The translations under genes and the position numbers were made by a program. A stretch of 64,000 nt of DNA, from contig SVPU01000004.1 in assembly GCA_015065685.1 (NCBI GenBank), forward strand, positions 62,001 through 126,000, written 5' to 3'. This document shows, piece after piece, positions 1-64,000 of this stretch. The DNA comes from Oscillospiraceae bacterium (lineage in GTDB: Bacteria > Bacillota > Clostridia > Oscillospirales > Acutalibacteraceae). How positions within the stretch are numbered: position 1 is the stretch's first letter; every line of letters starts with the position of its first letter. The notes under the pieces are model-generated. The model saw nothing but the letters and a program-made list of their open reading frames with translations, was not told the DNA's origin and made no database searches.

Positions 1-1
1 C

Positions 2-1066
2 AAGTTAATAAACTGGACATTTCCAAGCAGTTACGATTACGCTTTCCAGCCTTTTGATGAAAAACATTGGGACACTTTGGAAAAAATGGCAAGACTCGGT
101 ATTTATTCGGGTCAAAATTACATTTGCGTTACAGCTGATTTTTTTGATTGCGAAATTATTAAAGGCAAATATATTTTTGATTTTAAAAATGCCGAAAAAT
201 ATATAAAAATGCATCTTGATATGGGCTATGAATTCATAGAAATTATGCATCTGAGGGAAATTTATAGGTTTTTTAAAAATCGATTTGATTTGTCAGAACT
301 TTATACGCGTGACAGTTTTGAGTTTATTGCAGAATTTTTAAAACAGTTATATTCATTCCTTGAAATTAAGGGTTGGCGCGAAATAACAGTTCAGCATATA
401 TTTGATGAGCCGAGAGAAGCCTTTTTGGAAGAATATATCAAACTTTGTAAATTTGTTAAAGAGCAAATACCTGATATCCCGCTTATCGATGCGGTACTAA
501 CTCCTAAGGTTTGTGAATATATTGATATTCCTATTCCGCCAACACGTCATTATCAACTTTACAAAAAAGAATATGATGAAGCGTGTAAAAATGCCAAAGA
601 GTTTTGGTTATACACTTGTTGTTGGCCCACTGCACCGTATTTTAATCGGTTTTTAGATATGCCGCTTGTATCAATCAGATTTATTCATTGGCTTAATTTT
701 AAAACCGATTCAATCGGTTATTTGCATTGGGGATTTTGTTGCAATTCGGAAAATTTCTACCATAAAATACCGGAAGATGCTGATTCTGATTATTTCTTTA
801 AAACTTATTTTGATGGGGATGAACTACCCGCAGGGGACACGAATATCATCTATCCTTATAAAAATGAGCCAATTGGCAGTGTGAGGCTTGAAATGGTGCG
901 CGCGGGTGTTGAAGATTACGAACTTTTGAAAATGTTGGAGAAGAAAAATCCGCAAAAGGCATTAAAGTTTGCTGATAAAGTTGTAAACGATAAATGGTAT
1001 TCCGACCTTAATTTCAATCAATTTGAAACGATTTATGCCGAATTTTTAAGTCAGTTTGAAAAATGA
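2..1066 (+). CDS. DUF4091 / GH123-like glycoside hydrolase (5' partial)
   Basis: This is the C-terminal part of a DUF4091-type protein, the domain related to glycoside hydrolase family 123 (hexosaminidase-like). The reading frame is open from base 2 with no stop, so the gene begins left of the window. The TTG at 77 is only an internal codon. The HIFDEP motif (bases around 400-410) matches the acidic Asp-Glu pair that marks the family active site. The last 50 residues (RLEMVRAGVEDYELL) are the usual DUF4091 C-terminal helix. Natural substrates are unknown for most members; an N-acetylhexosamine glycan is the family-based guess. Any signal peptide would lie outside the window. No other sugar gene is adjacent. 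Confidence 0.8.
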   Translation, partial: KLINWTFPSSYDYAFQPFDEKHWDTLEKMARLGIYSGQNYICVTADFFDCEIIKGKYIFDFKNAEKYIKMHLDMGYEFIEIMHLREIYRFFKNRFDLSELYTRDSFEFIAEFLKQLYSFLEIKGWREITVQHIFDEPREAFLEEYIKLCKFVKEQIPDIPLIDAVLTPKVCEYIDIPIPPTRHYQLYKKEYDEACKNAKEFWLYTCCWPTAPYFNRFLDMPLVSIRFIHWLNFKTDSIGYLHWGFCCNSENFYHKIPEDADSDYFFKTYFDGDELPAGDTNIIYPYKNEPIGSVRLEMVRAGVEDYELLKMLEKKNPQKALKFADKVVNDKWYSDLNFNQFETIYAEFLSQFEK

Positions 1067-1085
1067 TTTTTTCCTCATTTTTTGC

Positions 1086-1115
1086 TTGACTATCACAAGG
1101 GAATTTTGATATAAT
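1086..1115 (+). promoter_or_regulatory. Candidate sigma-A promoter reading toward the XRE gene
   Basis: TTGACT (1086-1091), 18 bases, TATAAT (1110-1115). Its transcript would run antisense through the tRNA gene before reaching the XRE gene at 1346, for which no nearer good promoter is seen. Inference from sequence only. Confidence 0.45.
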
Positions 1116-1148
1116 AAGTGTGTAAATTGACAGGATTTGACAAAAAAG

Positions 1149-1183
1149 ATAAAAAAATAAACCTTTAGCAAAGCCAAAGGTTT
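1149..1183 (-). terminator. Terminator of tRNA-Thr
   Basis: Read on the minus strand, an 8-bp stem AAACCTTT/AAAGGTTT (arms 1176-1183 and 1159-1166) is followed by a T-rich run, just after the encoded CCA of the tRNA. Confidence 0.75.
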
Positions 1184-1185
1184 AA

Positions 1186-1261
1186 TGGAGCTGAAGATGG
1201 GACTCGAACCCACGACCTGCTGATTACGAATCAGCTGCTCTACCAACTGAGCCACTCCAGC
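1186..1261 (-). tRNA. tRNA-Thr (anticodon CGU)
   Basis: The 76-nt minus-strand sequence folds as a standard cloverleaf. The acceptor GCTGGAG pairs with CTTCAGC with one G-U pair. The D arm is GCTC/GAGC, the anticodon stem GCTGA/TCAGC has loop TTCGTAA, and the T arm is GTGGG-TTCGAGT-CCCAT. Anticodon CGT reads ACG, so this is threonine; the U73 discriminator fits Gram-positive tRNA-Thr. CCA is encoded. Confidence 0.95.
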
Positions 1262-1277
1262 AAAATTCTGCTTATTG

Positions 1278-1306
1278 ATTATATCAATTAAGTAACTTTA
1301 AGTCAA
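1278..1306 (-). promoter_or_regulatory. Promoter of tRNA-Thr
   Basis: On the minus strand TTGACT, 17 bases, TATAAT, ending about 17 bases before the mature 5' end of the tRNA. Near-consensus sigma-A promoter. Confidence 0.75.
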
Positions 1307-1345
1307 GTAAAAAGAACAATAAATTGGTGAAAGGATTAAAAAAGC

Positions 1346-1744
1346 ATGGCAAATATAATTAACGAGAATGTACGTAAATATCGCAAATTAAAGGGGTTAA
1401 CCCAAGCACAACTTGCCGAAAAGATTGGTATGGTAAGCAGTTCTTATTCTCAGATGGAGAGAATGGGAAATATTCCCGCTCAGCGTGTTCTCGATATTGC
1501 TTATGCTCTTGAAATTGACCCTAAATATCTTTACGGTTATGTATCTAACGAAGATGAAAACCCGACAGTTTTAGCGCAACCTCAAATCGCGAAACCCGCT
1601 GTTTCGGATATTATCCTCACAAGAAAAGAAACTGAAAGAGTAAAACTCATCAGAACATTTTCAAAAGAGGCAAGAGAAGAAGTCGATAATTTCATAAGAG
1701 AAATTTATGACCGCGAGCGTGAAAATAAAAGAAAAAGCAAATAG
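1346..1744 (+). CDS. XRE-family transcriptional regulator
   Basis: A 132-residue protein with an N-terminal Cro/CI-type helix-turn-helix (about residues 6-60, with the LTQAQLAEKIG recognition segment and a following SSYSQMERM helix). A linker rich in Pro and Val and a charged C-terminal helix (about 90-132) follow; the latter may be a dimerisation segment. The ATG is preceded by GGTGAAAGGA. It stands alone between a tRNA gene and convergent sigK and has a strong terminator of its own. Its targets cannot be told from the sequence. A housekeeping or developmental regulator is as likely as a mobile-element remnant. Confidence 0.85.
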   Translation: MANIINENVRKYRKLKGLTQAQLAEKIGMVSSSYSQMERMGNIPAQRVLDIAYALEIDPKYLYGYVSNEDENPTVLAQPQIAKPAVSDIILTRKETERVKLIRTFSKEAREEVDNFIREIYDRERENKRKSK

Positions 1745-1755
1745 GTAAAGACTGA

Positions 1756-1790
1756 AAGGTGTGTGGAAAACTCCACACACCTTTTTAAAA
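1756..1790 (+). terminator. Terminator of the XRE gene
   Basis: Stem AAAGGTGTGTGGA / TCCACACACCTTT with a 4-base loop, followed by a T-run that reaches into the stop region of convergent sigK. Confidence 0.85.
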
Positions 1791-2462
1791 TTTTTTTCTA
1801 AGTTTCATTAGTGCTGATTTTTCAATTCGTGATACATAACTTCGTGAAATTGAAAGTTTTTGGGCAATTTCCCTTTGTGTCAGTTCTTCTTTGCCGTTCA
1901 AACCATACCGCATTTCAATGATTTCATATTCACGTTTATCGAGTGTGGATTCAAGAATGTCTTTTAGTTTTTCAAGTTTCAGTTTAGTGTCAATTTCCTC
2001 AACAATATCCTTGTTATCAGCAATAATGTCAATAAGAGTTAGGGTGTTACCATCCTTATCGGTGTCAATCGGGTCGCTTATAAAAACATCCTGCGCCACC
2101 TTTTTTTGATTGCGGAAAAACATAAGTATCTCGTTTTCAATACACCTCGCCGCATAGGTTGCAAGGCGGATTCCTTTGTTGGCCTTAAAGGTTGAAACGG
2201 CCTTAATTAAACCGATAGTCCCAATTGATATAAGGTCGTCTTGCTCGGCACCTGTTGCATAATATTTTTTAACTATGTGGGCAACCAATCTTAAATTATG
2301 CTCAATAAGGGTGTTGCGGGCTTCTATATCACCGTTTTCGCTTTTCATTAGAAGCTCATTTTCTCTTTTTTCAGAAAGCGGCGGCGGAAAAGAACCTGCA
2401 CCCGTAACGTGCAGTGCGAAATAATAAAGACCTAAAGCAATTTCCAGTAATAGTTTAAACAA
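1785..2462 (-). CDS. sigK: RNA polymerase sporulation sigma factor sigma-K precursor
   Basis: Late mother-cell sigma factor of the sporulation cascade. Region 2 carries NLRLVAHIVKK and [13 protein letters not shown]; region 4 ends in the SISRSYVSRIEKSALMKLR helix-turn-helix. All match sigma-K more closely than sigma-E. A hydrophobic leader of about 20 residues stands before SFPPPLS, as in pro-sigma-K, so proteolytic activation is expected; a SpoIVFB protease lies at 13.3 kb. The frame is continuous: no skin-type excision element interrupts it. I prefer the TTG at 2462 because GAGGA sits 6-7 bases upstream; an ATG at 2480 would add six residues but has no clear ribosome site. A CATATATTT sequence about 20 bases upstream of that ATG could be a sigma-E -10 element. 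Confidence 0.93.
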   Translation of the reverse strand: MFKLLLEIALGLYYFALHVTGAGSFPPPLSEKRENELLMKSENGDIEARNTLIEHNLRLVAHIVKKYYATGAEQDDLISIGTIGLIKAVSTFKANKGIRLATYAARCIENEILMFFRNQKKVAQDVFISDPIDTDKDGNTLTLIDIIADNKDIVEEIDTKLKLEKLKDILESTLDKREYEIIEMRYGLNGKEELTQREIAQKLSISRSYVSRIEKSALMKLRKKF

Positions 2463-2528
2463 AGCAGTTCCTCTTTTCATATATTGTTGTTTTAAATATA
2501 TGAAAAAGGTGGCTTGTCGGTTGATTAA

Positions 2529-3599
2529 TTAAAAAAGTTTTTCTGCAAAGTCGTTTGCGAATTTGGTAAGGCGAGTGAAATCCATCGCCCCGATATAAAA
2601 CTTTTCCAAATCATCGTGTGCTGCTTTAGCTTCTTTTAATGTCTCGCACGCAGAAAGCAACAGCTCTTTGGAAATTTTACGGTTAAGATTTAATCGTTCT
2701 TTGTGGTTTTTAAGCTTTTGCATATCGGTATATCTTCTTGCGTGAATGCGTCTGCCATCATTGGAAAAATGCTGAAATTCATATTCTCGCACAAAGGCAA
2801 GGGAAAGCTCGGGAATAATTATATGGTCGGTTATTGTGTTCGGTAACAATGCATTTTTAATTGTTATAATATCATAGCCGTTTAATATGCTTGTGTTTCT
2901 GATGGTATTCATTATAATATTTGAAGCGCAGCCGAATTTATCTTCAATTATTATTTGTGTGTTGGCTTTTTCATTCACTGAATTTGCAAACGAAACAATG
3001 CCTTTGGGCGTTATTCCGCAAAGAAAACGAATTTCCTCGTTTGAAGCTCCGTGAGCTTTTGGAATATATTTATCACAAAGCTTTTTTGCGAATTTTTGCA
3101 CTGCGTTTTTATCGGTAAAGCCGAGCGCTAAATTATAATTGCTTTTTAAAAGATTGCCTGCTGTTAATAGGTATTTAGAAGCGATTTTGTGAAGCAATTT
3201 ATTTTTTTCGGTGGCTTTAATAATTTTATCCTTGTTTTCGGTTAACAAATGCTTTTCCCAAAACATACCAAAATTAAGTATTTCTTCACTAACGGCGGGG
3301 AAGATGGGGTCAACAGTATGCGGAACGGTGCCATCTAACACCATTATCTTTTTTTGAGGAAAGATTATAGCATCTAGCGAATCGGGGTCGCTGCTGCAAG
3401 GAAAAAGCTCAACCTCAATATTTTTATCGGCAGCTTTTGCAGCAAGAAATTTCATAAACGAAGACTTTCCTGTGCCGGGGCCACCCTTAATTATATAGGT
3501 AAACCAACCGTTTTTAAGGCCGCAATAATCGTTAAAGGTTGAAATAAATCCCTCGCAGGAATTTGCGGCTAAAAAGTATTTATTGTTAAAATTTTGCAT
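2529..3599 (-). CDS. P-loop ATPase of the PRK06851 type
   Basis: A protein of about 356 residues with a clear Walker A (GGPGTGKSSF, about residues 40-49) and a Walker B-like segment (KKIMVLDGT). It resembles conserved but uncharacterised Firmicutes ATPases of the PRK06851 group, which seem to contain two related nucleotide-binding halves; the second half here (around GASNEEIRFLCGITPKG) is weaker. The ATG at 3599 follows GGAGGG; an upstream in-frame TTG would place that ribosome site inside the gene. It lies upstream of sigK on the same strand with a 48-base gap, so co-transcription or a sporulation role is possible but unproven. No function is assigned. Confidence 0.75.
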   Translation of the reverse strand: MQNFNNKYFLAANSCEGFISTFNDYCGLKNGWFTYIIKGGPGTGKSSFMKFLAAKAADKNIEVELFPCSSDPDSLDAIIFPQKKIMVLDGTVPHTVDPIFPAVSEEILNFGMFWEKHLLTENKDKIIKATEKNKLLHKIASKYLLTAGNLLKSNYNLALGFTDKNAVQKFAKKLCDKYIPKAHGASNEEIRFLCGITPKGIVSFANSVNEKANTQIIIEDKFGCASNIIMNTIRNTSILNGYDIITIKNALLPNTITDHIIIPELSLAFVREYEFQHFSNDGRRIHARRYTDMQKLKNHKERLNLNRKISKELLLSACETLKEAKAAHDDLEKFYIGAMDFTRLTKFANDFAEKLF

Positions 3600-3642
3600 T
3601 TTTCTCCCTCCAAACAATATATTTTATTCCAAAAAAATTATT

Positions 3643-3671
3643 TTGACACAGTCTCTAAGTTGTGTTAAAAT
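3643..3671 (+). promoter_or_regulatory. Promoter of rnpB
   Basis: TTGACA (3643-3648), 17 bases, TAAAAT (3666-3671). The predicted start of transcription coincides with the 5' end of the folded RNase P RNA. Confidence 0.85.
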
Positions 3672-3677
3672 ACTGTT

Positions 3678-4039
3678 GAGTCGGTTAGGCGGTTGCGGAT
3701 AGAAATATCTGAGGAAAGTCCGAGCCCCGCAGGGCAGAATAGCGGCTAACGGCCGCCGAGGGTAACCTTAGGGAAAGTGCAACAGAGATATACCGCCGTA
3801 TTGCTTGGAATTTTTCCTTGATTATGCTTTGCATAGCCTATACGGTAAGGGTGGAAAGGCGAGGTAAGAGCTCACCGGTCTCACGGGAACGTCGAGACCC
3901 TGTAAACCCTATTTGGAGCAACGCTAACTGTGGCTATACATTTGCCCGATGTGCCACGAAAAGCGGCTTGAGCGCAGGGAGCAATCCCGCGTCGAGATAG
4001 ATAACCGTCCACGACAGAACTCGGCTTATCGACCGACTC
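3678..4039 (+). ncRNA. rnpB: RNase P RNA, class A type
   Basis: Catalytic RNA that trims the 5' leader from pre-tRNAs. Universal blocks appear in order: GAGGAAAGTCCGAGC, then AGGGAAAGTGCAACAGAGA with ATACCGCC, then GGTGGAAAGGCGAGGTAAGAG with CTCACCG, and near the end GATAACCGTCCACGACAG with CTCGGCTTA. The ends GAGTCGGT and ACCGACTC pair to close helix P1. The block order and the GGTAAGAGCTCACCG region suggest the ancestral A architecture rather than the Bacillus B type. Length about 362 nt. A short open frame inside it (3818-4000) is an artefact. Confidence 0.95.
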
Positions 4040-4057
4040 ATTTTTAATATGTAACAC

Positions 4058-4090
4058 TAAAAAAATCCCGAAATTTTCGGGATTTTTTTA
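4058..4090. terminator. Bidirectional terminator between rnpB and malQ
   Basis: AAAAAATCCCGAA / TTCGGGATTTTTTT around a 3-base loop. A and T runs on the two sides let it serve rnpB (+) and malQ (-), whose stop codon overlaps it. Confidence 0.85.
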
Positions 4091-5566
4091 GTTTCTACCA
4101 ATTGATAACCCTTTTATTATTTGAGTCAATTCATCATTAAGCATTTCACTTTTAAAACGCCATTCCCAGTTTCCGTTATCGGTGCCTGGGGTGTTGGTTC
4201 TGCAGGATGAATCAAGAGATAGATAATCCTGCAAGGGAATTATTACGATTCGCGCAGGCGATTCCATACCGTATTTTATTAGCTTATGTGCAACACTTTT
4301 GTAGGGCTTGTCTGATAACAAATTTTGAAACATAAGTTTTTCTTTTTGGGTTGCCTTTTCATACCAACCAACTGAGGTGTCGTTATCGTGTGTTCCTGTG
4401 TAACAAACACAGTTCTCATTGAAATTTCTAGGCAGAAATTGGTTTGTAAGGTCAGAACTAAATGCGAACTGAAGCACCTTCATATTAGGAAAACCGCTTT
4501 CTAAGACCAACTTTTTGACCGTTTCTGTCTCGCCACCAAGGTCTTCAGCAATGATTTCGGTATTATTTATAATTTCGCGCACCGAACGAAAGAATTCCAT
4601 TCCAACCCCTTTTTGCCATTCTCCCGAACGAGCATTTTTGCTGTGCGAGGGTATAACGTAATAATCGGCAAATGCTCTGAAATGGTCAATTCTTATAACA
4701 TCGTAAAGCCTCGCATTGTGGGCAAGGCGGTTTTTCCACCAAAGAAAGCCGTCAGTCTTCATATATTCCCAATCATAAATCGGGTTGCCCCAAAGCTGCC
4801 CATCCTTTGAAAAAATATCGGGCGGAACACCTGCAACCAAAACTGGTCTCATATTTCTTCCAAGCAAAAAACAATTTGGGTTGCTCCACACATCCGAACT
4901 GTTTTCTGATACATAAAACGGGATATCGCCGATAAGCTTTATTCCTTTTTGCCTTGCGTAATCCTTAAGCTCTTCAAACTGCGAAAAGAATAAAAACTGC
5001 GTTATTTCATAAAAGAGAATTTCCTTTCGATGCTTCTCCTTAAAAAGCTCGAGTGCAGTTGGAAAGCGGTATTTAAGTCCCGTGCTCCAATCATAAAAGG
5101 GTGCGGGATAGAATTCGCTTATGGCCATAAATAATGCAAAGCTTTCGAGCCAATATTCATTTTTCTTTTTGAATTCTTTAAACTGTGGGGATTCGCTATC
5201 AAAACGTTCTGCCGCTTTTTTTAAAAGCGGCAGTTTAAATAAACGAACCTTTGTGTAATCAACCTTGTGGCAAAATTCACATTCGGGAATTTCCTCTTGC
5301 TTTAGAAGCTTGCAATCAACAAGCTTTTTGATATCAATTAAAAGAATTTCGCCTGCAAATGAGCAAACCGAGCTATAAGGTGAATTACCTTTGCCAACGG
5401 GGCAGAGAGGTAATAGCTGCCAATAGCTTTGGTTAGATTCCTTTAAAAAGTCAACAAAACGAAAGGCTTCTTCACCCAAGGAACCGATACCGTGCTTTGA
5501 GGGCAGAGCGGTAATGCTAAGCAAAATGCCGCTTTCTCTTTTTTGCTTTTTATCCTTTAATTGCAC
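4088..5566 (-). CDS. malQ: 4-alpha-glucanotransferase (amylomaltase)
   Basis: Transfers alpha-1,4-glucan segments between maltodextrins and releases glucose; a GH77 cytoplasmic enzyme. The 492-residue length and motifs are typical: RESGILLSITALPS at the N-terminus, YWQLLPLCPVGKGNSPY, IKLIGDIPFYV, the IRIDHFRAF block with the nucleophile Asp, IIAEDLG with the acid/base Glu, and TGTHDNDT. The start overlaps the end of the upstream permease gene by 17 bases, so it is the last gene of the sugar-uptake operon and the likely first step in using imported maltodextrin. It may also feed chain lengths to the glycogen enzymes encoded at 54-58 kb. Confidence 0.96.
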   Translation of the reverse strand: MQLKDKKQKRESGILLSITALPSKHGIGSLGEEAFRFVDFLKESNQSYWQLLPLCPVGKGNSPYSSVCSFAGEILLIDIKKLVDCKLLKQEEIPECEFCHKVDYTKVRLFKLPLLKKAAERFDSESPQFKEFKKKNEYWLESFALFMAISEFYPAPFYDWSTGLKYRFPTALELFKEKHRKEILFYEITQFLFFSQFEELKDYARQKGIKLIGDIPFYVSENSSDVWSNPNCFLLGRNMRPVLVAGVPPDIFSKDGQLWGNPIYDWEYMKTDGFLWWKNRLAHNARLYDVIRIDHFRAFADYYVIPSHSKNARSGEWQKGVGMEFFRSVREIINNTEIIAEDLGGETETVKKLVLESGFPNMKVLQFAFSSDLTNQFLPRNFNENCVCYTGTHDNDTSVGWYEKATQKEKLMFQNLLSDKPYKSVAHKLIKYGMESPARIVIIPLQDYLSLDSSCRTNTPGTDNGNWEWRFKSEMLNDELTQIIKGLSIGRN

Positions 5567-6380
5567 CCGAAGCGACCCCTTTAATGATATATTTTTGGCT
5601 TGAGAGATAGAAAATTATCACAGGGATGATTGAAAGCATAAGCATTGCCATTAAGGCTCCCATATCCACCGAGCCATAGCCGCCCTTTAAATACTGAATT
5701 GCAATCGGAATGGTTTTATAATCGTTACCGATAACGAGATAGGGCAGAAGATAATCGTTCCAAATCCACATAGTGTTAAGAATAGCAACGGTTATGGCAG
5801 TTGGCTTTAAAATCGGAAAAACCACTCTCCAAAAAAGCTCTAAAGTGTTACATCCATCAATGGTTGCCGCTTCTTCAATCCCCAAAGGCACATTTTTAAT
5901 AAACCCCGAAAACATAAAGACTGAGAGTCCCGCACCAAATCCAAGATAGATAAAAATTATGCCAATGGGGTTATCAAGCCGCAAAACATTGGCGGTTTTG
6001 GACATTGTGAACATAACCATTTGAAAGGGAACTATCATTGAAAAAACAAGTGAATAATAGAGAATAGAGGTAAAAGCATTTTTAACTCTGATGATATACC
6101 AAGCAGTCATCGGAGTGAATATTGTGATTGCCGCAACCGAGAGCACCGTTACAAAAAGCGACCAGCCAAAAGCCGATAAAAACCCTGTGTTGTTAACACC
6201 CTCAATATAATTTTCAATACCAATAAAGGTTTCATCGGTTGGCAGCATAAAGGGTGTTGCGGCAATGGAAAACTTTAATTTAAATGAATTTATCAGCACG
6301 ATAAAAACGGGAAAAATGAAAAATGCTGATAAAATTATCAATATAACAAACAAAAATTTATCAAAGGAACTTGTCTTCAC
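5550..6380 (-). CDS. Sugar ABC transporter permease, MalG type
   Basis: Inner-membrane subunit of a CUT1-family carbohydrate importer, 276 residues and about six membrane segments. The cytoplasmic EAA loop that docks the ATPase is present (EEAATIDGCNTLELFWRVVFPILKP, about residues 173-197). The C-terminus ends in the usual QKYIIKGVASGAIKG. It follows the MalF-type permease directly, with its ATG at 6380, and overlaps malQ downstream. No ATPase gene is in the operon, so a shared MsmX-like ATPase encoded elsewhere is likely. Maltodextrin specificity is inferred only from the malQ linkage. Confidence 0.93.
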   Translation of the reverse strand: MKTSSFDKFLFVILIILSAFFIFPVFIVLINSFKLKFSIAATPFMLPTDETFIGIENYIEGVNNTGFLSAFGWSLFVTVLSVAAITIFTPMTAWYIIRVKNAFTSILYYSLVFSMIVPFQMVMFTMSKTANVLRLDNPIGIIFIYLGFGAGLSVFMFSGFIKNVPLGIEEAATIDGCNTLELFWRVVFPILKPTAITVAILNTMWIWNDYLLPYLVIGNDYKTIPIAIQYLKGGYGSVDMGALMAMLMLSIIPVIIFYLSSQKYIIKGVASGAIKG

Positions 6381-6381
6381 T

Positions 6382-7227
6382 TTAAGCTTCTTCCTCCTTT
6401 TTGCCCGTTATTCTCAGCTGAACAAATGCAATAATAGCCACAATCAGAAAGAAAATGACCGCCTTTGCCTGTCCCACGCCCTCATAGCCCGTGCGAGAAT
6501 AGAAGGTGTTATATATATCAAGCGCCACCATTTGAGTTCTGTTTGCGGGGGCACCTGCCGTGAGACTTAAGTTTTGGTCGAACATTTTAAATGAGTTTGT
6601 GATAGTTAAAAACAGACAAATGGTAATGGAGGGCATCACCGATGGAATAATAACCCGAAACAGCGTTGTGAAAGGCCCTGCGCCATCAACGCGCGAAGCT
6701 TCGATTATATCGTTTGGGATGTTTTGAATACCCGCAATATAGATTATCATAACATAACCAATCATTTGCCAATTCATCATAATTACAAGTCCCCAGAAAC
6801 CAAAAGCAGAATTGGATGTTATAGAATAGTTAAAGCGGTATAGCACACCGTTGATTATAACCTGCCAAATATAGCCCAAAACGATACCGCCTATAAGATT
6901 CGGCATAAAAAACACGGTTCTGAAAAGCTTTGTTGCTGGCACTGTGCGAGTCAGCATAAGCGCGAGTAAAAACGCAAAAATATTTATACTTGCAACAGAA
7001 ACCAACGCAAACCGCACAGTGAACCAAAGAGATGAAAGAAAGGTTGAATCTTGTGTGAATGCTTTTATATAGTTGGAAATGCCAACAAACTGGGCATCAC
7101 TAACAGTTCTGAATTCCGTAAAGGATAATAGTATTCCCGATATAAAAGGTATCACAAAAGAAATTAAAAATGCTACGAGGGTTGGGATAACAAATATCGG
7201 AAACCATCGCTTAATCGGATTATTCAT
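6382..7227 (-). CDS. Sugar ABC transporter permease, MalF type
   Basis: A 281-residue CUT1 permease with about six transmembrane segments. The EAA motif reads EASRVDGAGPFTTLFRVIIPSVMPS, about residues 178-202. It lacks the long extra N-terminal region of E. coli MalF, as is normal for Gram-positive importers. The ATG at 7227 overlaps the last base of the binding-protein stop, so the two are translationally coupled. It pairs with the MalG-type subunit to form the membrane channel. Confidence 0.93.
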   Translation of the reverse strand: MNNPIKRWFPIFVIPTLVAFLISFVIPFISGILLSFTEFRTVSDAQFVGISNYIKAFTQDSTFLSSLWFTVRFALVSVASINIFAFLLALMLTRTVPATKLFRTVFFMPNLIGGIVLGYIWQVIINGVLYRFNYSITSNSAFGFWGLVIMMNWQMIGYVMIIYIAGIQNIPNDIIEASRVDGAGPFTTLFRVIIPSVMPSITICLFLTITNSFKMFDQNLSLTAGAPANRTQMVALDIYNTFYSRTGYEGVGQAKAVIFFLIVAIIAFVQLRITGKKEEEA

Positions 7228-8567
7228 TAACTGCGTTCACTCTTCCATTTATCTTGTATAATTTTCTTAACATCTTCCCATTTTTTCTCACCCTGAACAT
7301 AATCAAGAAGTGCTGAGCCAACATCCTTTTTAAATGCATCGCTTGGGAAAGCACTGAATGCCCAAGGAATGTTTTCAACCGATTCATCCTTCATATAGCG
7401 TGAAATTTCTTTGGCGAGCGGGTCATCAGGTAATTCGTTTTCCGAAAAGGTGTTAAAAGGGGTTATAAATCCAAGACTTTCGGTTACATATTTTTTACCT
7501 GTCTCGCTTGAGAATAACCATTCAAGAAACTTTAAGGATGCTTCCTGCTGCTCCTTGTCGGCATTTTTATTTATGGCGAAATAGTTCTCAGTGCCAATGC
7601 ATATTCCTTGACCCTTTTCGCCCTCAATGCCCATATAAAGTGGCAGCATCTTTATATCAGAAGCCTTAACTGTGTTACCCTTAACACCTGAAATCTGCGA
7701 CCATGCCCAGTTGCCGTTTTGCACCATAGCAGCATCCCCAAGGGCGAATTCTGCCATCGAATCGGCAACCGATTTCGAGCCTAAAAGGTTTTTGGAGGTT
7801 ACTGAGTTATTGATATAAAGGTCGAATAAATTTTCAAAGTTTTTAGAATATTTATAGGTAACTTCATCTGCATCAAGCATACTGAGAGCAACATCAATAT
7901 CATTACCCATTTCTTTGAATTCGTGATAAAGGGGAATGTTGAGCAAATGGGTTTGCCAACGCCAATCTTCGCCGGTGGCAAGTGAGGTGGAAGCAAAAAC
8001 ACCTTTAATGCCAAGCTTTTCCTTGTTGGCGGTCATATCTTCTACGACGGCCTTTAATTTTTCGAAACTGTCTATTTCTTCGGCAGTTGTAATGTCGGTT
8101 TTTTTATTGGGTAAAGCAAAATAACGCTTCATAATTTCATCGTTATAAATAATTCCATAGCCTTCAACAACATACGGAACGGCATAAACTCCGCCATCAT
8201 CCTTAATGGCTAAATCCTTATCACTCAAGAACGAATAAAGCTTACTGTCCTTAATGTCAAGGCAGTAGTCATCCCAAGTATCATAACCAACAGGACCGTT
8301 AACCTGAAAGATTGTGGGGGCATCGGATTTTGCAATTTCTGATTTTAAGGTCTGTTCATAATTATTGGCTGCCGCGGTTACAACCTTAACCTCAACGCCT
8401 GTTTCTTGCTTATATTTTTCCGCGATTTCTTCGTAAACAGTGGCGGATTCGGGCTTGAAATTAAGAAAATAAACACTTGATTTTGTCTTTTCGCCGCAAC
8501 CCGCAAGGCTAAGACACGAAATAGCGCTGAGCATTGCGACAACAAGAGCGAGAATTTTTTGTTTCAT
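7227..8567 (-). CDS. Sugar ABC transporter substrate-binding lipoprotein
   Basis: Extracellular solute receptor of the CUT1 importer, 446 residues. The signal peptide ends in a lipobox (LAGC, Cys23), so the mature protein is lipid-anchored on the outer face of the membrane. Family-1 binding-protein features follow: a Rossmann-like start (VYFLNFKPES), a central VNGPVGYDTWDDY, and the MVQNGNWAWSQI segment typical of oligosaccharide binders. AGGAGG lies 6-7 bases before the ATG. It is the first gene of the four-gene operon. Maltodextrin or another alpha-glucan is the likely ligand given malQ, but sequence cannot settle it. Confidence 0.93.
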   Translation of the reverse strand: MKQKILALVVAMLSAISCLSLAGCGEKTKSSVYFLNFKPESATVYEEIAEKYKQETGVEVKVVTAAANNYEQTLKSEIAKSDAPTIFQVNGPVGYDTWDDYCLDIKDSKLYSFLSDKDLAIKDDGGVYAVPYVVEGYGIIYNDEIMKRYFALPNKKTDITTAEEIDSFEKLKAVVEDMTANKEKLGIKGVFASTSLATGEDWRWQTHLLNIPLYHEFKEMGNDIDVALSMLDADEVTYKYSKNFENLFDLYINNSVTSKNLLGSKSVADSMAEFALGDAAMVQNGNWAWSQISGVKGNTVKASDIKMLPLYMGIEGEKGQGICIGTENYFAINKNADKEQQEASLKFLEWLFSSETGKKYVTESLGFITPFNTFSENELPDDPLAKEISRYMKDESVENIPWAFSAFPSDAFKKDVGSALLDYVQGEKKWEDVKKIIQDKWKSERS

Positions 8568-8664
8568 TTAAGTTTCCTCCTAAAAAGAATTTCTTTTTAT
8601 ACCTTTCCACCAAATTGCTAAAATATGAAAATAAATTCACGTTCGACTCGATTTTACAAAATAG

Positions 8665-8693
8665 TTGAAAATGTTTAGAAATTATTGTATAAT
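8665..8693 (+). promoter_or_regulatory. Promoter of the NlpC/P60-like gene
   Basis: TTGAAA (8665-8670), 17 bases, TATAAT (8688-8693). The element overlaps an apparent upstream TTG start at 8685, which is why the downstream GTG at 8721 was chosen. Confidence 0.75.
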
Positions 8694-8720
8694 TACTTTG
8701 ATTTGGTGGTGAAAATTATT

Positions 8721-9275
8721 GTGGAACACAGTGTCTATATTGTAATCAGCCAGACGGGGACAGTTTTATCGCGAATTTTAAAGCTGATAACAAGGGCTGA
8801 TTATAATCATGTTTCTCTCGGGCTTACAAGGGATTTGCGTTGTATGTATTCCTTTGGCAGAATGAATCCTTATAACCCGTTTTGGGGCGGTTTTGTTGAA
8901 GAATCGGCAGAATGGGGAACATTCAAGCGTTTTTCCAACACTAAGGTTATTGTTTTATCGCTTGATATTGGTGAAGAAAAACACGATGCCATAAAGCAAG
9001 AAATAAATAAAATGATAGCCGACAGAAAAAAATTCCACTATAATTATTTAGCATTATTCTTTGCGATTTTCAAAAAAACGCTAATAAAAGAAAACCACTA
9101 TTATTGCTCTGAATTTGTGAGAGATATTCTAATTAAAAATGAAATATTAGCGGCACAAAGCTTGCCAATGATTATTAAACCGATTCACTTTTTGAGTATT
9201 CCCAACACCAACGAAATTTATCGGGGAAAGCTCAGAGAATACAAAAATTTTTATAACCAAACAGTTAAAAATTAA
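8721..9275 (+). CDS. Permuted NlpC/P60-like (YiiX-type) cysteine hydrolase
   Basis: A 184-residue protein of the circularly permuted papain-like fold, in which the catalytic His precedes the Cys. His30 lies in ADYNHVSLG and Cys129 in YYCSEFV, the two signature sites. The fold acts as a peptidase or amidase on wall peptides, lipids or other amide/ester bonds; the substrate here is unknown. There is no signal peptide, so it is probably cytoplasmic. The GTG at 8721 follows GGTGG by about 10 bases; an earlier TTG lies inside the promoter. It is monocistronic with its own terminator and lies divergent from the sugar importer. Confidence 0.8.
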   Translation: MEHSVYIVISQTGTVLSRILKLITRADYNHVSLGLTRDLRCMYSFGRMNPYNPFWGGFVEESAEWGTFKRFSNTKVIVLSLDIGEEKHDAIKQEINKMIADRKKFHYNYLALFFAIFKKTLIKENHYYCSEFVRDILIKNEILAAQSLPMIIKPIHFLSIPNTNEIYRGKLREYKNFYNQTVKN

Positions 9276-9312
9276 AGGTTGCATCAATTCGATAGGATGC
9301 AACCTTTTTTTA
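9274..9312 (+). terminator. Terminator of the NlpC/P60-like gene
   Basis: Stem AAAGGTTGCATC / GGATGCAACCTTT with a loop of about 9 bases, followed by TTTTTT. It overlaps the stop codon. Confidence 0.85.
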
Positions 9313-9376
9313 TTTCGCGAAACGACATTTTTTTCACCCATAATAGTATATACTTTATTAAAAAGGGGAGAGAAAA

Positions 9377-10213
9377 TTGATTGTTTATGCCGATATTTTA
9401 GTGCTTGTTAATTTAATTGTTAACTATTTTTTGCTGCTTGCCACAGATAAAATTATCGGTTTTTCTCCCAAAACCATAAGAGTTTTAATCTCAGCTTTCT
9501 TGGGGGCAGTTTCTTCACTTTACATATTTTTACCCAAGACCACGGTTTTAGGCGAATTAATTTTTAAAATAGCGGTTTGTTTTATAATGAGCTGGGTGGC
9601 GTTCGGCCTTAAAAGCGCAAAGCGTTGTTTTAAAGCGATGTCGGTTTTATTTGTTTTGACCTGCGCCTATGCGGGTGTTATGACTGCCCTTTGGCATATT
9701 TTTAAGCCGAATGGAATGGTTATACATAATTCGGTAGTTTATTTTAACATTTCACCTCTTGTCTTAGTCGGCTTTACGGTGGTTTCGTATATCGTTTTCA
9801 ACATTCTTTATAAAGTCTTTTCGCGCACAGCAAAATTCAGTTCGAAATGCAGTGTTGTTGTGATGAGCGAAAATAAAAGTATTAAACTTAACGCTATTGT
9901 TGATACGGGCAACAGCATTACCGATGTGTTTGGAAAGTCAGATATAATTATTGCGGAAAAAGGTATTGTTAAAAAGCTCTTTAATGAAAACGAGATGGAT
10001 AAAACAGAAATTAAAAAGCGTTTTCGTTTAGTGCCCTGCAACACGGTTTCGGGTGAAAGACTGCTCGAGGGGTATAGGTGCGATAGTGCTCTGATTGAAA
10101 ACGGCGGCAAAAAAATAGAAGTTAAAAAACCGATTTTAGCGGCGGCTGTTACGCCTTTAAATGAAGATTACAACGCAATTTTAAACCCACAAATTTTAAA
10201 GTCGGATTGGTGA
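9377..10213 (+). CDS. spoIIGA: Sigma-E processing aspartic peptidase SpoIIGA
   Basis: Membrane protease in the sporulation septum that cuts pro-sigma-E to active sigma-E in the mother cell. The N-terminal half (about 1-150) contains about five hydrophobic helices. The C-terminal half is a retroviral-like aspartic protease domain with DTGN at residues 176-179 (Asp176 catalytic; it works as a dimer). TTG start at 9377 with AGGGGAG 7 bases upstream. It is immediately followed by sigE, the classic operon, with SpoIIGA's end only a few bases from the sigma start. A Spo0A-dependent promoter would be expected in 9313-9376, but I see no convincing 0A box. Confidence 0.95.
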
Positions 10214-10218
10214 GAGTT

Positions 10219-10911
10219 ATGAGATTTGTTACTTTAATATATAAATTTCTTTATAAGCTGGGGTTTATAAAGCCCATTTTTTATATAAACGGCCCCGAAA
10301 CTCTGCCCGAGCCGCTTAGTGCCGAAGAAGAATACGCGTTGCTTAGCAAGAATACAGATGAATCGAGAGATAAGCTGATAATACATAATTTGCGCTTGGT
10401 TGTTTATATAGCGAGGAAATTCGATATGAGCGGAGTAAATCTCGAGGATTTGATTTCTATTGGCACAATTGGTTTAATAAAGGCGGTCAGCACATTTTGT
10501 CCCGATAGAAATATAAAGCTTGCAACCTATGCTTCCAGGTGTATTGAAAACGAAATTTTAATGTATTTAAGGAAAATATCTTCGCATAAAAATGAAATTT
10601 CGATTGATGAGCCGCTTAATATTGATTGGGATGGCAACGAACTGTTGCTTTCGGATATTTTAGGCAGCGATGATGATGAGGTTTGCCGAGGTGTTGAGCT
10701 TGAGGATGAACGCTTTCAGCTCAAGGGCTTTGTTGAAAAATTACCAATTAGAGAAAAACAAATAATGGAAATGCGCTTCGGAATGAACGGATATGATGAA
10801 TACACTCAAAAGGAAGTGGCGGACACTTTGGGAATTTCGCAATCATATATATCCCGCCTTGAGAAGAGAATAATTAACAAGCTTAAAAAACAAATTGAAA
10901 AGGCAGTATAA
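10219..10911 (+). CDS. sigE: RNA polymerase sporulation sigma factor sigma-E precursor
   Basis: First mother-cell sigma factor. The core is almost colinear with Bacillus sigma-[37 protein letters not shown], the [17 protein letters not shown] signature and the C-terminal [13 protein letters not shown] helix-turn-helix. A hydrophobic-basic pro-sequence of about 25 residues ([16 protein letters not shown]) precedes the PETLPEPLS site region, so cleavage by SpoIIGA encoded just upstream is expected. I chose the ATG at 10219 behind GGTGAG; in-frame TTG 10207 and GTG 10210 would add four or three residues. Unlike Bacillus, sigG does not follow; the next region is an inverted-repeat element and a convergent gene. 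Confidence 0.95.
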
Positions 10912-10914
10912 AAT

Positions 10915-11218
10915 AAACCCTTTAGGTGACGCCCACGCCCCGTAGGGAAGTATTTGTTTCTCGAACAAAATTCCCCGTATTGTTGCCAAAAGCCTCGAAA
11001 GGCGACAGCCTTTCTGCGTTTTGTGGCTTAAATACAGGAAATTTATAGTTCTTACGAAACTGCGAAGCACCTTAAAATGAAAATTTTTAGTACAAGAAAA
11101 GGCAAAACCCACCAATAACGCTGTCGCGTATTGGTGGGTTTACACATTATTGTGCAAAAATTTCACATTTTTAAGGAAATACTGCCCTACGGGGCATGGG
11201 CGAATCCTAAAGGGTTTT
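10915..11218. repeat. Inverted-repeat element filling the sigE/ygiQ gap
   Basis: About 304 bases whose ends are inverted copies of each other: 10915-10955 against the complement of 11177-11218, about 36 of 41 positions identical, with the shared core GCCCCGTAGGG. The interior holds at least two further hairpins (GAAAGGC-GACA-GCCTTTC, and a strong one at 11105-11141) and no credible gene. It resembles a MITE or other palindromic intergenic repeat, but no transposase or clear target duplication is seen. It abuts both neighbouring stop codons, so it could also act as a bidirectional transcription stop. Confidence 0.6.
11105..11141. terminator. Strong hairpin inside the inverted-repeat element
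   Basis: AAACCCACCAATA / TATTGGTGGGTTT with CGC/GCG pairing beneath a short loop. The stem is very stable but the flanking T-runs are weak, so terminator function for sigE or ygiQ is only probable. Confidence 0.5.
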
Positions 11219-11221
11219 GCG

Positions 11222-13093
11222 TTATTTTTTCTTGGGCTTGTGAATATTGCGAATGGTTTTCTTTTTCTTTTGTAACTTAGGGCTTGTGCTTTGCTTATCG
11301 GGTGCCACAAGGCAGTTTTTACCCGTTCCTATAAGGTCAGTTCTGCCCGCTTTTTTTAGCGCCGATAACACAATTTGACGGTTTTCGGGTTTAAAATACT
11401 GAAGCAGTGCTCGTTGCTGAGCCTTTTCCTGAGGTGTTTTTGGAACATAAACACTCTTCATTGTCATAGGATCAAGCCCTGTGTGGAACATACAAGTAGA
11501 AACCGTTCCAGGTGTGGGGTAAAAATCCTGCACTTGTTCGGGATGCAAATGGTTCCTCTTTAAGAAGAGCGAGAGCTCAATTGCATCGTTTAAGGTGCTT
11601 CCCGGGTGAGAGGACATAAGATATGGCACTAAATACTGCTTTTTATCCGCTGCCGCTGAAAGACTGTAAAACTTCTTTTCAAACTCGGTGTAAACCTTGA
11701 AGGAGGGTTTGCCCATATATTTCAAAACATTGTCTGAACAGTGCTCGGGGGCCACCTTTAATTGACCGCTTGTGTGATGCTCAACAAGTTCTTTGAAAAA
11801 TTCATCATCCTTATCAGCAATTAAATAATCAAAGCGGATTCCTGAGCGGATAAACACCTTTTTAACCTTGGGTAAAGAACGCAATTCTCTGAGAAGCTTT
11901 AAATAATCGCTGTGCGATACTTTAACTGCGGGGCACATGGTTGGGCTAAGGCATTTTTTATCCGCACACATTCCTTTGTTGAGCTGTACTTTGCAAGAGG
12001 GGGAGCGGAAATTGGCAGTGGGTCCGCCAACATCGTGAATATACCCTTTAAAATCATCCATTTCGGTGATTTTTTTAGCCTCTTCTATAACAGATTCGTG
12101 GCTGCGCACCGAAATTTGTCTTCCTTGATGATAGGCAAGCGAACAGAAGTTGCAAGCGCCAAAGCAACCGCGGTTGTGAATGATTGAAAATTTAACCTCT
12201 TCTATGGCGGGAACGCCGCCGAGTGCTTCGTATGAGGGGTGATAATTTCGCATATAGGGAAGCGAATAAACCTTGTCCATTTCTTGCGTGTTAAGAGGTG
12301 GCATAGGCGGGTTTTGCACAACTATGTATCTCCCGTGTTTTTGAATAATTGCTCTGCCTCTTACGGCGTCGTGCTCGGTTTGCTGAATTTTGCAAGAAAT
12401 AGCATATTGCTTTTTGCTGTTTTGGTCTTGGCCTCGCACTAGTTCAAACGATGGACATTCGCAAACGCCCTTGATTGCAGAAAAATCCTTGGTTTCCACC
12501 TTATAGCAGGTACCTTTAATATCGGTTAAATCGTGAATGTTTTCACCCATATTTAGCCTATTGGCAATCTCAACAATGTGCTTTTCGCCCATACCATACA
12601 TAAGCAGGTCTGCGTCCGAAGAAATAAGAACAGAGGGGTGAACACAGTCATCCCAGTAATCATAATGTGCGAATCTGCGAAGAGAGGCTTCAATTCCGCC
12701 GATAGCAATCGGCGCATTGCCGAATAATTCACGAAGCTTTTGGCAATAAACAGTAACGGCTCTGTCGGGCCTTGCACCGCCTTTACCACCAGGGGTGTAA
12801 GCATCGTCACTGCGGCGTTTTTTAGCTGCAGTATAGTGCGCCACCATTGAATCAATGTTGCCGCTGTTCACAAGAAATGCAAGGCGTGGCTTTCCAAACC
12901 GCATATAATCATCGTTACTGCGCGGTTGGGGGATAATACACACTTTAAAGCCTGCATCCTCAAGCACCCTTGAAATAACTGCCGTTCCAAAGCTCGGGTG
13001 GTCTATGTAAGCATCACCTGTAACAATTATAAAGTCAGGCTCGCTCCATCCAAGGCTCAGCATTTCTTTTTTTGTGATTGGTAAAAATGGCAT
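11222..13093 (-). CDS. YgiQ family radical SAM protein
   Basis: A 623-residue member of the UPF0313/YgiQ family. An N-terminal B12-binding-like region starts with FLPITKKEM and contains IAIGGIEASLRRF. A radical SAM core around residues 310-330 has the CxxxCxxC cluster in RGCFGACNFC, which binds the 4Fe-4S/SAM centre. Extra cysteines follow (PSCKVQLNKGMCADKKC with LSPTMCP), as in the family. The C-terminal tail is very basic (KLQKKKKTIRN), suggesting nucleic-acid or ribosome contact. The reaction is unknown for the family. Single gene convergent to sigE. Confidence 0.9.
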   Translation of the reverse strand: MPFLPITKKEMLSLGWSEPDFIIVTGDAYIDHPSFGTAVISRVLEDAGFKVCIIPQPRSNDDYMRFGKPRLAFLVNSGNIDSMVAHYTAAKKRRSDDAYTPGGKGGARPDRAVTVYCQKLRELFGNAPIAIGGIEASLRRFAHYDYWDDCVHPSVLISSDADLLMYGMGEKHIVEIANRLNMGENIHDLTDIKGTCYKVETKDFSAIKGVCECPSFELVRGQDQNSKKQYAISCKIQQTEHDAVRGRAIIQKHGRYIVVQNPPMPPLNTQEMDKVYSLPYMRNYHPSYEALGGVPAIEEVKFSIIHNRGCFGACNFCSLAYHQGRQISVRSHESVIEEAKKITEMDDFKGYIHDVGGPTANFRSPSCKVQLNKGMCADKKCLSPTMCPAVKVSHSDYLKLLRELRSLPKVKKVFIRSGIRFDYLIADKDDEFFKELVEHHTSGQLKVAPEHCSDNVLKYMGKPSFKVYTEFEKKFYSLSAAADKKQYLVPYLMSSHPGSTLNDAIELSLFLKRNHLHPEQVQDFYPTPGTVSTCMFHTGLDPMTMKSVYVPKTPQEKAQQRALLQYFKPENRQIVLSALKKAGRTDLIGTGKNCLVAPDKQSTSPKLQKKKKTIRNIHKPKKK

Positions 13094-13140
13094 AATATCA
13101 TCCTAAAAAATAATATATTTTAAAAAAGGTTGTGTTTATT

Positions 13141-13338
13141 ATGAAAAATAAAAATTCGCAGTTTGCAAACATAATTATCACACAAGGAATATGTGTTTTA
13201 ATAATTTTAACCTCTGTTGTAGTGATAAAATATTTTTTTAAATCCACCTATAAAAAGCTCGAAAGCTTTTATTCAGCGTATATTTGCAGTGATACTGATA
13301 TAAACGAAGTAATCGGTGAATGGGGAAGCGGTGAATGA
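13141..13338 (+). CDS. Small single-pass membrane protein coupled to spoIVFB (possible minimal SpoIVFA)
   Basis: A 65-residue protein with a basic N-terminus, one transmembrane helix (about residues 9-30: ANIIITQGICVLIILTSVVV) and a short soluble tail. The ATG at 13141 lies 10 bases after AAGG; an in-frame GTG at 13132 is too close to it. Its stop overlaps the spoIVFB start as ATGA. In other sporulators this exact position holds SpoIVFA, a membrane protein with a longer LytM/M23 region that holds SpoIVFB inactive. Here only the membrane anchor and about 35 residues remain. Calling it a reduced SpoIVFA is inference from position and topology. Confidence 0.7.
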   Translation: MKNKNSQFANIIITQGICVLIILTSVVVIKYFFKSTYKKLESFYSAYICSDTDINEVIGEWGSGE

Positions 13339-13928
13339 AATTCAGATTATTTGGCACCGAAATATATGTGTCGTTTCTGTTCACAGCAGTAATCACGGTT
13401 ATGCTCGCTACCGACAGAACGGGGTTGATATTGCCCACACTGTTCGCTGTGTTTGTGCATGAGCTCGGGCATTTGTTTGTTATGTGGGCAACCGATAACG
13501 AGCCAAAACAAATAAGGCTTATTCCCGCAAGTGTACAAATTGTGAACGGCTTCTCTAAAAGCTATAAGAATGATTTGGCGGTGGCCATTTGCGGCCCGCT
13601 TGTTAATATACTGCTTTTTTTGGTGTTTTATTTTAATTTTAAGGCTTTTGGCAACGAGCTTGTGCTTTATTATGCTTTGCTTAATCTTGTAATCGCGATT
13701 TTTAATCTTTTGCCCGTAAAAGGACTAGACGGCGGCACAATAGTTTATTCACTCATAGCCTCAAAATACGGGATAAACAAGGCAGAAATAACCGTTAAAA
13801 TATTCACTGTTGTTATTGCGATAAGTATAACCTTAGTTGGCATTTTTTTAATGCTAAAAGGGGAAACCAATATTTCGCTTTTCATCATCGCAATCTATCT
13901 TTTGGTGTTGGCTTTTTTAAAAAGATAA
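13335..13928 (+). CDS. spoIVFB: Site-2 metalloprotease, SpoIVFB type (M50)
   Basis: Intramembrane zinc protease that processes pro-sigma-K at the forespore membrane. The active-site HELGH is at residues 42-46 within a membrane helix. The second metal site is in NLLPVKGLDGG (about residues 127-137). About six transmembrane segments and no CBS domain; 197 residues is close to the minimal catalytic core (Bacillus SpoIVFB is longer). A pro-sigma-K substrate is encoded in this window at 1.8-2.5 kb. It starts within the stop of the small upstream gene and ends directly at convergent uvrB. Confidence 0.88.
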   Translation: MKFRLFGTEIYVSFLFTAVITVMLATDRTGLILPTLFAVFVHELGHLFVMWATDNEPKQIRLIPASVQIVNGFSKSYKNDLAVAICGPLVNILLFLVFYFNFKAFGNELVLYYALLNLVIAIFNLLPVKGLDGGTIVYSLIASKYGINKAEITVKIFTVVIAISITLVGIFLMLKGETNISLFIIAIYLLVLAFLKR

Positions 13929-15887
13929 TTATTTACCGCTTCTGAGTTTGTTGATTTTATCTCTGAGATAAGCGGCGTGTTCAAATTCTAAAATCTTTGC
14001 AGCTTGCTTCATTTCTACAGTCAAACGCTTAATTTCAGCCTCGCGCTCAGGCTTAGACATTTTTGAAACGCTCTTTTCATTCTTAACCTTTGTTCCAATT
14101 TCAATTATATCGTGAACATTTTTAGAAATTGTTTTGGGAACAATTCCGTTTTCTTCGTTATATTTTTGCTGAATTGAGCGTCTGCGCTCGGTTTTGGTTA
14201 TAGCTTTGTACATAGAGTCTGTAACACTGTCGGCATACATAATAACCTGACCCGATGCATTTCTTGCGGCTCGGCCAACAGTTTGAACGAGTGAGGTTTC
14301 GCTTCTGAGAAAGCCTTCCTTGTCGGCATCGAGAATAGCAACTAACGATACCTCGGGAATGTCAAGTCCCTCACGCAAAAGGTTAATACCAACCAAAACA
14401 TCAAATTCGCCAAGGCGTAAATCTCTTATAATCTCCATTCTTTCAATGGTGTCAATATCATAGTGCATATAACGCACCTTAATATTTACATTTTCGAGAT
14501 ATTCTGTAAGGTCTTCGGCCATTTTCTTGGTGAGTGTTGTAATTAAAACACGCTCATTTCTGGCGGTTCTTTCGTTTATTTCGGAGATAAGGTCGTCAAT
14601 TTGACCCTCGGTAGGTCTAACCGAAATTTCGGGGTCTAAAAGACCTGTCGGGCGGATTACCTGCTCCACAATTTGAGCAGAGTGCTGCTTTTCAAAATCG
14701 GCAGGCGTTGCCGAAACAAAAACCGCTTGGTTTATGTGAGAATAAAACTCCTCGAAATTAAGCGGTCGGTTATCAAATGCAGAGGGCAGTCTAAAGCCAT
14801 ACTGCACAAGGTTTTCTTTTCTTGCCCTGTCTCCACCGAACATACCGCGCACTTGCGGCAAGGTTACATGCGATTCATCAACAAAAAGCAGAAAATCATC
14901 GGGGAAGTAATCAAGCAGGGTAGAGGGTGTGCTTCCTGCGGGTCTGCGAGATAAAACACGTGAATAGTTCTCAACACCCTTGCAGGTGCCGATTTCACGA
15001 AGCATTTCAATATCATATTCGGTTCTTTGGCGAATTCTCTGTGCCTCAATGAGTTGCTCATTATCAATGAAGAATTTAACCCTTTCTTCCATTTCCTCTT
15101 TAATTTCGGTCAAGGCCTCTTCAAGCTTATCTTGCGGCACAATGTAGTGCGAAGCGGGGTAGATAGCAATGTGTGAAAGTAATGCTTTAACCTCACCCGT
15201 TAGAGTGTTTATTTCGGAAATTCTGTCAATCTCATCGCCGAAGAATTCAATTCTCACGGCATTTTCTTGTGAATATGCGGGGAAGATTTCCACCGTGTCG
15301 CCGCGAACTCTGAACTTGTTTCTCACAAAATTAATGTCGTTTCTCTCATATTGCAGGTCAACAAGTTTCATAATAAGCTCATCACGGCTTTTTTGCATAC
15401 CCGTTCTAAGAGATATTACCATATTTCTGTAATCAATAGGGTTACCGAGTGAATATATGCAAGAAACCGAAGCCACAATTATAACATCGCGGCGCTCAGA
15501 TAGAGCACAGGTAGCGCTGTGGCGGAGCTTATCGATTTCATCGTTTATTGCAGAATCTTTTTCAATATAGGTATCAGTCCCGGGGATATAAGCCTCGGGC
15601 TGATAGTAATCGTAATAGGATACAAAATACTCAACCGCGTTTTCAGGGAAGAATTCTTTGAATTCACTGCAAAGCTGTGCGGCGAGGGTTTTATTATGAG
15701 CGAGAACGAGGGTTGGACGGTTTACTTTTTCGATAATATTCGCCATTGTAAAGGTTTTACCCGAGCCTGTAACACCCAGCAGGGTTTGTTCTTTATCGCC
15801 ACGGTTAATGCCTTCAACCAATTTTTCAATCGCTTCAGGTTGGTCTCCAGTTGGCTTATAAGCCGAATGTAAAATAAACTTGTCCAT
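13929..15887 (-). CDS. uvrB: Excinuclease ABC subunit B
   Basis: DNA-damage recognition helicase of nucleotide excision repair; loads with UvrA and recruits UvrC. Full length at 652 residues. Walker A GVTGSGKT at 38-45, the beta-hairpin [12 protein letters not shown] around 90-105, [11 protein letters not shown], helicase motif DESH, the [10 protein letters not shown] and QTVGRAARN helicase motifs, and a C-terminal UVR domain (about 610-650) that binds UvrC. uvrA is not downstream as it is in many genomes. I see no clear SOS box upstream. A TTTACT-17-TATACT promoter lies at 15921-15949. Confidence 0.97.
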
Positions 15888-15920
15888 TTGTTCTCACCAC
15901 GCTTTAAAATCTTAATAATT

Positions 15921-15949
15921 AGTATACCACAAAAAAACTGATAAGTAAA
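15921..15949 (-). promoter_or_regulatory. Candidate promoter of uvrB
   Basis: On the minus strand TTTACT, 17 bases, TATACT, about 35 bases before the ATG. The rest of the 15888-16132 gap is AT-rich and shows no other gene or recognisable element. Confidence 0.6.
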
Positions 15950-16132
15950 TAAAAATAACCCAAACTTGTATTACGAGAATGGGAATACAAAATATAAAAA
16001 TTTAATTTACAAAAACACTTGCAAAAAGTTTTAAATGTGACTTTTAGCCATTAAAAAGTGGTTTTTTTCTATTGTAAAATGGGAAAAAATATGATAAAGT
16101 AAAAATAACCAAATTAAGGGAGAGTGACTGCC

Positions 16133-16924
16133 TTGAATAAAAAATATAAATTAACTTTTGAAGAAAATTTTGAAAATGTATCTTCGGGTTGGGAAATTGT
16201 TGAAAGCAGCGAAACTGTTAAAAATGATACTAAAAGTGATAGACTTACAAAATTGCTGTTTTTTGATGAAAAAGAAAGGGAAATTAGTGGTGACATTGTT
16301 GCTCGCTATTCTAAAGAAAATGTTTCATTTGAAAAAGGCAAATTAATCCTTAAAGCCGATAAGGAAAATGAAGGTTTTAGTGGTAGTGCTATAAAGTATA
16401 CAGGTAGAAAATTTGGCAAGGGTCTCTTGGAAGTTAAGGCAAAACTCCCTAAAAATATGCCGGGTATTTGGCCGAAAATATATTTACAACTTCAAAATAA
16501 AATCGCTTCTGCAAGTGTTGAGTTTGCGCAAGTTAAAGGCATTGAGCACAAAGGTAAGATTTTCTTTGAAATGCAGGCTTATTGCGATACCGAGCATGGT
16601 AGACGTGGCAATAAATATTTGCATTCAGGTCTTAGAAATTGGCCTAGTTTTTATCCGCCTCTTGAAAGTGATGATACGCTTTCGGATGATTGGCATATTT
16701 TTGGTTATGAGCAAACAAATACAGAAGGTATATTTTATGTGGATGGTATAGAATGTTTGCGTATTGACATAAGTCACCCGATATTTGTTGTCTTTGATGC
16801 CGAGGGAGAACTTAATATTTCTCTCGGTATTAATCGTCCTGAAATTGAACCGTGCGATGAAAATACAAAATTGCCCTGTGAAATTATAATTGAATATGTT
16901 AAATTCTATGAGGAGGTAAAATAA
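16133..16924 (+). CDS. GH16-like concanavalin-fold protein with degenerate active site
   Basis: A protein of about 263 residues with the jelly-roll layout of glycoside hydrolase family 16: KLTFEENFEN at the start, GKLILKAD, GKGLLEVKAKLP, GIWPKIYLQ, then DDWHIFGYEQT and the GIFYVDG strand. The catalytic ExDxxE strand should fall at ASVEFAQVKG, but both glutamates appear replaced (Ser and Gln), so it is probably not a hydrolase and may bind glycan. There is no signal peptide. The TTG at 16133 follows AAGGGAGAG by 8 bases; the GTG at 16124 is too close to it. It is coupled to the intact paralogue downstream. An alignment error around the active strand is possible. Confidence 0.7.
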   Translation: MNKKYKLTFEENFENVSSGWEIVESSETVKNDTKSDRLTKLLFFDEKEREISGDIVARYSKENVSFEKGKLILKADKENEGFSGSAIKYTGRKFGKGLLEVKAKLPKNMPGIWPKIYLQLQNKIASASVEFAQVKGIEHKGKIFFEMQAYCDTEHGRRGNKYLHSGLRNWPSFYPPLESDDTLSDDWHIFGYEQTNTEGIFYVDGIECLRIDISHPIFVVFDAEGELNISLGINRPEIEPCDENTKLPCEIIIEYVKFYEEVK

Positions 16925-17739
16925 TGAAGCTAACTCACGAAGATTTACTTAAAAATGGATATAAATTAGTTTTTGAAGACCATTTTGACGGACCGGATGT
17001 TGACCCTGATGTGTGGGAAAAGGTTGATTGGAATTGTGAAGTTGGTCACTACGGAAGAAAAATTCATAGAAACCCAAAAAATATTTTCACTAAAGATTCA
17101 TGTATGGTGATAAAAGGTTCTATTGATAAGGACGAAAATGGCGAAAAATCCTATAACTGTGGTATCGTGCAAGTTAAAAAATTCTGTTATAAGTATGGAT
17201 ATGCTGAGGCAAGAGCAAAAATTGCTGTTGCAGGACCGGGTATTTGGATGGGTTTCTGGATGAAATCGGAATATGAGGGTTCAAAGGTGAATTCTGAAAT
17301 AGATGTTGCCGAAATGTTTGGTGATGACAGCAAAATTTACAGTAATATTCATGCTTGGTGGAAAGATAAAAACTATGAACGTGGTCATTGTTTAACTTTC
17401 CTTGAAAGTGATGGTGATGAAAAAATCAAAGTTCTTGAAAACGGAAAACGGTTCAGTGATGAATTTCATACTTTTGGATATTTTTGGACACCTGAATTTG
17501 TTGAGTTTACGGTAGATGGTGTATGCCATTGGCGCGTTGATATTACAAATCCAATGTTGGCACTTTGCCATACCCCTATTTATTTCATATTTAGTATGCT
17601 TTACGGTTCTACTTATCGTATTCCGCCTATTGAAGACAGAACTGAACCTATTGAATTTTGTATTGATTATTTGAGACTCTATCAGGATGATAGGGGAGAA
17701 CTTTATGATATGGATTCAGAGGGGATTCACAAAAGATAA
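16924..17739 (+). CDS. Glycoside hydrolase family 16 protein
   Basis: A 271-residue GH16 enzyme with the intact catalytic strand NSEIDVAEMFG (ExDxxE; nucleophile and acid/base glutamates) at about residues 120-130. The aromatic subsite residues GIWMGFWMK, HAWWKD and GYFWTPEFVEFTVDG are also present. The family cleaves beta-1,3/1,4-glucans and galactans. No signal peptide is visible, so it should act inside the cell, perhaps on imported oligosaccharides. The ATG overlaps the preceding stop (TAATG) with AGGAGG inside the upstream gene. The pair looks like an ancient duplication in which the first copy lost catalysis. Substrate unknown. Confidence 0.85.
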   Translation: MKLTHEDLLKNGYKLVFEDHFDGPDVDPDVWEKVDWNCEVGHYGRKIHRNPKNIFTKDSCMVIKGSIDKDENGEKSYNCGIVQVKKFCYKYGYAEARAKIAVAGPGIWMGFWMKSEYEGSKVNSEIDVAEMFGDDSKIYSNIHAWWKDKNYERGHCLTFLESDGDEKIKVLENGKRFSDEFHTFGYFWTPEFVEFTVDGVCHWRVDITNPMLALCHTPIYFIFSMLYGSTYRIPPIEDRTEPIEFCIDYLRLYQDDRGELYDMDSEGIHKR

Positions 17740-17764
17740 AATACAAATTTTAAAATGATTTTTT

Positions 17765-17805
17765 AACCTTGGTTTGCATTGCACGAGCCAAGGTTATTTT
17801 ATTTA
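17765..17805 (+). terminator. Terminator of the GH16 pair
   Basis: AACCTTGG (17765-17772) pairs with CCAAGGTT (17788-17795), followed by ATTTTATTT. Confidence 0.7.
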
Positions 17806-17826
17806 TATATTATTTTATAAAAATAC

Positions 17827-17855
17827 TTGCAAAAAGTGAAAAAAGGTGGTAGAAT
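17827..17855 (+). promoter_or_regulatory. Promoter of the pheS T-box leader
   Basis: TTGCAA (17827-17832), 17 bases, TAGAAT (17850-17855), just ahead of the T-box RNA. Confidence 0.75.
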
Positions 17856-17869
17856 ACTCTTGTTAAATG

Positions 17870-18126
17870 CGTTGACAAAGGAAAGTAAGCAATTTTAACC
17901 TTTAAGAGAGTGTCTGCCTTGGGCTGTAAGCAGATGTAAGATGTTAACTTGCCGAAGTTCCCTTTTGAGCAGTGGCGCTGAACTTTTAGTAGGTGCTAAC
18001 GGGTAACTCCGTTAAAGGTTGCGAGAGTGTTTGCTCTTTGAGCGAGAATTACGGGTGGTACCGCGGAGAATTATTAGCTTCGTCCTGTTATGATAAATGT
18101 CATAATTGGCGGAGTTTATTTTTTTG
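17870..18126 (+). ncRNA. T-box leader (tRNA-Phe sensing) of pheST
   Basis: A leader of about 257 nt that reads the charging state of tRNA. The conserved T-box GGGTGGTACCGCGG is at 18053-18066. The AGTA-type bulge (GAAAGTAAG) lies near 17881. The Phe codon TTC at 17958-17960 within GAAGTTCCC is the likely specifier. The terminator is CTTCGTCCTGTTATGA paired with TCATAATTGGCGGAG (18078-18114), followed by TTTATTTTTTT. Uncharged tRNA-Phe should stabilise the antiterminator and switch on pheST. The specifier assignment is inferred from position and from the downstream genes. Confidence 0.92.
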
Positions 18127-18137
18127 GAGGAAATGTA

Positions 18138-19157
18138 ATGAAAGAAGCATTAAATTCAATCAGCCTTGCAGCAAGTGAAGCTGTGGCTGCTGCTTCAAAT
18201 GAAGCAGAAATCGAAGAAATCAGAGTTAAATATTTGGGTAAAAAAGGCGAACTCACCGCAATATTAAAGCAAATGGGTTCACTTTCTCCTGAAGAAAGAC
18301 CTGTTATGGGTCAGCTGGTTAATGAGGCAAAACAAAAGCTTGAGGCTTTAATTGCCGATAAAAAGGATGAATTAAAGAAAAAGGCAATTGAGGAAAAGCT
18401 CAAGGCAGAAACCATTGATATAACAATGCCTGCAAAGCCTATAAAGCCCGGCAAGCTTCATCCGCTTAACACTGTGCTCGATGATATGATTAACATTTTT
18501 CAGTCAATGGGCTTTGATGTGGTTGATGGTCCCGAGGTTGAGACCGACCATTATAATTTCGAGTGCCTTAATGTTCCTGCAGACCATCCCGCACGCGATA
18601 TGCAGGATACATTCTATCTTGCAGAGAATCTTTTGCTTAGAACTCAGACCTCTGCAGCACAGATTAGAACTATGGAAACAAGAAAGCCGCCTATCCGTGT
18701 TATTTGTCCCGGCCGTGTGTTTAGAGCCGACGAGGTTGACGCAACACATTCACCCGTGTTCCATCAGATAGAGGGTCTTGTGGTTGATAAGGGCGTTACT
18801 ATGTGCGACCTTAAAGGAGTTCTCGAAGAATTTGCACACGAAATTTACGGAAGCGATACCAAGGTTAAATTCCGCCCCTCGTTCTTCCCATTCACAGAGC
18901 CTTCTGTTGAGGTTGATGTTACCTGTTCAGAATGTGGCGGTAAGGGTTGCCGTGTTTGTAAGGGCAGCGGTTGGATAGAAATTTTGGGTGCAGGTATGGT
19001 TCATCCGAATGTATTAAGAAGCTGTGGAATTGACCCCGAAGAATATTCGGGCTTTGCGTTTGGTATCGGTCTCGACAGACTCACAACCACACGCTACAAG
19101 ATAAGCGATATCAGACTTTTATTCGAAAACGATAAGCGTTTTCTTGACCAATTCTAA
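18138..19157 (+). CDS. pheS: Phenylalanyl-tRNA synthetase alpha subunit
   Basis: Catalytic subunit of the (alpha-beta)2 class II synthetase. 339 residues from the ATG at 18138, preceded by TTTGGAGGAAA. The N-terminal coiled coil that contacts tRNA (about 1-85) is followed by class II motif 1 (HPLNTVLDDMINIFQSMGF), motif 2 (RPPIRVICPGRVFRADEVDATHS) and motif 3 (FAFGIGLDRL). CSECGGKGCRVCKGSG is the usual insertion. Controlled by the T-box leader and followed 24 bases later by pheT. Confidence 0.97.
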   Translation: MKEALNSISLAASEAVAAASNEAEIEEIRVKYLGKKGELTAILKQMGSLSPEERPVMGQLVNEAKQKLEALIADKKDELKKKAIEEKLKAETIDITMPAKPIKPGKLHPLNTVLDDMINIFQSMGFDVVDGPEVETDHYNFECLNVPADHPARDMQDTFYLAENLLLRTQTSAAQIRTMETRKPPIRVICPGRVFRADEVDATHSPVFHQIEGLVVDKGVTMCDLKGVLEEFAHEIYGSDTKVKFRPSFFPFTEPSVEVDVTCSECGGKGCRVCKGSGWIEILGAGMVHPNVLRSCGIDPEEYSGFAFGIGLDRLTTTRYKISDIRLLFENDKRFLDQF

Positions 19158-19181
19158 AAAGCAGGAACGGAGGAAGAAAAA

Positions 19182-21572
19182 ATGAAAATTTCACTTAAAG
19201 CATTAAAATATTATGTTGATATAAATGTTCCTGTTGAAGAACTTTGCGACCGTATGGTTATGGCGGGTTTTGAGGTTGAGAGCATTGAAAAGCAGGGCGA
19301 AAACCTTAAAAATGTGGTTGCCGCACGAATTGCAGAATTGGCTCCACACGAAAACAGCGACCATTTGCAGATTTGCCAGATGGATATAGGAAAAGGCGAG
19401 CTTGTTCAAATCGTTACAGGTGCACAGAACATAAAGGTGGGGGACCTTGTTCCCGCCGCACTTGATGACAGTTATTTGCCTAATGGAATGCATATTGTGA
19501 GCGGTAAGCTTCGCGGTGTGGATTCGCACGGTATGCTCTGCTCGGGTGAAGAGCTTTGTCTTACAGAGGCTGAATATGAGGGCGCATCTGTTCACGGAAT
19601 TCTCATCCTTAAGGAAACACATCCCGTTGGCACAGATATGCGCGAGGTTTTAGGGTTAGATGATTATATTATCGACTTTAAAATCACCGCCAACAGACCT
19701 GACTGTAACTGTTTCCTCGGTGTTGCAAAGGAAATAGGTGTTGTACTCGGCACTGAGTTTAAAGCGCCCAAACCCGAATATAAAACCGTTGGCGGAGATA
19801 TTAAGGATTACATCAGCGTTGAGGTAAAAAACTATGACCTTTGTCCGCGTTATATCGGCAGAGTTGTTAAAAACCTGAGAATTAAAGAATCGCCCGTCTG
19901 GATGCAAAAAGCACTTTTAGCATCGGGTATGAGACCTATTAACAACATAGTTGATATCACCAACTTTGTTATGCTTGAAACAGGTCAGCCTATGCACGCA
20001 TTTAATTACAATGATTTGGCTGATAAAAAGATTATTGTCAGAAACGCAAAAGCAGGGGAGACTATCACCACACTCGATGGCAAAGACTATAGCTTAACCG
20101 AGGATATGCTTGTTATTGCCGATGGCGAAAAGCCCTCTTGCCTTGCAGGTATTATGGGCGGCAGAGAGAGTGAAATTGAGGATGACACCAAGGATTTATT
20201 CTTGGAATCTGCTAAATTCCGCAGAGATAATATTCGCCACACAGGCCGTGCTTTAGGTATCAGAACAGAAGCCAGCGGAAGATATGAGCGCGGTGTTGAC
20301 ATAATAAATGTTGAATATGCCGCAGAACGCGCATTGCAGCTTATTTATGAGCTTGATGCGGGTGATATTATCGATGGCGTTATCGACTGCAATGAGGGAC
20401 TCCCTGAGGATAGAATTATCACAGTTACCACTGATAAAATTATGGAGCTTATCGGCGTTGAGGTGGCTGATGAAAAAATCGTTTCAATTCTTAATTCTTT
20501 GGGGCTTGCTACAACTATTAACGGCAAGGAAATTACTTGCCGAGTGCCTTCTATCCGTGATGATATTGAGGGAAGAGCCGACCTTGCTGAAGAGGTTATG
20601 CGAATTTACGGTTATGACCATATCATAGGAACACCTATGCGCGGCACGGTTGTTCGCGGTAAGCTTTTACCCGAGCGCATCAAGACCGATAAAATCAAGA
20701 AGCTATTAAACGGTGCGGGTGCTTTTGAGATTGCAACCTATTCGTTTATTGCATCAAAGGCTATCGATAATCTTCTTTTAGATGAAAACGATGAGCGCCG
20801 CAATCAAATTAGAATTATCAATCCTTTGGGTGATGAATATTCAACCATGAGAACTCAGCTTACAACAAGTATGCTTACTGTTCTTGCTACCAATATAAAC
20901 AAGAAGATTACCGAGGGAAGATTCTTCGAAATAAGTAAACGCTTTGTTCCAAAAGCATTGCCGCTCACAGAACAGCCCGAAGAATTGCCGACAATGTCTA
21001 TCGGTATTTACGGTGAGAACGAAGATTTCTTCACCTTAAAGGGAATGATTGAGGCAATATGCAAGCTTTTGGGTGCACACACTCAGTATGAAAGAAGCAA
21101 TGAAAATTATCTCCACCCGGGAAGACAGGCGCTTGTTAAGGCAAATAACAAGGTAATCGGTACTTTCGGTGAGGTACATCCCACAGTTGCCGCTGCTTAC
21201 GGAATCGGAGAAAAGATTTATGTTGCTGAAATTAAGCTTGATGTTTTACTCGGCATTGAAAAGAGAAAAACAACCTATAAGCCGCTTCCGAAATTCCCTG
21301 CAGTTGAGCGTGACTTTGCAATGCTTGTTGATAGTGATGTTCCTGTTGGAAATATTGAAAAAGCAATTTCGAGTGGGGCTGGAAGATTGCTTGAGAAAAT
21401 CGAGCTTTTTGATGTTTATCAAGGCGCTCAGATACCCGAAGGCAAGAAGAGTGTGGCTTATAGTGTGTGGCTTCGTTCACAGGACAGCACTTTAAGCGAC
21501 AAGGATATTGAAGAGGTTAGCTCAAAGATTATAAATAAGCTTGAATCTATCGGTGCAGAGCTTCGAAAATAA
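19182..21572 (+). CDS. pheT: Phenylalanyl-tRNA synthetase beta subunit
   Basis: 796 residues, full length. Domains in order: N-terminal B1; an EMAP/OB-type tRNA-binding domain (about 40-150, with VTGAQNIKVGDLVPAAL); B3/B4 editing domain (about 210-385, with MRPINNIVDITNFVMLE); B5 (about 400-470); a catalytic-like core that no longer binds ATP (about 480-690); and a C-terminal anticodon-binding FDX-ACB domain (KPLPKFPAVERDFAMLVD to the end). ATG follows CGGAGGAAGAAAAA. Co-transcribed with pheS. Confidence 0.97.
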   Translation: MKISLKALKYYVDINVPVEELCDRMVMAGFEVESIEKQGENLKNVVAARIAELAPHENSDHLQICQMDIGKGELVQIVTGAQNIKVGDLVPAALDDSYLPNGMHIVSGKLRGVDSHGMLCSGEELCLTEAEYEGASVHGILILKETHPVGTDMREVLGLDDYIIDFKITANRPDCNCFLGVAKEIGVVLGTEFKAPKPEYKTVGGDIKDYISVEVKNYDLCPRYIGRVVKNLRIKESPVWMQKALLASGMRPINNIVDITNFVMLETGQPMHAFNYNDLADKKIIVRNAKAGETITTLDGKDYSLTEDMLVIADGEKPSCLAGIMGGRESEIEDDTKDLFLESAKFRRDNIRHTGRALGIRTEASGRYERGVDIINVEYAAERALQLIYELDAGDIIDGVIDCNEGLPEDRIITVTTDKIMELIGVEVADEKIVSILNSLGLATTINGKEITCRVPSIRDDIEGRADLAEEVMRIYGYDHIIGTPMRGTVVRGKLLPERIKTDKIKKLLNGAGAFEIATYSFIASKAIDNLLLDENDERRNQIRIINPLGDEYSTMRTQLTTSMLTVLATNINKKITEGRFFEISKRFVPKALPLTEQPEELPTMSIGIYGENEDFFTLKGMIEAICKLLGAHTQYERSNENYLHPGRQALVKANNKVIGTFGEVHPTVAAAYGIGEKIYVAEIKLDVLLGIEKRKTTYKPLPKFPAVERDFAMLVDSDVPVGNIEKAISSGAGRLLEKIELFDVYQGAQIPEGKKSVAYSVWLRSQDSTLSDKDIEEVSSKIINKLESIGAELRK

Positions 21573-21636
21573 TTCTTGAATTTCTTCCTATTTCAATATA
21601 AAATAATAGTATAATTTATTTTAAGAGGTGTTATAT

Positions 21637-21882
21637 ATGAATGATAGAACGATGACTTTTTCTATTGGCGACCGCAACGAGCAGGAAATAAGAAATGTGC
21701 TTATAACTGTTTACGATGCTTTGAAGGAAAAGGGCTATAATCCTATTAATCAGCTTGTGGGTTACATTCTTTCAGAAGACCCAACTTATATTACAACTCA
21801 CAATAATGCAAGAAATCTCATCAGAAAGTTTGATAGAGACACATTATTAGAATCTTTGCTCAAATATTATTTAACCGTTTAA
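21637..21882 (+). CDS. ireB: IreB family regulatory phosphoprotein (UPF0297/YrzL)
   Basis: An 81-residue homologue of Enterococcus IreB, a cytoplasmic substrate of the PASTA kinase IreK that modulates cephalosporin resistance. The signature [21 protein letters not shown] and the C-terminal [11 protein letters not shown] are nearly invariant in the family. ATG at 21637 follows AAGAGGTG by 6 bases; an earlier in-frame GTG lies in the ribosome site. In many Firmicutes it is followed by ruvX/yrrK; here it is not, so the usual trio is broken. A PASTA-containing PBP is encoded at 35.2 kb, but the kinase is not in the window. Confidence 0.93.
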
Positions 21883-21901
21883 TTTGAAAGAAGTGTAAAT
21901 T

Positions 21902-23500
21902 GTGAAGGCTTGTGTTATTCAACCGCCATATTCAAACGATGTTAGCTTTTCGGATGAATATTTTGAATTTAAGCTTAAGAAACTCGATGAGTGTGATGAA
22001 ACGGTTGATATAATCGTTTTACCGGAATATAGCGATGTTCCTTGCGCTACCTCAACACTCGAGGAAACCTTATATTATCACGAAAAATATATTGCTACTT
22101 TGCTTAAAAAGTGCGTTGAAACGGCAAAGAGGTGCAAGGCTAATGTTTTTGTGAATGCACTATCAAAAGAAGAAAGCGGCTATAGGAACACAACCTATTG
22201 TTACAATAAAAACGGCGAGCTTGTTGGCAAATATTTCAAAAAGCATTTGCCACCGCTTGAGCTTAATGTTTTAAGGCTTGATTCTGATTATACCTTTGAA
22301 TTTTCAGAGCCTTATGTGTTAGAGATAGATGGTATTCGCTATGGATTTTTGACCTGCTATGATTTCTATTTTTATGAGGCGTTTGCCCGAATTGCGAGAG
22401 AAAAGGTTGACATTATAATCGGTTGCTCCTTGCAGAGAAGCGATAGCCACGATGCAATTGAAATTATGTGCCGTTTTTTGAGCTACAACACAAATGCTTA
22501 TGTTATTCGCTCTTCGGTTAGCTTCAGCGAAACTTCGAATATTTGCGGCGCTAGTATGATTGTATCGCCAAAGGGCGAGGTGCTCGTTAATATGAGGGGC
22601 AAATTCGGTAAAGCGGAAGCCGAGTTTGACCCGAATGAGAAGTATTTAAAGCCTGCGGGTTTTGGAAATCCCGATGCTGCGCATTATGAATATATTGAAT
22701 TTGGCAGAAAGCCCTGGCAATATCGTATAGCGGGTCCATCTATAGTAATGGGTGATAAGCAGATGCCGTATCCGAGAGTTTGCGCTCATAGAGGCTTTAG
22801 CACAATAGCGCCCGAAAACAGTATGCCCGCCTTTGGTGCGGCGATAGCTATGGGCGCAGAGGAGATTGAATTTGATTTATGGCCTACATCTGACGGTGAA
22901 ATAGTTTCCTGCCACGATGATAAGCTTGAGAGAGTGAGCACAGGTAATGGGCTTATTATTGAACATACCTTAGCAGAGCTTAAGAGTTATGATTTCGGTG
23001 TGAAATTCGGCGAAAAATTTAAGGGCTTACATATTGCTACCTTTGAAGAAATTCTTCAAAAGTTTTCGGGTCAGATTATAATGAATATACATATTAAACC
23101 GCTTTCATATTCCGAATATTATCCCGAAGAATATATGAAGAAAATTGTTGCGCTTCTTAAAAAATATGACTGTGAAAAGCATGCTTATTTTATGCTCGAA
23201 ACCGATTTGCAGATTGAACAGTTTAAAAAATATGCGCCCGAGATACCGGTTTGTGTTGGTCACCTTGGGGACAGACCTTGGGAGATAGTTGAACGTGCTA
23301 TCGAACTTGGCTGCGAAAAGGTGCAGCTTTATAAGCCTTATTTTAACAAGGAAATTATAGATAAGGCTCATGCGCACGGTATCAGATGCAATGTTTTCTG
23401 GTCGGATGATGTGGAAGAGACCAAGAAGTTTATTGAAATGGGTATTGATACTATCCTCACAAATGATTACAATTTAATATCACAGGTTGTTGAAAGATAA
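21902..23500 (+). CDS. Nitrilase-GDPD two-domain fusion protein
   Basis: A 532-residue protein joining two enzyme families. Residues 1 to about 265 are a carbon-nitrogen hydrolase with all three catalytic residues: Glu42 (LPEYSD), Lys113 (YFKKHL) and Cys152 (FLTCYD). Residues about 290-532 are a glycerophosphodiester phosphodiesterase: HRG at 296-298, PENS, metal ligands in EIEFD (Glu323, Asp325), His338 in SCHDD, and a C-terminal TIM-barrel end (GIDTILTNDY). There is no signal peptide or membrane helix. The GTG start follows GAAAGAAGTG. It sits 19 bases after ireB and ends in a terminator. An amide on a glycerophosphodiester lipid head group is a possible joint substrate, purely as inference. 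Confidence 0.88.
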   Translation: MKACVIQPPYSNDVSFSDEYFEFKLKKLDECDETVDIIVLPEYSDVPCATSTLEETLYYHEKYIATLLKKCVETAKRCKANVFVNALSKEESGYRNTTYCYNKNGELVGKYFKKHLPPLELNVLRLDSDYTFEFSEPYVLEIDGIRYGFLTCYDFYFYEAFARIAREKVDIIIGCSLQRSDSHDAIEIMCRFLSYNTNAYVIRSSVSFSETSNICGASMIVSPKGEVLVNMRGKFGKAEAEFDPNEKYLKPAGFGNPDAAHYEYIEFGRKPWQYRIAGPSIVMGDKQMPYPRVCAHRGFSTIAPENSMPAFGAAIAMGAEEIEFDLWPTSDGEIVSCHDDKLERVSTGNGLIIEHTLAELKSYDFGVKFGEKFKGLHIATFEEILQKFSGQIIMNIHIKPLSYSEYYPEEYMKKIVALLKKYDCEKHAYFMLETDLQIEQFKKYAPEIPVCVGHLGDRPWEIVERAIELGCEKVQLYKPYFNKEIIDKAHAHGIRCNVFWSDDVEETKKFIEMGIDTILTNDYNLISQVVER

Positions 23501-23502
23501 AA

Positions 23503-23537
23503 CAAAAAAAGTGCAGTTTTTAAACTGCACTTTTTTA
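23503..23537. terminator. Bidirectional terminator
   Basis: AAAAAAAGTGCAGTTT / AAACTGCACTTTTTT around a 2-3 base loop. It lies between the fusion gene (+) and the DUF2344 gene (-). Confidence 0.9.
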
Positions 23538-24170
23538 TGTGAATAATTCACCGTTTTTAGTTAAAATTTGTGTTCGGGACACCGAATAGAAGCAAGGCGG
23601 CGTTTCGGTTTGTGCAAAATAGGTTTCAATTACAAGCGAGGGGTTGAGGTTATCCTCACTGCCTGCAACAAGACAAATTTTCAGCTTGTTTTCGGTTATG
23701 GAATATTCTTTTATTTTAGGAATAAGGTCAATTTCCTTAACCTTTCCTTTTTTACCTTTTTTCTCGCAAAAAATGCTTTCTTGCGATAAAAATGCATTAA
23801 GCTTTTCTGCATCCAATTCATCGAACTCTAATTCGAATTCTGCAAAACCGATTTCTTTCATATTAAGCCGAGGCTCTTTGGTTGCAAAAAACTCAATATC
23901 CTTTGTTGCAACCGATTTTAATGAGTTAAGACATTCTTCATTCGAAAAATTATCATCAATAAGCTTAATATCGAGAATTTCGTAAAGCCCCTCAAAACCA
24001 AGGGAAAGGGGAACTGCAAAGTTCATATAAATATGCTGATTAAAGCCCTCGGTGTACCACACGGGGATTTTGGATTTTGCTATGAGCCTTGCCATAAAAC
24101 GATTCATATCAAGGTGCGAAACGAATTTCATAGCACCTTTTTTCTTATAAAAAATTCTAACGTTTCTCAA
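23535..24170 (-). CDS. DUF2344 / TIGR03936 radical SAM-linked protein
   Basis: A protein of about 211 residues of the family that is encoded next to, or fused to, TIGR03960 radical SAM proteins. It opens with the canonical RIFYKKKGAMKFVSHLD and contains YTEGFNQH and MNFAVPLSLG. The TTG at 24170 is preferred: GGGGAGG lies 9 bases upstream and the resulting N-terminus (MRNVRIFYKK) matches the family. Starts further upstream reach deeper into the preceding gene. It overlaps the radical SAM gene by 14 bases, so the two are coupled. The molecular function is unknown. Confidence 0.88.
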   Translation of the reverse strand: MRNVRIFYKKKGAMKFVSHLDMNRFMARLIAKSKIPVWYTEGFNQHIYMNFAVPLSLGFEGLYEILDIKLIDDNFSNEECLNSLKSVATKDIEFFATKEPRLNMKEIGFAEFELEFDELDAEKLNAFLSQESIFCEKKGKKGKVKEIDLIPKIKEYSITENKLKICLVAGSEDNLNPSLVIETYFAQTETPPCFYSVSRTQILTKNGELFT

Positions 24171-26001
24171 AGCAAACACCCTCCCCATAGCAAGACGCAC
24201 CACAGCCCGCACATTTTTCGCGACAGTTCGGAGTGGTTTTTTCGGAATGTGCGGTCTCGTTTTCGCGAATCAGGAATTCTTTGGTTACGCCGTAATCAAG
24301 ATGCTCCCAAGGTGAAATTTCGCTGAATTCACGCTTTCTGTTGGCATAAAAGGCGGGGTCAACACCGCAAGATTCAAATGCTTCAAGCCATTTTTCTAAT
24401 GAGAAATATTCGGTCCAGCTATCAAACTTGCAGCCCAGAGAATATGCCTTTTCAATAACATTGGCGAGCCTTCTGTCGCCACGGGCCAAAACACCCTCAA
24501 GAAAGCTTGTGGCAGAATCGTGATAGCTGAGTGAGATTTTCTTTGTGGTTATGCAGGACTTTAAATATTCTTGCCTTCTGCGAATTTCATCTTCTGTAAT
24601 TTGAGGCTCAAACTGGAAGGGGGTAAACGGCTTTGGAACAAAGGTTGAAACACTTATTGAAACCGAAACCGATTTGCCCTTCGGCTTGTTGGGCATATTG
24701 TAATATAAATTAACGATTTTTTGACCTAAATCGGCAATGCCTTTTAAATCCTCATCGGTTTCTGTGGGAAGACCCAACATAAAGTATAGCTTGACCGATG
24801 TATAGCCGCCCGCAAAAGCAGTGGCACAGGTCGTTAGAATTTCTTCTTCGGTAACATTCTTGTTTATAACATCACGGAGCCTTTGTGTGCCAGCTTCGGG
24901 TGCGAATGTGAGTCCGCTTTTTCTGATGTGTTTGATTTTTTCGAGCATCTCATCAGAAAAATTATCAATTCTAAGAGAGGGAAGAGCAAGGCTTATATGG
25001 CTTTTATCTGTCCAACTGAGCAGTTTGTTAAGAAGCGGCTCGATTTCGCGGTAATCACTTGTGCTGAGCGAAGAAAGCGAAATTTCATCATAACCTGTGT
25101 TTTCGCAAAGGCATTTTGCTTGTGAATTTACAGTATCAGAGCTCTTTTCTCTAACAGGGCGGTAAATAAACCCTGCTTGACAGAAACGGCAGCCTCTTAT
25201 ACAGCCGCGGAAAACCTCTTGCACAACTCTGTCGTGAACAATTTCAATAAAAGGAACAATGAATTTGTCGGGATAATAAGCCTGATCCATATCCTTTATA
25301 ATGCGCTTTCTTATTGTTTTGGGCGCTGATTTCAAGCTTTCAATTTTGCTTATTGTTCCATCGTTGTTATATTCAATGTTATATAATGATGGTACATAAA
25401 CGCCTTCAATTTTTGCGGCAGCCTCTAAAAATTCTTGCTTAGATTTGCCGCAGTTTTTATATTCTTTATAAAGGTCAATAACCTCGAGGTCAACCTCTTC
25501 GCCCTCACCCAAGAAAATAATATCAACAAAATCTGCAATAGGTTCAGGGTTGCAAACACAAGGTCCGCCTGCAACGATGATGGGGTGTGAATCGTCGCGC
25601 CCACAAGACCTTAAGGGAACACCTGCAAGGTTTAACATATTAAGCATATTAGTATATGCCATTTCATATTGAAGGGTAAAGCCTATAAAATCAAAATCTT
25701 TTATAGGGTCGCGGCTCTCGAGAGCGAAAAGGGGAATATTATTTTCACGCATAACCTTTTCAAAATCTTCCCAAGGCGCGAAAACGCGTTCGCACCAAAT
25801 GTCCTCACGGGAATTAAAAAGGGAATATAGAATTTTCATTCCAAGATGCGACATTCCAATTTCATAGGTATCGGGGAAACAGAATGCAAAACGCACATCG
25901 ATTTTTGATTTATCTTTAATAACACTGTTGATTTCGCCGCCCGAATATCTACCGGGCTTTTGAACTGAAAGCAATAGCTTTTCAAAAGTTTTAGTATCCA
26001 T
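24157..26001 (-). CDS. TIGR03960 B12-binding/radical SAM protein
   Basis: A 614-residue protein. The N-terminal B12-binding-like domain (about 1-200, with YEIGMSHLGMKILY and VAGGPCVCNPEP) is followed by a radical SAM core with CxxxCxxC in RGCIRGCRFCQAGF (about residues 264-277) and APEAGTQRLRDVINK. The C-terminus carries an extra cysteine cluster (CREKCAGCGASCYGEGVC). In related bacteria it precedes the DUF2344 gene and often ribonuclease G and rplU; the latter two are absent here. An RNA or ribosome modification role has been suspected but is unproven. It lies downstream of the lipid kinase gene, 22 bases apart. Confidence 0.9.
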   Translation of the reverse strand: MDTKTFEKLLLSVQKPGRYSGGEINSVIKDKSKIDVRFAFCFPDTYEIGMSHLGMKILYSLFNSREDIWCERVFAPWEDFEKVMRENNIPLFALESRDPIKDFDFIGFTLQYEMAYTNMLNMLNLAGVPLRSCGRDDSHPIIVAGGPCVCNPEPIADFVDIIFLGEGEEVDLEVIDLYKEYKNCGKSKQEFLEAAAKIEGVYVPSLYNIEYNNDGTISKIESLKSAPKTIRKRIIKDMDQAYYPDKFIVPFIEIVHDRVVQEVFRGCIRGCRFCQAGFIYRPVREKSSDTVNSQAKCLCENTGYDEISLSSLSTSDYREIEPLLNKLLSWTDKSHISLALPSLRIDNFSDEMLEKIKHIRKSGLTFAPEAGTQRLRDVINKNVTEEEILTTCATAFAGGYTSVKLYFMLGLPTETDEDLKGIADLGQKIVNLYYNMPNKPKGKSVSVSISVSTFVPKPFTPFQFEPQITEDEIRRRQEYLKSCITTKKISLSYHDSATSFLEGVLARGDRRLANVIEKAYSLGCKFDSWTEYFSLEKWLEAFESCGVDPAFYANRKREFSEISPWEHLDYGVTKEFLIRENETAHSEKTTPNCREKCAGCGASCYGEGVCFEKR

Positions 26002-26023
26002 TAGAGTATCCTTTTTAACAAAT

Positions 26024-26953
26024 TTAATTTAAAGCAAATTCCTTTTGCTTTAAAAGTTTTTTTGGCACTGCGAAATTAATGGCTTTTTCCATCACTTCAA
26101 CAATGCAGTTTTTAACATCAACAAGCTCGCCATCTACTGAAATGAAGAATCCGTCGCCACCGAAAATTTCGATTTTTTTTGCTTTGGTGTAATTTATATA
26201 AGGCTCGAATTTTGGGTTATCAAGGTGTTCGCCGCGCTTATAAATATTCATTAATTTTAAAAATGTGAAACGGGAAAGGGGATTAACATGGCAAACCTCA
26301 ATCAGGCCGTCATCATTGAGCGATTTCGGTGCGCATTTATATGAGCCGCCAACATATCTGCCGTTTGAAAGGGTGCAGAGAAGAAGCTTGTCTTTTCCTA
26401 TTTGCTTGCCATCGGCAACAATTCGGCAAGCGGTTTTCATACCCTTTACGAGTGCTGTTACAACGCCCGTTGAATAGGCATTTTTACCGCCGATGATAGG
26501 TGTGCGCCTTACCTTGAGCATAGTTTTAAGCACAACGGTATCAAGTCCAAAATGCACGGCATTAATTGCATATTTCCCGCAAACCTTTAAAACATCGATT
26601 TTTTGGTTTATGCCTTCGCACAGCTCTTTGATATCTGAAAAATCCTTGTGCGAGCCGTAATATTTAATAAAATCGTTTCCGCTGCCGCAAGGAAAGACTG
26701 TTACGCTTGCGTTATCATAACCGACAACACCGTTAACAACCTCGTTTAAGGTGCCATCGCCACCGCAAGAGTAAAAACGGCATTCTTCCTTGTGAGTGTC
26801 AAGGTATGATTTTATGTAATTTGTGGCATCACCCGAATTTTTTGTGGTGTAAATCTCGTAATCATCAATGCCCGATTCCAAGACGGATTTTCTCACATAT
26901 TCGGTTGCATCTGCCGCGCCAGCAGCAGGGTTAACTATAAATATATGCTTCAT
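26024..26953 (-). CDS. Diacylglycerol/lipid kinase family protein (DagK/YegS type)
   Basis: A 309-residue soluble lipid kinase that phosphorylates diacylglycerol or a related lipid to return it to phospholipid synthesis. Signature elements: FIVNPAAG at the N-terminus, GGDGTLNEVVNG (about residues 64-75; ATP site), FPCGSGNDFIKYYG, and a C-terminal all-beta domain with GGDGFFISVDGE. It is the first gene of a minus-strand operon with the radical SAM pair. A consensus promoter precedes it at 26974-27002. Confidence 0.9.
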   Translation of the reverse strand: MKHIFIVNPAAGAADATEYVRKSVLESGIDDYEIYTTKNSGDATNYIKSYLDTHKEECRFYSCGGDGTLNEVVNGVVGYDNASVTVFPCGSGNDFIKYYGSHKDFSDIKELCEGINQKIDVLKVCGKYAINAVHFGLDTVVLKTMLKVRRTPIIGGKNAYSTGVVTALVKGMKTACRIVADGKQIGKDKLLLCTLSNGRYVGGSYKCAPKSLNDDGLIEVCHVNPLSRFTFLKLMNIYKRGEHLDNPKFEPYINYTKAKKIEIFGGDGFFISVDGELVDVKNCIVEVMEKAINFAVPKKLLKQKEFALN

Positions 26954-26973
26954 ATAAACACCTCAATGCTTTA

Positions 26974-27002
26974 ATTTTATTTTAAATAGAAACTTTTGTC
27001 AA
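26974..27002 (-). promoter_or_regulatory. Promoter of the lipid kinase/radical SAM operon
   Basis: On the minus strand TTGACA, 17 bases, TAAAAT. Near-perfect sigma-A promoter about 20 bases before the ATG. Confidence 0.8.
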
Positions 27003-27052
27003 TACATTTATGTGTATAATGTTACACAATACTACACTATATTCTCTTTTAC

Positions 27053-27081
27053 TTGAAAATGGAAAATGTGTATGTTAAAAT
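27053..27081 (+). promoter_or_regulatory. Promoter of the 239-residue membrane protein gene
   Basis: TTGAAA (27053-27058), 17 bases, TAAAAT (27076-27081). Confidence 0.75.
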
Positions 27082-27110
27082 AGTTTTATCATAATTAAAA
27101 GGTGTTTAAA

Positions 27111-27830
27111 ATGGCAGAAAAAAGAAAAAATGAAACGCTTGAGCAACAAAGAAGAGCCCGTGAAGAATTTTTAAAGCTGAAACAAATGCAAAACGGCGAG
27201 ATTGAACAGGCTTCAACCGTAAAAGAAGAATATAAACCCAAAACATTCAACGAAAAAATGGAGAACTTTTGGTTTCATTATAAGTGGCATACGATTGCTA
27301 TTTTGTTGGCTTTGGTTTTTCTTTGCATAAGTATCACACAGTGCGCAGGCAGAACTAATTACGATATGGAAATCGTATATTTTGCCTATAAGCCGATACA
27401 AGATACCCGACTGGAAAAAATAACCGAATATTTTGAGAATGTAACCGAAGATATTAACGGCGATGGCGAGGTTCAGGTGCAAATAATTAATTGCAGTATA
27501 AATAAATCGCCAACAGCCTCCGATTATGATATGGCCATTATTCAAAAATTGCAGACAACCTTGGCAGGTAACGGTAAAGCGGTGCTTTACATAACCGATA
27601 GTGAGGCTATGGAGTATTTAGAAAACATCGGAATAGAGGGCGGCATATTTGAAAAAAGTATTAAGCTTGAAAGCCAATTCTACGAAGCTGTTGACAACAA
27701 AGAAGCCCCTGTTTTGCCGCAGGATTTGCAAATTTCTTTGAGAAGAATTAAAGGAACGACTGTGGAAAATAAAAAGGAAACAAAGGAAATTTATTCGGAA
27801 TCACTTGAAATTTTAGAAAAGATAAATTAG
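27111..27830 (+). CDS. Single-pass membrane protein of unknown function
   Basis: 239 residues from the ATG at 27111 behind AAAAGGTG. A charged, probably helical cytoplasmic N-terminus (about 1-60) leads into a conserved-looking KMENFWFHYKWH segment. One transmembrane helix (about 63-82) ends at a Cys, and an external domain of about 155 residues follows (YDMEIVYFAYKPIQD, then SDYDMAIIQKLQTTLAG). The FWYHYKWHT-type juxtamembrane motif recurs in uncharacterised Clostridia membrane proteins. I cannot assign a family. Monocistronic with its own promoter; the next gene has another. Confidence 0.75.
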   Translation: MAEKRKNETLEQQRRAREEFLKLKQMQNGEIEQASTVKEEYKPKTFNEKMENFWFHYKWHTIAILLALVFLCISITQCAGRTNYDMEIVYFAYKPIQDTRLEKITEYFENVTEDINGDGEVQVQIINCSINKSPTASDYDMAIIQKLQTTLAGNGKAVLYITDSEAMEYLENIGIEGGIFEKSIKLESQFYEAVDNKEAPVLPQDLQISLRRIKGTTVENKKETKEIYSESLEILEKIN

Positions 27831-27866
27831 TTTTTGGGGTTTTGAATAGTATTTTTAAAAAAACTA

Positions 27867-27896
27867 TTGACAAAACAAGGTGTTTAGTGTGATAAT
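27867..27896 (+). promoter_or_regulatory. Promoter of rsmD-coaD
   Basis: TTGACA (27867-27872), 18 bases, GATAAT (27891-27896). Confidence 0.7.
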
Positions 27897-27949
27897 ATAT
27901 AAGGTATTATAGATATATTATGCCTATATTATTTCTTTTGGTGATACAG

Positions 27950-28492
27950 ATGCGAGTTATTACAGGCTCTGCAAGGGGTAAGCGACTTATAACACCTGAG
28001 GGTCGTGATGTGAGACCTACTCCCGAAAAGGTGAAGGAAGCCCTTTTCAGCGCTTTGCAATTTGATATTGAAGGCAGAAGGATATTGGATTTATTCGCAG
28101 GCTCAGGTCAGCTTGGCATTGAGGCTTTAAGCCGCGGTGCTGAGTCGGCGGTGCTGGTTGATAATTCGGCTATTTCTGTTAGAACTGCAACCGCAAATGT
28201 TTCTTCTTGCGGCTTTGAGGGCAAGGCACGGGTTGTGCGTTCTGATTTTGCAACCTATTGTGCAATGAGCAGGGAAACCTTTGATATCGTGTTTTTAGAC
28301 CCACCCTATAACGAGGGGCTGTTAGTTCCCGCAATTAAGGCTGTTTTGCCGTTGCTCAGCGATTATGCAACCGTTGTGTGCGAGCATCCGCCCGAGGTTG
28401 TGTTGGATGAGGAAATCGGCGGTTTAAAAATATGGCGCACTTATCGTTACGGTAAGATTTTAATCACCGTTTACAGAAAGGGTGATTTTTAA
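27950..28492 (+). CDS. rsmD: 16S rRNA (guanine-966-N2)-methyltransferase
   Basis: SAM-dependent methylase of small-subunit rRNA. 180 residues from the ATG at 27950 (RVITGSARGKRL is the family start); an in-frame ATG at 27920 has no ribosome site and adds a hydrophobic stretch unlike the family. Motif I LDLFAGSGQLGIEALSRGA and the catalytic LDPPY are clear. The last codon overlaps the coaD start (TAATG). The rsmD-coaD pair is a widespread arrangement. Confidence 0.95.
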   Translation: MRVITGSARGKRLITPEGRDVRPTPEKVKEALFSALQFDIEGRRILDLFAGSGQLGIEALSRGAESAVLVDNSAISVRTATANVSSCGFEGKARVVRSDFATYCAMSRETFDIVFLDPPYNEGLLVPAIKAVLPLLSDYATVVCEHPPEVVLDEEIGGLKIWRTYRYGKILITVYRKGDF

Positions 28493-28977
28493 TGAAAGAA
28501 AATATTGCACTTTGTCCCGGAAGCTTTGACCCCGTAACAAAAGGCCATCTTGACATTATAACAAGAGCCTCTAAAATGTTTCAAAAGGTTATTGTTGTTG
28601 TGGCAAGTAATTCTTCTAAGAATTGCTTTTTCAAGCCTGAAGAAAGGGTAGAGCTAATTAAGAAATGCATAACCAATCTCTCAAATGTTGAGGTTGTGCA
28701 TTATGATGGTTTGCTTGCGGATTATGCGGCCGAGGTTGGTGCTACCGCAATTATAAAAGGTCTTAGAGCTATGTCGGATTTTGAATATGAATTCCAGATG
28801 GCGCTCACAAACAAAAAACTTAATCCCAATGTTGAAACCCTGTTTCTCACAACGGCGGCAGAAAATATGTATCTCAGCTCAAGCATGGTTAAGCAAATTG
28901 CCTCAATGGGCGGAGATATAGAAAGCTTTGTTCCGCAAGTGATTATGCAGGATATTATAGAAAGAATTAAAAAATAA
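28492..28977 (+). CDS. coaD: Phosphopantetheine adenylyltransferase
   Basis: Penultimate step of coenzyme A synthesis: 4'-phosphopantetheine plus ATP gives dephospho-CoA. 161 residues, the usual length. Nucleotidyltransferase signature CPGSFDPVTKGHLDI (the TxGH motif) at the N-terminus, then KGLRAMSDFEYEFQMA and the C-terminal YLSSSMVKQIAS equivalent to ISSTxxR. Translationally coupled to rsmD. Confidence 0.97.
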   Translation: MKENIALCPGSFDPVTKGHLDIITRASKMFQKVIVVVASNSSKNCFFKPEERVELIKKCITNLSNVEVVHYDGLLADYAAEVGATAIIKGLRAMSDFEYEFQMALTNKKLNPNVETLFLTTAAENMYLSSSMVKQIASMGGDIESFVPQVIMQDIIERIKK

Positions 28978-29010
28978 TAAATCCGGTAAAACCGGTTGGA
29001 GGAAGAAAAA

Positions 29011-29469
29011 ATGACACTTGATGAATTACTAGAACAGTTTGACGAAGTTCTTGACAGCGGCATTAAAATTCCCGGCAAAAAGACCCTTGTTGATATCGAA
29101 AAGTTAAGAGCTGTGGTTGATGACATTCGTCTCAACATTCCCGCTGAAATTAAGCAGGCTAAAGGAATCGTTGCTGACAGAGCAGACATTATCACAAACG
29201 CTAAACGCGAAGCTGATGGAATAATCAGAAATGCTGAAGAAAAAGCTAAGGCTATGGTAGCTCAGGAAGAAATCGTAAAGCTTTCTCAGGCTAAGGCTGC
29301 AGAGATTATTGCAACTGCTCAGACAAAGAGCCGCGAAATGAGAAAAGCTGCTCAGGATTTTGTTGATGATATTATGCGCCGTGCAGATGAGGGACTCACC
29401 GCTAACCTTGGTGAAGTTCGCAAAACACGCGCAGCATTAAAGCAGCAGATTCCCACAACAAAGGATTAA
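29011..29469 (+). CDS. Coiled-coil protein resembling ATP synthase subunit B / V-type subunit H
   Basis: A 152-residue, alanine- and charge-rich, nearly all-helical protein with no membrane segment. ATG at 29011 behind GGAGGAAGAAAAA; an upstream TTG would swallow the ribosome site. The central AKREADGIIRNAEEKAKAMVAQEE repeat is the pattern that makes databases label such proteins V-type ATPase subunit H or subunit B-like, but no ATPase operon is near. It follows coaD by about 30 bases and ends in a terminator. Conservation next to coaD in related Clostridia is my recollection; a DivIVA-like scaffold role is speculative. Confidence 0.8.
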   Translation: MTLDELLEQFDEVLDSGIKIPGKKTLVDIEKLRAVVDDIRLNIPAEIKQAKGIVADRADIITNAKREADGIIRNAEEKAKAMVAQEEIVKLSQAKAAEIIATAQTKSREMRKAAQDFVDDIMRRADEGLTANLGEVRKTRAALKQQIPTTKD

Positions 29470-29485
29470 TATTTAAGGTCTTTTA

Positions 29486-29525
29486 AAAAGCACCTCTGGG
29501 TGAGGTGCTTTTGATTTGTTTTTTG
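29486..29525 (+). terminator. Terminator of the rsmD-coaD-coiled-coil operon
   Basis: AAAAGCACCTC / GAGGTGCTTTT with loop TGGGT, followed by a T-rich tract. Confidence 0.85.
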
Positions 29526-29546
29526 GTTTGAAAGGAGAAAGTGTAA

Positions 29547-32500
29547 GTGTATAACAACATTTCACCTAATCTTAATTTTGTTGAAGAAGAAAAGAAAATA
29601 GAAAAGTTTTGGGAAGAGCATAAGATATTCGAAAAGAGTATCGAGTCAAGAGCCAAGGGCGAGCCTTATGTGTTCTATGACGGCCCACCCACTGCAAACG
29701 GCAAGCCACACATAGGCCACGTTCTTACCCGCGTTATTAAGGATATGATTCCGCGTTACAGAACAATGAAGGGCTATATGGTGCCTCGCAAAGCGGGTTG
29801 GGATACACATGGTCTTCCTGTTGAGCTTGAGGTTGAGAAGCTTTTGGGTCTTGATGGTAAGGAGCAGATTGAAGAATATGGTCTTGACCCCTTTATTGGC
29901 CACTGTAAAGAAAGCGTTTGGAAATATAAGGGAATGTGGGAAGATTTCTCAAAGACTGTTGGCTTCTGGGCCGATATGGATGACCCTTATGTTACTTATC
30001 ATAACGATTTTATTGAATCTGAGTGGTGGGCATTAAAGCAGATTTTCGAAAAGGGACTTTTATATAAAGGCTTTAAGATTGTGCCTTATTGTCCCCGTTG
30101 CGGAACTCCGCTTTCTTCACACGAGGTAGCTCAGGGCTATAAAAATGTTAAAGAACGCAGTGCGGTGGTTCGTTTTAAGGTTGTGGGTGAGGATGCTTAT
30201 TTCCTTGCTTGGACCACAACTCCGTGGACACTTCCTTCTAACGTGGCTCTTTGCGTTAACCCCGATGAAACCTATTGCAAGGTAAAAGCAAACGATGGTT
30301 ATGTTTACTATATGGCTAAGGCTTTGCTTGATAAGGTGCTTGGTAAGTTAGCAACTGAAGAAACCGCTGCATACGAAATCATAGAAGAATTCGTTGGAAC
30401 AGACCTTGAGCACAAGGAATATGAGCCTTTGTTTGATTTTGTGAAGCCTGTTTGCGAAAGACAGAACAAAAAAGGTCATTTCATCACTTGCGACAGTTAT
30501 GTTACAATGACTGACGGTACGGGTATTGTTCACATTGCACCCGCTTTCGGTGAAGATGATGCCAAGGTTGGCAGAAAATATGATTTGCCGTTTGTTCAGT
30601 TTGTTGACGGAAGCGGTAATCTCACTGAGGAAACTCCTTATGTTGGCACATTCGTTAAGGATGCTGACCCAATGGTGCTTAAAGATTTGGATGCAAAGGG
30701 ACTCCTTTTTGATGCGCCCAAATTTGAACACGATTATCCGCATTGTTGGCGTTGCGATACTCCGCTTATTTACTATGCGAGAGAATCTTGGTTTATCAAG
30801 ATGACCGATGTTAAGGATGACCTTATCCGCAACAATGATACTATTAATTGGATACCCGAAAGTATTGGTAAGGGCCGTTTTGGCGACTGGCTCAAGAATG
30901 TTCAGGATTGGGGTATTTCAAGAAACAGATATTGGGGAACACCTCTTAATATCTGGACCTGCGAATGCGGTCATATGCATTCTATCGGCAGTATTGAAGA
31001 GCTTAAATCGATGTCTGATAATTGTCCCGAAGATATAGAGCTTCACAGACCTTATATCGACGGCGTTACTATCAAGTGTGCTAAGTGCGGTAAGCAGATG
31101 CACAGAGTGCCTGAGGTTATTGACTGCTGGTTTGACTCGGGTGCAATGCCTTTTGCACAACACCATTATCCCTTTGAAAATAAGGAATTGTTCGAGTCGC
31201 AGTTCCCGGCAGACTTTATTTCTGAGGCTGTTGACCAGACAAGAGGCTGGTTCTATTCATTACTTGCCATTTCAACTTTGATATTTAATAAAGCACCTTA
31301 TAAGAATGTTATAGTGCTCGGACATGTTCAAGATGAAAACGGTCAGAAAATGAGTAAATCAAAGGGTAATGCAGTTGACCCGTTTGATGCACTTGAAAAG
31401 TTCGGCGCAGATGCTATTCGTTGGTATTTCTACACTAACTCTGCTCCGTGGCTTCCCAACCGTTTCCATGATAAAGCCGTAACAGAGGGTCAGCGCAAGT
31501 TTATGGGTACTCTTTGGAATACCTATGCTTTCTATGTGCTTTATGCGAATATAGATAAGTTTGACCCCACTAAATATAATATTAGTGATTACGAGCTCAC
31601 TGTTATGGATAAGTGGCTGTTATCGCGTCTTAATTCAACTGTAAAGGCAGTTGATGAAAACCTCGGTAACTACCGTATTCCCGAGGCTGCCCGTGCTTTG
31701 CAGGATTTTGTTGATGAAATGAGCAACTGGTATGTAAGACGTGGCAGAGAGCGCTATTGGGTTCAGGGTATGACCGATGATAAGATTGCGGCTTACTTAA
31801 CCCTCTACACCGCTTTGGTTACAATTTCAAAAACAGCCGCTCCGATGATTCCTTTTATGGCTGAAAATATCTATCAGAATCTTGTTGTTAATCTTGATTC
31901 TTCTGCACCTGAAAGTATCCACCTTTGCGATTTCCCGAAGGTAGAAGAAGCTTTAATTGATGAAAAGCTTGAAGAACAGATGGAAAAGGTTCTCGAAATT
32001 GTGGTTCTTGGCCGTTCTGCAAGAAATGGTTCAAGCCTTAAAAACCGTCAGCCGTTAGCTGAGATGTATGTTCAGCTTGAGGGCGAGTTAGAAGATTCTT
32101 ACACCGATATTATAAGAGATGAGCTTAATATTAAGAATGTTTCATTTACTAACGATGTTGGTAACTTTGTAACCTATAGCTTTAAGCCACAGCTTAAAAC
32201 CTTAGGCCCGAAATACGGCAAGCAGTTAGGCGAAATCAGAAATATTCTTACCGAAATTGATGGTTCTGCCGCAAAGGCCGAGCTTGATGCAAATGGTGTA
32301 CTCAAGCTTAATATCTCTATCGGTGAAATTGAATTGTCTGCTGAGGATTTGCTTATTGAAGCAAAACAAAAGGAAGGCTTCTTCACTGTAAGTGATAGGG
32401 GAATAACCGTTGCTATTGATACAACTCTTACCGAAGAGCTTGTTGAAGAAGGCTTTGTTCGTGAACTTGTTAGCAAGCTTCAAACAATGCGTAAGGAAGC

Positions 32501-32696
32501 AGGCTTCAATGTTACAGACCATATTGCTATTACAATTAGCGGCAGCACAAAGGTTACTGATATTGCTATAAAGAAGGCGGCTGATATTTCTTCCGACACA
32601 CTTGCCGATTCACTTGTTGTTGGAGAGGTTAAGGGCTTTGTAAAAGAATGGGATATCAACGGTGAAAGCGTTACAATAGGAGTTGAGAGACTTTGA
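29547..32696 (+). CDS. ileS: Isoleucyl-tRNA synthetase
   Basis: A 1049-residue class I synthetase. HIGH motif in ANGKPHIGHVL (about residues 49-60), editing (CP1) domain about 190-400 with TTTPWTLPSN, KMSKS in GQKMSKSKGNAVDP (about 600), then an anticodon domain and a long C-terminal region. Length and C-terminal style point to the eukaryote-like type 2 enzyme, the class associated with mupirocin insensitivity; that assignment is inference. GTG start 10 bases after AAAGGAG. Unlike many Firmicutes ileS genes it has no T-box; only 77 bases, holding a terminator, separate it from the previous gene. Confidence 0.97.
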   Translation: MYNNISPNLNFVEEEKKIEKFWEEHKIFEKSIESRAKGEPYVFYDGPPTANGKPHIGHVLTRVIKDMIPRYRTMKGYMVPRKAGWDTHGLPVELEVEKLLGLDGKEQIEEYGLDPFIGHCKESVWKYKGMWEDFSKTVGFWADMDDPYVTYHNDFIESEWWALKQIFEKGLLYKGFKIVPYCPRCGTPLSSHEVAQGYKNVKERSAVVRFKVVGEDAYFLAWTTTPWTLPSNVALCVNPDETYCKVKANDGYVYYMAKALLDKVLGKLATEETAAYEIIEEFVGTDLEHKEYEPLFDFVKPVCERQNKKGHFITCDSYVTMTDGTGIVHIAPAFGEDDAKVGRKYDLPFVQFVDGSGNLTEETPYVGTFVKDADPMVLKDLDAKGLLFDAPKFEHDYPHCWRCDTPLIYYARESWFIKMTDVKDDLIRNNDTINWIPESIGKGRFGDWLKNVQDWGISRNRYWGTPLNIWTCECGHMHSIGSIEELKSMSDNCPEDIELHRPYIDGVTIKCAKCGKQMHRVPEVIDCWFDSGAMPFAQHHYPFENKELFESQFPADFISEAVDQTRGWFYSLLAISTLIFNKAPYKNVIVLGHVQDENGQKMSKSKGNAVDPFDALEKFGADAIRWYFYTNSAPWLPNRFHDKAVTEGQRKFMGTLWNTYAFYVLYANIDKFDPTKYNISDYELTVMDKWLLSRLNSTVKAVDENLGNYRIPEAARALQDFVDEMSNWYVRRGRERYWVQGMTDDKIAAYLTLYTALVTISKTAAPMIPFMAENIYQNLVVNLDSSAPESIHLCDFPKVEEALIDEKLEEQMEKVLEIVVLGRSARNGSSLKNRQPLAEMYVQLEGELEDSYTDIIRDELNIKNVSFTNDVGNFVTYSFKPQLKTLGPKYGKQLGEIRNILTEIDGSAAKAELDANGVLKLNISIGEIELSAEDLLIEAKQKEGFFTVSDRGITVAIDTTLTEELVEEGFVRELVSKLQTMRKEAGFNVTDHIAITISGSTKVTDIAIKKAADISSDTLADSLVVGEVKGFVKEWDINGESVTIGVERL

Positions 32697-33025
32697 GTAA
32701 GAAAGAAAAAACAGAAGTAGTATTTGAGGATATTGCTTCATATTCCACCAAAGCTAAAAAATCATTTTCAAAAGAATATGCCGAGGGCTCTTTCAAAAAT
32801 ATTGATAAAGTGATAAAGGTTATAGCCTTTATTGTTTCAATTTGTGTGTTTTTGGTTTTTGCGGCAATTGCGGCAATTCTGATTTTGCTTGATAAGATGT
32901 TCTTGGCCGTGGCTGTGGGTGTTCTTGTTATTGGAATAGTAATTTCACTCATATTCCTATATTTAATATATGGAACGGGACATATTATTTCCCAAAACAA
33001 AGAGATTTTGAAAAGACTCGATTAA
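32693..33025 (+). CDS. Small two-helix membrane protein
   Basis: 110 residues. A basic, charged N-terminal 40 residues is followed by two transmembrane helices (about 45-65 and 70-93) and a short charged tail. TTG start overlapping the ileS stop (TTGA), with AGGAG 10 bases upstream, so it is translated from the ileS message. I recognise no family. Confidence 0.7.
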   Translation: MSKKEKTEVVFEDIASYSTKAKKSFSKEYAEGSFKNIDKVIKVIAFIVSICVFLVFAAIAAILILLDKMFLAVAVGVLVIGIVISLIFLYLIYGTGHIISQNKEILKRLD

Positions 33026-33050
33026 AAATTAAAATTTAATAGTAGCCTTA

Positions 33051-33098
33051 ACGGGCTCTGATTTGTATGTTTTATGCAAATCAGAGCCCGTTTTTTTG
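33051..33098 (+). terminator. Terminator of ileS and the small membrane gene
   Basis: ACGGGCTCTGATTTG / CAAATCAGAGCCCGT, a perfect 15-bp stem with an 11-base loop, then TTTTTTT. Confidence 0.95.
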
Positions 33099-33135
33099 TT
33101 TATTTATTAAAAAATTGTATTTTTGAAAAAAATCC

Positions 33136-33164
33136 TTGATTTTTATAAAAAAAGGGTTTATAAT
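33136..33164 (+). promoter_or_regulatory. Promoter of the mraZ division/wall cluster
   Basis: TTGATT (33136-33141), 17 bases, TATAAT (33159-33164). Drives the cluster that starts at 33240. Confidence 0.8.
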
Positions 33165-33171
33165 AGCATTG

Positions 33172-33237
33172 TAGTGGTGCAAAGTGTATCAAAAATACAT
33201 AGAAATGTTTTAAAGTGGTGAATTTGGAGGTGAAATT
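33172..33237 (+). promoter_or_regulatory. Candidate MraZ operator boxes
   Basis: TAGTGGTGCA and AAGTGTATCA stand one helical turn apart just past the predicted start of transcription. A further AAAGTGGTGAATTTGGAGGTG runs into the ribosome site. MraZ autorepresses through short GTG-containing repeats at this place in other bacteria. The match is by eye and the exact consensus differs between lineages. Confidence 0.4.
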
Positions 33238-33239
33238 CT

Positions 33240-33665
33240 ATGCTTTTTGGTGGCTTCGATCATAAAATTGATAAAAAGGGTAGAGTTTTCATCCCATCTG
33301 CTTTCAGAGAAGAGCTTGGCGAAAGCTTTATAATTTGCCGCGGTATTTATGGAAAACGCTGCCTTTGTGTTTATTCAAAAGAACAATGGAGCAGCTTGGT
33401 TGAAAAAATCGGCACCTTGCCGAGCAGCAAATCAAGTAATGTTAAGCGCTTCTTATATGACGGCGCGTTCAATGTTGAGTTTGACACACAGGGAAGAATT
33501 TTGGTTCCGCCTGTTTTGAGAGAATATGCAAATTTCGATACAGAGGTTCATATTATCGGCATGGATACAAACCTTGAAATTTGGAATGCGGACATCTGGA
33601 ATGAAGAAAATAATAACAACACTCTTGAATCAATAAGTGCTGTTATGGAAGAGCTCAATTTTTAA
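33240..33665 (+). CDS. mraZ: Transcriptional regulator MraZ
   Basis: 141 residues; double AbrB-like (SpoVT/MraZ) DNA-binding protein that forms a ring and regulates its own cluster. Two half-repeats: FDHKIDKKGRVFIPSAFRE (about 6-24) and FNVEFDTQGRILVPPVLRE (about 77-95). ATG behind GGAGGTG. The stop is two bases before rsmH, the usual first pair of the division/cell-wall cluster. Confidence 0.96.
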   Translation: MLFGGFDHKIDKKGRVFIPSAFREELGESFIICRGIYGKRCLCVYSKEQWSSLVEKIGTLPSSKSSNVKRFLYDGAFNVEFDTQGRILVPPVLREYANFDTEVHIIGMDTNLEIWNADIWNEENNNNTLESISAVMEELNF

Positions 33666-33667
33666 TT

Positions 33668-34588
33668 ATGAATTTTGAACATATATCTGTGTTATTGAAT
33701 GAGACTGTGGGCGCACTTGATATCAAGCCCGACGGTATATATGTAGATGGTACTGCGGGTGGGGCAGGGCATTCTATAGAGATTGCCAAGAAACTTAAAA
33801 GCGGAATGCTTATAGCGCTTGACCGCGACCCCGATGCAGTTAAAATTGCCACTGAGAGACTCAAAGGTTTGCCAGCAAAGGTTATTAACAGCAATTTTAG
33901 TCAGATGGATTCTGTTCTATCGGAACTTTCTATTAAGAAGGTTAATGGAATTATGCTCGACTTAGGCGTTTCTTCGCATCAGCTTGATACTGCCGAGCGC
34001 GGTTTTTCTTACCATAAGGAAGCCCCGCTTGATATGCGAATGAGCCAAAGCGGAATAAGTGCCGAAGATATTGTTAATAATTACAGCGAAAAGGAATTGG
34101 CTGATATATTCTTTAAATATGGCGAAGAAAAGTTTTCTTTTAAAATTGCAAATCAAATTGTTAAAAGAAGAGCTGAAAAGCCAATTAAAACAACTACCCA
34201 ATTAGCAGAGATTATTGCATCTGCCGTTCCGGCCGCTGCAAGAAGAGATGGTCATCCCGCAAGAAAGTGCTTTCAGGCAATAAGAATTGCGGTTAATGAT
34301 GAGCTTGGCGCTTTAACCGAGGCAATTGAAAAATGCTTTGATTTGCTTGAAAAGGATGGTATTCTCGCAATAATAACCTTCCATTCACTTGAGGATAGAA
34401 TTGTGAAGCAAAGCTTTAAAGAATTTTGCACCGGCTGTGTTTGCCCGCCCGATTTTCCTGTTTGTGTTTGCGGAAAAACACCGAGGGGCCGACTCGCCAG
34501 CAGAAAGCCCATCGAACCCTCGAAAGAGGAAATAGCACAAAATCCAAGAAGCCGAAGTGCTAAGCTTCGCGTAATAATAAAGAATTAG
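33668..34588 (+). CDS. rsmH: 16S rRNA (cytosine-1402-N4)-methyltransferase
   Basis: Formerly MraW; SAM-dependent methylase acting in the ribosomal P site. 306 residues. VDGTAGGAGHS (SAM site), MLDLGVSSHQLD, and the C-terminal LEDRIVKQSFKE with two CxC pairs and NPRSRSAKLRV are all family hallmarks. Second gene of the cluster. Confidence 0.97.
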   Translation: MNFEHISVLLNETVGALDIKPDGIYVDGTAGGAGHSIEIAKKLKSGMLIALDRDPDAVKIATERLKGLPAKVINSNFSQMDSVLSELSIKKVNGIMLDLGVSSHQLDTAERGFSYHKEAPLDMRMSQSGISAEDIVNNYSEKELADIFFKYGEEKFSFKIANQIVKRRAEKPIKTTTQLAEIIASAVPAAARRDGHPARKCFQAIRIAVNDELGALTEAIEKCFDLLEKDGILAIITFHSLEDRIVKQSFKEFCTGCVCPPDFPVCVCGKTPRGRLASRKPIEPSKEEIAQNPRSRSAKLRVIIKN

Positions 34589-34635
34589 CCAAAATGTTTT
34601 GATTTTGGCAACTAAAAAGAAAGGAGCAAAAGAAT

Positions 34636-35103
34636 ATGGACAATTTAAAATATTATAATGATAACTTGGCATATGATTTTGAAATGTTTATGCCAAAGCC
34701 CGCTTATGCTCCTAACACAAAGGATAATATCGTTGCGATGCCGCGCGTGGCCCAAAAAACCAAGAAAAGACAAGCCGCAGCAACAAAGGCGCTTTCTGTG
34801 CCTTTAACGCTAGTTTTGTGTGCTTGTTTTATATTGGCGGCACTATGCGGAAACATAACCTTAAGATTAAAGATTAACGAGGTTAACTCTGAAATCAATG
34901 ATATGAAATCGGCTATTGCTGAGCTTGACAGTGAAAAAACTGCGCTCGAGATGGAAATGCAACGCCGAATCTCTTATGCAAACCTTGAGGTTGAGGCTAC
35001 TGAACTCGGAATGAAGAAACCTGAAAAGGAAAATGTTACCTATATAAGAGTGAACGATAAAAATGCCGCGATAACATCGGACGGTAGCTTTGTTAGTGAG
35101 TAA
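34636..35103 (+). CDS. ftsL: FtsL-like septum protein
   Basis: 155 residues in the ftsL position. A Pro-rich cytoplasmic N-terminus and basic KKRQAAATK lead into one transmembrane helix (about 54-76), then a leucine-zipper-like coiled coil (about 78-112, heptads through INEVNSEINDMKSAIAEL). The C-terminus ends in the ELGMKKPEKENVTYI pattern. Such bitopic proteins join DivIB and DivIC in the divisome. Sequence identity within the family is low; the call rests on topology and context. RBS AAAGGAGCAAAAG. Confidence 0.8.
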   Translation: MDNLKYYNDNLAYDFEMFMPKPAYAPNTKDNIVAMPRVAQKTKKRQAAATKALSVPLTLVLCACFILAALCGNITLRLKINEVNSEINDMKSAIAELDSEKTALEMEMQRRISYANLEVEATELGMKKPEKENVTYIRVNDKNAAITSDGSFVSE

Positions 35104-35138
35104 TAAACGAAAATTTAGATTAATATAATATTTTTGGG

Positions 35139-35168
35139 TATACGAGAGTTGAATTTTTCGACTCTCGT
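35139..35168 (+). other. Intercistronic hairpin between ftsL and the PBP gene
   Basis: TACGAGAGT / ACTCTCGTA with a loop of about 11 bases, not followed by a T-run. It could slow or attenuate transcription or protect an mRNA end inside the cluster; a full terminator is unlikely. Confidence 0.5.
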
Positions 35169-35206
35169 ATTCGGGTATATATTGAATGTGAACGGAGGCG
35201 TGAAAA

Positions 35207-37456
35207 TTGGCATTAAAACCGGGTAAACAAATGATAACCAGAATAGTTGCAGTTATGTTGGTGCTAGTTCTTGCGCTTTCTTTGGTTTCAAGCTACCGTT
35301 TGGTTGATATTATGATAATCAACGGTGAAAAATATCAGAACGAGGCATCTGAACAACAGCTTTATGATAGCCTCATAACTGCGCCTCGCGGCGATATTTA
35401 TGACAGAAATATGCAAACCCTGGCAACAAGCTCATCAGCTTGGACGGTATATATCACACCTAACGGAATTCACAAGCTGAAGGATGAGGCTGTTAAAGAA
35501 ACAGTTAAGAAAACAATTGCCGAAAATTTATCGGTGATTCTTGACGTTGATTATGACACAGTTTATGGTTATACCGAAAAGAATTCCTATTATGTGATAG
35601 TTAAGAAAAAAATTGAAAAAACCGTTGCGGATGAGGTTAGAAAATTCCTCTCAAATGAAGCGTATGAGGATTTAGAGCTTGTAAGATATGTGGGGCTTGA
35701 TGAAACCACAAAACGCTATTATCCAAACGATAATTTAGCATCGGTTGTTTTAGGCTTTGTTGGTTCTGATGACCAAGGTCTTGGTGGAATTGAGAGTTAT
35801 TACGACAACGAGCTTACTGGTATCGCAGGCAGAGTTGTGGCTGCAAAGAATGCTGCGGGAACAGATATGCCGCTCACTTATGAGAGGGTAGAAGAAGCGA
35901 TTAAGGGTAAGTCGCTTGTGTTAACACTTGATTCTTATATTCAATACACCGCCGAAAAATATTTAGAGGCGGCTATTGAAGAGCACAAGGTTGCAGAACG
36001 CGGCACCGCGGTGGTTATGAATGTTAAAACGGGCGCTATTTTGGCAATGGCTGTTAAAGGCGACTTTAACCCCAACAGTCCATTTGAGCTTTCAACCTCA
36101 GATATGCAGCTGATAGAGGCACTTCAAACTGAAGAAGAAAAAAACGAACTCAGAACAAATCTTTTAAACCGCCAATGGCGTAACAAGGCGGTTTCCGATA
36201 CTTACGAGCCCGGCTCGGTTTTCAAGCTTATAACCGCAGCGATAGCGATTGAGGAAAATCTCATAAACAATAACAACACATTTTATTGTAATGGCGGAAC
36301 AACTATTGCGGGTCAGCATTATAATTGCCACAAAAGAACGGGACACGGCTCACAAAATCTTTCCCAAGCAATTTCAAACTCTTGCAACCCCGCGTTTATA
36401 ACAATTGGTCAATTGGTTGGCGTTAACACTTTCTCGAAGTATTTTAATGCATTTGGTTTTGCAGAAAAAACCGGAATTGATTTACCAGGTGAGGCAATGT
36501 CAACCTATCATAGAAAAGAGAATATGGGTCCTGTCGAGCTTTCTTCGTGCTCGTTCGGTCAAACCTTTAACATAACACCCGTTCAGCTTTTATCGGCAGT
36601 TTCGGCCTGTGTTAACGGCGGTTACCTTGTGAAACCGCATTTGGTTGAAAAAATGCTCGATCAGGATGGAAAGACTGTAAAATCCATCGAAAGCAGTACA
36701 AAGCGTCAGGTAATATCTGAAACAACCTCAAAAACCTTGCGCGAACTTATGTATTATGTAGCAGAAAACGGCGCGAAAAACTCTTTGGTTGCAGGATACG
36801 ATATAGGCGCAAAGACAGGTACTTCACAAAAGGTATCGAAAATTCAGGCAACAGGCGACAGTTACCTCTACATCGGTTCTTGTGTTTCGGTAGCCCCTGT
36901 TGAGAACCCCGAAATCGCGGTATTTGTAATGCTGGATGAGCCAAAAGGCGATAAGTATTACGGCGGTGTGATTTCGGCACCTGTTAACTCAAAAATTATG
37001 ACCGACGTTCTGCCTTATCTTGGTTATGAGGCAAGTTACACGGAAGAGGAGTATAAAAAGTTAACGGTAAGCGTTCCCGAAACCTCGGGCAGCAGCATTG
37101 AAGATGCAAAAAATAAAATTAGAGCCGCTAAGCTTGAATATCAGATTGTGGGTTCGGGAGAAACTGTTATAAGGCAGCTGCCCGAGGCTGGAAATCAAGT
37201 GCTCACGGGCGGTGTGGTTATTCTTTATACAGATGATTCTGCGCAGAAAACGGTTACTGTTCCGCAGTTTATTGGACTTACAGCTACAGAGGTTAATAAA
37301 GCGGCGGCAAAGGCCGGTGTGAATATAGAATTTTCGGGCAATACGAGTTCTGCAGGACTAAAGGCATACAGACAAAGCATAGATGCCGGTCAAACAGTTG
37401 ATGCGGGAACGATTGTTTCGGTTTATTTCAGAGATGATACTACGGTTGACGGTTAA
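35207..37456 (+). CDS. Class B penicillin-binding protein (FtsI/SpoVD type) with two PASTA domains
   Basis: 749-residue D,D-transpeptidase that cross-links septal or spore-cortex peptidoglycan. An N-terminal membrane anchor (about 13-31) is followed by a dimerisation domain and a transpeptidase domain with Ser337-x-x-Lys340 (EPGSVFKL), SCN (392-394) and KTGT (536-539). Two PASTA repeats follow (about 620-680 and 685-745). SpoVD usually has one PASTA domain and PBP2x two, so division rather than sporulation, or both, is open. TTG start 8 bases after GGAGG. It sits with a SEDS partner at 40 kb. Confidence 0.93.
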   Translation: MALKPGKQMITRIVAVMLVLVLALSLVSSYRLVDIMIINGEKYQNEASEQQLYDSLITAPRGDIYDRNMQTLATSSSAWTVYITPNGIHKLKDEAVKETVKKTIAENLSVILDVDYDTVYGYTEKNSYYVIVKKKIEKTVADEVRKFLSNEAYEDLELVRYVGLDETTKRYYPNDNLASVVLGFVGSDDQGLGGIESYYDNELTGIAGRVVAAKNAAGTDMPLTYERVEEAIKGKSLVLTLDSYIQYTAEKYLEAAIEEHKVAERGTAVVMNVKTGAILAMAVKGDFNPNSPFELSTSDMQLIEALQTEEEKNELRTNLLNRQWRNKAVSDTYEPGSVFKLITAAIAIEENLINNNNTFYCNGGTTIAGQHYNCHKRTGHGSQNLSQAISNSCNPAFITIGQLVGVNTFSKYFNAFGFAEKTGIDLPGEAMSTYHRKENMGPVELSSCSFGQTFNITPVQLLSAVSACVNGGYLVKPHLVEKMLDQDGKTVKSIESSTKRQVISETTSKTLRELMYYVAENGAKNSLVAGYDIGAKTGTSQKVSKIQATGDSYLYIGSCVSVAPVENPEIAVFVMLDEPKGDKYYGGVISAPVNSKIMTDVLPYLGYEASYTEEEYKKLTVSVPETSGSSIEDAKNKIRAAKLEYQIVGSGETVIRQLPEAGNQVLTGGVVILYTDDSAQKTVTVPQFIGLTATEVNKAAAKAGVNIEFSGNTSSAGLKAYRQSIDAGQTVDAGTIVSVYFRDDTTVDG

Positions 37457-37501
37457 TGTATTACTTTGGAATTTTGTGTTTATTCCTCGAAAGGAGAAAA
37501 A

Positions 37502-38923
37502 ATGAAACTTAAGAATCTTATTGAATGTGATGTGAAAATGGGCGAAATTGAAATCACAGGCATTACTTGTGATTCGCGCGATGTCAAAGAAGGCTTTGCA
37601 TTTATTTGCATAAACGGCGCTAAGGCTGATGGACACAAATTTGTTCAGTCAGCACTCGATAAGGGTGCTGCTGTGATTATTGCAGAGAAGGATGTAAATG
37701 CACCAAATAAAATTATCGTTGAAGACACCCATGCGGAATATGCAAAAATGTCTGCAAAGTGGTTCCATGAGCCTTCCAAAAAGCTGAAGCTTGTTGGTGT
37801 TACGGGAACAAACGGTAAGACCTCTGTTACCTATATGTTAAAGAAAATCCTTGAGGCAAAGGGACATAAGGTGGGTCTTGTCGGCACAATTCAGAATATG
37901 ATTGGCGAGGAGATTATTGCCGCCAAAAACACAACACCGAGTGCATATGAGCTTAATTCACTTTTTGCCAATATGGTAGAAAAGGGTTGCGATTATGCAG
38001 TGATGGAGGTTTCTTCGCACGCGCTTGACCAATGCCGTGTTTATGACCTTGAATTCGAGGTTGCAATTTTCACTAATCTCACACAAGACCATTTAGACTA
38101 TCACATTACAATGGAGAATTATCTTGAAGCAAAGAAAAAGCTCTTTAAGATGTGTAAAACCGCCCTTCTTAATAAGGATGATGAATATTATGAGGCCTTA
38201 GCTGAGGGGTTGGAATGTGATATTATCACATATTCGATTAACGGAGATTCAACATATAGCGCTAACGCTATTAACTATAAACCCACTTCGGTTGAATATG
38301 AGCTTGTAAATGAAAATACAATTCAGCATGTTAAGGTTAACACTGGCGGAAGATTCACAGTTTACAATTCAATGTGTGCGCTTTGCACCGCAGAGCAATT
38401 AGGTATTTCTTTGAGCGATTCTACAAACGCGCTTGCCGAATCAAGCGGTGTTAGCGGTAGGGCAGAAACTGTTGATTTTGGACAGGATTTTACTGTTATT
38501 ATTGACTACGCCCACACACCTGATGGACTTAAAAATATTTTGCGCACCTTTAGAGAGTGTAAACAAAACCGTTTGATTGCTCTTTTCGGTTGCGGTGGAG
38601 ACCGTGATAAAACAAAGCGACCTTTGATGGGGGATATTGCGGCGCATTACGCAGATTTCGTTATAGTTACGAGCGATAATCCAAGAACTGAAAACCCAAC
38701 AGAAATAATCAATGATATTTTGGCGGGTATGCAAGGCACTCCGACTCCCTATAAGGTTATTGAAAACCGCATAGATGCGATTAAATATGCTATTGCAACC
38801 GCACAAAAGGATGATATAATAGTATTGGCGGGTAAGGGACATGAAACCTATCAGATACTCGCTGACGGCACAATTCATCTTGATGAAAGGGAAGTAGTTG
38901 CCGAAGCTTTAGGCAAACTTTAA
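37502..38923 (+). CDS. murE: UDP-MurNAc-L-Ala-D-Glu:meso-DAP ligase
   Basis: Adds the third residue of the stem peptide. 473 residues from the ATG at 37502 behind AAAGGAG. ATP site GVTGTNGKTS (about 102-111), MEVSSHALDQ, the FTNLTQDHLDYH central block, and SDNPRTENP, whose DNPR motif is diagnostic for meso-diaminopimelate. This fits a DAP-type wall. murF, normally next, is missing. Confidence 0.97.
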   Translation: MKLKNLIECDVKMGEIEITGITCDSRDVKEGFAFICINGAKADGHKFVQSALDKGAAVIIAEKDVNAPNKIIVEDTHAEYAKMSAKWFHEPSKKLKLVGVTGTNGKTSVTYMLKKILEAKGHKVGLVGTIQNMIGEEIIAAKNTTPSAYELNSLFANMVEKGCDYAVMEVSSHALDQCRVYDLEFEVAIFTNLTQDHLDYHITMENYLEAKKKLFKMCKTALLNKDDEYYEALAEGLECDIITYSINGDSTYSANAINYKPTSVEYELVNENTIQHVKVNTGGRFTVYNSMCALCTAEQLGISLSDSTNALAESSGVSGRAETVDFGQDFTVIIDYAHTPDGLKNILRTFRECKQNRLIALFGCGGDRDKTKRPLMGDIAAHYADFVIVTSDNPRTENPTEIINDILAGMQGTPTPYKVIENRIDAIKYAIATAQKDDIIVLAGKGHETYQILADGTIHLDEREVVAEALGKL

Positions 38924-38944
38924 AACAGTTAGGAAGTGGCATAA

Positions 38945-39967
38945 ATGAAAGATTTAAGCGCTGTTATTGCTGCATTAATAGGCTTTTTGGTGTGTTGGGG
39001 ATTGGGCTATATTGTTATCCCTTACCTAAAAAAGTTAAACTTTGGGCAAACTATTCTTGATATTGGACCTAATTGGCACAAAGAAAAACAGGGTACCCCC
39101 ACAATGGGCGGTATTATGATGATTCCCGCGGTTTTATTGGCGGTTTGTATTGCTTTTGGATATTCTGCAATAATTGGCGGAAAATTTTCTATGGAACTCA
39201 AAACCATGGAAAAATTAACTCAGTTACTTGCGGGTGTTATTATGGCGCTTTGTATGAGTGGTATTGGTTTTATGGATGACTATGTTAAGGTTGTCAAAAA
39301 AAGAAATTTAGGACTTACCGCTCTTCAAAAAACCTTTATGCAGCTGCTTGTTTCTGCATTATATTTGTTAACATTATTCTTATGCGGAATGAAAACCACA
39401 AATATCCCCTTTATTGGCGATATTGATATCACAAGCGGTTTTGGCCTTTTGTTCTGGCCGATTGCTCTTATGTTTATTTATGGCTTTACAAATGCCGTAA
39501 ATTTAACAGACGGTATTGACGGCTTGGCTTCAACAGTAACACTTGTGGTTTCCTGTGCGTTTATGCTAGCAGCGGGTATTCTTTATAACTTAACCTTCAG
39601 TGTGCTTTCAGCGGCTTTAGCAGGCGCTTGTGTTGGCTTTGTGTGTTGGAATGCAAAGCCCGCAAAGGTATTTATGGGCGACACAGGCTCAATGTTCTTA
39701 GGTGGTATGGTTGTTGCACTTTCGTTTGGAATTGGCCGACCGATACTTCTCATTTTCGCAGGTTGCACATATTTCCTTGAAGCGCTTTCTGATATTATTC
39801 AGGTGGCATATTATAAAAAAACAAAGAAACGCATATTCAAAATGGCACCCTTGCATCACCACTTTGAAATGTGCGGTTGGTCTGAAGAGAAAATCGTTTT
39901 TGTTTTCTCACTGATTGCTTTTGCGGGATGCATAATTGCAATGCTACCGATTTTATTTAGATTTTAG
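38945..39967 (+). CDS. mraY: Phospho-MurNAc-pentapeptide transferase
   Basis: Polytopic membrane enzyme (340 residues, about ten helices) that makes lipid I from UDP-MurNAc-pentapeptide and undecaprenyl phosphate. Conserved GTPTMGGIMM, MDDYVKV, NLTDGIDGLAS, FMGDTGSMFLGG and the C-terminal MAPLHHHFEMCGW. It follows murE by about 20 bases; the substrate-making murF is encoded elsewhere. Confidence 0.97.
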   Translation: MKDLSAVIAALIGFLVCWGLGYIVIPYLKKLNFGQTILDIGPNWHKEKQGTPTMGGIMMIPAVLLAVCIAFGYSAIIGGKFSMELKTMEKLTQLLAGVIMALCMSGIGFMDDYVKVVKKRNLGLTALQKTFMQLLVSALYLLTLFLCGMKTTNIPFIGDIDITSGFGLLFWPIALMFIYGFTNAVNLTDGIDGLASTVTLVVSCAFMLAAGILYNLTFSVLSAALAGACVGFVCWNAKPAKVFMGDTGSMFLGGMVVALSFGIGRPILLIFAGCTYFLEALSDIIQVAYYKKTKKRIFKMAPLHHHFEMCGWSEEKIVFVFSLIAFAGCIIAMLPILFRF

Positions 39968-39992
39968 TTAAATTTTAAACGGAGGATTCGAA

Positions 39993-41132
39993 ATGGCAGG
40001 GAATAAGGCTATAAAAAAAGAAAAACGCGCCAATTCCGGTAAAATGGATATAACCTTTTTATCTTTTGTGTTAATTCTTTTAACTATTGGCCTTGTTATG
40101 CTTTTTTCTGCAAGCTATGCATATTCTCTTGAGTATTACGGTAATAGCTATAAGTTTATAACACGGCAAGCAGTGCTTGGCGGTGTGGGTGTTGTGCTAA
40201 TGCTTTTGGTTTCAAGAATTGACTATCATTTTTGGCGCAAATTCGCTTGGATATTTTTCTTTTTAGTAACCGCGATGCTCGTAGTACTTTTAATTCTGCC
40301 TCCTATGGTAAGCGGAATGGATGTTAAAAGATGGTTGGTTATAGGTCCTATTAACTTTCAACCGTCAGAGCTTGCGAAGCTTTCTATAATTCTGTTGTTT
40401 TCTTCGCTTATTGCTTCAAATTATAAAGAGGTTAAAAAGTTTTCTTTTATTGCCTTTTTGTTGGTTGTGCTCGTGCTAACCTGCGGATTAATCGTTCTTG
40501 AACCGCACCTTTCGGCAACCGTGCTTGTTTTTTGCATTGGCGTTGTTCTGCTTATTGTGGGCGGACTCCCCAAAAGATACATTTTCGGCGGTCTTGGTGT
40601 GGGTGTAGCAGGTGTTGTTGGTCTAATTGTTTCGGGCGCCGTTAGTTACGGCTCAGACCGTATAAAATATTGGCTTGACCCATGGGCAGATGCAACGGGC
40701 AAAGGCTTTCAGACTATTCAGTCGTTGCTCGCTATTGGTTCGGGCGGTTTTTTGGGCAGAGGAATCGGACAGTCCAGACAAAAATATTTATGGGTTCCCG
40801 AGCCTCATAACGATTTTATATTTTCAATAGTGTGTGAAGAACTGGGCCTTATCGGCGCAGTGGTTATAATACTTTTATTTTGTTTGCTCGTTTGGCGCGG
40901 ATTCACAATTGCAATGCATGCGCCCGATAAGTTTGGCTCTTTAATGGCGATAGGACTCACCTTTCAGGTTGGTCTTCAAGCGCTTCTTAATATTTGGGTT
41001 GTAACAAATACGATTCCAAACACGGGTATCAGTCTTCCGTTTTTTAGCTATGGCGGAACATCGCTACTTATTCTTTTGGCTGAAATGGGAATTGTTCTAT
41101 CTATTTCCCGAGGGACAAATTTAGAAAAATAG
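39993..41132 (+). CDS. SEDS peptidoglycan polymerase (FtsW/SpoVE)
   Basis: 379 residues, about ten transmembrane helices; polymerises lipid II together with a class B PBP such as the one at 35.2 kb. Signature SPEDS features: GVGVVLMLLVSRIDY, GPINFQPSELAKL, WLDPWADATGKGFQTIQSLLAIGSGG with the catalytic Asp, PEPHNDFIFSIVCEELG, and the C-terminal ISLPFFSYGGTSL. FtsW and the sporulation paralogue SpoVE cannot be separated by sequence alone here; cluster position favours FtsW, perhaps with both duties. Confidence 0.95.
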   Translation: MAGNKAIKKEKRANSGKMDITFLSFVLILLTIGLVMLFSASYAYSLEYYGNSYKFITRQAVLGGVGVVLMLLVSRIDYHFWRKFAWIFFFLVTAMLVVLLILPPMVSGMDVKRWLVIGPINFQPSELAKLSIILLFSSLIASNYKEVKKFSFIAFLLVVLVLTCGLIVLEPHLSATVLVFCIGVVLLIVGGLPKRYIFGGLGVGVAGVVGLIVSGAVSYGSDRIKYWLDPWADATGKGFQTIQSLLAIGSGGFLGRGIGQSRQKYLWVPEPHNDFIFSIVCEELGLIGAVVIILLFCLLVWRGFTIAMHAPDKFGSLMAIGLTFQVGLQALLNIWVVTNTIPNTGISLPFFSYGGTSLLILLAEMGIVLSISRGTNLEK

Positions 41133-41165
41133 CGAGAATGTTTAATGAAGGGTGAGTGATTTTAT

Positions 41166-42278
41166 ATGAAAATTCTTTTTGCAGGAGGCGGCACGGCGGG
41201 CCATATTAATCCCGCTTTAGCGGTGGCAGGGTATATAAAAGAACGCCACCCCGATGCTGAAATTAGTTATATCGGCACCGCAGAGAAATTAGAGGCAAAG
41301 CTTGTGCCCGAAAAGGGATATGATTTTCATACAATTGATGTTGCGGGTTTTCAGCGCAAAATCACACCCGAGAATATAATTAAAAATATTTCTGCAGTTA
41401 AAAAGGCTGTAACCTCATCAATTCGTTCAAAAGAATTGCTTCGTGAAATTAACCCCGATATTGTTGTGGGCACGGGTGGTTATGTTAGCGGTCCCGTTTT
41501 AAAGCAGGCGCAAAAAATGGGCTTTAAAACTGCAATTCACGAGCAGAATGCTTTCCCCGGGGTTACAACAAAAATGTTAGCCCCTAATGCAGATGCAGTT
41601 ATGCTTGCAATGCCTGAGGCTAAAAGACATCTCAACCTTAAAAATGAGCCTATTATAACAGGTAACCCCATACGAGAAGAATTGCTTAAAATGAGCAAGG
41701 AAGAAGCAAGAAAAATATTGGGTATTGATAGCAGACCTTTAATTCTTTCTTTTGGCGGCTCTTTAGGCGCAATGCGTGTTAACGAGTCGGTTTGCGAGCT
41801 TATTAAATGGCATAATAATTCTGAAAAGTTCTATCATATTCACGCAACGGGAAAAAGCGGATATAATGATTTTATCTCTGCTTTGGGTGAGGAAAAGCTT
41901 TCAGATATGATTACAATCAGAGAATATATTTCTGATATGGATGTTTGTATGGCGGCTGCGGATTTGGTAATCTGCCGCGCGGGTGCAATCACTCTTGGTG
42001 AAATTGCAGCTTGCTCTAAGCCCGCAATACTTATTCCATCGCCTTATGTTGCAGAGAATCATCAATTCCATAATGCTATGACTTTAAAAAGGTCGGGTGC
42101 AGCAGAAATAATTGAAGAAAAAGACCTTTCGGGCGAAAAACTAATAGAGGTTGTAAGCGGTTTGATTGAGAATAAACCCAAGCTTTCTAAAATGTCCGAT
42201 GCGGCTTATAAAAACGCAATTATTGATGCAAATGAAAGAATTTATCAAACATTAATGCGACTTTATACAAAAGCGTGA
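41166..42278 (+). CDS. murG: Lipid II synthase (UDP-GlcNAc transferase)
   Basis: Adds GlcNAc to lipid I on the inner membrane face; GT28, 370 residues. AGGGTAGHINPALA (Gly-rich loop, residues 5-18), VGTGGYVSGP, IHEQNAFPG, SFGGSLGAMRVNE, CRAGAITLGEIAA and YVAENHQFHNAM are diagnostic. ATG at 41166 behind GGGTGAG. Confidence 0.97.
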   Translation: MKILFAGGGTAGHINPALAVAGYIKERHPDAEISYIGTAEKLEAKLVPEKGYDFHTIDVAGFQRKITPENIIKNISAVKKAVTSSIRSKELLREINPDIVVGTGGYVSGPVLKQAQKMGFKTAIHEQNAFPGVTTKMLAPNADAVMLAMPEAKRHLNLKNEPIITGNPIREELLKMSKEEARKILGIDSRPLILSFGGSLGAMRVNESVCELIKWHNNSEKFYHIHATGKSGYNDFISALGEEKLSDMITIREYISDMDVCMAAADLVICRAGAITLGEIAACSKPAILIPSPYVAENHQFHNAMTLKRSGAAEIIEEKDLSGEKLIEVVSGLIENKPKLSKMSDAAYKNAIIDANERIYQTLMRLYTKA

Positions 42279-42339
42279 CCAAAAATGCATTTTCGCATAG
42301 TATGAATTGTGTGATTAATACTGTGAGAAGGTGCAATAA

Positions 42340-43593
42340 ATGTCTCAAATTGTGATTAACGGCGCTAAAGCACTTTCGGGTGAAATTAATATTCAAGGTG
42401 CTAAAAACAGCGTTTTACCCGTTCTTGCCGCGACAATACTTTGCGATAAAGAATGCCATGTGCACAACTGTCCCGATTTATCCGATGTTAATACTTCAAT
42501 TAAAATTTTAAAGCAGTTGGGTTGTAAGTGTGCGCGGCAAGGTAACACCGTTTCGGTTGATAGCTCTGATATGAATAACTATAAAATTCCCGAAAACCTT
42601 ATGCGCGAAATGCGTTCATCGGTTGTGTTTTTGGGTGCGATAGTTGGCAAAACAGGTAAAGCGGTGATTAGCAGCCCCGGCGGTTGCGAATTGGGACCAA
42701 GACCTATAGATTTGCATTTGTCGGCACTAAATAAAATGGGCGTTTGCATAAGAGAAGAACACGGTTTTTTATATTGTGATGCCCCAGAAGGCTTGTACGG
42801 CGCCGAAATTAATTTAAGCTTTCCAAGTGTGGGTGCCACAGAGAATATAATTTTAGCGGCGGTTAAGGCAAAGGGAATGACAGTGATACATAACGCTGCA
42901 AAAGAGCCTGAAATTAGCGACCTTGCGGATTTTTTGAACAGCGCGGGAGCAAGAATATACGGTGCCGGCTCGGACACTGTCTACATACACGGGGTGGAAA
43001 AATTAAGCGCCACAGAGCATTCAATTATTCCCGACCGCATAGCAGCAGTTACTTATATGGCCTCGGCTGTTATGACAAACGGAAAAATTGTAATTAACGA
43101 TATAATGCCATCTCATATGATGGCGATGCTCTCACTTTTTTATGAAAGCGGTTGTAATCTTAAGATATATAAAAATTCCTTAGAGATTTCTCGTGGGGAT
43201 AAACTTTTGCGTGTGCCCAAGATAAGAAGTCTTGTTTATCCGGGGTTTCCTACAGATGCGGGGCCCATAATTATTTCAATGCTAACTTTGGCAGATGGCA
43301 CATCAATGTTTGTTGAAAATATTTTTGAGAATAGATTCAGATATATTGATGAGCTCAAAAGGCTGGGTGCCAAAATCAAAACCGAGGGCAAAATTGCGGT
43401 TATTGAGGGTGTTTCGCAGCTTTTGGGTGCGCCCTGTAAAGCCACTGATTTGCGTGGCGGTGCGGCGCTTGTGTGTGCAGGCCTTGCCGCGAAGGATACA
43501 ACGGTTATAGGTGAAATCGGTCATATAGAGCGCGGCTATGAAAATTTGGTTGATAATTTTAAAAAATTAGGTGCAGATATTTATTACAGATAA
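42340..43593 (+). CDS. murA: UDP-GlcNAc 1-carboxyvinyltransferase
   Basis: First committed step of peptidoglycan synthesis, enolpyruvate transfer to UDP-GlcNAc. 417 residues. Lys22-Asn23 and Cys116 (in PGGCELGPRP), the residue alkylated by fosfomycin, are present, so sensitivity at the target level is expected. The block usually ending PTDxQ reads PGFPTDAGP here, so the Gln is missing; this is a divergent MurA branch. RxxxRGGAALVCAGLAA-like end is normal. It fills the place where murC/murB/murD stand in other clusters. Confidence 0.93.
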   Translation: MSQIVINGAKALSGEINIQGAKNSVLPVLAATILCDKECHVHNCPDLSDVNTSIKILKQLGCKCARQGNTVSVDSSDMNNYKIPENLMREMRSSVVFLGAIVGKTGKAVISSPGGCELGPRPIDLHLSALNKMGVCIREEHGFLYCDAPEGLYGAEINLSFPSVGATENIILAAVKAKGMTVIHNAAKEPEISDLADFLNSAGARIYGAGSDTVYIHGVEKLSATEHSIIPDRIAAVTYMASAVMTNGKIVINDIMPSHMMAMLSLFYESGCNLKIYKNSLEISRGDKLLRVPKIRSLVYPGFPTDAGPIIISMLTLADGTSMFVENIFENRFRYIDELKRLGAKIKTEGKIAVIEGVSQLLGAPCKATDLRGGAALVCAGLAAKDTTVIGEIGHIERGYENLVDNFKKLGADIYYR

Positions 43594-43609
43594 ATAAAGG
43601 ATTGGTAAC

Positions 43610-44398
43610 TTGAAAAGGGAAGACTATCGCGATGAATTCATAAGAAAAAGAATCGAACGGCAAAAAAGAATTCGAAAAAGAAGACTGATTGTGCTGTTTC
43701 TTTCTTTGATAATAATTACTACTTGCTTGGGCGTTGTTTTATGCTTTACATTATTTTTTCCAATAGAAAAAATAGTTGCAAGCGGCAGCGCGGTTTATAC
43801 CGATGCGCAAATTATTGAAGCGAGTGATATTTCGCTTGGCGATAATCTCTTTAGTGTGAGCAGACCTTCGGTTCTTAAAAAACTGCGCGAAAAATTGCCA
43901 TTTGTTGAAAATCTTAAAATCAAGCGTGAATTACCCGGCACCTTAATGCTAACGGTTACCGATGCTAATGAATATGCAGTTTATGAATTTGAAGGGTTAT
44001 ATTACACGGTTGATAAAAGCGGTTGGGTTTTAGAAGCGAGTGAGCAAATACCCGAAAAACTTTTAACGGTTAGCGGTTGTGATATTAAGTGCAGAGTGGG
44101 AAGCGAAATTATATTTTTTAGCTCCGAAGAGAAAACTTTGATTGAAAATATAACTGGGTTTTCAGAAGAGAGCGATGTCGATTTAAATAGAATTGATGTT
44201 AGCGATAAGGTTAACATAAAACTTTTTGTTGACTCAAGATTTGAGGTGCAACTCGGAAGCGAAAACTACTTAGAAGAAAAAATTAAACACCTCTCTGCGA
44301 TGATTGATAGTATTTCTCCCGAAAAAACGGGAAAAATCAACCTAAATATGTGGATAAATGACAAACCACAGGGCACTTTTGTCGAAAAAAATGAATAA
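43610..44398 (+). CDS. divIB: Cell division protein DivIB/FtsQ
   Basis: 262 residues. Very basic cytoplasmic N-terminus (about 1-26), one transmembrane helix (about 27-50), then a POTRA domain (FFPIEKIVASGSAVYTDAQI, about 50-120) and the FtsQ beta domain. It links FtsL/DivIC to the septal synthases. TTG start 8 bases after AAAGGA. Last gene before ftsZ, which has a separate promoter. Confidence 0.92.
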   Translation: MKREDYRDEFIRKRIERQKRIRKRRLIVLFLSLIIITTCLGVVLCFTLFFPIEKIVASGSAVYTDAQIIEASDISLGDNLFSVSRPSVLKKLREKLPFVENLKIKRELPGTLMLTVTDANEYAVYEFEGLYYTVDKSGWVLEASEQIPEKLLTVSGCDIKCRVGSEIIFFSSEEKTLIENITGFSEESDVDLNRIDVSDKVNIKLFVDSRFEVQLGSENYLEEKIKHLSAMIDSISPEKTGKINLNMWINDKPQGTFVEKNE

Positions 44399-44432
44399 TA
44401 AATAAAAAAATTACAAAATTGTAATAAAACTA

Positions 44433-44461
44433 TTGAAATTTAAAAAAATATATGTTAATAT
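44433..44461 (+). promoter_or_regulatory. Promoter of ftsZ
   Basis: TTGAAA (44433-44438), 17 bases, TAATAT (44456-44461) in a very AT-rich gap, giving ftsZ a start independent of the cluster. Confidence 0.7.
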
Positions 44462-44515
44462 CAATATATATGTTCAGCAAATAAAGAATTTTACATAAAT
44501 ACGGAGGAATTTAAA

Positions 44516-45571
44516 ATGCCATTCGAGTATGCAGACGATCAGGTAAATGTTGTTCAAATTAAAGTTGTAGGAGTTGGCGGCGGAGGAGGAAACGCTGTTA
44601 ACCGCATGGTTGACGCCGGAGTTCGAGGTGTTCAGTTTGTTGCAATCAACACCGATAAGGCGGCTCTTATTAAATCTAAAGCTAATCAGAAAATCCAAAT
44701 TGGTGATAAAACAACTGCAGGTATGGGTGCAGGCGGTAACCCCGATAACGGCCGTGCTGCTGCTGAAGAATCACGCGATGAAATCGCAGCTGCTATCCGC
44801 GATGCTGATATGATTTTCATCACTGCAGGTATGGGCGGCGGAACAGGTACAGGTGCTGCTCCTGTTGTTGCTGCTATTGCTAAAGAACTCGGTATCTTAA
44901 CTGTTGGTATCGTTACAAAGCCCTTCGCTTTCGAAGGTAACAGACGTATGACTCAGGCTGAAGCTGGTATTGCTGCTTTAAGCGAGCAGGTTGATAGCCT
45001 TGTTGTTATTCCTAACGAGCGTCTTAAGTTCGTTTCAGAAGAGAAAATCACATTCAAGAACGCGTTCGACATTGCTGACGATGTTCTCCGTCAGGGCGTT
45101 CAGAGCATTTCTGAGCTTATCAATGTAACAGCTCTCGTTAACCTCGACTTTGCTGACGTTAAGGCTGTTATGAAGGATGCAGGCTATGCTCACATGGGCG
45201 TTGGTATCGCAACAGGTCGCGATAAGGCTGAACAGGCAGCAAGAACTGCTATTAACAGTCCTCTCATTGAAACCTCAATGGAAAATGCTCGCGGTGTTAT
45301 CATCAGCATCACAGGTTCTGAGGATATCGGTCTTGAAGAGGTTGAATTGGCGGCTTCTATCGTTAAAGAAATGGCTCATCCCGATGCAAACATCATTTGG
45401 GGTTCTCAGCTTGATGATACTCTTGAGGATACAATCCGTGTTACTGTTGTTGCAACAGGCCTTGGAGATGACAAGAAGGATAACACAGGCGATTTAGCTT
45501 CTTTCCTTAGCAATTCTGCTGATGAGGATGAGGCTTACGGCGATGTTATGAGTTTCTTCAAGAAGGATTAA
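44516..45571 (+). CDS. ftsZ: Cell division GTPase FtsZ
   Basis: Tubulin homologue forming the Z ring. 351 residues. [14 protein letters not shown], the tubulin signature [11 protein letters not shown] (about 104-114), NERL, and the T7-loop [11 protein letters not shown]. Short for a Gram-positive FtsZ: only about 35 residues follow the globular core, ending DVMSFFKKD, which looks like a divergent version of the C-terminal peptide (usually DIPxFLR) that binds FtsA, SepF or EzrA. Its usual partner gene ftsA is absent beside it. RBS CGGAGG. Confidence 0.97.
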
Positions 45572-45583
45572 TTTTAAGCTTTT

Positions 45584-45622
45584 AAACTGCTGTTGTTCTT
45601 ATTGAACAATAGCAGTTTTTTT
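45584..45622 (+). terminator. Terminator of ftsZ
   Basis: AAACTGCTGTTGTTC / GAACAATAGCAGTTT stem with one G-U pair, then TTTTT. Confidence 0.9.
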
Positions 45623-45647
45623 ATAATTTTAAAACATGGTGAGTTAG

Positions 45648-46460
45648 ATGCCGAATATAATTAGATTTGAAAATATTAATGCGCCTGAGCTCGCGGTTTT
45701 TCATTCTCTTAAGGATTCTGCTCTTAAAAGGGATGATATTTTTATTGCCGAGAGCGTTAAGGTGATAGATGTGGCGCTTGATAGGGGAATTGAGCCGGTG
45801 AGTTTCTTAATGGAGGAACGGCAAATTGAGGGAATTGGTAAGGATATTATTGCCCGTTGCCCGAATGTGCCTGTTTTTACCGCACCGCGCGAGGTCTTAT
45901 CTTCTATGACGGGCTATGAGCTAACCCGTGGTTTGCTTTGTGCAATGAAAAGACCACCGCAAAAATCACTTGAGGAAGTGCTTAAAAACGCAAAAAAAAT
46001 TGCGGTGCTTGAGCGACTTAGCGACTCTGTAAACGTTGGGGCGATTTTTCGCAGTGCCGCCGCTTTGGGAATGGATGCGGTTTTGCTTTTTAATAATTGC
46101 AGTGAGCCGCTTAATCGTCGAACTGTGCGGGTTAGTATGGGCAGCGTTTTTTTAGTGCCGTGGGCATTTTTTCCCAAAGAAACATTTCCCACACCCGAAA
46201 ATGCGGTTGAATTTTTGAAAGAAAAGGGTTATTTAACGGCGGCTTTAGCGCTTAAAGATAATAGCATTAATATTAACGATAAAAAACTGCGCGAAAACGA
46301 AAAAATCGCATTGTTTTTTGGCGCTGAGGGTGATGGACTTAGTGCATCAACAATAGAAAATTGCGATTTAACCGTTAAAATACCAATGCATCACAATGTC
46401 GATTCGCTTAATGTTGCAGCCGCTGCGGCTATCAGCTTTTGGCAGTTAGGCAATAATTAA
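45648..46460 (+). CDS. TrmH/SpoU family RNA methyltransferase
   Basis: 270-residue SPOUT-class 2'-O-ribose methylase of rRNA or tRNA. An N-terminal substrate-binding domain (about 1-100) precedes the knotted SAM domain, with motif 1 DSVNVGAIFRSAAALG (about 124-139), motif 2 LFFGAEGDGLS and motif 3 IPMHHNVDSLNVAAAAAI. The target nucleotide cannot be read from sequence. Single gene after ftsZ. Confidence 0.92.
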   Translation: MPNIIRFENINAPELAVFHSLKDSALKRDDIFIAESVKVIDVALDRGIEPVSFLMEERQIEGIGKDIIARCPNVPVFTAPREVLSSMTGYELTRGLLCAMKRPPQKSLEEVLKNAKKIAVLERLSDSVNVGAIFRSAAALGMDAVLLFNNCSEPLNRRTVRVSMGSVFLVPWAFFPKETFPTPENAVEFLKEKGYLTAALALKDNSININDKKLRENEKIALFFGAEGDGLSASTIENCDLTVKIPMHHNVDSLNVAAAAAISFWQLGNN

Positions 46461-46462
46461 TC

Positions 46463-46491
46463 TTGCAATATTGAGTCTGTAAAGTTATAAT
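46463..46491 (+). promoter_or_regulatory. Promoter of the RsgI-like lipoprotein gene
   Basis: TTGCAA (46463-46468), 17 bases, TATAAT (46486-46491), about 45 bases before the ATG. Confidence 0.75.
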
Positions 46492-46534
46492 AAATTTAGT
46501 TTAAACGAGCTAAAATTTTTGAGGAGATGTAAAA

Positions 46535-47698
46535 ATGAAAAGAATAATAGCATTGTTTTTAGCACTTTTATTAGTTTTCTCTTTCGCAGGATGCGGAAAA
46601 AATAACACTTCGTCAGACAGTAGTGTTCCAGGTCAGTCGGAAGATTTTGTAAAGCCTGAAAATTACGCAACGGTTTTATACATAAAAATCAACCCCGAGT
46701 TTAATTTATATCTTGATGCTAAGGGTAATGTTTTAGCTATTGAGCCACTTAACGATGATGCAAAAACCTTCTCGGATGATATAAAAATAGCTAATCAGAA
46801 TTTTGAAAAGGTAATTAATAATATCATTTCAAAGGCAAATGACAATGGTTTTGTTAAGACAGATGCCACTGTTGAATTTTCTGTGGTTGAAAAGAAAAAC
46901 GATGAAGTTAAAACAGAGGATATTTTATCAAAATCAACCTCAACCGCGAATAAGGTTGCTGCGGATTTGGGTCTTAGGATTTCGGTTAGTACTAAAGCTG
47001 ATATAATTGTTAGCACCGAGGATGCTGAGCCTAATTTCAAAGAGGATGATTCCAACAACAAAATTGAGGATAAAAACCAAGATAATAATAATCAAAAAAC
47101 TGAAAATGATAAGGTAACAGATAAGGAACCCGAGAACAAGCATAAGCATATTTTTGCGTCGGCAACCTGTGTTTCCCCCGCAAAGTGTGTTGACTGTGGT
47201 ATAACCGTAGGCGAAGCATTGCAACATCGCTTCAACAAGGGAATGTGCACAATTTGCGGTGCACACGATGAGAATTATCAGCCCAAATACACCGCAATTT
47301 CTCAGAAAAACGGTCATTGGGTTGCGAGATTTGTTGGTGATAACACTTTGTTTGATGTATCTGCCACTTTTATTAAGTCTTCTGAAGAATTCGGAATGTC
47401 TGTAGGATTTGGCGATCCATTTTCGAAGCTTCCTCCGGATTTTCAGGAAGACATTAGAAATGAAAATTCTGAATCCTATGTGGTTTTAGAGGGTAAAGAA
47501 TACTATATCGGCAGAGGCGATGGCGACACTCTCGGCGATGTTACAGAAGATAATAATATTGTTACCGTTTTGGATTTAGATGGCAACAAGCTGGTTCTTA
47601 GAAGAATTAACGAAAACACTTTGAGTGTTACTGAATCTCCAGCAACATTTGCCATTGTTGGTAAAATTCCGGTTGGAACCGAATTTAACTTTCAATAG
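46535..47698 (+). CDS. Lipoprotein with RsgI-like domain and cysteine-pair module
   Basis: 387 residues. Signal peptide with lipobox (FAGC, Cys20). Residues about 45-170 (YIKINPEFNLYLDAKGNVLAIEPLND) resemble the extracytoplasmic domain of RsgI-type anti-sigma-I factors. A Asn/Asp/Lys-rich linker (about 170-205) follows, then a small four-Cys module (CVSPAKCVDCGIT with CTICGA, and conserved His), a pattern seen in clostridial surface proteins. The last 140 residues form an unassigned domain. There is no sigma-I gene or transmembrane anti-sigma segment, so it is not a normal RsgI. RBS GAGGAG. Function unknown. Confidence 0.8.
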   Translation: MKRIIALFLALLLVFSFAGCGKNNTSSDSSVPGQSEDFVKPENYATVLYIKINPEFNLYLDAKGNVLAIEPLNDDAKTFSDDIKIANQNFEKVINNIISKANDNGFVKTDATVEFSVVEKKNDEVKTEDILSKSTSTANKVAADLGLRISVSTKADIIVSTEDAEPNFKEDDSNNKIEDKNQDNNNQKTENDKVTDKEPENKHKHIFASATCVSPAKCVDCGITVGEALQHRFNKGMCTICGAHDENYQPKYTAISQKNGHWVARFVGDNTLFDVSATFIKSSEEFGMSVGFGDPFSKLPPDFQEDIRNENSESYVVLEGKEYYIGRGDGDTLGDVTEDNNIVTVLDLDGNKLVLRRINENTLSVTESPATFAIVGKIPVGTEFNFQ

Positions 47699-47741
47699 AA
47701 AATTAAAGATAGGGAACAGTTTTGTGTGCTGATTGATGTTG

Positions 47742-47786
47742 AATAAATTTTAACGGGCGACCATGGGTCGCCCGTTAAAATTTATT
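47742..47786. terminator. Perfect palindromic bidirectional terminator
   Basis: A perfect 21-bp stem (47742-47762 with 47766-47786, core AACGGGCGACC) around loop ATG, flanked by A/T runs. It ends both the lipoprotein gene (+) and the SLOG gene (-), whose stop codon lies within it. Confidence 0.9.
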
Positions 47787-48219
47787 CGCTATATTCTGTA
47801 AGATTAATAATATTTAAATTTTTCTTTTTTGCATATTTAAAAGTTTTCGCGGCATTTCCCCAGTTATGATTAATATAACAAATTGCGGTGTCAGAATGGT
47901 TAACCATATATTTATTGCGTTGTGGTATTGCGACTTTATAATGATATTTTTCAAAAACATCAGAAAAAATTATTTCATCAAAAATTTCTTCACTAAAAAT
48001 ATTAAACGATAAATAGGGAATTACTAAAATATTTTTTATATGAGGGAAATCTTTTTTCAAGTTATAAACTGCAGTAGCACTAGTTCTGTCAAAACCGCCT
48101 TGACCGCCACTGAAAAACTCTATTGCACCTTTTTTGATACATTCGATAATAGCTTTATTTAAGTCATCGGTAGACATAGAATAACATTCATTATGGCCTA
48201 TAAAAACTACAGATTTCAT
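47782..48219 (-). CDS. SLOG (YpsA/DUF1273-like) family protein
   Basis: 145 residues; Rossmann-like SLOG fold that binds nucleotide-derived ligands. SVVFIGHNECYS at the N-terminus and the glycine-rich GGQGGFDRTSATAVYNLK (about 38-55) are the characteristic elements. Several stand-alone SLOG proteins serve as ligand sensors or effectors in stress and phage-defence systems, but this one has no effector gene beside it. ATG at 48219 with GGAG 8 bases upstream. Divergent from an XRE regulator with a shared palindrome in between. More AT-rich by eye than its neighbours, so horizontal origin is possible. Confidence 0.75.
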   Translation of the reverse strand: MKSVVFIGHNECYSMSTDDLNKAIIECIKKGAIEFFSGGQGGFDRTSATAVYNLKKDFPHIKNILVIPYLSFNIFSEEIFDEIIFSDVFEKYHYKVAIPQRNKYMVNHSDTAICYINHNWGNAAKTFKYAKKKNLNIINLTEYSE

Positions 48220-48232
48220 ATTTTCATCTCCG

Positions 48233-48302
48233 TGTCCTACCAATAGGACATACTTTTCTTATTTATAGTATAAACTATTTTTGTCCAAAATCAAGACAAA
48301 AG
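48233..48302. promoter_or_regulatory. Shared operator/promoter region of the SLOG-XRE pair
   Basis: TGTCCTA-CCAA-TAGGACA, a perfect 7-bp inverted repeat (48233-48250), sits by the SLOG ribosome site. A second looser repeat TTTTGTC...GACAAAA (about 48280-48302) lies near the XRE start. Overlapping AT-rich -10-like boxes (TATAGTATAAACTAT) lie between. Probable binding sites of the XRE protein. Confidence 0.6.
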
Positions 48303-48312
48303 AGATGAAAAT

Positions 48313-48552
48313 ATGAAAAGAATTATTGATGGCGAACAATTAAATATTATTGGCGATAGAATTAAAGAAGCGCGTGAGAAAAAAGGATATAGCCAAAAAC
48401 AGTTATCCGAAAAGTTGGAACTTATGGCTGTGTATACTTGTCGCGGTTCGATTTCTCGTATTGAGAATGGCAAACGCGCTGTAACTGATATTGAAATTGA
48501 TGCAATATCAAAAATTTTAGAGGTTTCGTTAGATTATTTATTCAATAGGTAA
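48313..48552 (+). CDS. XRE-family regulator paired with SLOG gene
   Basis: 79 residues: almost only a helix-turn-helix domain (residues about 10-72, with YSQKQLSEKLEL and GSISRIENGKRAVTD) ending LDYLFNR. It carries no ligand or catalytic domain. It diverges from the SLOG gene across about 94 bases that contain two inverted repeats, so it probably represses both genes. The ribosome site and start region GAGATGAAAATATGAAA are identical for 17 bases to those of the SLOG gene. Confidence 0.85.
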   Translation: MKRIIDGEQLNIIGDRIKEAREKKGYSQKQLSEKLELMAVYTCRGSISRIENGKRAVTDIEIDAISKILEVSLDYLFNR

Positions 48553-48669
48553 AATTGAAAAAGACGGCTACATTAGAAAAAGACAGGGGATGGTTCTCTC
48601 GTCTCCTTTTTTATATCCGTGCCGTAAGGCACACCGAACCTCTTCACTATTACTTTTTACTTATTACCT

Positions 48670-48704
48670 AAAAGAACCGATGGCTATTCACCATCGGTTC
48701 TTTT
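48670..48704. terminator. Bidirectional terminator
   Basis: AAAAGAACCGATGG / CCATCGGTTCTTTT around a 7-base loop that contains the stop codon of the minus-strand deacetylase. The preceding stretch 48553-48669 has a small GTGCC/GGCAC hairpin and no gene. Confidence 0.85.
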
Positions 48705-49445
48705 GCATTGCGTTCCGTCGTGCTTTATTTCGTAATTATCCTTTAAAATCAAATCACTTATAAACACAAACTCATACCCCTCGTCTTTAAGGGTTTTTAA
48801 TATGTTTGGAAGTGCTTCGGGTGTGTGGTCGGCGTCGTTATGGAAAAGCACGATACTGCCGTTTTTAACCTTGCTCGTCACCCTTTTGCAAATACTCTCA
48901 GGTGTGGCATTGTCTTTCCAGTCAAGAGAATCAACATCCCACTGAATTGTGAACATTTTTAGCTCGTTCATAACCTCAATTAAGGCGTTATCATAATCTC
49001 CATAAGGTGGGCGTAAAAGGGTGGGGCACTTGCCAGTAATCCTTTCAATTTTTTCATTGCAACTCTCAATTTCATTCTTCATTTGCTCGCGCGACAGCTG
49101 CGGCATATGCGGGTGGGTGTTTGAGTGGTTCTGAATCTGATGACCGGCATCCGAAAGAGCTTTAACCGATTCGGGATATTTATCAACCCAAGCACCAACA
49201 ACAAAAAAGGTTGCAGGAACATCGTATTCCTTTAAAATTTTGATTAAATCCTCAGTGTCATCATTTCCCCAAGCTGCATCGAATGAAATCGCAACCTGCT
49301 TTTTATCAGTTTCGACGCAGTAAATAGGTAAGAGGCGCTCACTCGCGGCAAAGGCGCTCAGCGACCCTGCAACAATAACTGTTAATGCTACGACTAAACA
49401 AGCGCAGAGCATTAGCCTGCGTTTTGTGATAATGAAAAGCTTCAT
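48684..49445 (-). CDS. Polysaccharide deacetylase, PdaB-like
   Basis: 253 residues. N-terminal membrane/signal segment (about 10-33) and a NodB deacetylase domain: VAISFDAAWGNDD (about 49-61; Asp base and metal ligand), HSNTHPHM (metal His pair), RPPYGDYD, and IVLFHN. The AAWGND form and the layout match sporulation PdaB/YlxY proteins more than secreted chitin deacetylases. Expected role: modifying peptidoglycan or another polymer during spore formation. ATG behind GGAGGGGAA. Upstream on the minus strand GTATA-17-CATACCTT could be a sigma-E-type promoter. Confidence 0.9.
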   Translation of the reverse strand: MKLFIITKRRLMLCACLVVALTVIVAGSLSAFAASERLLPIYCVETDKKQVAISFDAAWGNDDTEDLIKILKEYDVPATFFVVGAWVDKYPESVKALSDAGHQIQNHSNTHPHMPQLSREQMKNEIESCNEKIERITGKCPTLLRPPYGDYDNALIEVMNELKMFTIQWDVDSLDWKDNATPESICKRVTSKVKNGSIVLFHNDADHTPEALPNILKTLKDEGYEFVFISDLILKDNYEIKHDGTQCKRTDGE

Positions 49446-49512
49446 TTAATTCCCCTCCGTTTAAAAGGTATGAGGGGTGGCTTGTATAATATACTAGCGA
49501 AGTTTCATAAAT

Positions 49513-49689
49513 TTAAGATGCCTTGTAAAAACAGTTTTGAGATTCAACAACCTTAAATTTGCGCCTTTTAAAAGATGCACAAATGCGCTTTTCAAAAGCG
49601 ATTAATTTCTTCTCGTTAAAGATGCCCCAAACAACTGCGGCAAATAATAAAACCTCAAAAATTGTGCTTAATGTGAATCCAAATGTCAT
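49513..49689 (-). CDS. SOS-controlled 58-residue membrane microprotein
   Basis: ATG at 49689 with GGAGG 7 bases upstream; an earlier in-frame TTG would lie inside the promoter. The protein has one hydrophobic helix (about residues 3-24, with a buried Glu) followed by a basic tail (EKRICASFKRRKFK) and a short polar end with two more residues of interest, Cys52 and the aromatic pair beside it. A consensus promoter and a perfect LexA-type box precede it. By size, topology and control it resembles SOS-induced membrane division inhibitors (YneA, SosA, SidA types) but lacks recognisable similarity; a membrane toxin is the alternative. Confidence 0.75.
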   Translation of the reverse strand: MTFGFTLSTIFEVLLFAAVVWGIFNEKKLIAFEKRICASFKRRKFKVVESQNCFYKAS

Positions 49690-49703
49690 ATCATTACCTC
49701 CAC

Positions 49704-49717
49704 CGAACAAATGTTCG
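49704..49717. promoter_or_regulatory. LexA (SOS) box
   Basis: CGAACAAATGTTCG, a perfect CGAAC-N4-GTTCG palindrome as bound by Gram-positive LexA. It lies between the -10 element and the ribosome site, where LexA would block initiation. Confidence 0.85.
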
Positions 49718-49725
49718 TTATGCTT

Positions 49726-49754
49726 ATTATACCGAATGAAACTGCATTTGTCAA
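49726..49754 (-). promoter_or_regulatory. Promoter of the SOS microprotein gene
   Basis: On the minus strand TTGACA, exactly 17 bases, TATAAT: full consensus, so strong when LexA is removed. Confidence 0.9.
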
Positions 49755-49805
49755 GCATTTTTTGACAATTTTTTTATTATTTTTTCTTTCGGCTTTATAC
49801 TCATT

Positions 49806-49842
49806 ATAAAAAACCGACTGTCCCAAATTCAGGACAGTCGGC
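49806..49842 (-). terminator. Terminator of the trk-plsC operon
   Basis: CCGACTGTCC / GGACAGTCGG (49814-49823 and 49832-49841); on the minus strand it is followed by TTTTTT. Confidence 0.9.
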
Positions 49843-49859
49843 ATTAAATTTTATTTTAT

Positions 49860-50687
49860 TTAATTTTCTTCTAACATTTGCTTTAGGGCGGTTTCCATCT
49901 TCTCGTGGATAATATCGCCAAGCTGTTGAGTGTTCATACCTTCGAACTGTTCGGGGTAGATAACATCAAGCAGTTTAAAATTAACAACGGATTTTTTTCG
50001 GAAGATTCTTTTTGGTAATGACTGTGTATTGTTAATAACGCAAACCGCAATCGGAACATTTGCCTTCATTGCAATTTTGAAGCAACCGTTTCTGAAGGGG
50101 AGAAGCTCACAGCTTTTGCTTACATAACCCTCAGGGAAAATTCCGATTGATACAACATCATCCTTTATAAGCTTAATAGCCTGAATAATGGTTTTGGCAG
50201 CCTCACGGTCGTTCTCACGGTCAATTGGCAGAGAATGAAGCCTGTGCATTATTTTTGCAACGAGTGGCATCGTTACATATATCTCTTTTTTGCCGATAAA
50301 TGCAAGGTCAGCGTGGGGGAAGGTTGACAGCATTATAACTGGGTCAAAATCGTGCTGATGATTGCAAACAAACATCATGTGTTTATTTTCGGGCAGCTTT
50401 TCGGTGCCCTCTGTTCTTATCTGCACACGAGCCAAAGCAATAATAATGGGGAGCGAAATTTTCACCATAAAGCGAAAGAACCTATCGCCCTTATCAGCAG
50501 ATTTATTGGTGTTACCCGCAAGGATTGCAAAGAGGAAAATAAGCATTTGAATTATTACAAAGCAAAGCACAAATCCAATAAGCAAAACGGGAACTAGCCA
50601 CCAAGAATAAGGCTCTTGCAGGATATTGAAAAAATTGTTTAGAATCAGAATAAGTGCGGCACTTATCACAAGATAAATTTTAATCAT
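49860..50687 (-). CDS. plsC: 1-acyl-sn-glycerol-3-phosphate acyltransferase (PlsC-like)
   Basis: 275 residues. Two N-terminal membrane helices (about 4-20 and 30-58) and an acyltransferase domain with NHQHDFDP (catalytic HX4D, about 112-119), GKKEIY, and FPEGYVSKS (phosphate-binding). Makes phosphatidic acid from lysophosphatidic acid. Last gene of the minus-strand trkA-trkH cluster, 9 bases after the small cysteine-rich gene. The second motif is FPEGYVS rather than FPEGTRS, so the acceptor could differ. Confidence 0.88.
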   Translation of the reverse strand: MIKIYLVISAALILILNNFFNILQEPYSWWLVPVLLIGFVLCFVIIQMLIFLFAILAGNTNKSADKGDRFFRFMVKISLPIIIALARVQIRTEGTEKLPENKHMMFVCNHQHDFDPVIMLSTFPHADLAFIGKKEIYVTMPLVAKIMHRLHSLPIDRENDREAAKTIIQAIKLIKDDVVSIGIFPEGYVSKSCELLPFRNGCFKIAMKANVPIAVCVINNTQSLPKRIFRKKSVVNFKLLDVIYPEQFEGMNTQQLGDIIHEKMETALKQMLEEN

Positions 50688-50696
50688 TTCACACCT

Positions 50697-50873
50697 CTAA
50701 TTTTGTTTTCGAACAATACTGTATTCATCATAAAAATTGAAATATGGACAATTCTCGGTTTGTCTGGTCATAAATCTTCCCATTTCATCCTGATCTAGTG
50801 CGGCATCGCAAAAATAGCAATCGCACTCATCATCGTAAATATAATTAGCACAATTTTCGCAACAGCTTTTCAT
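50697..50873 (-). CDS. Small cysteine-rich protein (DUF6472-like)
   Basis: A 58-residue protein, ATG at 50873 with AGAGGT 7-8 bases upstream. It starts MKSCCENCANYIYDDECDC and has a further Cys in YFCD and NCPY, so seven cysteines in all with CxxC-like spacing; it ends YDEYSIVRKQN. This is the pattern of the tiny clostridial DUF6472 family, as I recall it; probably a metal-binding protein. The trkH stop is 4 bases upstream and plsC starts 9 bases downstream, so it is tightly embedded in the operon. Confidence 0.8.
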   Translation of the reverse strand: MKSCCENCANYIYDDECDCYFCDAALDQDEMGRFMTRQTENCPYFNFYDEYSIVRKQN

Positions 50874-50877
50874 TTGA

Positions 50878-52341
50878 TTACCTCTGTTTTTTTAATGCCT
50901 TGTTTTTAATCCAAACCGACGGTGCAAAAAGCAAAATCATTGGGAATATTTCAAGTCTACCCAAAAGCATTGCGGCAGATAACACAAGCTTTGAAAGAGG
51001 AGAATATGCGGCATAGCTGCTAAGCGGACCAACTGCAGAAAAACCCGGACCAACATTGTTAAAACAAGCGAATGCTGCAGATATGTGTGTTTCGAAATCA
51101 AATGGGTCAAATGAAATCACAAGAAAAACAGCAAAAAGGCATACTAAATATATAGCTAAATAACAACCCACATTATTAATAGTTTCTTTTTTAACTGTTT
51201 TTCCCTCAAATTTGAAAGATTCAATTGAACGCGGATGTAGCATATGCTTTAAATTAGAACCCATTGATTTGAATAACAGCACGATTCTTGAAACTTTAAT
51301 ACCGCCGGCAGTAGAACCTGCACAACCACCTATAAACATTAAAATAAGAAGAATGGCTTTGGATAACGAAGGCCATAAGTTAAAGTCGACAGTTGAATAA
51401 CCTGTTGTTGTGATGATTGAAGAAACCTGAAAAGCGGAATGTCTTAGAGCTTCGGAGAAGGTTGGGAAATTGTGCATAACGTTTACTGTTATTACGCCGA
51501 TAGAAACCAATACGATAATAATATATGTCAACAATTCCTCACTCTTTAAAACCGAAACGAATTTTTTTGAGAGAATGAGGAAATAAATATTAAAGTTTAT
51601 GCCGAAAATAAGCATAAATATGGTTATTACCCATTGGTTATAAGGGGAGTAGCTTGCGAGACTGTCAGCATCAATGCCAAAACCGCCTGTGCCCGCAGTT
51701 CCAAAAGAATAAACGAGACTTTCGAATAATGACATTTTTCCAAAAAGCAAGAAAATTACTTCAAGTGCTGTAAGAACAATATAGATCAGATATAATATCT
51801 TAGCTGTGGTTTTAATTTTCGGAACAAGCTTTCCAATAATAGGTCCCGGCATTTCCGCACGCATAATATGCATAGACCTGCCTGTATCGGTGGGAACAAT
51901 TGCCATAACAAGAACAAGAATTCCCATACCTCCTATCCAGTGAGTGAAGCTTCTCCAGAAAAGAAGACCGTGGGGAAGCGCTTCAACATCTGTTAAAATT
52001 GAAGCACCGGTTGTGGTGAAGCCGCTTACAGTTTCAAAAAAAGCATCTATAAAAGAGGGAATATATCCACTTAAAGTGAAGGGAAGAGCACCGATAATAG
52101 ATAGCATTATCCAGGCGAAAGCCACAATCACAAAGCCCTCTTTTGCAAAAAAAGTTCGGTTTGTGGTTTTACCGAGCAATGTCAGGACGATTCCAACTGC
52201 AATGGCAATTGCAATTGTAATTAAAAAAGCAAAGGTGCATTTTTCGCCATAAATAAGCGAACACAACAAGGGCAACGCCAAAAGGGCGGATTCTAAAAGA
52301 ACAATTCTTCCAACTAAAAACAAAATTATTTTTCTATTCAT
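50878..52341 (-). CDS. trkH: Trk/Ktr potassium uptake channel subunit TrkH
   Basis: 487-residue membrane protein with four M1-P-M2 repeats. Filter-like segments TVSGFTTTGASIL, SFGTAGTGGFGID, ITTTGYSTVDFN and NNVGPGFSAVGP supply one glycine each to the selectivity filter. WRSFTHWIGGMGILVLVMAI is the family signature. It works with the TrkA ring encoded immediately upstream (11-base gap). Confidence 0.96.
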   Translation of the reverse strand: MNRKIILFLVGRIVLLESALLALPLLCSLIYGEKCTFAFLITIAIAIAVGIVLTLLGKTTNRTFFAKEGFVIVAFAWIMLSIIGALPFTLSGYIPSFIDAFFETVSGFTTTGASILTDVEALPHGLLFWRSFTHWIGGMGILVLVMAIVPTDTGRSMHIMRAEMPGPIIGKLVPKIKTTAKILYLIYIVLTALEVIFLLFGKMSLFESLVYSFGTAGTGGFGIDADSLASYSPYNQWVITIFMLIFGINFNIYFLILSKKFVSVLKSEELLTYIIIVLVSIGVITVNVMHNFPTFSEALRHSAFQVSSIITTTGYSTVDFNLWPSLSKAILLILMFIGGCAGSTAGGIKVSRIVLLFKSMGSNLKHMLHPRSIESFKFEGKTVKKETINNVGCYLAIYLVCLFAVFLVISFDPFDFETHISAAFACFNNVGPGFSAVGPLSSYAAYSPLSKLVLSAAMLLGRLEIFPMILLFAPSVWIKNKALKKQR

Positions 52342-52352
52342 AGCATTTACCC

Positions 52353-53711
52353 TTATTTTAAAATATCAGAAAGGTTGTTTATGCGCTGATTAGCTGCCAA
52401 CACAATAACCTTATCCCCACTGAGAAGCATATCTTCACCGGTGGGAATAATTGTTTTGCGGTCGCGAATAATTCCTGCAAAAAGGGTATCGGGCTTGGTT
52501 TTTAATTCCTTAAAGGGAATGTTAAGCTTGGGAAAATCAGACTTAACGCTAAATTCAAGCACCTCAACCTTATCATCCATAACTTTGTAAAGCGTTTCAA
52601 CACTGCTTCCTGCAGAATTTTCAAGCGCTCTTGCATATTTAACTAAAATATCAGCGATAAGTTTCTTTGGTGAAACAAATGAATCGAGACCCCAATGCTC
52701 AGCTAAGGGGATGAGCTCATCGCGGTTAACCTTTGCGATAACCTTTGGAACATTTTTAGACTGTGCAAAGGAAGATACGAGAATGTTTTCTTCATCCATA
52801 CCTGTAAGCGCAACAAAGGCATCAACCGAATTCAAGCCTTCTTCTAATAATAACTCCTGCTGAGCGCCATCGCCGTTAATAACAACCGCTTTTGGAATAG
52901 CTTCGCAAAGCTCCTCGCAAAGCCTCGGGTCCTTTTCAATGATTGTTACAGAGTTACCTGAGGATGTTAGCATTTTAGCGAGATAATAAGAAGTTCTGCT
53001 TCCGCCAAGAATCATAACATTTCTTGCCTGCTTCTGCAAAATGCCCATCTTTTTAAGCAACTTTGAAATTTCGCTATGAGCGGCGGTGAGACCGATCTTA
53101 TCGCCACTCTCTAATTTGAAGTTACCATCTGGGATATAAGCCTTATCACCGCGTTGAACTGCGCAGATAAGGAAATTAGCGTTGAATTTTGAACGCAAAT
53201 CCATAAGCTTCATTCCGTTTAAAACAGAATCGGGCTTTAACTTAAGCTCAATCATCTCGAAATTTCTAACCGAGAAGGTATCAACTTTAGCGGCAGAGGG
53301 GAGCTTTAAAATACTGTAAAGTTCTTTTGCGGCCATAAGCTCGGGATTAATAGCAAGCTCTAACCCTAATTGCTGCTTCATAAAGCCTAGGCTTCGGTCA
53401 TTATATTCGGGGTTTCTGATACGGGCAATAGTGTTTTGTGCACCCATTCGCTTTGCAAGAAAGCAACTGAGCATATTGAATTCATCAGAGCCTGTAACAG
53501 CAACAACCAATTCGGCTTTTGAAACCATTGCTTCTTCAAGCACTTCGCAATCGGTTGCATTTCCACAAACACCGATAACATCATACATATTGGTTATTTG
53601 GGCAATAACATCGGGATTATTATCAACTGCAACAACATCGTGCCCTTCAGCAACGAGATTAGAAAGAATGGTAGCTCCTATTTTACCACAGCCAATAACC
53701 ATTATGTTCAT
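52353..53711 (-). CDS. trkA: Trk system potassium uptake regulator TrkA
   Basis: 452-residue cytoplasmic gating subunit with two RCK_N/RCK_C repeats. The first NAD-binding GxGxxG is MVIGCGKIGATI (residues 4-15) followed by the ribose-binding VAVDNNPD. A second Rossmann unit starts VMILGGSRTSYYLA (about 228-241) with VTIIEKD; here the GxGxxG is changed to GGSRTS, as is common. RCK_C domains lie at about 135-215 and 365-450. First gene of the trkA-trkH operon. Confidence 0.96.
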   Translation of the reverse strand: MNIMVIGCGKIGATILSNLVAEGHDVVAVDNNPDVIAQITNMYDVIGVCGNATDCEVLEEAMVSKAELVVAVTGSDEFNMLSCFLAKRMGAQNTIARIRNPEYNDRSLGFMKQQLGLELAINPELMAAKELYSILKLPSAAKVDTFSVRNFEMIELKLKPDSVLNGMKLMDLRSKFNANFLICAVQRGDKAYIPDGNFKLESGDKIGLTAAHSEISKLLKKMGILQKQARNVMILGGSRTSYYLAKMLTSSGNSVTIIEKDPRLCEELCEAIPKAVVINGDGAQQELLLEEGLNSVDAFVALTGMDEENILVSSFAQSKNVPKVIAKVNRDELIPLAEHWGLDSFVSPKKLIADILVKYARALENSAGSSVETLYKVMDDKVEVLEFSVKSDFPKLNIPFKELKTKPDTLFAGIIRDRKTIIPTGEDMLLSGDKVIVLAANQRINNLSDILK

Positions 53712-53755
53712 AGTAAAACCCCTTATAATAAAATAACGTTTAATAAATTATATAT

Positions 53756-53784
53756 AGTTTAACACTAATTGGGTAAATTTACAA
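53756..53784 (-). promoter_or_regulatory. Candidate promoter of trkA
   Basis: On the minus strand TTGTAA, 17 bases, TAAACT, about 45 bases before the start. The remaining AT-rich stretch to 53947 shows no gene and no recognisable riboswitch. Confidence 0.5.
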
Positions 53785-53947
53785 TAGTAAAAAAGTATTT
53801 TGACAAAACCGACATTCAAAATCGGAATTTTTTAAAAATAAAGTGATAAAAGCGTATTAAAGCAAGAAAAAAGGCTATTTTTGTAAATTTTAACCAAAAA
53901 ACGCGCAAAAAGTTTTTCCGAAATTTCAGTTTTTTCACAAAAAACGC

Positions 53948-53976
53948 TTGAAATGAGATTATAACGTTGATATAAT
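53948..53976 (+). promoter_or_regulatory. Promoter of the glgCDA operon
   Basis: TTGAAA (53948-53953), 17 bases, TATAAT (53971-53976). Confidence 0.8.
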
Positions 53977-54032
53977 TATTATATAAAAGTGTGTTTTGGC
54001 TCTTTATAATTTAATCAATGGGAGTGTTTTTG

Positions 54033-55247
54033 TTGAAGAATAAAAAATGTGTAGCAATGTTACTCGCCGGCGGTCAGGGTAGCCGCCTCGGTGTTTTAAC
54101 AAGCAAAATTGCAAAACCCGCCGTGCCTTACGGTGGAAAATATCGTATTATAGATTTCCCGCTGTCCAACTGCTCTAACTCGGGAATTGATACGGTTGGT
54201 ATTTTAACCCAATACAAGCCTCTGGAGCTTAATGATTACATAGGCTCGGGCAAGCCTTGGGATTTAGACAGAACAAATGGCGGAGTTCACATTCTTCCTC
54301 CTTATCAGAGCCAAAAGGGTGGAGATTGGTATAAAGGAACTGCTAACGCAATATACCAGAATCTTGGGTTTATAGAGCGTTATAATCCCGAATATGTGCT
54401 TATTCTTTCGGGCGACCATATTTATAAAATGGATTATTCCAAGATGATAAATCAGCACGAGGCAGATGGTGCGGCTTGTACCATAGCTGTGCTTGAGGTT
54501 TCTCTTGAGGAGGCAACACGCTTTGGAATTATGAACGCCAGAGAAGACGGAACGATATATGAGTTTGAAGAAAAACCTGCTGTGCCGAAAAGTAATTTGG
54601 CATCAATGGGTATTTATGTGTTCAGTTGGGATAAACTTAAAAAGTATCTTACTGAAGATGAAGCAAAGCCCGATTCTTCAAACGATTTCGGCAAGAATAT
54701 TATTCCTTCAATGTTAGACGCGGGCGAACTTTTAAAGGTTTACCGCTTTAACGATTATTGGAAAGATGTTGGAACGGTGGACTCACTTTGGGATGCTAAC
54801 CTTGATTTGCTTAATCCTAAGATTGACCTTAACCTTTCCGATAAGAACTGGCGCATTTATTCAAGAACAAATGCAATGCCACCTCAGTTTATTTCAGAAA
54901 GTGCAGTTGTTGAAAATTCGCTTATAACCGACGGTTGCGAAATCCACGGTAAATTGGATTATTCAATTCTTTTTGAAAATGTAACAGTGGAAGAGGGCGC
55001 AACGGTTGAATATTCACTTGTAATGCCAGGTGCAGTTATTAAAAAGGGCGCTAATGTGCGTTACTCAATAATTGCTGAGAATGTTACAGTTGATGAAAAC
55101 GCTGATATTGGCGGCGACCCTGCTGTTGTTGGCACAAAGGATTGGGGTATTACAGTTATAGGCGATAATCTCACAGTTGGTAAAAAAGCGCAAATCGGCG
55201 CCAATAAAATGATAACTGAAAATGTGAAAGAGGGGGAGAAAATATGA
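54033..55247 (+). CDS. glgC: Glucose-1-phosphate adenylyltransferase
   Basis: Makes ADP-glucose for glycogen synthesis. 404 residues from the TTG at 54033, 6-7 bases after GGGAGTG; the ATG at 54018 has no ribosome site and the longer N-terminus is not family-like. Motifs: [16 protein letters not shown] (nucleotide loop), [33 protein letters not shown] (metal Asp), and FEEKPAVP (glucose-1-P site). A C-terminal left-handed beta-helix follows (about 290-400). In Firmicutes it forms an active heteromer with GlgD encoded next, with an ATGA overlap. Confidence 0.97.
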
Positions 55248-56362
55248 TTAATTCAGCAGTTGCGGGTATTGTTTTTGCAAATGTTAACGATGATTTGCTA
55301 AAGAAATTAACATCGCGTCGTTCAATGGCATCGGTTCCATTTGGCGCTCGTTACCGCCTTATCGATTTTCCTCTTTCAAACCTTGTTAACGCAGGTGCAA
55401 AGAGCGTTGGCATTGTAACCAAAGAAAATTACCGTTCCTTAATGGACCATATCGGTAACGGAATTTATTGGGATTTAGACCGCAGAAATGGTGGACTTTT
55501 CTTGTTGCCGCCTTATATTACAAGCGGTGCGAGGAGATATAACGGAACCATAGATGCACTTTATGGTGCAATGGATTACATTAAGCATTGCAAGAGTGAA
55601 TATATAGTGCTTTGCAATGCCGATGTTCTCGCTAATGTTGATATTTCTTCTGCAATTGAAACCCATATTGGTAATTCAGCTGATATCACTCTTATTTATC
55701 ATAAGGGCAACATTCCCGTGAACAACGGCGAAACAATGATGCTTGAAATGAACGATTATAATGTTGTTACCGGTATCTCGCTGGATGGCGGCAAGGATGA
55801 ACAGGTTAACTATAGCATTGGTTACACTATTATTTCTAGAGAATTGCTTTTAAGCCTTGTTAAAGAAGCACATGATAATGATGTTGTAAGCTTTAACAGA
55901 GAGGTTCTCGCGAATAAAGTGAAACAACTCAAAATAATCGGATTTGAGCATAGCGGTTATGTAACCTTTATGAACGGAACTGACAGTTATTATAAAACAA
56001 GTATGGATTTGCTGGACCCCGAAATCAGAAAGCAGCTCTTTAACAGAGAAAGACCGATTTACACTAAAACCCGTGATGATATGCCTACTCGTTACGGCAC
56101 AAAATCACAGGTTAAGAACAGTCTTATCGCGGCGGGCTGTGTGATTGAGGGCACGGTTATCAACAGCGTTTTATTCAGAGGTGTTAAGGTTGAAAAGGGT
56201 GCTGTTGTTAAAAACTGTATTTTAATGCAAGAAACCAAGGTTGGCGCCAATGCCCAGCTTGATAATGTTATCGCAGATAAAAATGCGGTCATCGGAGAAG
56301 AAATGATACTTAAGGGAACCGCTAAAAAGCGTTTCTTTATTAAGAAAAATGAAGTTGTTTAG
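55244..56362 (+). CDS. glgD: GlgD subunit of ADP-glucose pyrophosphorylase
   Basis: 372 residues; non-catalytic or weakly catalytic partner of GlgC that raises its activity. The N-terminal loop is degenerate ([21 protein letters not shown] instead of LAGGxGxRL), as typical for GlgD, while [19 protein letters not shown] is kept. A beta-helix C-terminal domain starts near residue 275. Overlaps glgC by 4 bases, so the subunits are made together. Confidence 0.96.
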
Positions 56363-56416
56363 GGTAGATCGAATAATCCGCCTTTTTAAAACGGAGTTCG
56401 GATTATTCGCTCTACC
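56363..56416 (+). repeat. Inverted repeat between glgD and glgA
   Basis: GGTAGATCGAATAATCCG (56363-56380) and CGGATTATTCGCTCTACC (56399-56416): 18-base arms with one mismatch and an 18-base centre. No T-run follows, so it is not a standard terminator; it begins one base after the glgD stop and ends 14 bases before the glgA start. Confidence 0.8.
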
Positions 56417-56430
56417 AAAAGGAGTAAATA

Positions 56431-57852
56431 ATGAAAGTTTTATATGCTTCAAGTGAAGCTTATCCATTTGCAATGTCGGGTGGACTTGCCGATGTTGCGG
56501 GCGCTCTTCCAAAAGCCCTTAGAAAGAGATTTGTGGGCTGTAGAGTGGTTTTACCGCTTTATAGCTCAGTTTCGGAAGAGCTTCGTGAAAAAATGACCTT
56601 TGTTTGCAGTATAACTGTTCCTGTTTCTTGGAGAAGGCAGTATTGCGGAATTTTCGAGGCTCATCTTGACGGTGTGATTTATTATCTCATTGATAATCAA
56701 TATTATTTTAAAAGGGAAGGGCTATACGGTCATTTCGATGATGCAGAGCGTTTTGCTTTTTTCTCGCGCGCTGTGCTTGAAATGTTACCGCACATTGATT
56801 TTAAACCCGATATTATCCATTGCAACGATTGGCAGACCGCTATGATTCCCGTTTATTATGACTGTTTTTATAAGCAGGAAGAATTCTATGAAAACATTAA
56901 AACGGTTTTCACAATTCATAATATTCAGTATCAGGGAAAATATGGCAGAGAGCTTGTTGGCGATGTTTTAGGCTTGCCTGATGGTAAGGAAAGCTTGCTT
57001 GAATATGACAATTGTATTAATTTTATGAAGGGTGCAATTCAGTGCTCTGACAAGGTTACAACCGTTTCACCAACCTATTCAAGAGAAATTCTCGACCCTT
57101 ATTATTCACACGGGCTTGACAGTATTCTCAAGCAGTTCACTTATAAGCTTACGGGTATTGTTAACGGAATTGACTGCGAGGTTTATAATCCCGAAACCGA
57201 TGCGATGATTTATAAAAACTATTCGCTTGATGATATAGGCGGTAAGGATTATAACAAAAAGATGCTGCAAAAAGAGGTTGGACTTCCCGAAAAAGCAGAC
57301 ACACCGATTATTGCAATGGTTACACGCCTTGTAAAGCATAAGGGTATTGACCTTGTTAAGTGCGTGTTTGAGGAAATTCTTGCAACCGATGTTCAGTTTG
57401 TAATTTTAGGCTCGGGTGAATGGGAGTTTGAAACCTTCTTTAGTGAGATGGCTGAGAAATATCCCGATAAGGTTGCTTTCAAGTTAGGCTTTATACCAAA
57501 GCTTGCTCACAAGATTTATGCGGGCGCAGATATATTCCTTATGCCAAGCCAAAGCGAGCCTTGCGGTTTAGCACAGATGATTGCGCTTCGTTACGGAACA
57601 ATTCCGCTTGTTCGCCAGACCGGTGGTCTTAACGATACAATTACTGACAGTGGCGATGGTTTGGGTAACGGCTTTACCTTTAATTCTTACAATGCACACG
57701 ATATGCAGAATTCTGTATGGCGTGCACTTGAGGGCTATGCAGACAAAGAGGGCTGGCAGATATTAAAGGAACGCGCAATGAAGTGTGATAACAGCTGGAA
57801 AACCTCAGCCAACTCATATATTAGACTTTACAAAGAAATGATAGGCAAATAA
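56431..57852 (+). CDS. glgA: Glycogen synthase (ADP-glucose, GT5)
   Basis: 473 residues. N-terminal YASSEAYPFAMSGGLADVAGALPKAL includes the KxGGL-equivalent (here SGGLADV, with the usual Lys replaced by Met-Ser), then IHCNDWQTAMIPVY, TIHNIQYQGKY, GIVNGIDCEVYNP, AMVTRLVKHKGIDL, and the C-terminal PSQSEPCGLAQMIALRYGTIPLVRQTGGLNDT. Extends alpha-1,4-glucan from ADP-glucose made by GlgC/GlgD. glgB and glgP are not here. A terminator follows. Confidence 0.96.
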   Translation: MKVLYASSEAYPFAMSGGLADVAGALPKALRKRFVGCRVVLPLYSSVSEELREKMTFVCSITVPVSWRRQYCGIFEAHLDGVIYYLIDNQYYFKREGLYGHFDDAERFAFFSRAVLEMLPHIDFKPDIIHCNDWQTAMIPVYYDCFYKQEEFYENIKTVFTIHNIQYQGKYGRELVGDVLGLPDGKESLLEYDNCINFMKGAIQCSDKVTTVSPTYSREILDPYYSHGLDSILKQFTYKLTGIVNGIDCEVYNPETDAMIYKNYSLDDIGGKDYNKKMLQKEVGLPEKADTPIIAMVTRLVKHKGIDLVKCVFEEILATDVQFVILGSGEWEFETFFSEMAEKYPDKVAFKLGFIPKLAHKIYAGADIFLMPSQSEPCGLAQMIALRYGTIPLVRQTGGLNDTITDSGDGLGNGFTFNSYNAHDMQNSVWRALEGYADKEGWQILKERAMKCDNSWKTSANSYIRLYKEMIGK

Positions 57853-57856
57853 ACAG

Positions 57857-57888
57857 AAAAGGGTTGATAAATTTTATCAGCCCTTTTA
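57857..57888 (+). terminator. Terminator of the glgCDA operon
   Basis: AAAAGGGTTGATAAA / TTTATCAGCCCTTTT with one or two loop bases. Confidence 0.85.
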
Positions 57889-57915
57889 TAATGATTGTAG
57901 TTTGTCGAAACAAGA

Positions 57916-57944
57916 TTGTTTCGCCTAACCTACACCATTATAAT
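57916..57944 (+). promoter_or_regulatory. Promoter of uppP
   Basis: TTGTTT (57916-57921), 17 bases, TATAAT (57939-57944). The -35 lies in the right arm of an inverted repeat, CGAAACA...TTGTTTCG (57905-57923), a plausible operator. Confidence 0.65.
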
Positions 57945-57978
57945 AATATTAAAATGTTAATATTTAAGGAGGGGAATT

Positions 57979-58863
57979 ATGATTGAAATTTTAAAATCTA
58001 TTATTCTCGGTATAATTGAGGGAATAACCGAATGGCTTCCCGTTAGCAGCACGGGACATATGATTTTGGTTGATGAGCTAATCAAGCTTGACCAATCCAA
58101 AGCCTTTATGGATATGTTTTTAGTTGTTATTCAGTTGGGCGCTATTCTTGCGGTTATAATTCTTTTTTGGAACAAGCTCTGGCCTTTCCACTTAAAAAAG
58201 ACTGAGGTTGCTCCGTATTTCAAGAATGAAAATAAGCCATTTTCTAAACTTTGCAATAATTACATATATGTAGACCGTTTTATTCTTTGGTTTAAGATTC
58301 TGCTTGCAAGTGTTCCTGCGGCAATACTTGGAATTTTGTTTGATGACCAAATTGATGCAATGCTAACAGGCAATATGCGCGCTTATGTTGTTGCGGGCGC
58401 CCTTATAGTTTATGGCGTTCTCTTTATTATCATTGAAAGTATGAAAATAAAGGGAAAAATTGAGAATTTGGATAAGCTCACATATCGCACAGCCTTGTTT
58501 ATTGGACTTATTCAGTGCTTGGCACTAGTTCCCGGAACCTCGCGAAGTGGCTCGACAATTCTCGGTGCCGTGCTTCTCGGCCTTTCAAGAACCTCTGCAG
58601 CGGAATTCTCATTCTTCCTATCCATTCCTGCAATGGTAGGCGGAAGCGCAATAAAGGTGCTTCAGTATTTTGCCGATGGTAATACGTTTGACAGTGCTCA
58701 ACTCGCAATTTTAGTGGTTGGTATGTTGACTGCTTTCATAGTTTCAGTTCTTGCAATTAAATTCTTATTATCATACATCCGCAAACACGATTTCAAAGCT
58801 TTTGGATACTATAGAATTATTCTCGGTATAATCGTTATTCTTTATTTTGCTTTAGTGAAATAA
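57979..58863 (+). CDS. uppP: Undecaprenyl-diphosphate phosphatase
   Basis: BacA family, 294 residues, about eight membrane helices. Recycles undecaprenyl pyrophosphate to the carrier used by MraY; also confers bacitracin tolerance when abundant. GIIEGITEWLPVSSTGHMIL (residues about 11-30, catalytic Glu and Ser/His) and VPGTSRSGSTILGAVLLGLSR (Arg-rich phosphate site) are diagnostic. ATG behind GGAGGGGAA. Monocistronic. Confidence 0.97.
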   Translation: MIEILKSIILGIIEGITEWLPVSSTGHMILVDELIKLDQSKAFMDMFLVVIQLGAILAVIILFWNKLWPFHLKKTEVAPYFKNENKPFSKLCNNYIYVDRFILWFKILLASVPAAILGILFDDQIDAMLTGNMRAYVVAGALIVYGVLFIIIESMKIKGKIENLDKLTYRTALFIGLIQCLALVPGTSRSGSTILGAVLLGLSRTSAAEFSFFLSIPAMVGGSAIKVLQYFADGNTFDSAQLAILVVGMLTAFIVSVLAIKFLLSYIRKHDFKAFGYYRIILGIIVILYFALVK

Positions 58864-58869
58864 AAATCG

Positions 58870-58915
58870 GCCCTATCTTAGTGAAAATTCTGAGGTAGGG
58901 CATTTAAATTTTATT
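58870..58915 (+). terminator. Terminator of uppP
   Basis: GCCCTATCTTAG / CTGAGGTAGGGC with an 8-base loop, followed by an A/T-rich tract. Confidence 0.75.
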
Positions 58916-58937
58916 AAAATAAAAATTGAAAAAATGC

Positions 58938-58966
58938 TTGACCTTATGGGTAATATATGGTATAAT
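58938..58966 (+). promoter_or_regulatory. Promoter of rpmG-secE-nusG
   Basis: TTGACC (58938-58943), 17 bases, TATAAT (58961-58966). Confidence 0.85.
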
Positions 58967-58972
58967 CTTATC

Positions 58973-59166
58973 ACCTCTGAGAGGTTCTTTTTTTTTGCAA
59001 TTGAACCGATTTGTTTGGTGTTTTATGTATATTGTATGTTGCTTTTCGTTTTGCCACAATATGTAGTGAAATGGTACATATACATCACCAAACCGAGGGA
59101 GGCGTTTACTTTTACAATAGTTAGAGTAAAAGCAAAAAATATTTCCGTAAAGCGGGAGGTGCCGTT
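58973..59166 (+). promoter_or_regulatory. Leader of rpmG with terminator-like start
   Basis: Transcripts from the promoter would begin with ACCTC-TGA-GAGGT (58973-58985) followed by TTCTTTTTTTTT, a miniature terminator at the very 5' end. Further on, CTTTTAC...GTAAAAG (about 59107-59133) forms a second stem before the GGGAGGTG ribosome site. An open frame over this region (58934-59170) overlaps the promoter and is not credible. Confidence 0.55.
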
Positions 59167-59316
59167 ATGAGAGTAAAAATTACACTTGCTTGTACTGAGT
59201 GTAAACAGCGCAATTACAACACAATGAAAAACAAGAAAAACAATCCTGACAGGCTTGAGATGAACAAGTATTGTAGGTTCTGCAAAAAGCACACCCTACA
59301 CAAGGAAACAAAGTAG
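59167..59316 (+). CDS. rpmG: 50S ribosomal protein L33
   Basis: 49 residues, zinc-binding form: CTEC (residues 9-12) and CRFC (36-39), with [16 protein letters not shown] between, matching L33 throughout. ATG at 59167 behind GGGAGGTG. It starts the classical rpmG-secE-nusG-rplK-rplA order. Confidence 0.97.
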
Positions 59317-59328
59317 GGAGGTAGAACA

Positions 59329-60027
59329 ATGAAGACTGTTAATAAAATTCTACGTATTTTGGTAATAGTTTTCGGCGCAGTTTCATTCTTCCTCTTCTTT
59401 ACCGATTTTGCTAATTTTGTTTTAGGTGACAGCGGCAGTAAAAGTCTTGTTGCTGCACAGTTAGCTTTCGGTAGCAAGGTAACAATCGCAGGAACTGAAT
59501 ATGATATGGCAAAATCTGCCGATATTCTCTTTTGCTTCCTAGTTACTGCATTTGCGTTTGTTTTGAGTGCATTATCATTCAAATCAAAGAAAATCCGTTA
59601 TGCAGTTCCGGCATTGGGAATAATCTCTTCGGTTTATATGCTTGTTATTAAGCTTCATAATCCTTGGAAGTTTATTGATACTCGCCCGATAGATATTAAT
59701 TCTATTACCGAGCTTACTCACACACCATTTGCTTGGGCCCTCGTTATTGCTTTGTTTGTTTTCACAATTTTAGCAGTAGCACATCTCTTGTTAGATGATT
59801 ACATCGAGGTTTTAGAGTCAAACGGTGAAAAGCTCACAATTTTCAAGAGAGTTGTTCGTTTCTTTAGAGATTATAAGAGCGAAGTTAAGAAGATTGTTTG
59901 GCCCGGAATTAAAGATGTTGTTAAGAACACAATCATCGTTCTTATCGTTTGCTTATTAGTTGGCGCTTTAATTTGGGCAGTAGACTTTGGTCTCGGTAAG
60001 TTACTTGGATTGCTCTGGAAGTTATAA
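59329..60027 (+). CDS. secE: Preprotein translocase subunit SecE with N-terminal membrane extension
   Basis: 232 residues, about four times the usual Gram-positive SecE. The last 61 residues (from FKRVVRFFRDYKSEVKKIVWP, residue 172) are an ordinary SecE with the amphipathic helix and single transmembrane helix that clamp SecY. The first 165 residues hold about four extra transmembrane helices (about 8-30, 62-84, 88-108 and 131-155) of no family I recognise. The frame is continuous and the ATG follows GGGAGGTAG, 12 bases after rpmG, so this is not an annotation artefact. Position before nusG supports SecE. Confidence 0.92.
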   Translation: MKTVNKILRILVIVFGAVSFFLFFTDFANFVLGDSGSKSLVAAQLAFGSKVTIAGTEYDMAKSADILFCFLVTAFAFVLSALSFKSKKIRYAVPALGIISSVYMLVIKLHNPWKFIDTRPIDINSITELTHTPFAWALVIALFVFTILAVAHLLLDDYIEVLESNGEKLTIFKRVVRFFRDYKSEVKKIVWPGIKDVVKNTIIVLIVCLLVGALIWAVDFGLGKLLGLLWKL

Positions 60028-60045
60028 TTTCTTTGGAGGTAAAGT

Positions 60046-60573
60046 ATGTCTGAAGCTAAAGAAGCAAAATGGTATGTCGTTCATACCTATTCAGGATATG
60101 AAAACAAGGTAGCAAGCGATCTTGCAACAATGGTTGAAAGTCGCGGAATGCAAGACCTTATCCAAGAGATTAAGATTCCTACCGAAATCGTTACTGAGAT
60201 TAAAGATGATAAGAAAAAAGAAGTTGAACGCAAAATTTTCCCCGGTTACGTTATGATAAAGATGATTGTAACTGACGATAGCTGGTATGTAGTTAGAAAC
60301 ATCCGCGGTTGTACGGGATTTGTGGGTCCTGCTTCTAAACCGGTTCCGCTCACAGATGAAGAGGTAGCAAATTTAGGCGTTGAAAAGCACAGCGTTGAGG
60401 TTGGTTACAAGGAAGGCGATAATGTTAAGATTATCAGCGGACCGCTTGAGGGTTACGGCGGTACTGTTAAAACAGTTGATACTGAAAACAACAGTGTTTG
60501 CGTAGTTCTTTCAATGTTTGGCAGAGAAACTCCGGTTGAACTTGAACTTGACCAGATTTCTTTGGCAGATTAA
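60046..60573 (+). CDS. nusG: Transcription termination/antitermination protein NusG
   Basis: 175 residues. NGN domain (KWYVVHTYSGYENKVASDL to about 115, with FPGYVMIKM) and a C-terminal KOW domain (EGDNVKIISGPLEGYGGTV, about 125-173). Couples RNA polymerase to Rho or the ribosome. Standard place between secE and rplK. Confidence 0.97.
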   Translation: MSEAKEAKWYVVHTYSGYENKVASDLATMVESRGMQDLIQEIKIPTEIVTEIKDDKKKEVERKIFPGYVMIKMIVTDDSWYVVRNIRGCTGFVGPASKPVPLTDEEVANLGVEKHSVEVGYKEGDNVKIISGPLEGYGGTVKTVDTENNSVCVVLSMFGRETPVELELDQISLAD

Positions 60574-60601
60574 TTTAGGTTAATTAGCAATTTTGCTGAT
60601 T

Positions 60602-60715
60602 TTAAGGGCGAAAGCCCAACCCCGACACAGGTTTTAGTGTCACGGTGGGAGGGACGGAATATGACCGTTCCGCCAGGCATTTTTCAAATGCTGTTACCAC
60701 GAATAATGGAGGTGC
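60602..60715 (+). promoter_or_regulatory. Structured leader before rplK
   Basis: Between nusG and rplK (148 bases): GGGC-GAAA-GCCC (60606-60617), GACAC...GTGTC around 60630-60645, GACGG...CCGTTC around 60653-60671, and GCATTT-TTC-AAATGC (60677-60691), then TTACCACG shortly before GGAGGTG. Such density of paired elements suggests an autoregulatory site, for example for L1 or L11. The family is not identified. Confidence 0.5.
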
Positions 60716-60721
60716 AAATAA

Positions 60722-61147
60722 ATGGCTCAGAAAATCACAGGTTACATTAAACTTCAAATCCCTGCAGGTAAAGCAACACCGGCTCCACCGGTAGGTCCTG
60801 CTCTCGGTCAGCACGGCGTAAACATTATGTCGTTCACAAAGGAGTTCAACGAAAGAACAAAGAATGATGTTGGTCTTATTATTCCGGTTGTTATCACCGT
60901 TTATGCAGACCGTTCATTCAGCTTCATCACTAAAACTCCACCCGCAGCTGTTCTTATTAAAAAGGCTTGCGGTATTGAGAGTGCTTCCGGCACACCTAAT
61001 AAAACTAAGGTTGCCAAAATTACCAAAGAGCAGATAAAGAAGATTGCAGAAACAAAAATGCCCGACCTTAACGCAGCTAGTATCGAATCCGCTATGAGTA
61101 TGATAGCTGGTACAGCACGCAGCATGGGTATTGAAGTAGTCGATTAA
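60722..61147 (+). CDS. rplK: 50S ribosomal protein L11
   Basis: 141 residues. [28 protein letters not shown] is the near-universal N-terminal block (proline-rich thiostrepton-region helix), and the C-terminal rRNA-binding domain ends [23 protein letters not shown] behind TGGAGGTG. Confidence 0.98.
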
Positions 61148-61201
61148 TTCTCTCTTGTGGGAGGAAAATTCCGATTTAACCACTTATTGGGAGGTAAAGT
61201 T

Positions 61202-61897
61202 ATGAAACACGGAAAAAAATATAATGAAAGCGCAAAGCTTATTGAAACCGGTAAGCTTTACGATGTTAACGAAGCAGTTGAGGTAGCTGTTAAAACCGGT
61301 ACTGCTAAGTTTGATGAAACGGTTGAAATTCACGTTCGTCTCGGTGTAGACTCTCGTCATGCTGACCAGCAGGTTCGTGGCGCTGTTGTTCTTCCGAACG
61401 GAACAGGTAAAACAATTAGAACCCTCGTTTTTGCTAAGGGTGATAATGCTAAAGCAGCTGAGGAAGCAGGCTCTGATTTTGTTGGTGCTGAAGAACTCGT
61501 TGCTAAAATCCAGAATGATAACTGGCTTGATTTTGATGTTGTTATCGCAACACCTGATATGATGGGCGTCGTTGGTCGTTTGGGTAAGGTTTTAGGTCCT
61601 CGTGGTCTTATGCCTACTCCTAAGGCTGGTACTGTTACACCTGATGTAGCTCGTGCAGTTACAGAAGCTAAAGCAGGTAAGATTGAGTATCGTCTTGACA
61701 AAACAAACATCATCCACTGTCCTATCGGTAAGGTATCATTTGGTCCCGAAAAGCTTCAGGAAAACTTTGATGCACTTATGGGTGCCATCATTAAAGCTAA
61801 GCCTGCAGCAACAAAGGGTCAGTATATCAAATCTTGCGTTATCGCAACAACCATGGGCCCTGGAATTAAGCTTAATGTTGCTAAATTCGGTGTTTAA
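61202..61897 (+). CDS. rplA: 50S ribosomal protein L1
   Basis: 231 residues from the ATG at 61202 behind GGGAGGTAA; an in-frame TTG at 61157 would include the ribosome site. [11 protein letters not shown] at the start, [14 protein letters not shown], and [29 protein letters not shown] are typical. It is often a translational repressor of rplKA. A terminator follows; rplJ and rplL, usually next, are absent. Confidence 0.98.
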
Positions 61898-61912
61898 TAT
61901 TTAAATTTTTTG

Positions 61913-61949
61913 ACCGACAGTCGTTTAGACTGTCGGTTTATTTTTTTGT
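61913..61949 (+). terminator. Terminator of the rpmG-rplA operon
   Basis: ACCGACAGTC / GACTGTCGGT with loop GTTTA, followed by TTATTTTTTT. Confidence 0.9.
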
Positions 61950-62012
61950 TTAGAATAATCGGCGGTTTTTGCAAAAAAATATTATATATAATTTGTATTA
62001 AAAGGTGATAAT

Positions 62013-63833
62013 ATGTGCGGAATCGTTGGGTTTGTTGGCAATGATAGAGCAATTGATTTTTTAATTGGCGGCCTCGAAAAGCTTGAATACCGAGGTTATG
62101 ATTCGGCAGGAATTGCCGTTTTAAACAACAATAAATTCACTGTTAATAAAACAACCAAGAGGGTTGCAGATTTAAAAACAAAAGAAACCGAAAAGCTTAT
62201 CGGTAATTTAGGAATTGGGCATACCCGTTGGGCAACCCACGGTAAGCCCGACCTATTAAATGCACATCCGCATTTGAGTGAAACCCAAAAATTTGCGGTT
62301 GTTCATAATGGCATTATCGAAAATTATCAGAGCTTAAAGCAAGAATTAGTGGCTGAAGGCTATACTTTTAAAAGTGAGACTGATACAGAGGTTATAGCCC
62401 ATTTATTAGAAAAATATTATAAAAACGATATAAAAGAAGCCGTGAAAAAAACTGTGGATAGACTCAAAGGTTCTTATGCTTTAGGAATTCTCTGCAGCGA
62501 TTTGCCCGATTGCCTTATAGCTGTTAAAAATTTTAGTCCCCTTATAATCGGTGTTTCGGAAAATGCAAATGTGATAGCCTCAGATATAACCGCAATTGTT
62601 CCTACAACTAAAAAAGTTATTTATCTTGAGGATGAGCAAATAGCATTTATTATCAGCCACGAAATTATTATAACCGATAAAATGGGTAAACCTTGCAAAT
62701 CAGAAGTTTCACAAATTGATTGGAATGTTGAATCGGCGCAAAAGGGCGGTTATGACCACTTTATGCTCAAAGAGATTATGGAGCAACCAAACGCTATTGA
62801 GCAAACAATTAAAAACAGAATAAAGCAAAACGAGGTTTATTTTGAGGATTTCTGTATTGATGAAGAAAAACTGAAAAGCTTTGAAAAAATTCAAATTATC
62901 GGTTGTGGCTCGGCTTATCACGCGGGTGTTGTAGGCAAATATGTTTTTGAAGAAATGCTTAGAATTCCTACTCAAGTGGATATTGCGAGCGAATTTAGAT
63001 ATAGTAACCCCGTCATAAACGAAAAAACATTAACAATCGCAATTAGTCAGTCGGGGGAGACTGCCGACACCTTGGCCGCCATAAAAGAAGCGCAAAAGCG
63101 CGGTTCTTTTGTTTTATCAATAGTTAATGTGGTTGGAAGCTCAATAGCGAAGGCTTCTAACGGTGTCTTATATACTTGGGCGGGACCTGAAATTTCCGTT
63201 GCCACCACAAAGGGTTATTCAACACAGTTAGCGGTTATTTATCTTTTTGCTGTTTGGGCGGCTAAAAGGCTTAAAACCGCAACAAAAGAAGAGTTGAATG
63301 CGGCGGTTGAGGAACTGATAAAACTGCCAAAGCTTGTTAAAGAAGCTTTAAAATGCGAAAAAACTATAAAAGAAACTGCCTCAAAATATAAGGATGCTGC
63401 TTCTGTGTTTTATATCGGCAGAAATTTGGATTATGCAGTATCACTAGAAGCCTCTTTAAAGCTAAAGGAAATTTCCTATATTCATTCAGAGGCCTATGCT
63501 GCAGGGGAACTGAAGCACGGAACAATCTCGCTAGTGCAAGATAATCAGCTTGTTGTGGCGCTTTGCGGTGTTGAGAGGCTGTTCGAAAAAATGCTCAGCA
63601 ATATTAAAGAGGTGAAGGCTAGAGGCGCGGTGGTTTTCTCTTGCTCTGAAAAAGCGAATAAACAAATAGAAAGGGAAGCAATGATAAATGTATATATCCC
63701 TAAAACACATAACCTCTTTACCGCCTCTGTTGAGATAATACCTTTTCAATTGTTTGCTTATTATGTGGCGGCGGCTAAGGGATGCGATATTGATAAACCA
63801 CGCAATCTTGCAAAGTCCGTAACAGTTGAATAA
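62013..63833 (+). CDS. glmS: Glutamine-fructose-6-phosphate aminotransferase (isomerizing)
   Basis: 606 residues; makes glucosamine-6-phosphate for wall and amino-sugar synthesis. Cys2 of MCGIVGF is the glutaminase nucleophile. GHTRWATHG and the FAVVHNGIIENY region complete the N-terminal domain (about 1-220). Two SIS sugar-isomerase domains follow (about 285-420 with GCGSAYHAG and SQSGETADTLAA; about 455-590 with SYIHSEAYAAGELKHG). It ends DKPRNLAKSVTVE. No glmS ribozyme fits in the 62 bases left after the preceding terminator. Confidence 0.97.
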   Translation: MCGIVGFVGNDRAIDFLIGGLEKLEYRGYDSAGIAVLNNNKFTVNKTTKRVADLKTKETEKLIGNLGIGHTRWATHGKPDLLNAHPHLSETQKFAVVHNGIIENYQSLKQELVAEGYTFKSETDTEVIAHLLEKYYKNDIKEAVKKTVDRLKGSYALGILCSDLPDCLIAVKNFSPLIIGVSENANVIASDITAIVPTTKKVIYLEDEQIAFIISHEIIITDKMGKPCKSEVSQIDWNVESAQKGGYDHFMLKEIMEQPNAIEQTIKNRIKQNEVYFEDFCIDEEKLKSFEKIQIIGCGSAYHAGVVGKYVFEEMLRIPTQVDIASEFRYSNPVINEKTLTIAISQSGETADTLAAIKEAQKRGSFVLSIVNVVGSSIAKASNGVLYTWAGPEISVATTKGYSTQLAVIYLFAVWAAKRLKTATKEELNAAVEELIKLPKLVKEALKCEKTIKETASKYKDAASVFYIGRNLDYAVSLEASLKLKEISYIHSEAYAAGELKHGTISLVQDNQLVVALCGVERLFEKMLSNIKEVKARGAVVFSCSEKANKQIEREAMINVYIPKTHNLFTASVEIIPFQLFAYYVAAAKGCDIDKPRNLAKSVTVE

Positions 63834-63837
63834 ACAA

Positions 63838-63870
63838 AGAAAAGCAACCTTTTGATAGGTTGCTTTTTGT
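63838..63870 (+). terminator. Terminator of glmS
   Basis: AAAGCAACCT / AGGTTGCTTT with loop TTTGAT, then TT. Confidence 0.85.
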
Positions 63871-63887
63871 GAATTATTCGATAAAAG

Positions 63888-63916
63888 TTGCTTTTTTTAG
63901 ATGAATATGGTAGAAT
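63888..63916 (+). promoter_or_regulatory. Promoter of the last, partial gene
   Basis: TTGCTT (63888-63893), 17 bases, TAGAAT (63911-63916), followed by an AGGAGG ribosome site. Confidence 0.75.
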
Positions 63917-63947
63917 AACTGTGTATGCTTTTATAGGAGGTACTATT

Positions 63948-64000
63948 ATGGACGAAAAGAATATAAATAGCAATACAGAAAATAGCAATTTTGATGATAA
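63948..64000 (+). CDS. Start of an unknown gene (3' partial)
   Basis: ATG at 63948, 6 bases after AGGAGG and behind a good promoter. Only 17 residues are visible, rich in Asn, Glu and Asp (MDEKNINSNTENSNFDD). Such a polar low-complexity start is common for cytoplasmic tails of membrane proteins, but nothing can be assigned. Confidence 0.7.
   Translation, partial: MDEKNINSNTENSNFDD

Follow-up and report, generated by a model that had tools for sequence, protein, structure and literature searches.

A conserved gene for a predicted membrane microprotein behind a LexA-type operator, a plausible SOS division inhibitor in Clostridia

The window analysed here is a stretch of 64,000 bases of DNA from an Oscillospiraceae bacterium, and it carries on its minus strand a gene of 58 codons, the features of which are collected in Table 1. 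A sequence-only reading of this DNA had described a promoter of the form TTGACA-17-TATAAT, an SOS box between the -10 element and the ribosome site, then GGAGG, ATG and 58 codons, and every part of this layout can be read directly. On the minus strand the operator reads CGAACATTTGTTCG from 49717 to 49704, with 8 bases separating it from TATAAT, and the leader of the gene is predicted from the sequence to be about 30 nt long. A frame of 81 codons beginning at 49758 overlaps the promoter and was rejected as the gene.

Table 1. Features of the microprotein locus, with positions in the window.
Feature	Position	Strand	Basis
CDS, 58-codon predicted membrane microprotein	49513..49689, stop included	minus	read directly; relatives; dN/dS
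ATG start	49689-49687	minus	read directly
GGAGG ribosome-binding site	49697..49701	minus	read directly
LexA-type operator CGAACAAATGTTCG, between -10 and ribosome site	49704..49717	.	read directly; shuffles; conservation
-10 element TATAAT	49726..49731	minus	read directly; identical in 33/33 aligned promoters
-35 element TTGACA, 17-base spacer to -10	49749..49754	minus	sequence and spacer length identical in 33/33

The promoter alignment comprised 33 sequences, 31 from the genus and 2 from a neighbouring genus. GAACN4GTTC is present in all 33 and CGAAC/GTTCG in 30, the other 3 differing at the outermost bases only. All 33 spacers between the -35 and -10 elements differ in sequence, and mean pairwise identity reaches 0.97 in the box arms and 0.78 in the box core, compared with 0.31 in the inner 12 spacer bases. 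The distance of the GAAC core from the -10 element is 8-9 bases in 17 promoters, 11 in 1 and 14-16 in 15. Since the box arms do not covary, DNA binding is favoured over an RNA hairpin. The flanking genes, judged by eye, differ among the 33 loci, 5 of which end before the neighbour on one side, and a fixed operon partner was rejected because no constant partner is found among these variable neighbours. A terminator-like hairpin follows the stop in many of the loci, also by eye. At locus L024, from one genus member, an mraZ-like gene lies 218 bases after the microprotein gene, an arrangement absent from the other loci read; mraZ opens the cluster of division and wall genes.

The distribution of gene and box in the genus was followed by two kinds of search. 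With the single sequence, the gene was found in 33 of 60 genomes, all among the 37 of the genus, and no match was obtained in 23 genomes from other families of the order. A profile search of seven genomes without the exact box recovered the gene in two, G008 and G430, each of which carries AGAACAAATGTTCG, and found no gene in G005, G014, G026, G030 and G436 (57, 64, 96, 96 and 94% complete), so that the five gene-less genomes of the genus are also without the exact box. The gene is present in 41 of 46 genus genomes, a count that mixes genomes 57-99% complete, and GAACN4GTTC lies in its promoter in 41 of 41; the frame and the box, which had been proposed for a search among relatives, are thus conserved there. 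The starts chosen by script are incorrect in L023 and L029 and uncertain in L006 and L016, the box counts being unaffected. In 9 of the 11 pairs tested dN was 0.05-0.30 vs dS of 0.40-2.05, with ratios of 0.09-0.53, dS being undefined in the other 2, and differences at the three codon positions over all pairs were 0.44, 0.27 and 0.58. An RNA-only element was rejected, since dN is below dS in all of the 9 pairs with computable dS.

When one mismatch was allowed, the window contained 3 box sites, one of them exact, against a shuffle mean of 0.82, a count of 3 being attained in 1 of 100 shuffles. Over the 24 contigs of the genome, 1,481,746 bases in all, the exact CGAACNNNNGTTYG occurs once, at the microprotein promoter; a mirror pattern, which does not serve as a strict control, has 6 forward and 5 reverse sites. 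Within one mismatch of CGAACNNNNGTTCG there are 11 places in the genome vs 79 for the mirror. The ten places other than the microprotein site were judged from 1.5 kb on each side, with gene labels assigned by eye: six lie in long frames, one in the tmRNA gene and one in an apparent tRNA gene, and the remaining two are the lexA box and a site some 380 bases away from the next start, with no promoter-like surroundings. By inspection, only the microprotein site and the lexA site among the 11 have the look of a promoter with its operator. Across the genus, exact CGAACN4GTTCG occurs at 45 places in 39 of 46 genomes, and each of the 39 has one before the microprotein gene. In the genus the box is outnumbered by its mirror pattern (45 vs 199 places, the latter at 0-12 per genome) and is thus rare, not enriched, so that the case for it is made by where it lies and how well it is conserved and not by how often it occurs. 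A chance palindrome was rejected on the uniqueness of the box in the genome, its placement in the genus and the identity of its arms against that of the spacer. Six of the 45 exact boxes lie elsewhere, two by dinB-like genes and the others in G007, G020 and G024 (two). The boxes that adjoin dinB-like polymerase genes, in two genus members (L065 1501, L093 1501), are perfect SOS boxes.

The genome encodes one LexA (169 bits, over the cut-off). Its alignment to LexAs of solved structure shows that the Ala-Gly cleavage site is preserved, as are the serine and the lysine; the roles of these residues are established knowledge. The LexA on which the sequence-only reading depended is therefore present and of the cleavable type, and its own promoter carries CGAATAAATGTTCG upstream of the lexA start, the same box with one mismatch. 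Two same-strand transporter-like frames precede lexA, which is located on contig C22, the microprotein gene being on C12; no lexA was seen beside the microprotein gene among the neighbours shown for the 33 loci, read by eye and one-sided in 5. Of the 46 genus genomes, 43 have a LexA-family match and 42 of these matches pass the cut-off; G020 (no LexA match) and G024 (below the cut-off), which are 85-86% complete, carry both gene and box. In 30 lexA loci, drawn from the 43 genus genomes with a match, the best site of the lexA promoter agrees with the consensus at 9 of 10 positions in 18, at 8 in 10 and at 7 in 2, and none matches all ten, so that lexA has the weaker box and the microprotein gene the full one. 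In E. coli such an operator gradient goes with late, tightly held genes. In this genome (G000), recA (L059 1080-2216) lies 10 bases behind a prmC-like gene. It is without a near-consensus SOS box, and the SOS regulon may for that reason be very small, with lexA and the microprotein gene as its members within one mismatch. Taken together, the LexA of the genome, the like box at lexA and the joint conservation of frame and box uphold the earlier proposal of LexA control, which on this sequence evidence is very likely.

In the 33 members of the protein family, Glu12, Phe24, Glu26 and Glu33 are invariant and Met1, Trp21, Phe32 and Arg42 nearly so. A single hydrophobic stretch covers approximately residues 5-24, with a mean Kyte-Doolittle value of 2.1, and is followed by a conserved segment, F-x-E-x-K/R-L-I-A-F-E. 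Lysine and arginine are absent before the helix in 32 of the 33 members and in 64 of 68 wider members, and the mean net charge after the helix is +6.3 in the 33; from this charge distribution the positive-inside rule predicts that the N-terminus lies outside and the basic tail inside. The tail varies (54 to 119 residues in the 68 wider members) and the helix and juxtamembrane motif are constant. The product had been said to match no recognised family, and the searches agree: the window protein has no match in Pfam or NCBIfam, and a profile search of the PDB gave none. Over 33 and 23 members, Pfam and NCBIfam returned scattered matches (best E 0.035), none convincing, and at E values up to 1 LysM is absent from the Pfam families listed for the 33 A1 and the 23 A2 members. 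Matches to PHROGs are weak, the best over 33 members being phrog_23321, an unnamed family (E 0.0041, 11 of 33 members), and one of 23 members weakly matches a PADLOC defence model, a 4TM effector, at E 0.0084. The microprotein represents a new protein family, probably one more variant among small membrane effectors of the SOS response.

Outside the genus, 62 of 80 members (L168-L247) end in alanine (VA 25, CA 14, AA 12, IA 6), a residue that makes up 10.7% of the rest of those proteins, although the members are related and not independent. Within the genus the terminal alanine occurs in only 5 of 31 members, and the window protein ends KAS. The tmRNA tags called in 20 of 24 loci, this genome's own excepted, all end AA, which resembles the -VA and -CA protein ends only loosely. 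That the C-terminal alanine acts as a degron is a guess.

Relatives were found throughout one taxonomic family. The A1 profile matched 14 of 394 genomes of the order, all within this family, and the A2 profile matched 2 of 391 genomes of the class, both of the genus, and 146 of 398 genomes of the taxonomic family in 51 of 135 genera, mobile copies counted too. No relative outside the taxonomic family appeared in the order and class samples; in the class and family scans no more than 13 candidates per genome were scored in the first round, and some members may have been missed. The named records with relatives are MAGs of Oscillospiraceae or Clostridia bacterium, two of them from sheep colon or cecum. 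In the first locus set, from which L053 was dropped as a chance match, exact GAACN4GTTC is present in 9 of 10 chromosomal-looking members. Among 20 family-scan loci there are 16 exact boxes, 3 near boxes and 1 mobile-looking locus with none, it being noted that at least L161 and L163 repeat L050 and L046 and that the proteins of L152 and L159 are those of L035 and L036. A further set of 80 wider members, from 79 genomes, was taken among the family-scan matches listed, leaving out genus rows, rows read before, the majority of those interrupted by in-frame stops and several with low scores. By a strict count 35 of these have exact GAACN4GTTC, 18 more have an element that overlaps the -35 and 27 have neither. 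This further element, CGAACATTTGTNTTGACA, overlaps the -35 in many other genera, and CGAACATTTG overlaps the -35 in 32 of the 80. With a weight matrix built from the 33 promoters, a significant site, defined as one that outscores 98% or more of 300 shuffles, is found in 65 members and none in 15; with 80 tests at 0.02, one or two chance passes are expected, and the weak L209 may be one.

The 15 box-less members include all 5 listed from genus g421, the 3 that were examined out of 5 from g485 and one copy each from two two-copy genomes; in one of the 15, L198, a weak arrangement of two boxes can be made out by eye. In g421 the palindrome GTACCANNAATGGTAC lies approximately 55-70 bases before the microprotein start in L174, L178, L181 and L183, and L221 has it in part. 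In the lexA-like promoters of this genus (L270, L272-L274) the usual box is replaced by TCTAAATGAAACAAATTTTTCATTTAGA or a closely similar sequence, and the LexA-like protein of the genus is divergent in the DNA-binding part. Co-evolution of LexA and operator was not found in g421, the palindromes of the microprotein and lexA-like promoters being different. Of 30 genomes examined for LexA, representing 25 of the 27 strictly box-less rows and 5 with a box, 27 have a match over the cut-off, so that a missing lexA does not account for the members without a box; among the three genomes lacking such a match, G890 is box-less and G1083 and G1020 have near-boxes. The 15 of 80 members without a box and the differing palindromes of g421 argue against a uniform LexA rule.

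Copies were also encountered in phage and mobile surroundings. Three viral contigs encode relatives, none with GAACN4GTTC upstream: L134, of 80 residues, near ATPase-type genes (by eye); L135, of 46 residues, directly after a cro-like gene divergent from an S24-type repressor (by eye), its GAACN4GTTC sitting inside the next gene; and L137, of 55 residues. L135 weakly matches phrog_31638, a phage family of unknown function with 45 positions (E 0.0014), and this family matches 2 of the 33 A1 members, at best with E 0.32. Box-less relatives at L041, L046 and L051 lie among mobile-looking genes, next to PAPS-reductase-like or DUF3102-like genes (by eye). No match was obtained when three mobile or phage relatives were compared by tblastn with phage records and the chromosomal relative L045 with plasmid records, or in viral scans with the L041 and L046 proteins.

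Comparison can be made with several known systems, each cited here from part of its source. YneA of Bacillus subtilis is SOS-induced and blocks septal wall synthesis through FtsW (PMC13396833). The microprotein resembles YneA and ChiZ in its probable SOS control, small size and one predicted transmembrane helix, whereas YneA has an extracellular LysM domain and the microprotein is without LysM, has a tail predicted to be cytoplasmic and is not encoded beside lexA. SosA of Staphylococcus aureus, with 77 residues and one helix, is LexA-controlled and its C-terminus is involved in turnover (PMC6851548). As far as descriptions go, SosA is like the microprotein in its small size, single helix, LexA control and a C-terminus possibly involved in turnover, but its C-terminus is extracellular and its gene divergent from lexA, unlike the predicted inside tail and the location away from lexA seen here. 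SidA of Caulobacter, a small SOS-induced membrane-anchored division inhibitor (PMC6851548, PMC13396833), is by its description alike in size, membrane anchor and SOS control and belongs to a different phylum. The likeness to SOS inhibitors or membrane toxins drawn in the sequence-only reading thus stands for size and control and fails for topology, which is predicted to be opposite to that of YneA and SosA. In C. thermocellum a YneA-like gene is divergent from lexA (PMC8457756); lexA has other neighbours here, so another inhibitor could fill that role. Parts of further sources report, as a precedent in Clostridia, that a C. difficile lexA mutant filaments (PMC4689574), predict a LexA regulon for C. 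difficile (PMC4234289) and, in a title, call TisB a dormancy-inducing membrane toxin (PMC11575346). The gut SOS meta-regulon works from COGs, and the parts examined name no such gene (PMC3998124); in a small-protein catalogue 'SOS' occurs in the reference list only (PMC11364881). The literature search, mostly of open papers, returned nothing on this microprotein family or on such an SOS factor in these gut Clostridia.

The following process is proposed for the microprotein. LexA bound to the operator just downstream of the full-consensus promoter would block transcription of the gene. Upon DNA damage, activated RecA would lead to self-cleavage of LexA and the microprotein would be produced at a high level. 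It would then insert into the membrane as one helix, with the N-terminus outside and the motif and basic tail in the cytoplasm, and most probably bind a membrane division protein and so delay division during DNA repair. The C-terminal -VA, -CA or -AA of many relatives from other genera may allow later removal by proteases. An effector that must stay off fits the full-consensus operator and promoter, the frequent terminator-like hairpin and the lack of a constant partner, and a membrane effector with acute action is likely. Its assignment as a division inhibitor is a plausible prediction, and the explanation as a whole, an SOS-induced microprotein that delays division through a membrane division protein, is given a probability of about 0.5. 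Several points weigh against it: the predicted topology opposite to YneA and SosA, the gene and box in two genomes where no LexA passes the cut-off (G020, G024), the three genomes 94-96% complete without the gene, recA without a near-consensus box and the 15 of 80 wider relatives without a significant box. Against turnover through the C-terminal alanine stands the lack of this residue in the window protein and in 26 of 31 members from the genus.

Four other explanations share part of this evidence. The microprotein could be a LexA-repressed membrane-anchored regulator with another target, such as envelope synthesis, transport, nucleoid anchoring or a protease, which would suit a varying tail behind a fixed helix and juxtamembrane motif and the fact that no division partner has been identified. 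We consider this unlikely, because promoter and operator suggest an acute effector and the small Gram-positive SOS membrane proteins treated in parts of PMC6851548 and PMC13396833 are division inhibitors. Small size, one helix, a mean net charge of +6 after the helix and a full-consensus operator would equally be expected of a LexA-repressed, TisB-like toxin that depolarises the membrane and causes dormancy or death instead of blocking the divisome. tisB has a long structured leader and encodes a type I toxin with an antisense RNA antitoxin. The predicted leader of about 30 nt leaves no room for such a structure, there is no constant neighbour, and a conserved segment beyond the helix with four invariant residues would seem to exceed the need of a pore peptide, so a toxin is rather improbable.

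The box-less relatives on viral contigs and among mobile-looking genes raise the question of origin, namely that a phage early gene was domesticated and recruited under LexA, its chromosomal copy perhaps acting on prophages or resident elements. As genomes of the taxonomic family dominate the matches, even with mobile copies included, and the phage copies may equally be captured host genes, little weight is given to this origin. The palindrome itself might be a leader RNA hairpin or the site of another repressor, given that CGAAC-N4-GTTCG can form a 5-bp stem in a short leader and that another palindrome occurs in g421. Three findings make this very improbable: arms GAAC and GTTC that are identical in 33 of 33 promoters without covariation, the one-mismatch copy before lexA and the element overlapping the -35 in wider members. 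Delay of division by a LexA-controlled membrane microprotein is the reading retained. A broader joint reading is tentative and rather doubtful: a family-wide DNA-damage checkpoint in gut Clostridia, in which the gene with the best LexA operator would encode a new microprotein family of inverted topology, the juxtamembrane motif would stop division, a C-terminal alanine degron would operate in most other genera and phages would use copies early.

Gram-positive SOS division inhibitors have been described from Bacillus, Staphylococcus and Mycobacterium in the parts of PMC13396833 and PMC6851548 drawn on here. The present family, spread over 51 genera, offers a direct handle on the DNA-damage response of mostly uncultured gut Clostridia, for example to fluoroquinolones, and its inverted topology, if true, would add to the ways in which division can be influenced from the membrane.
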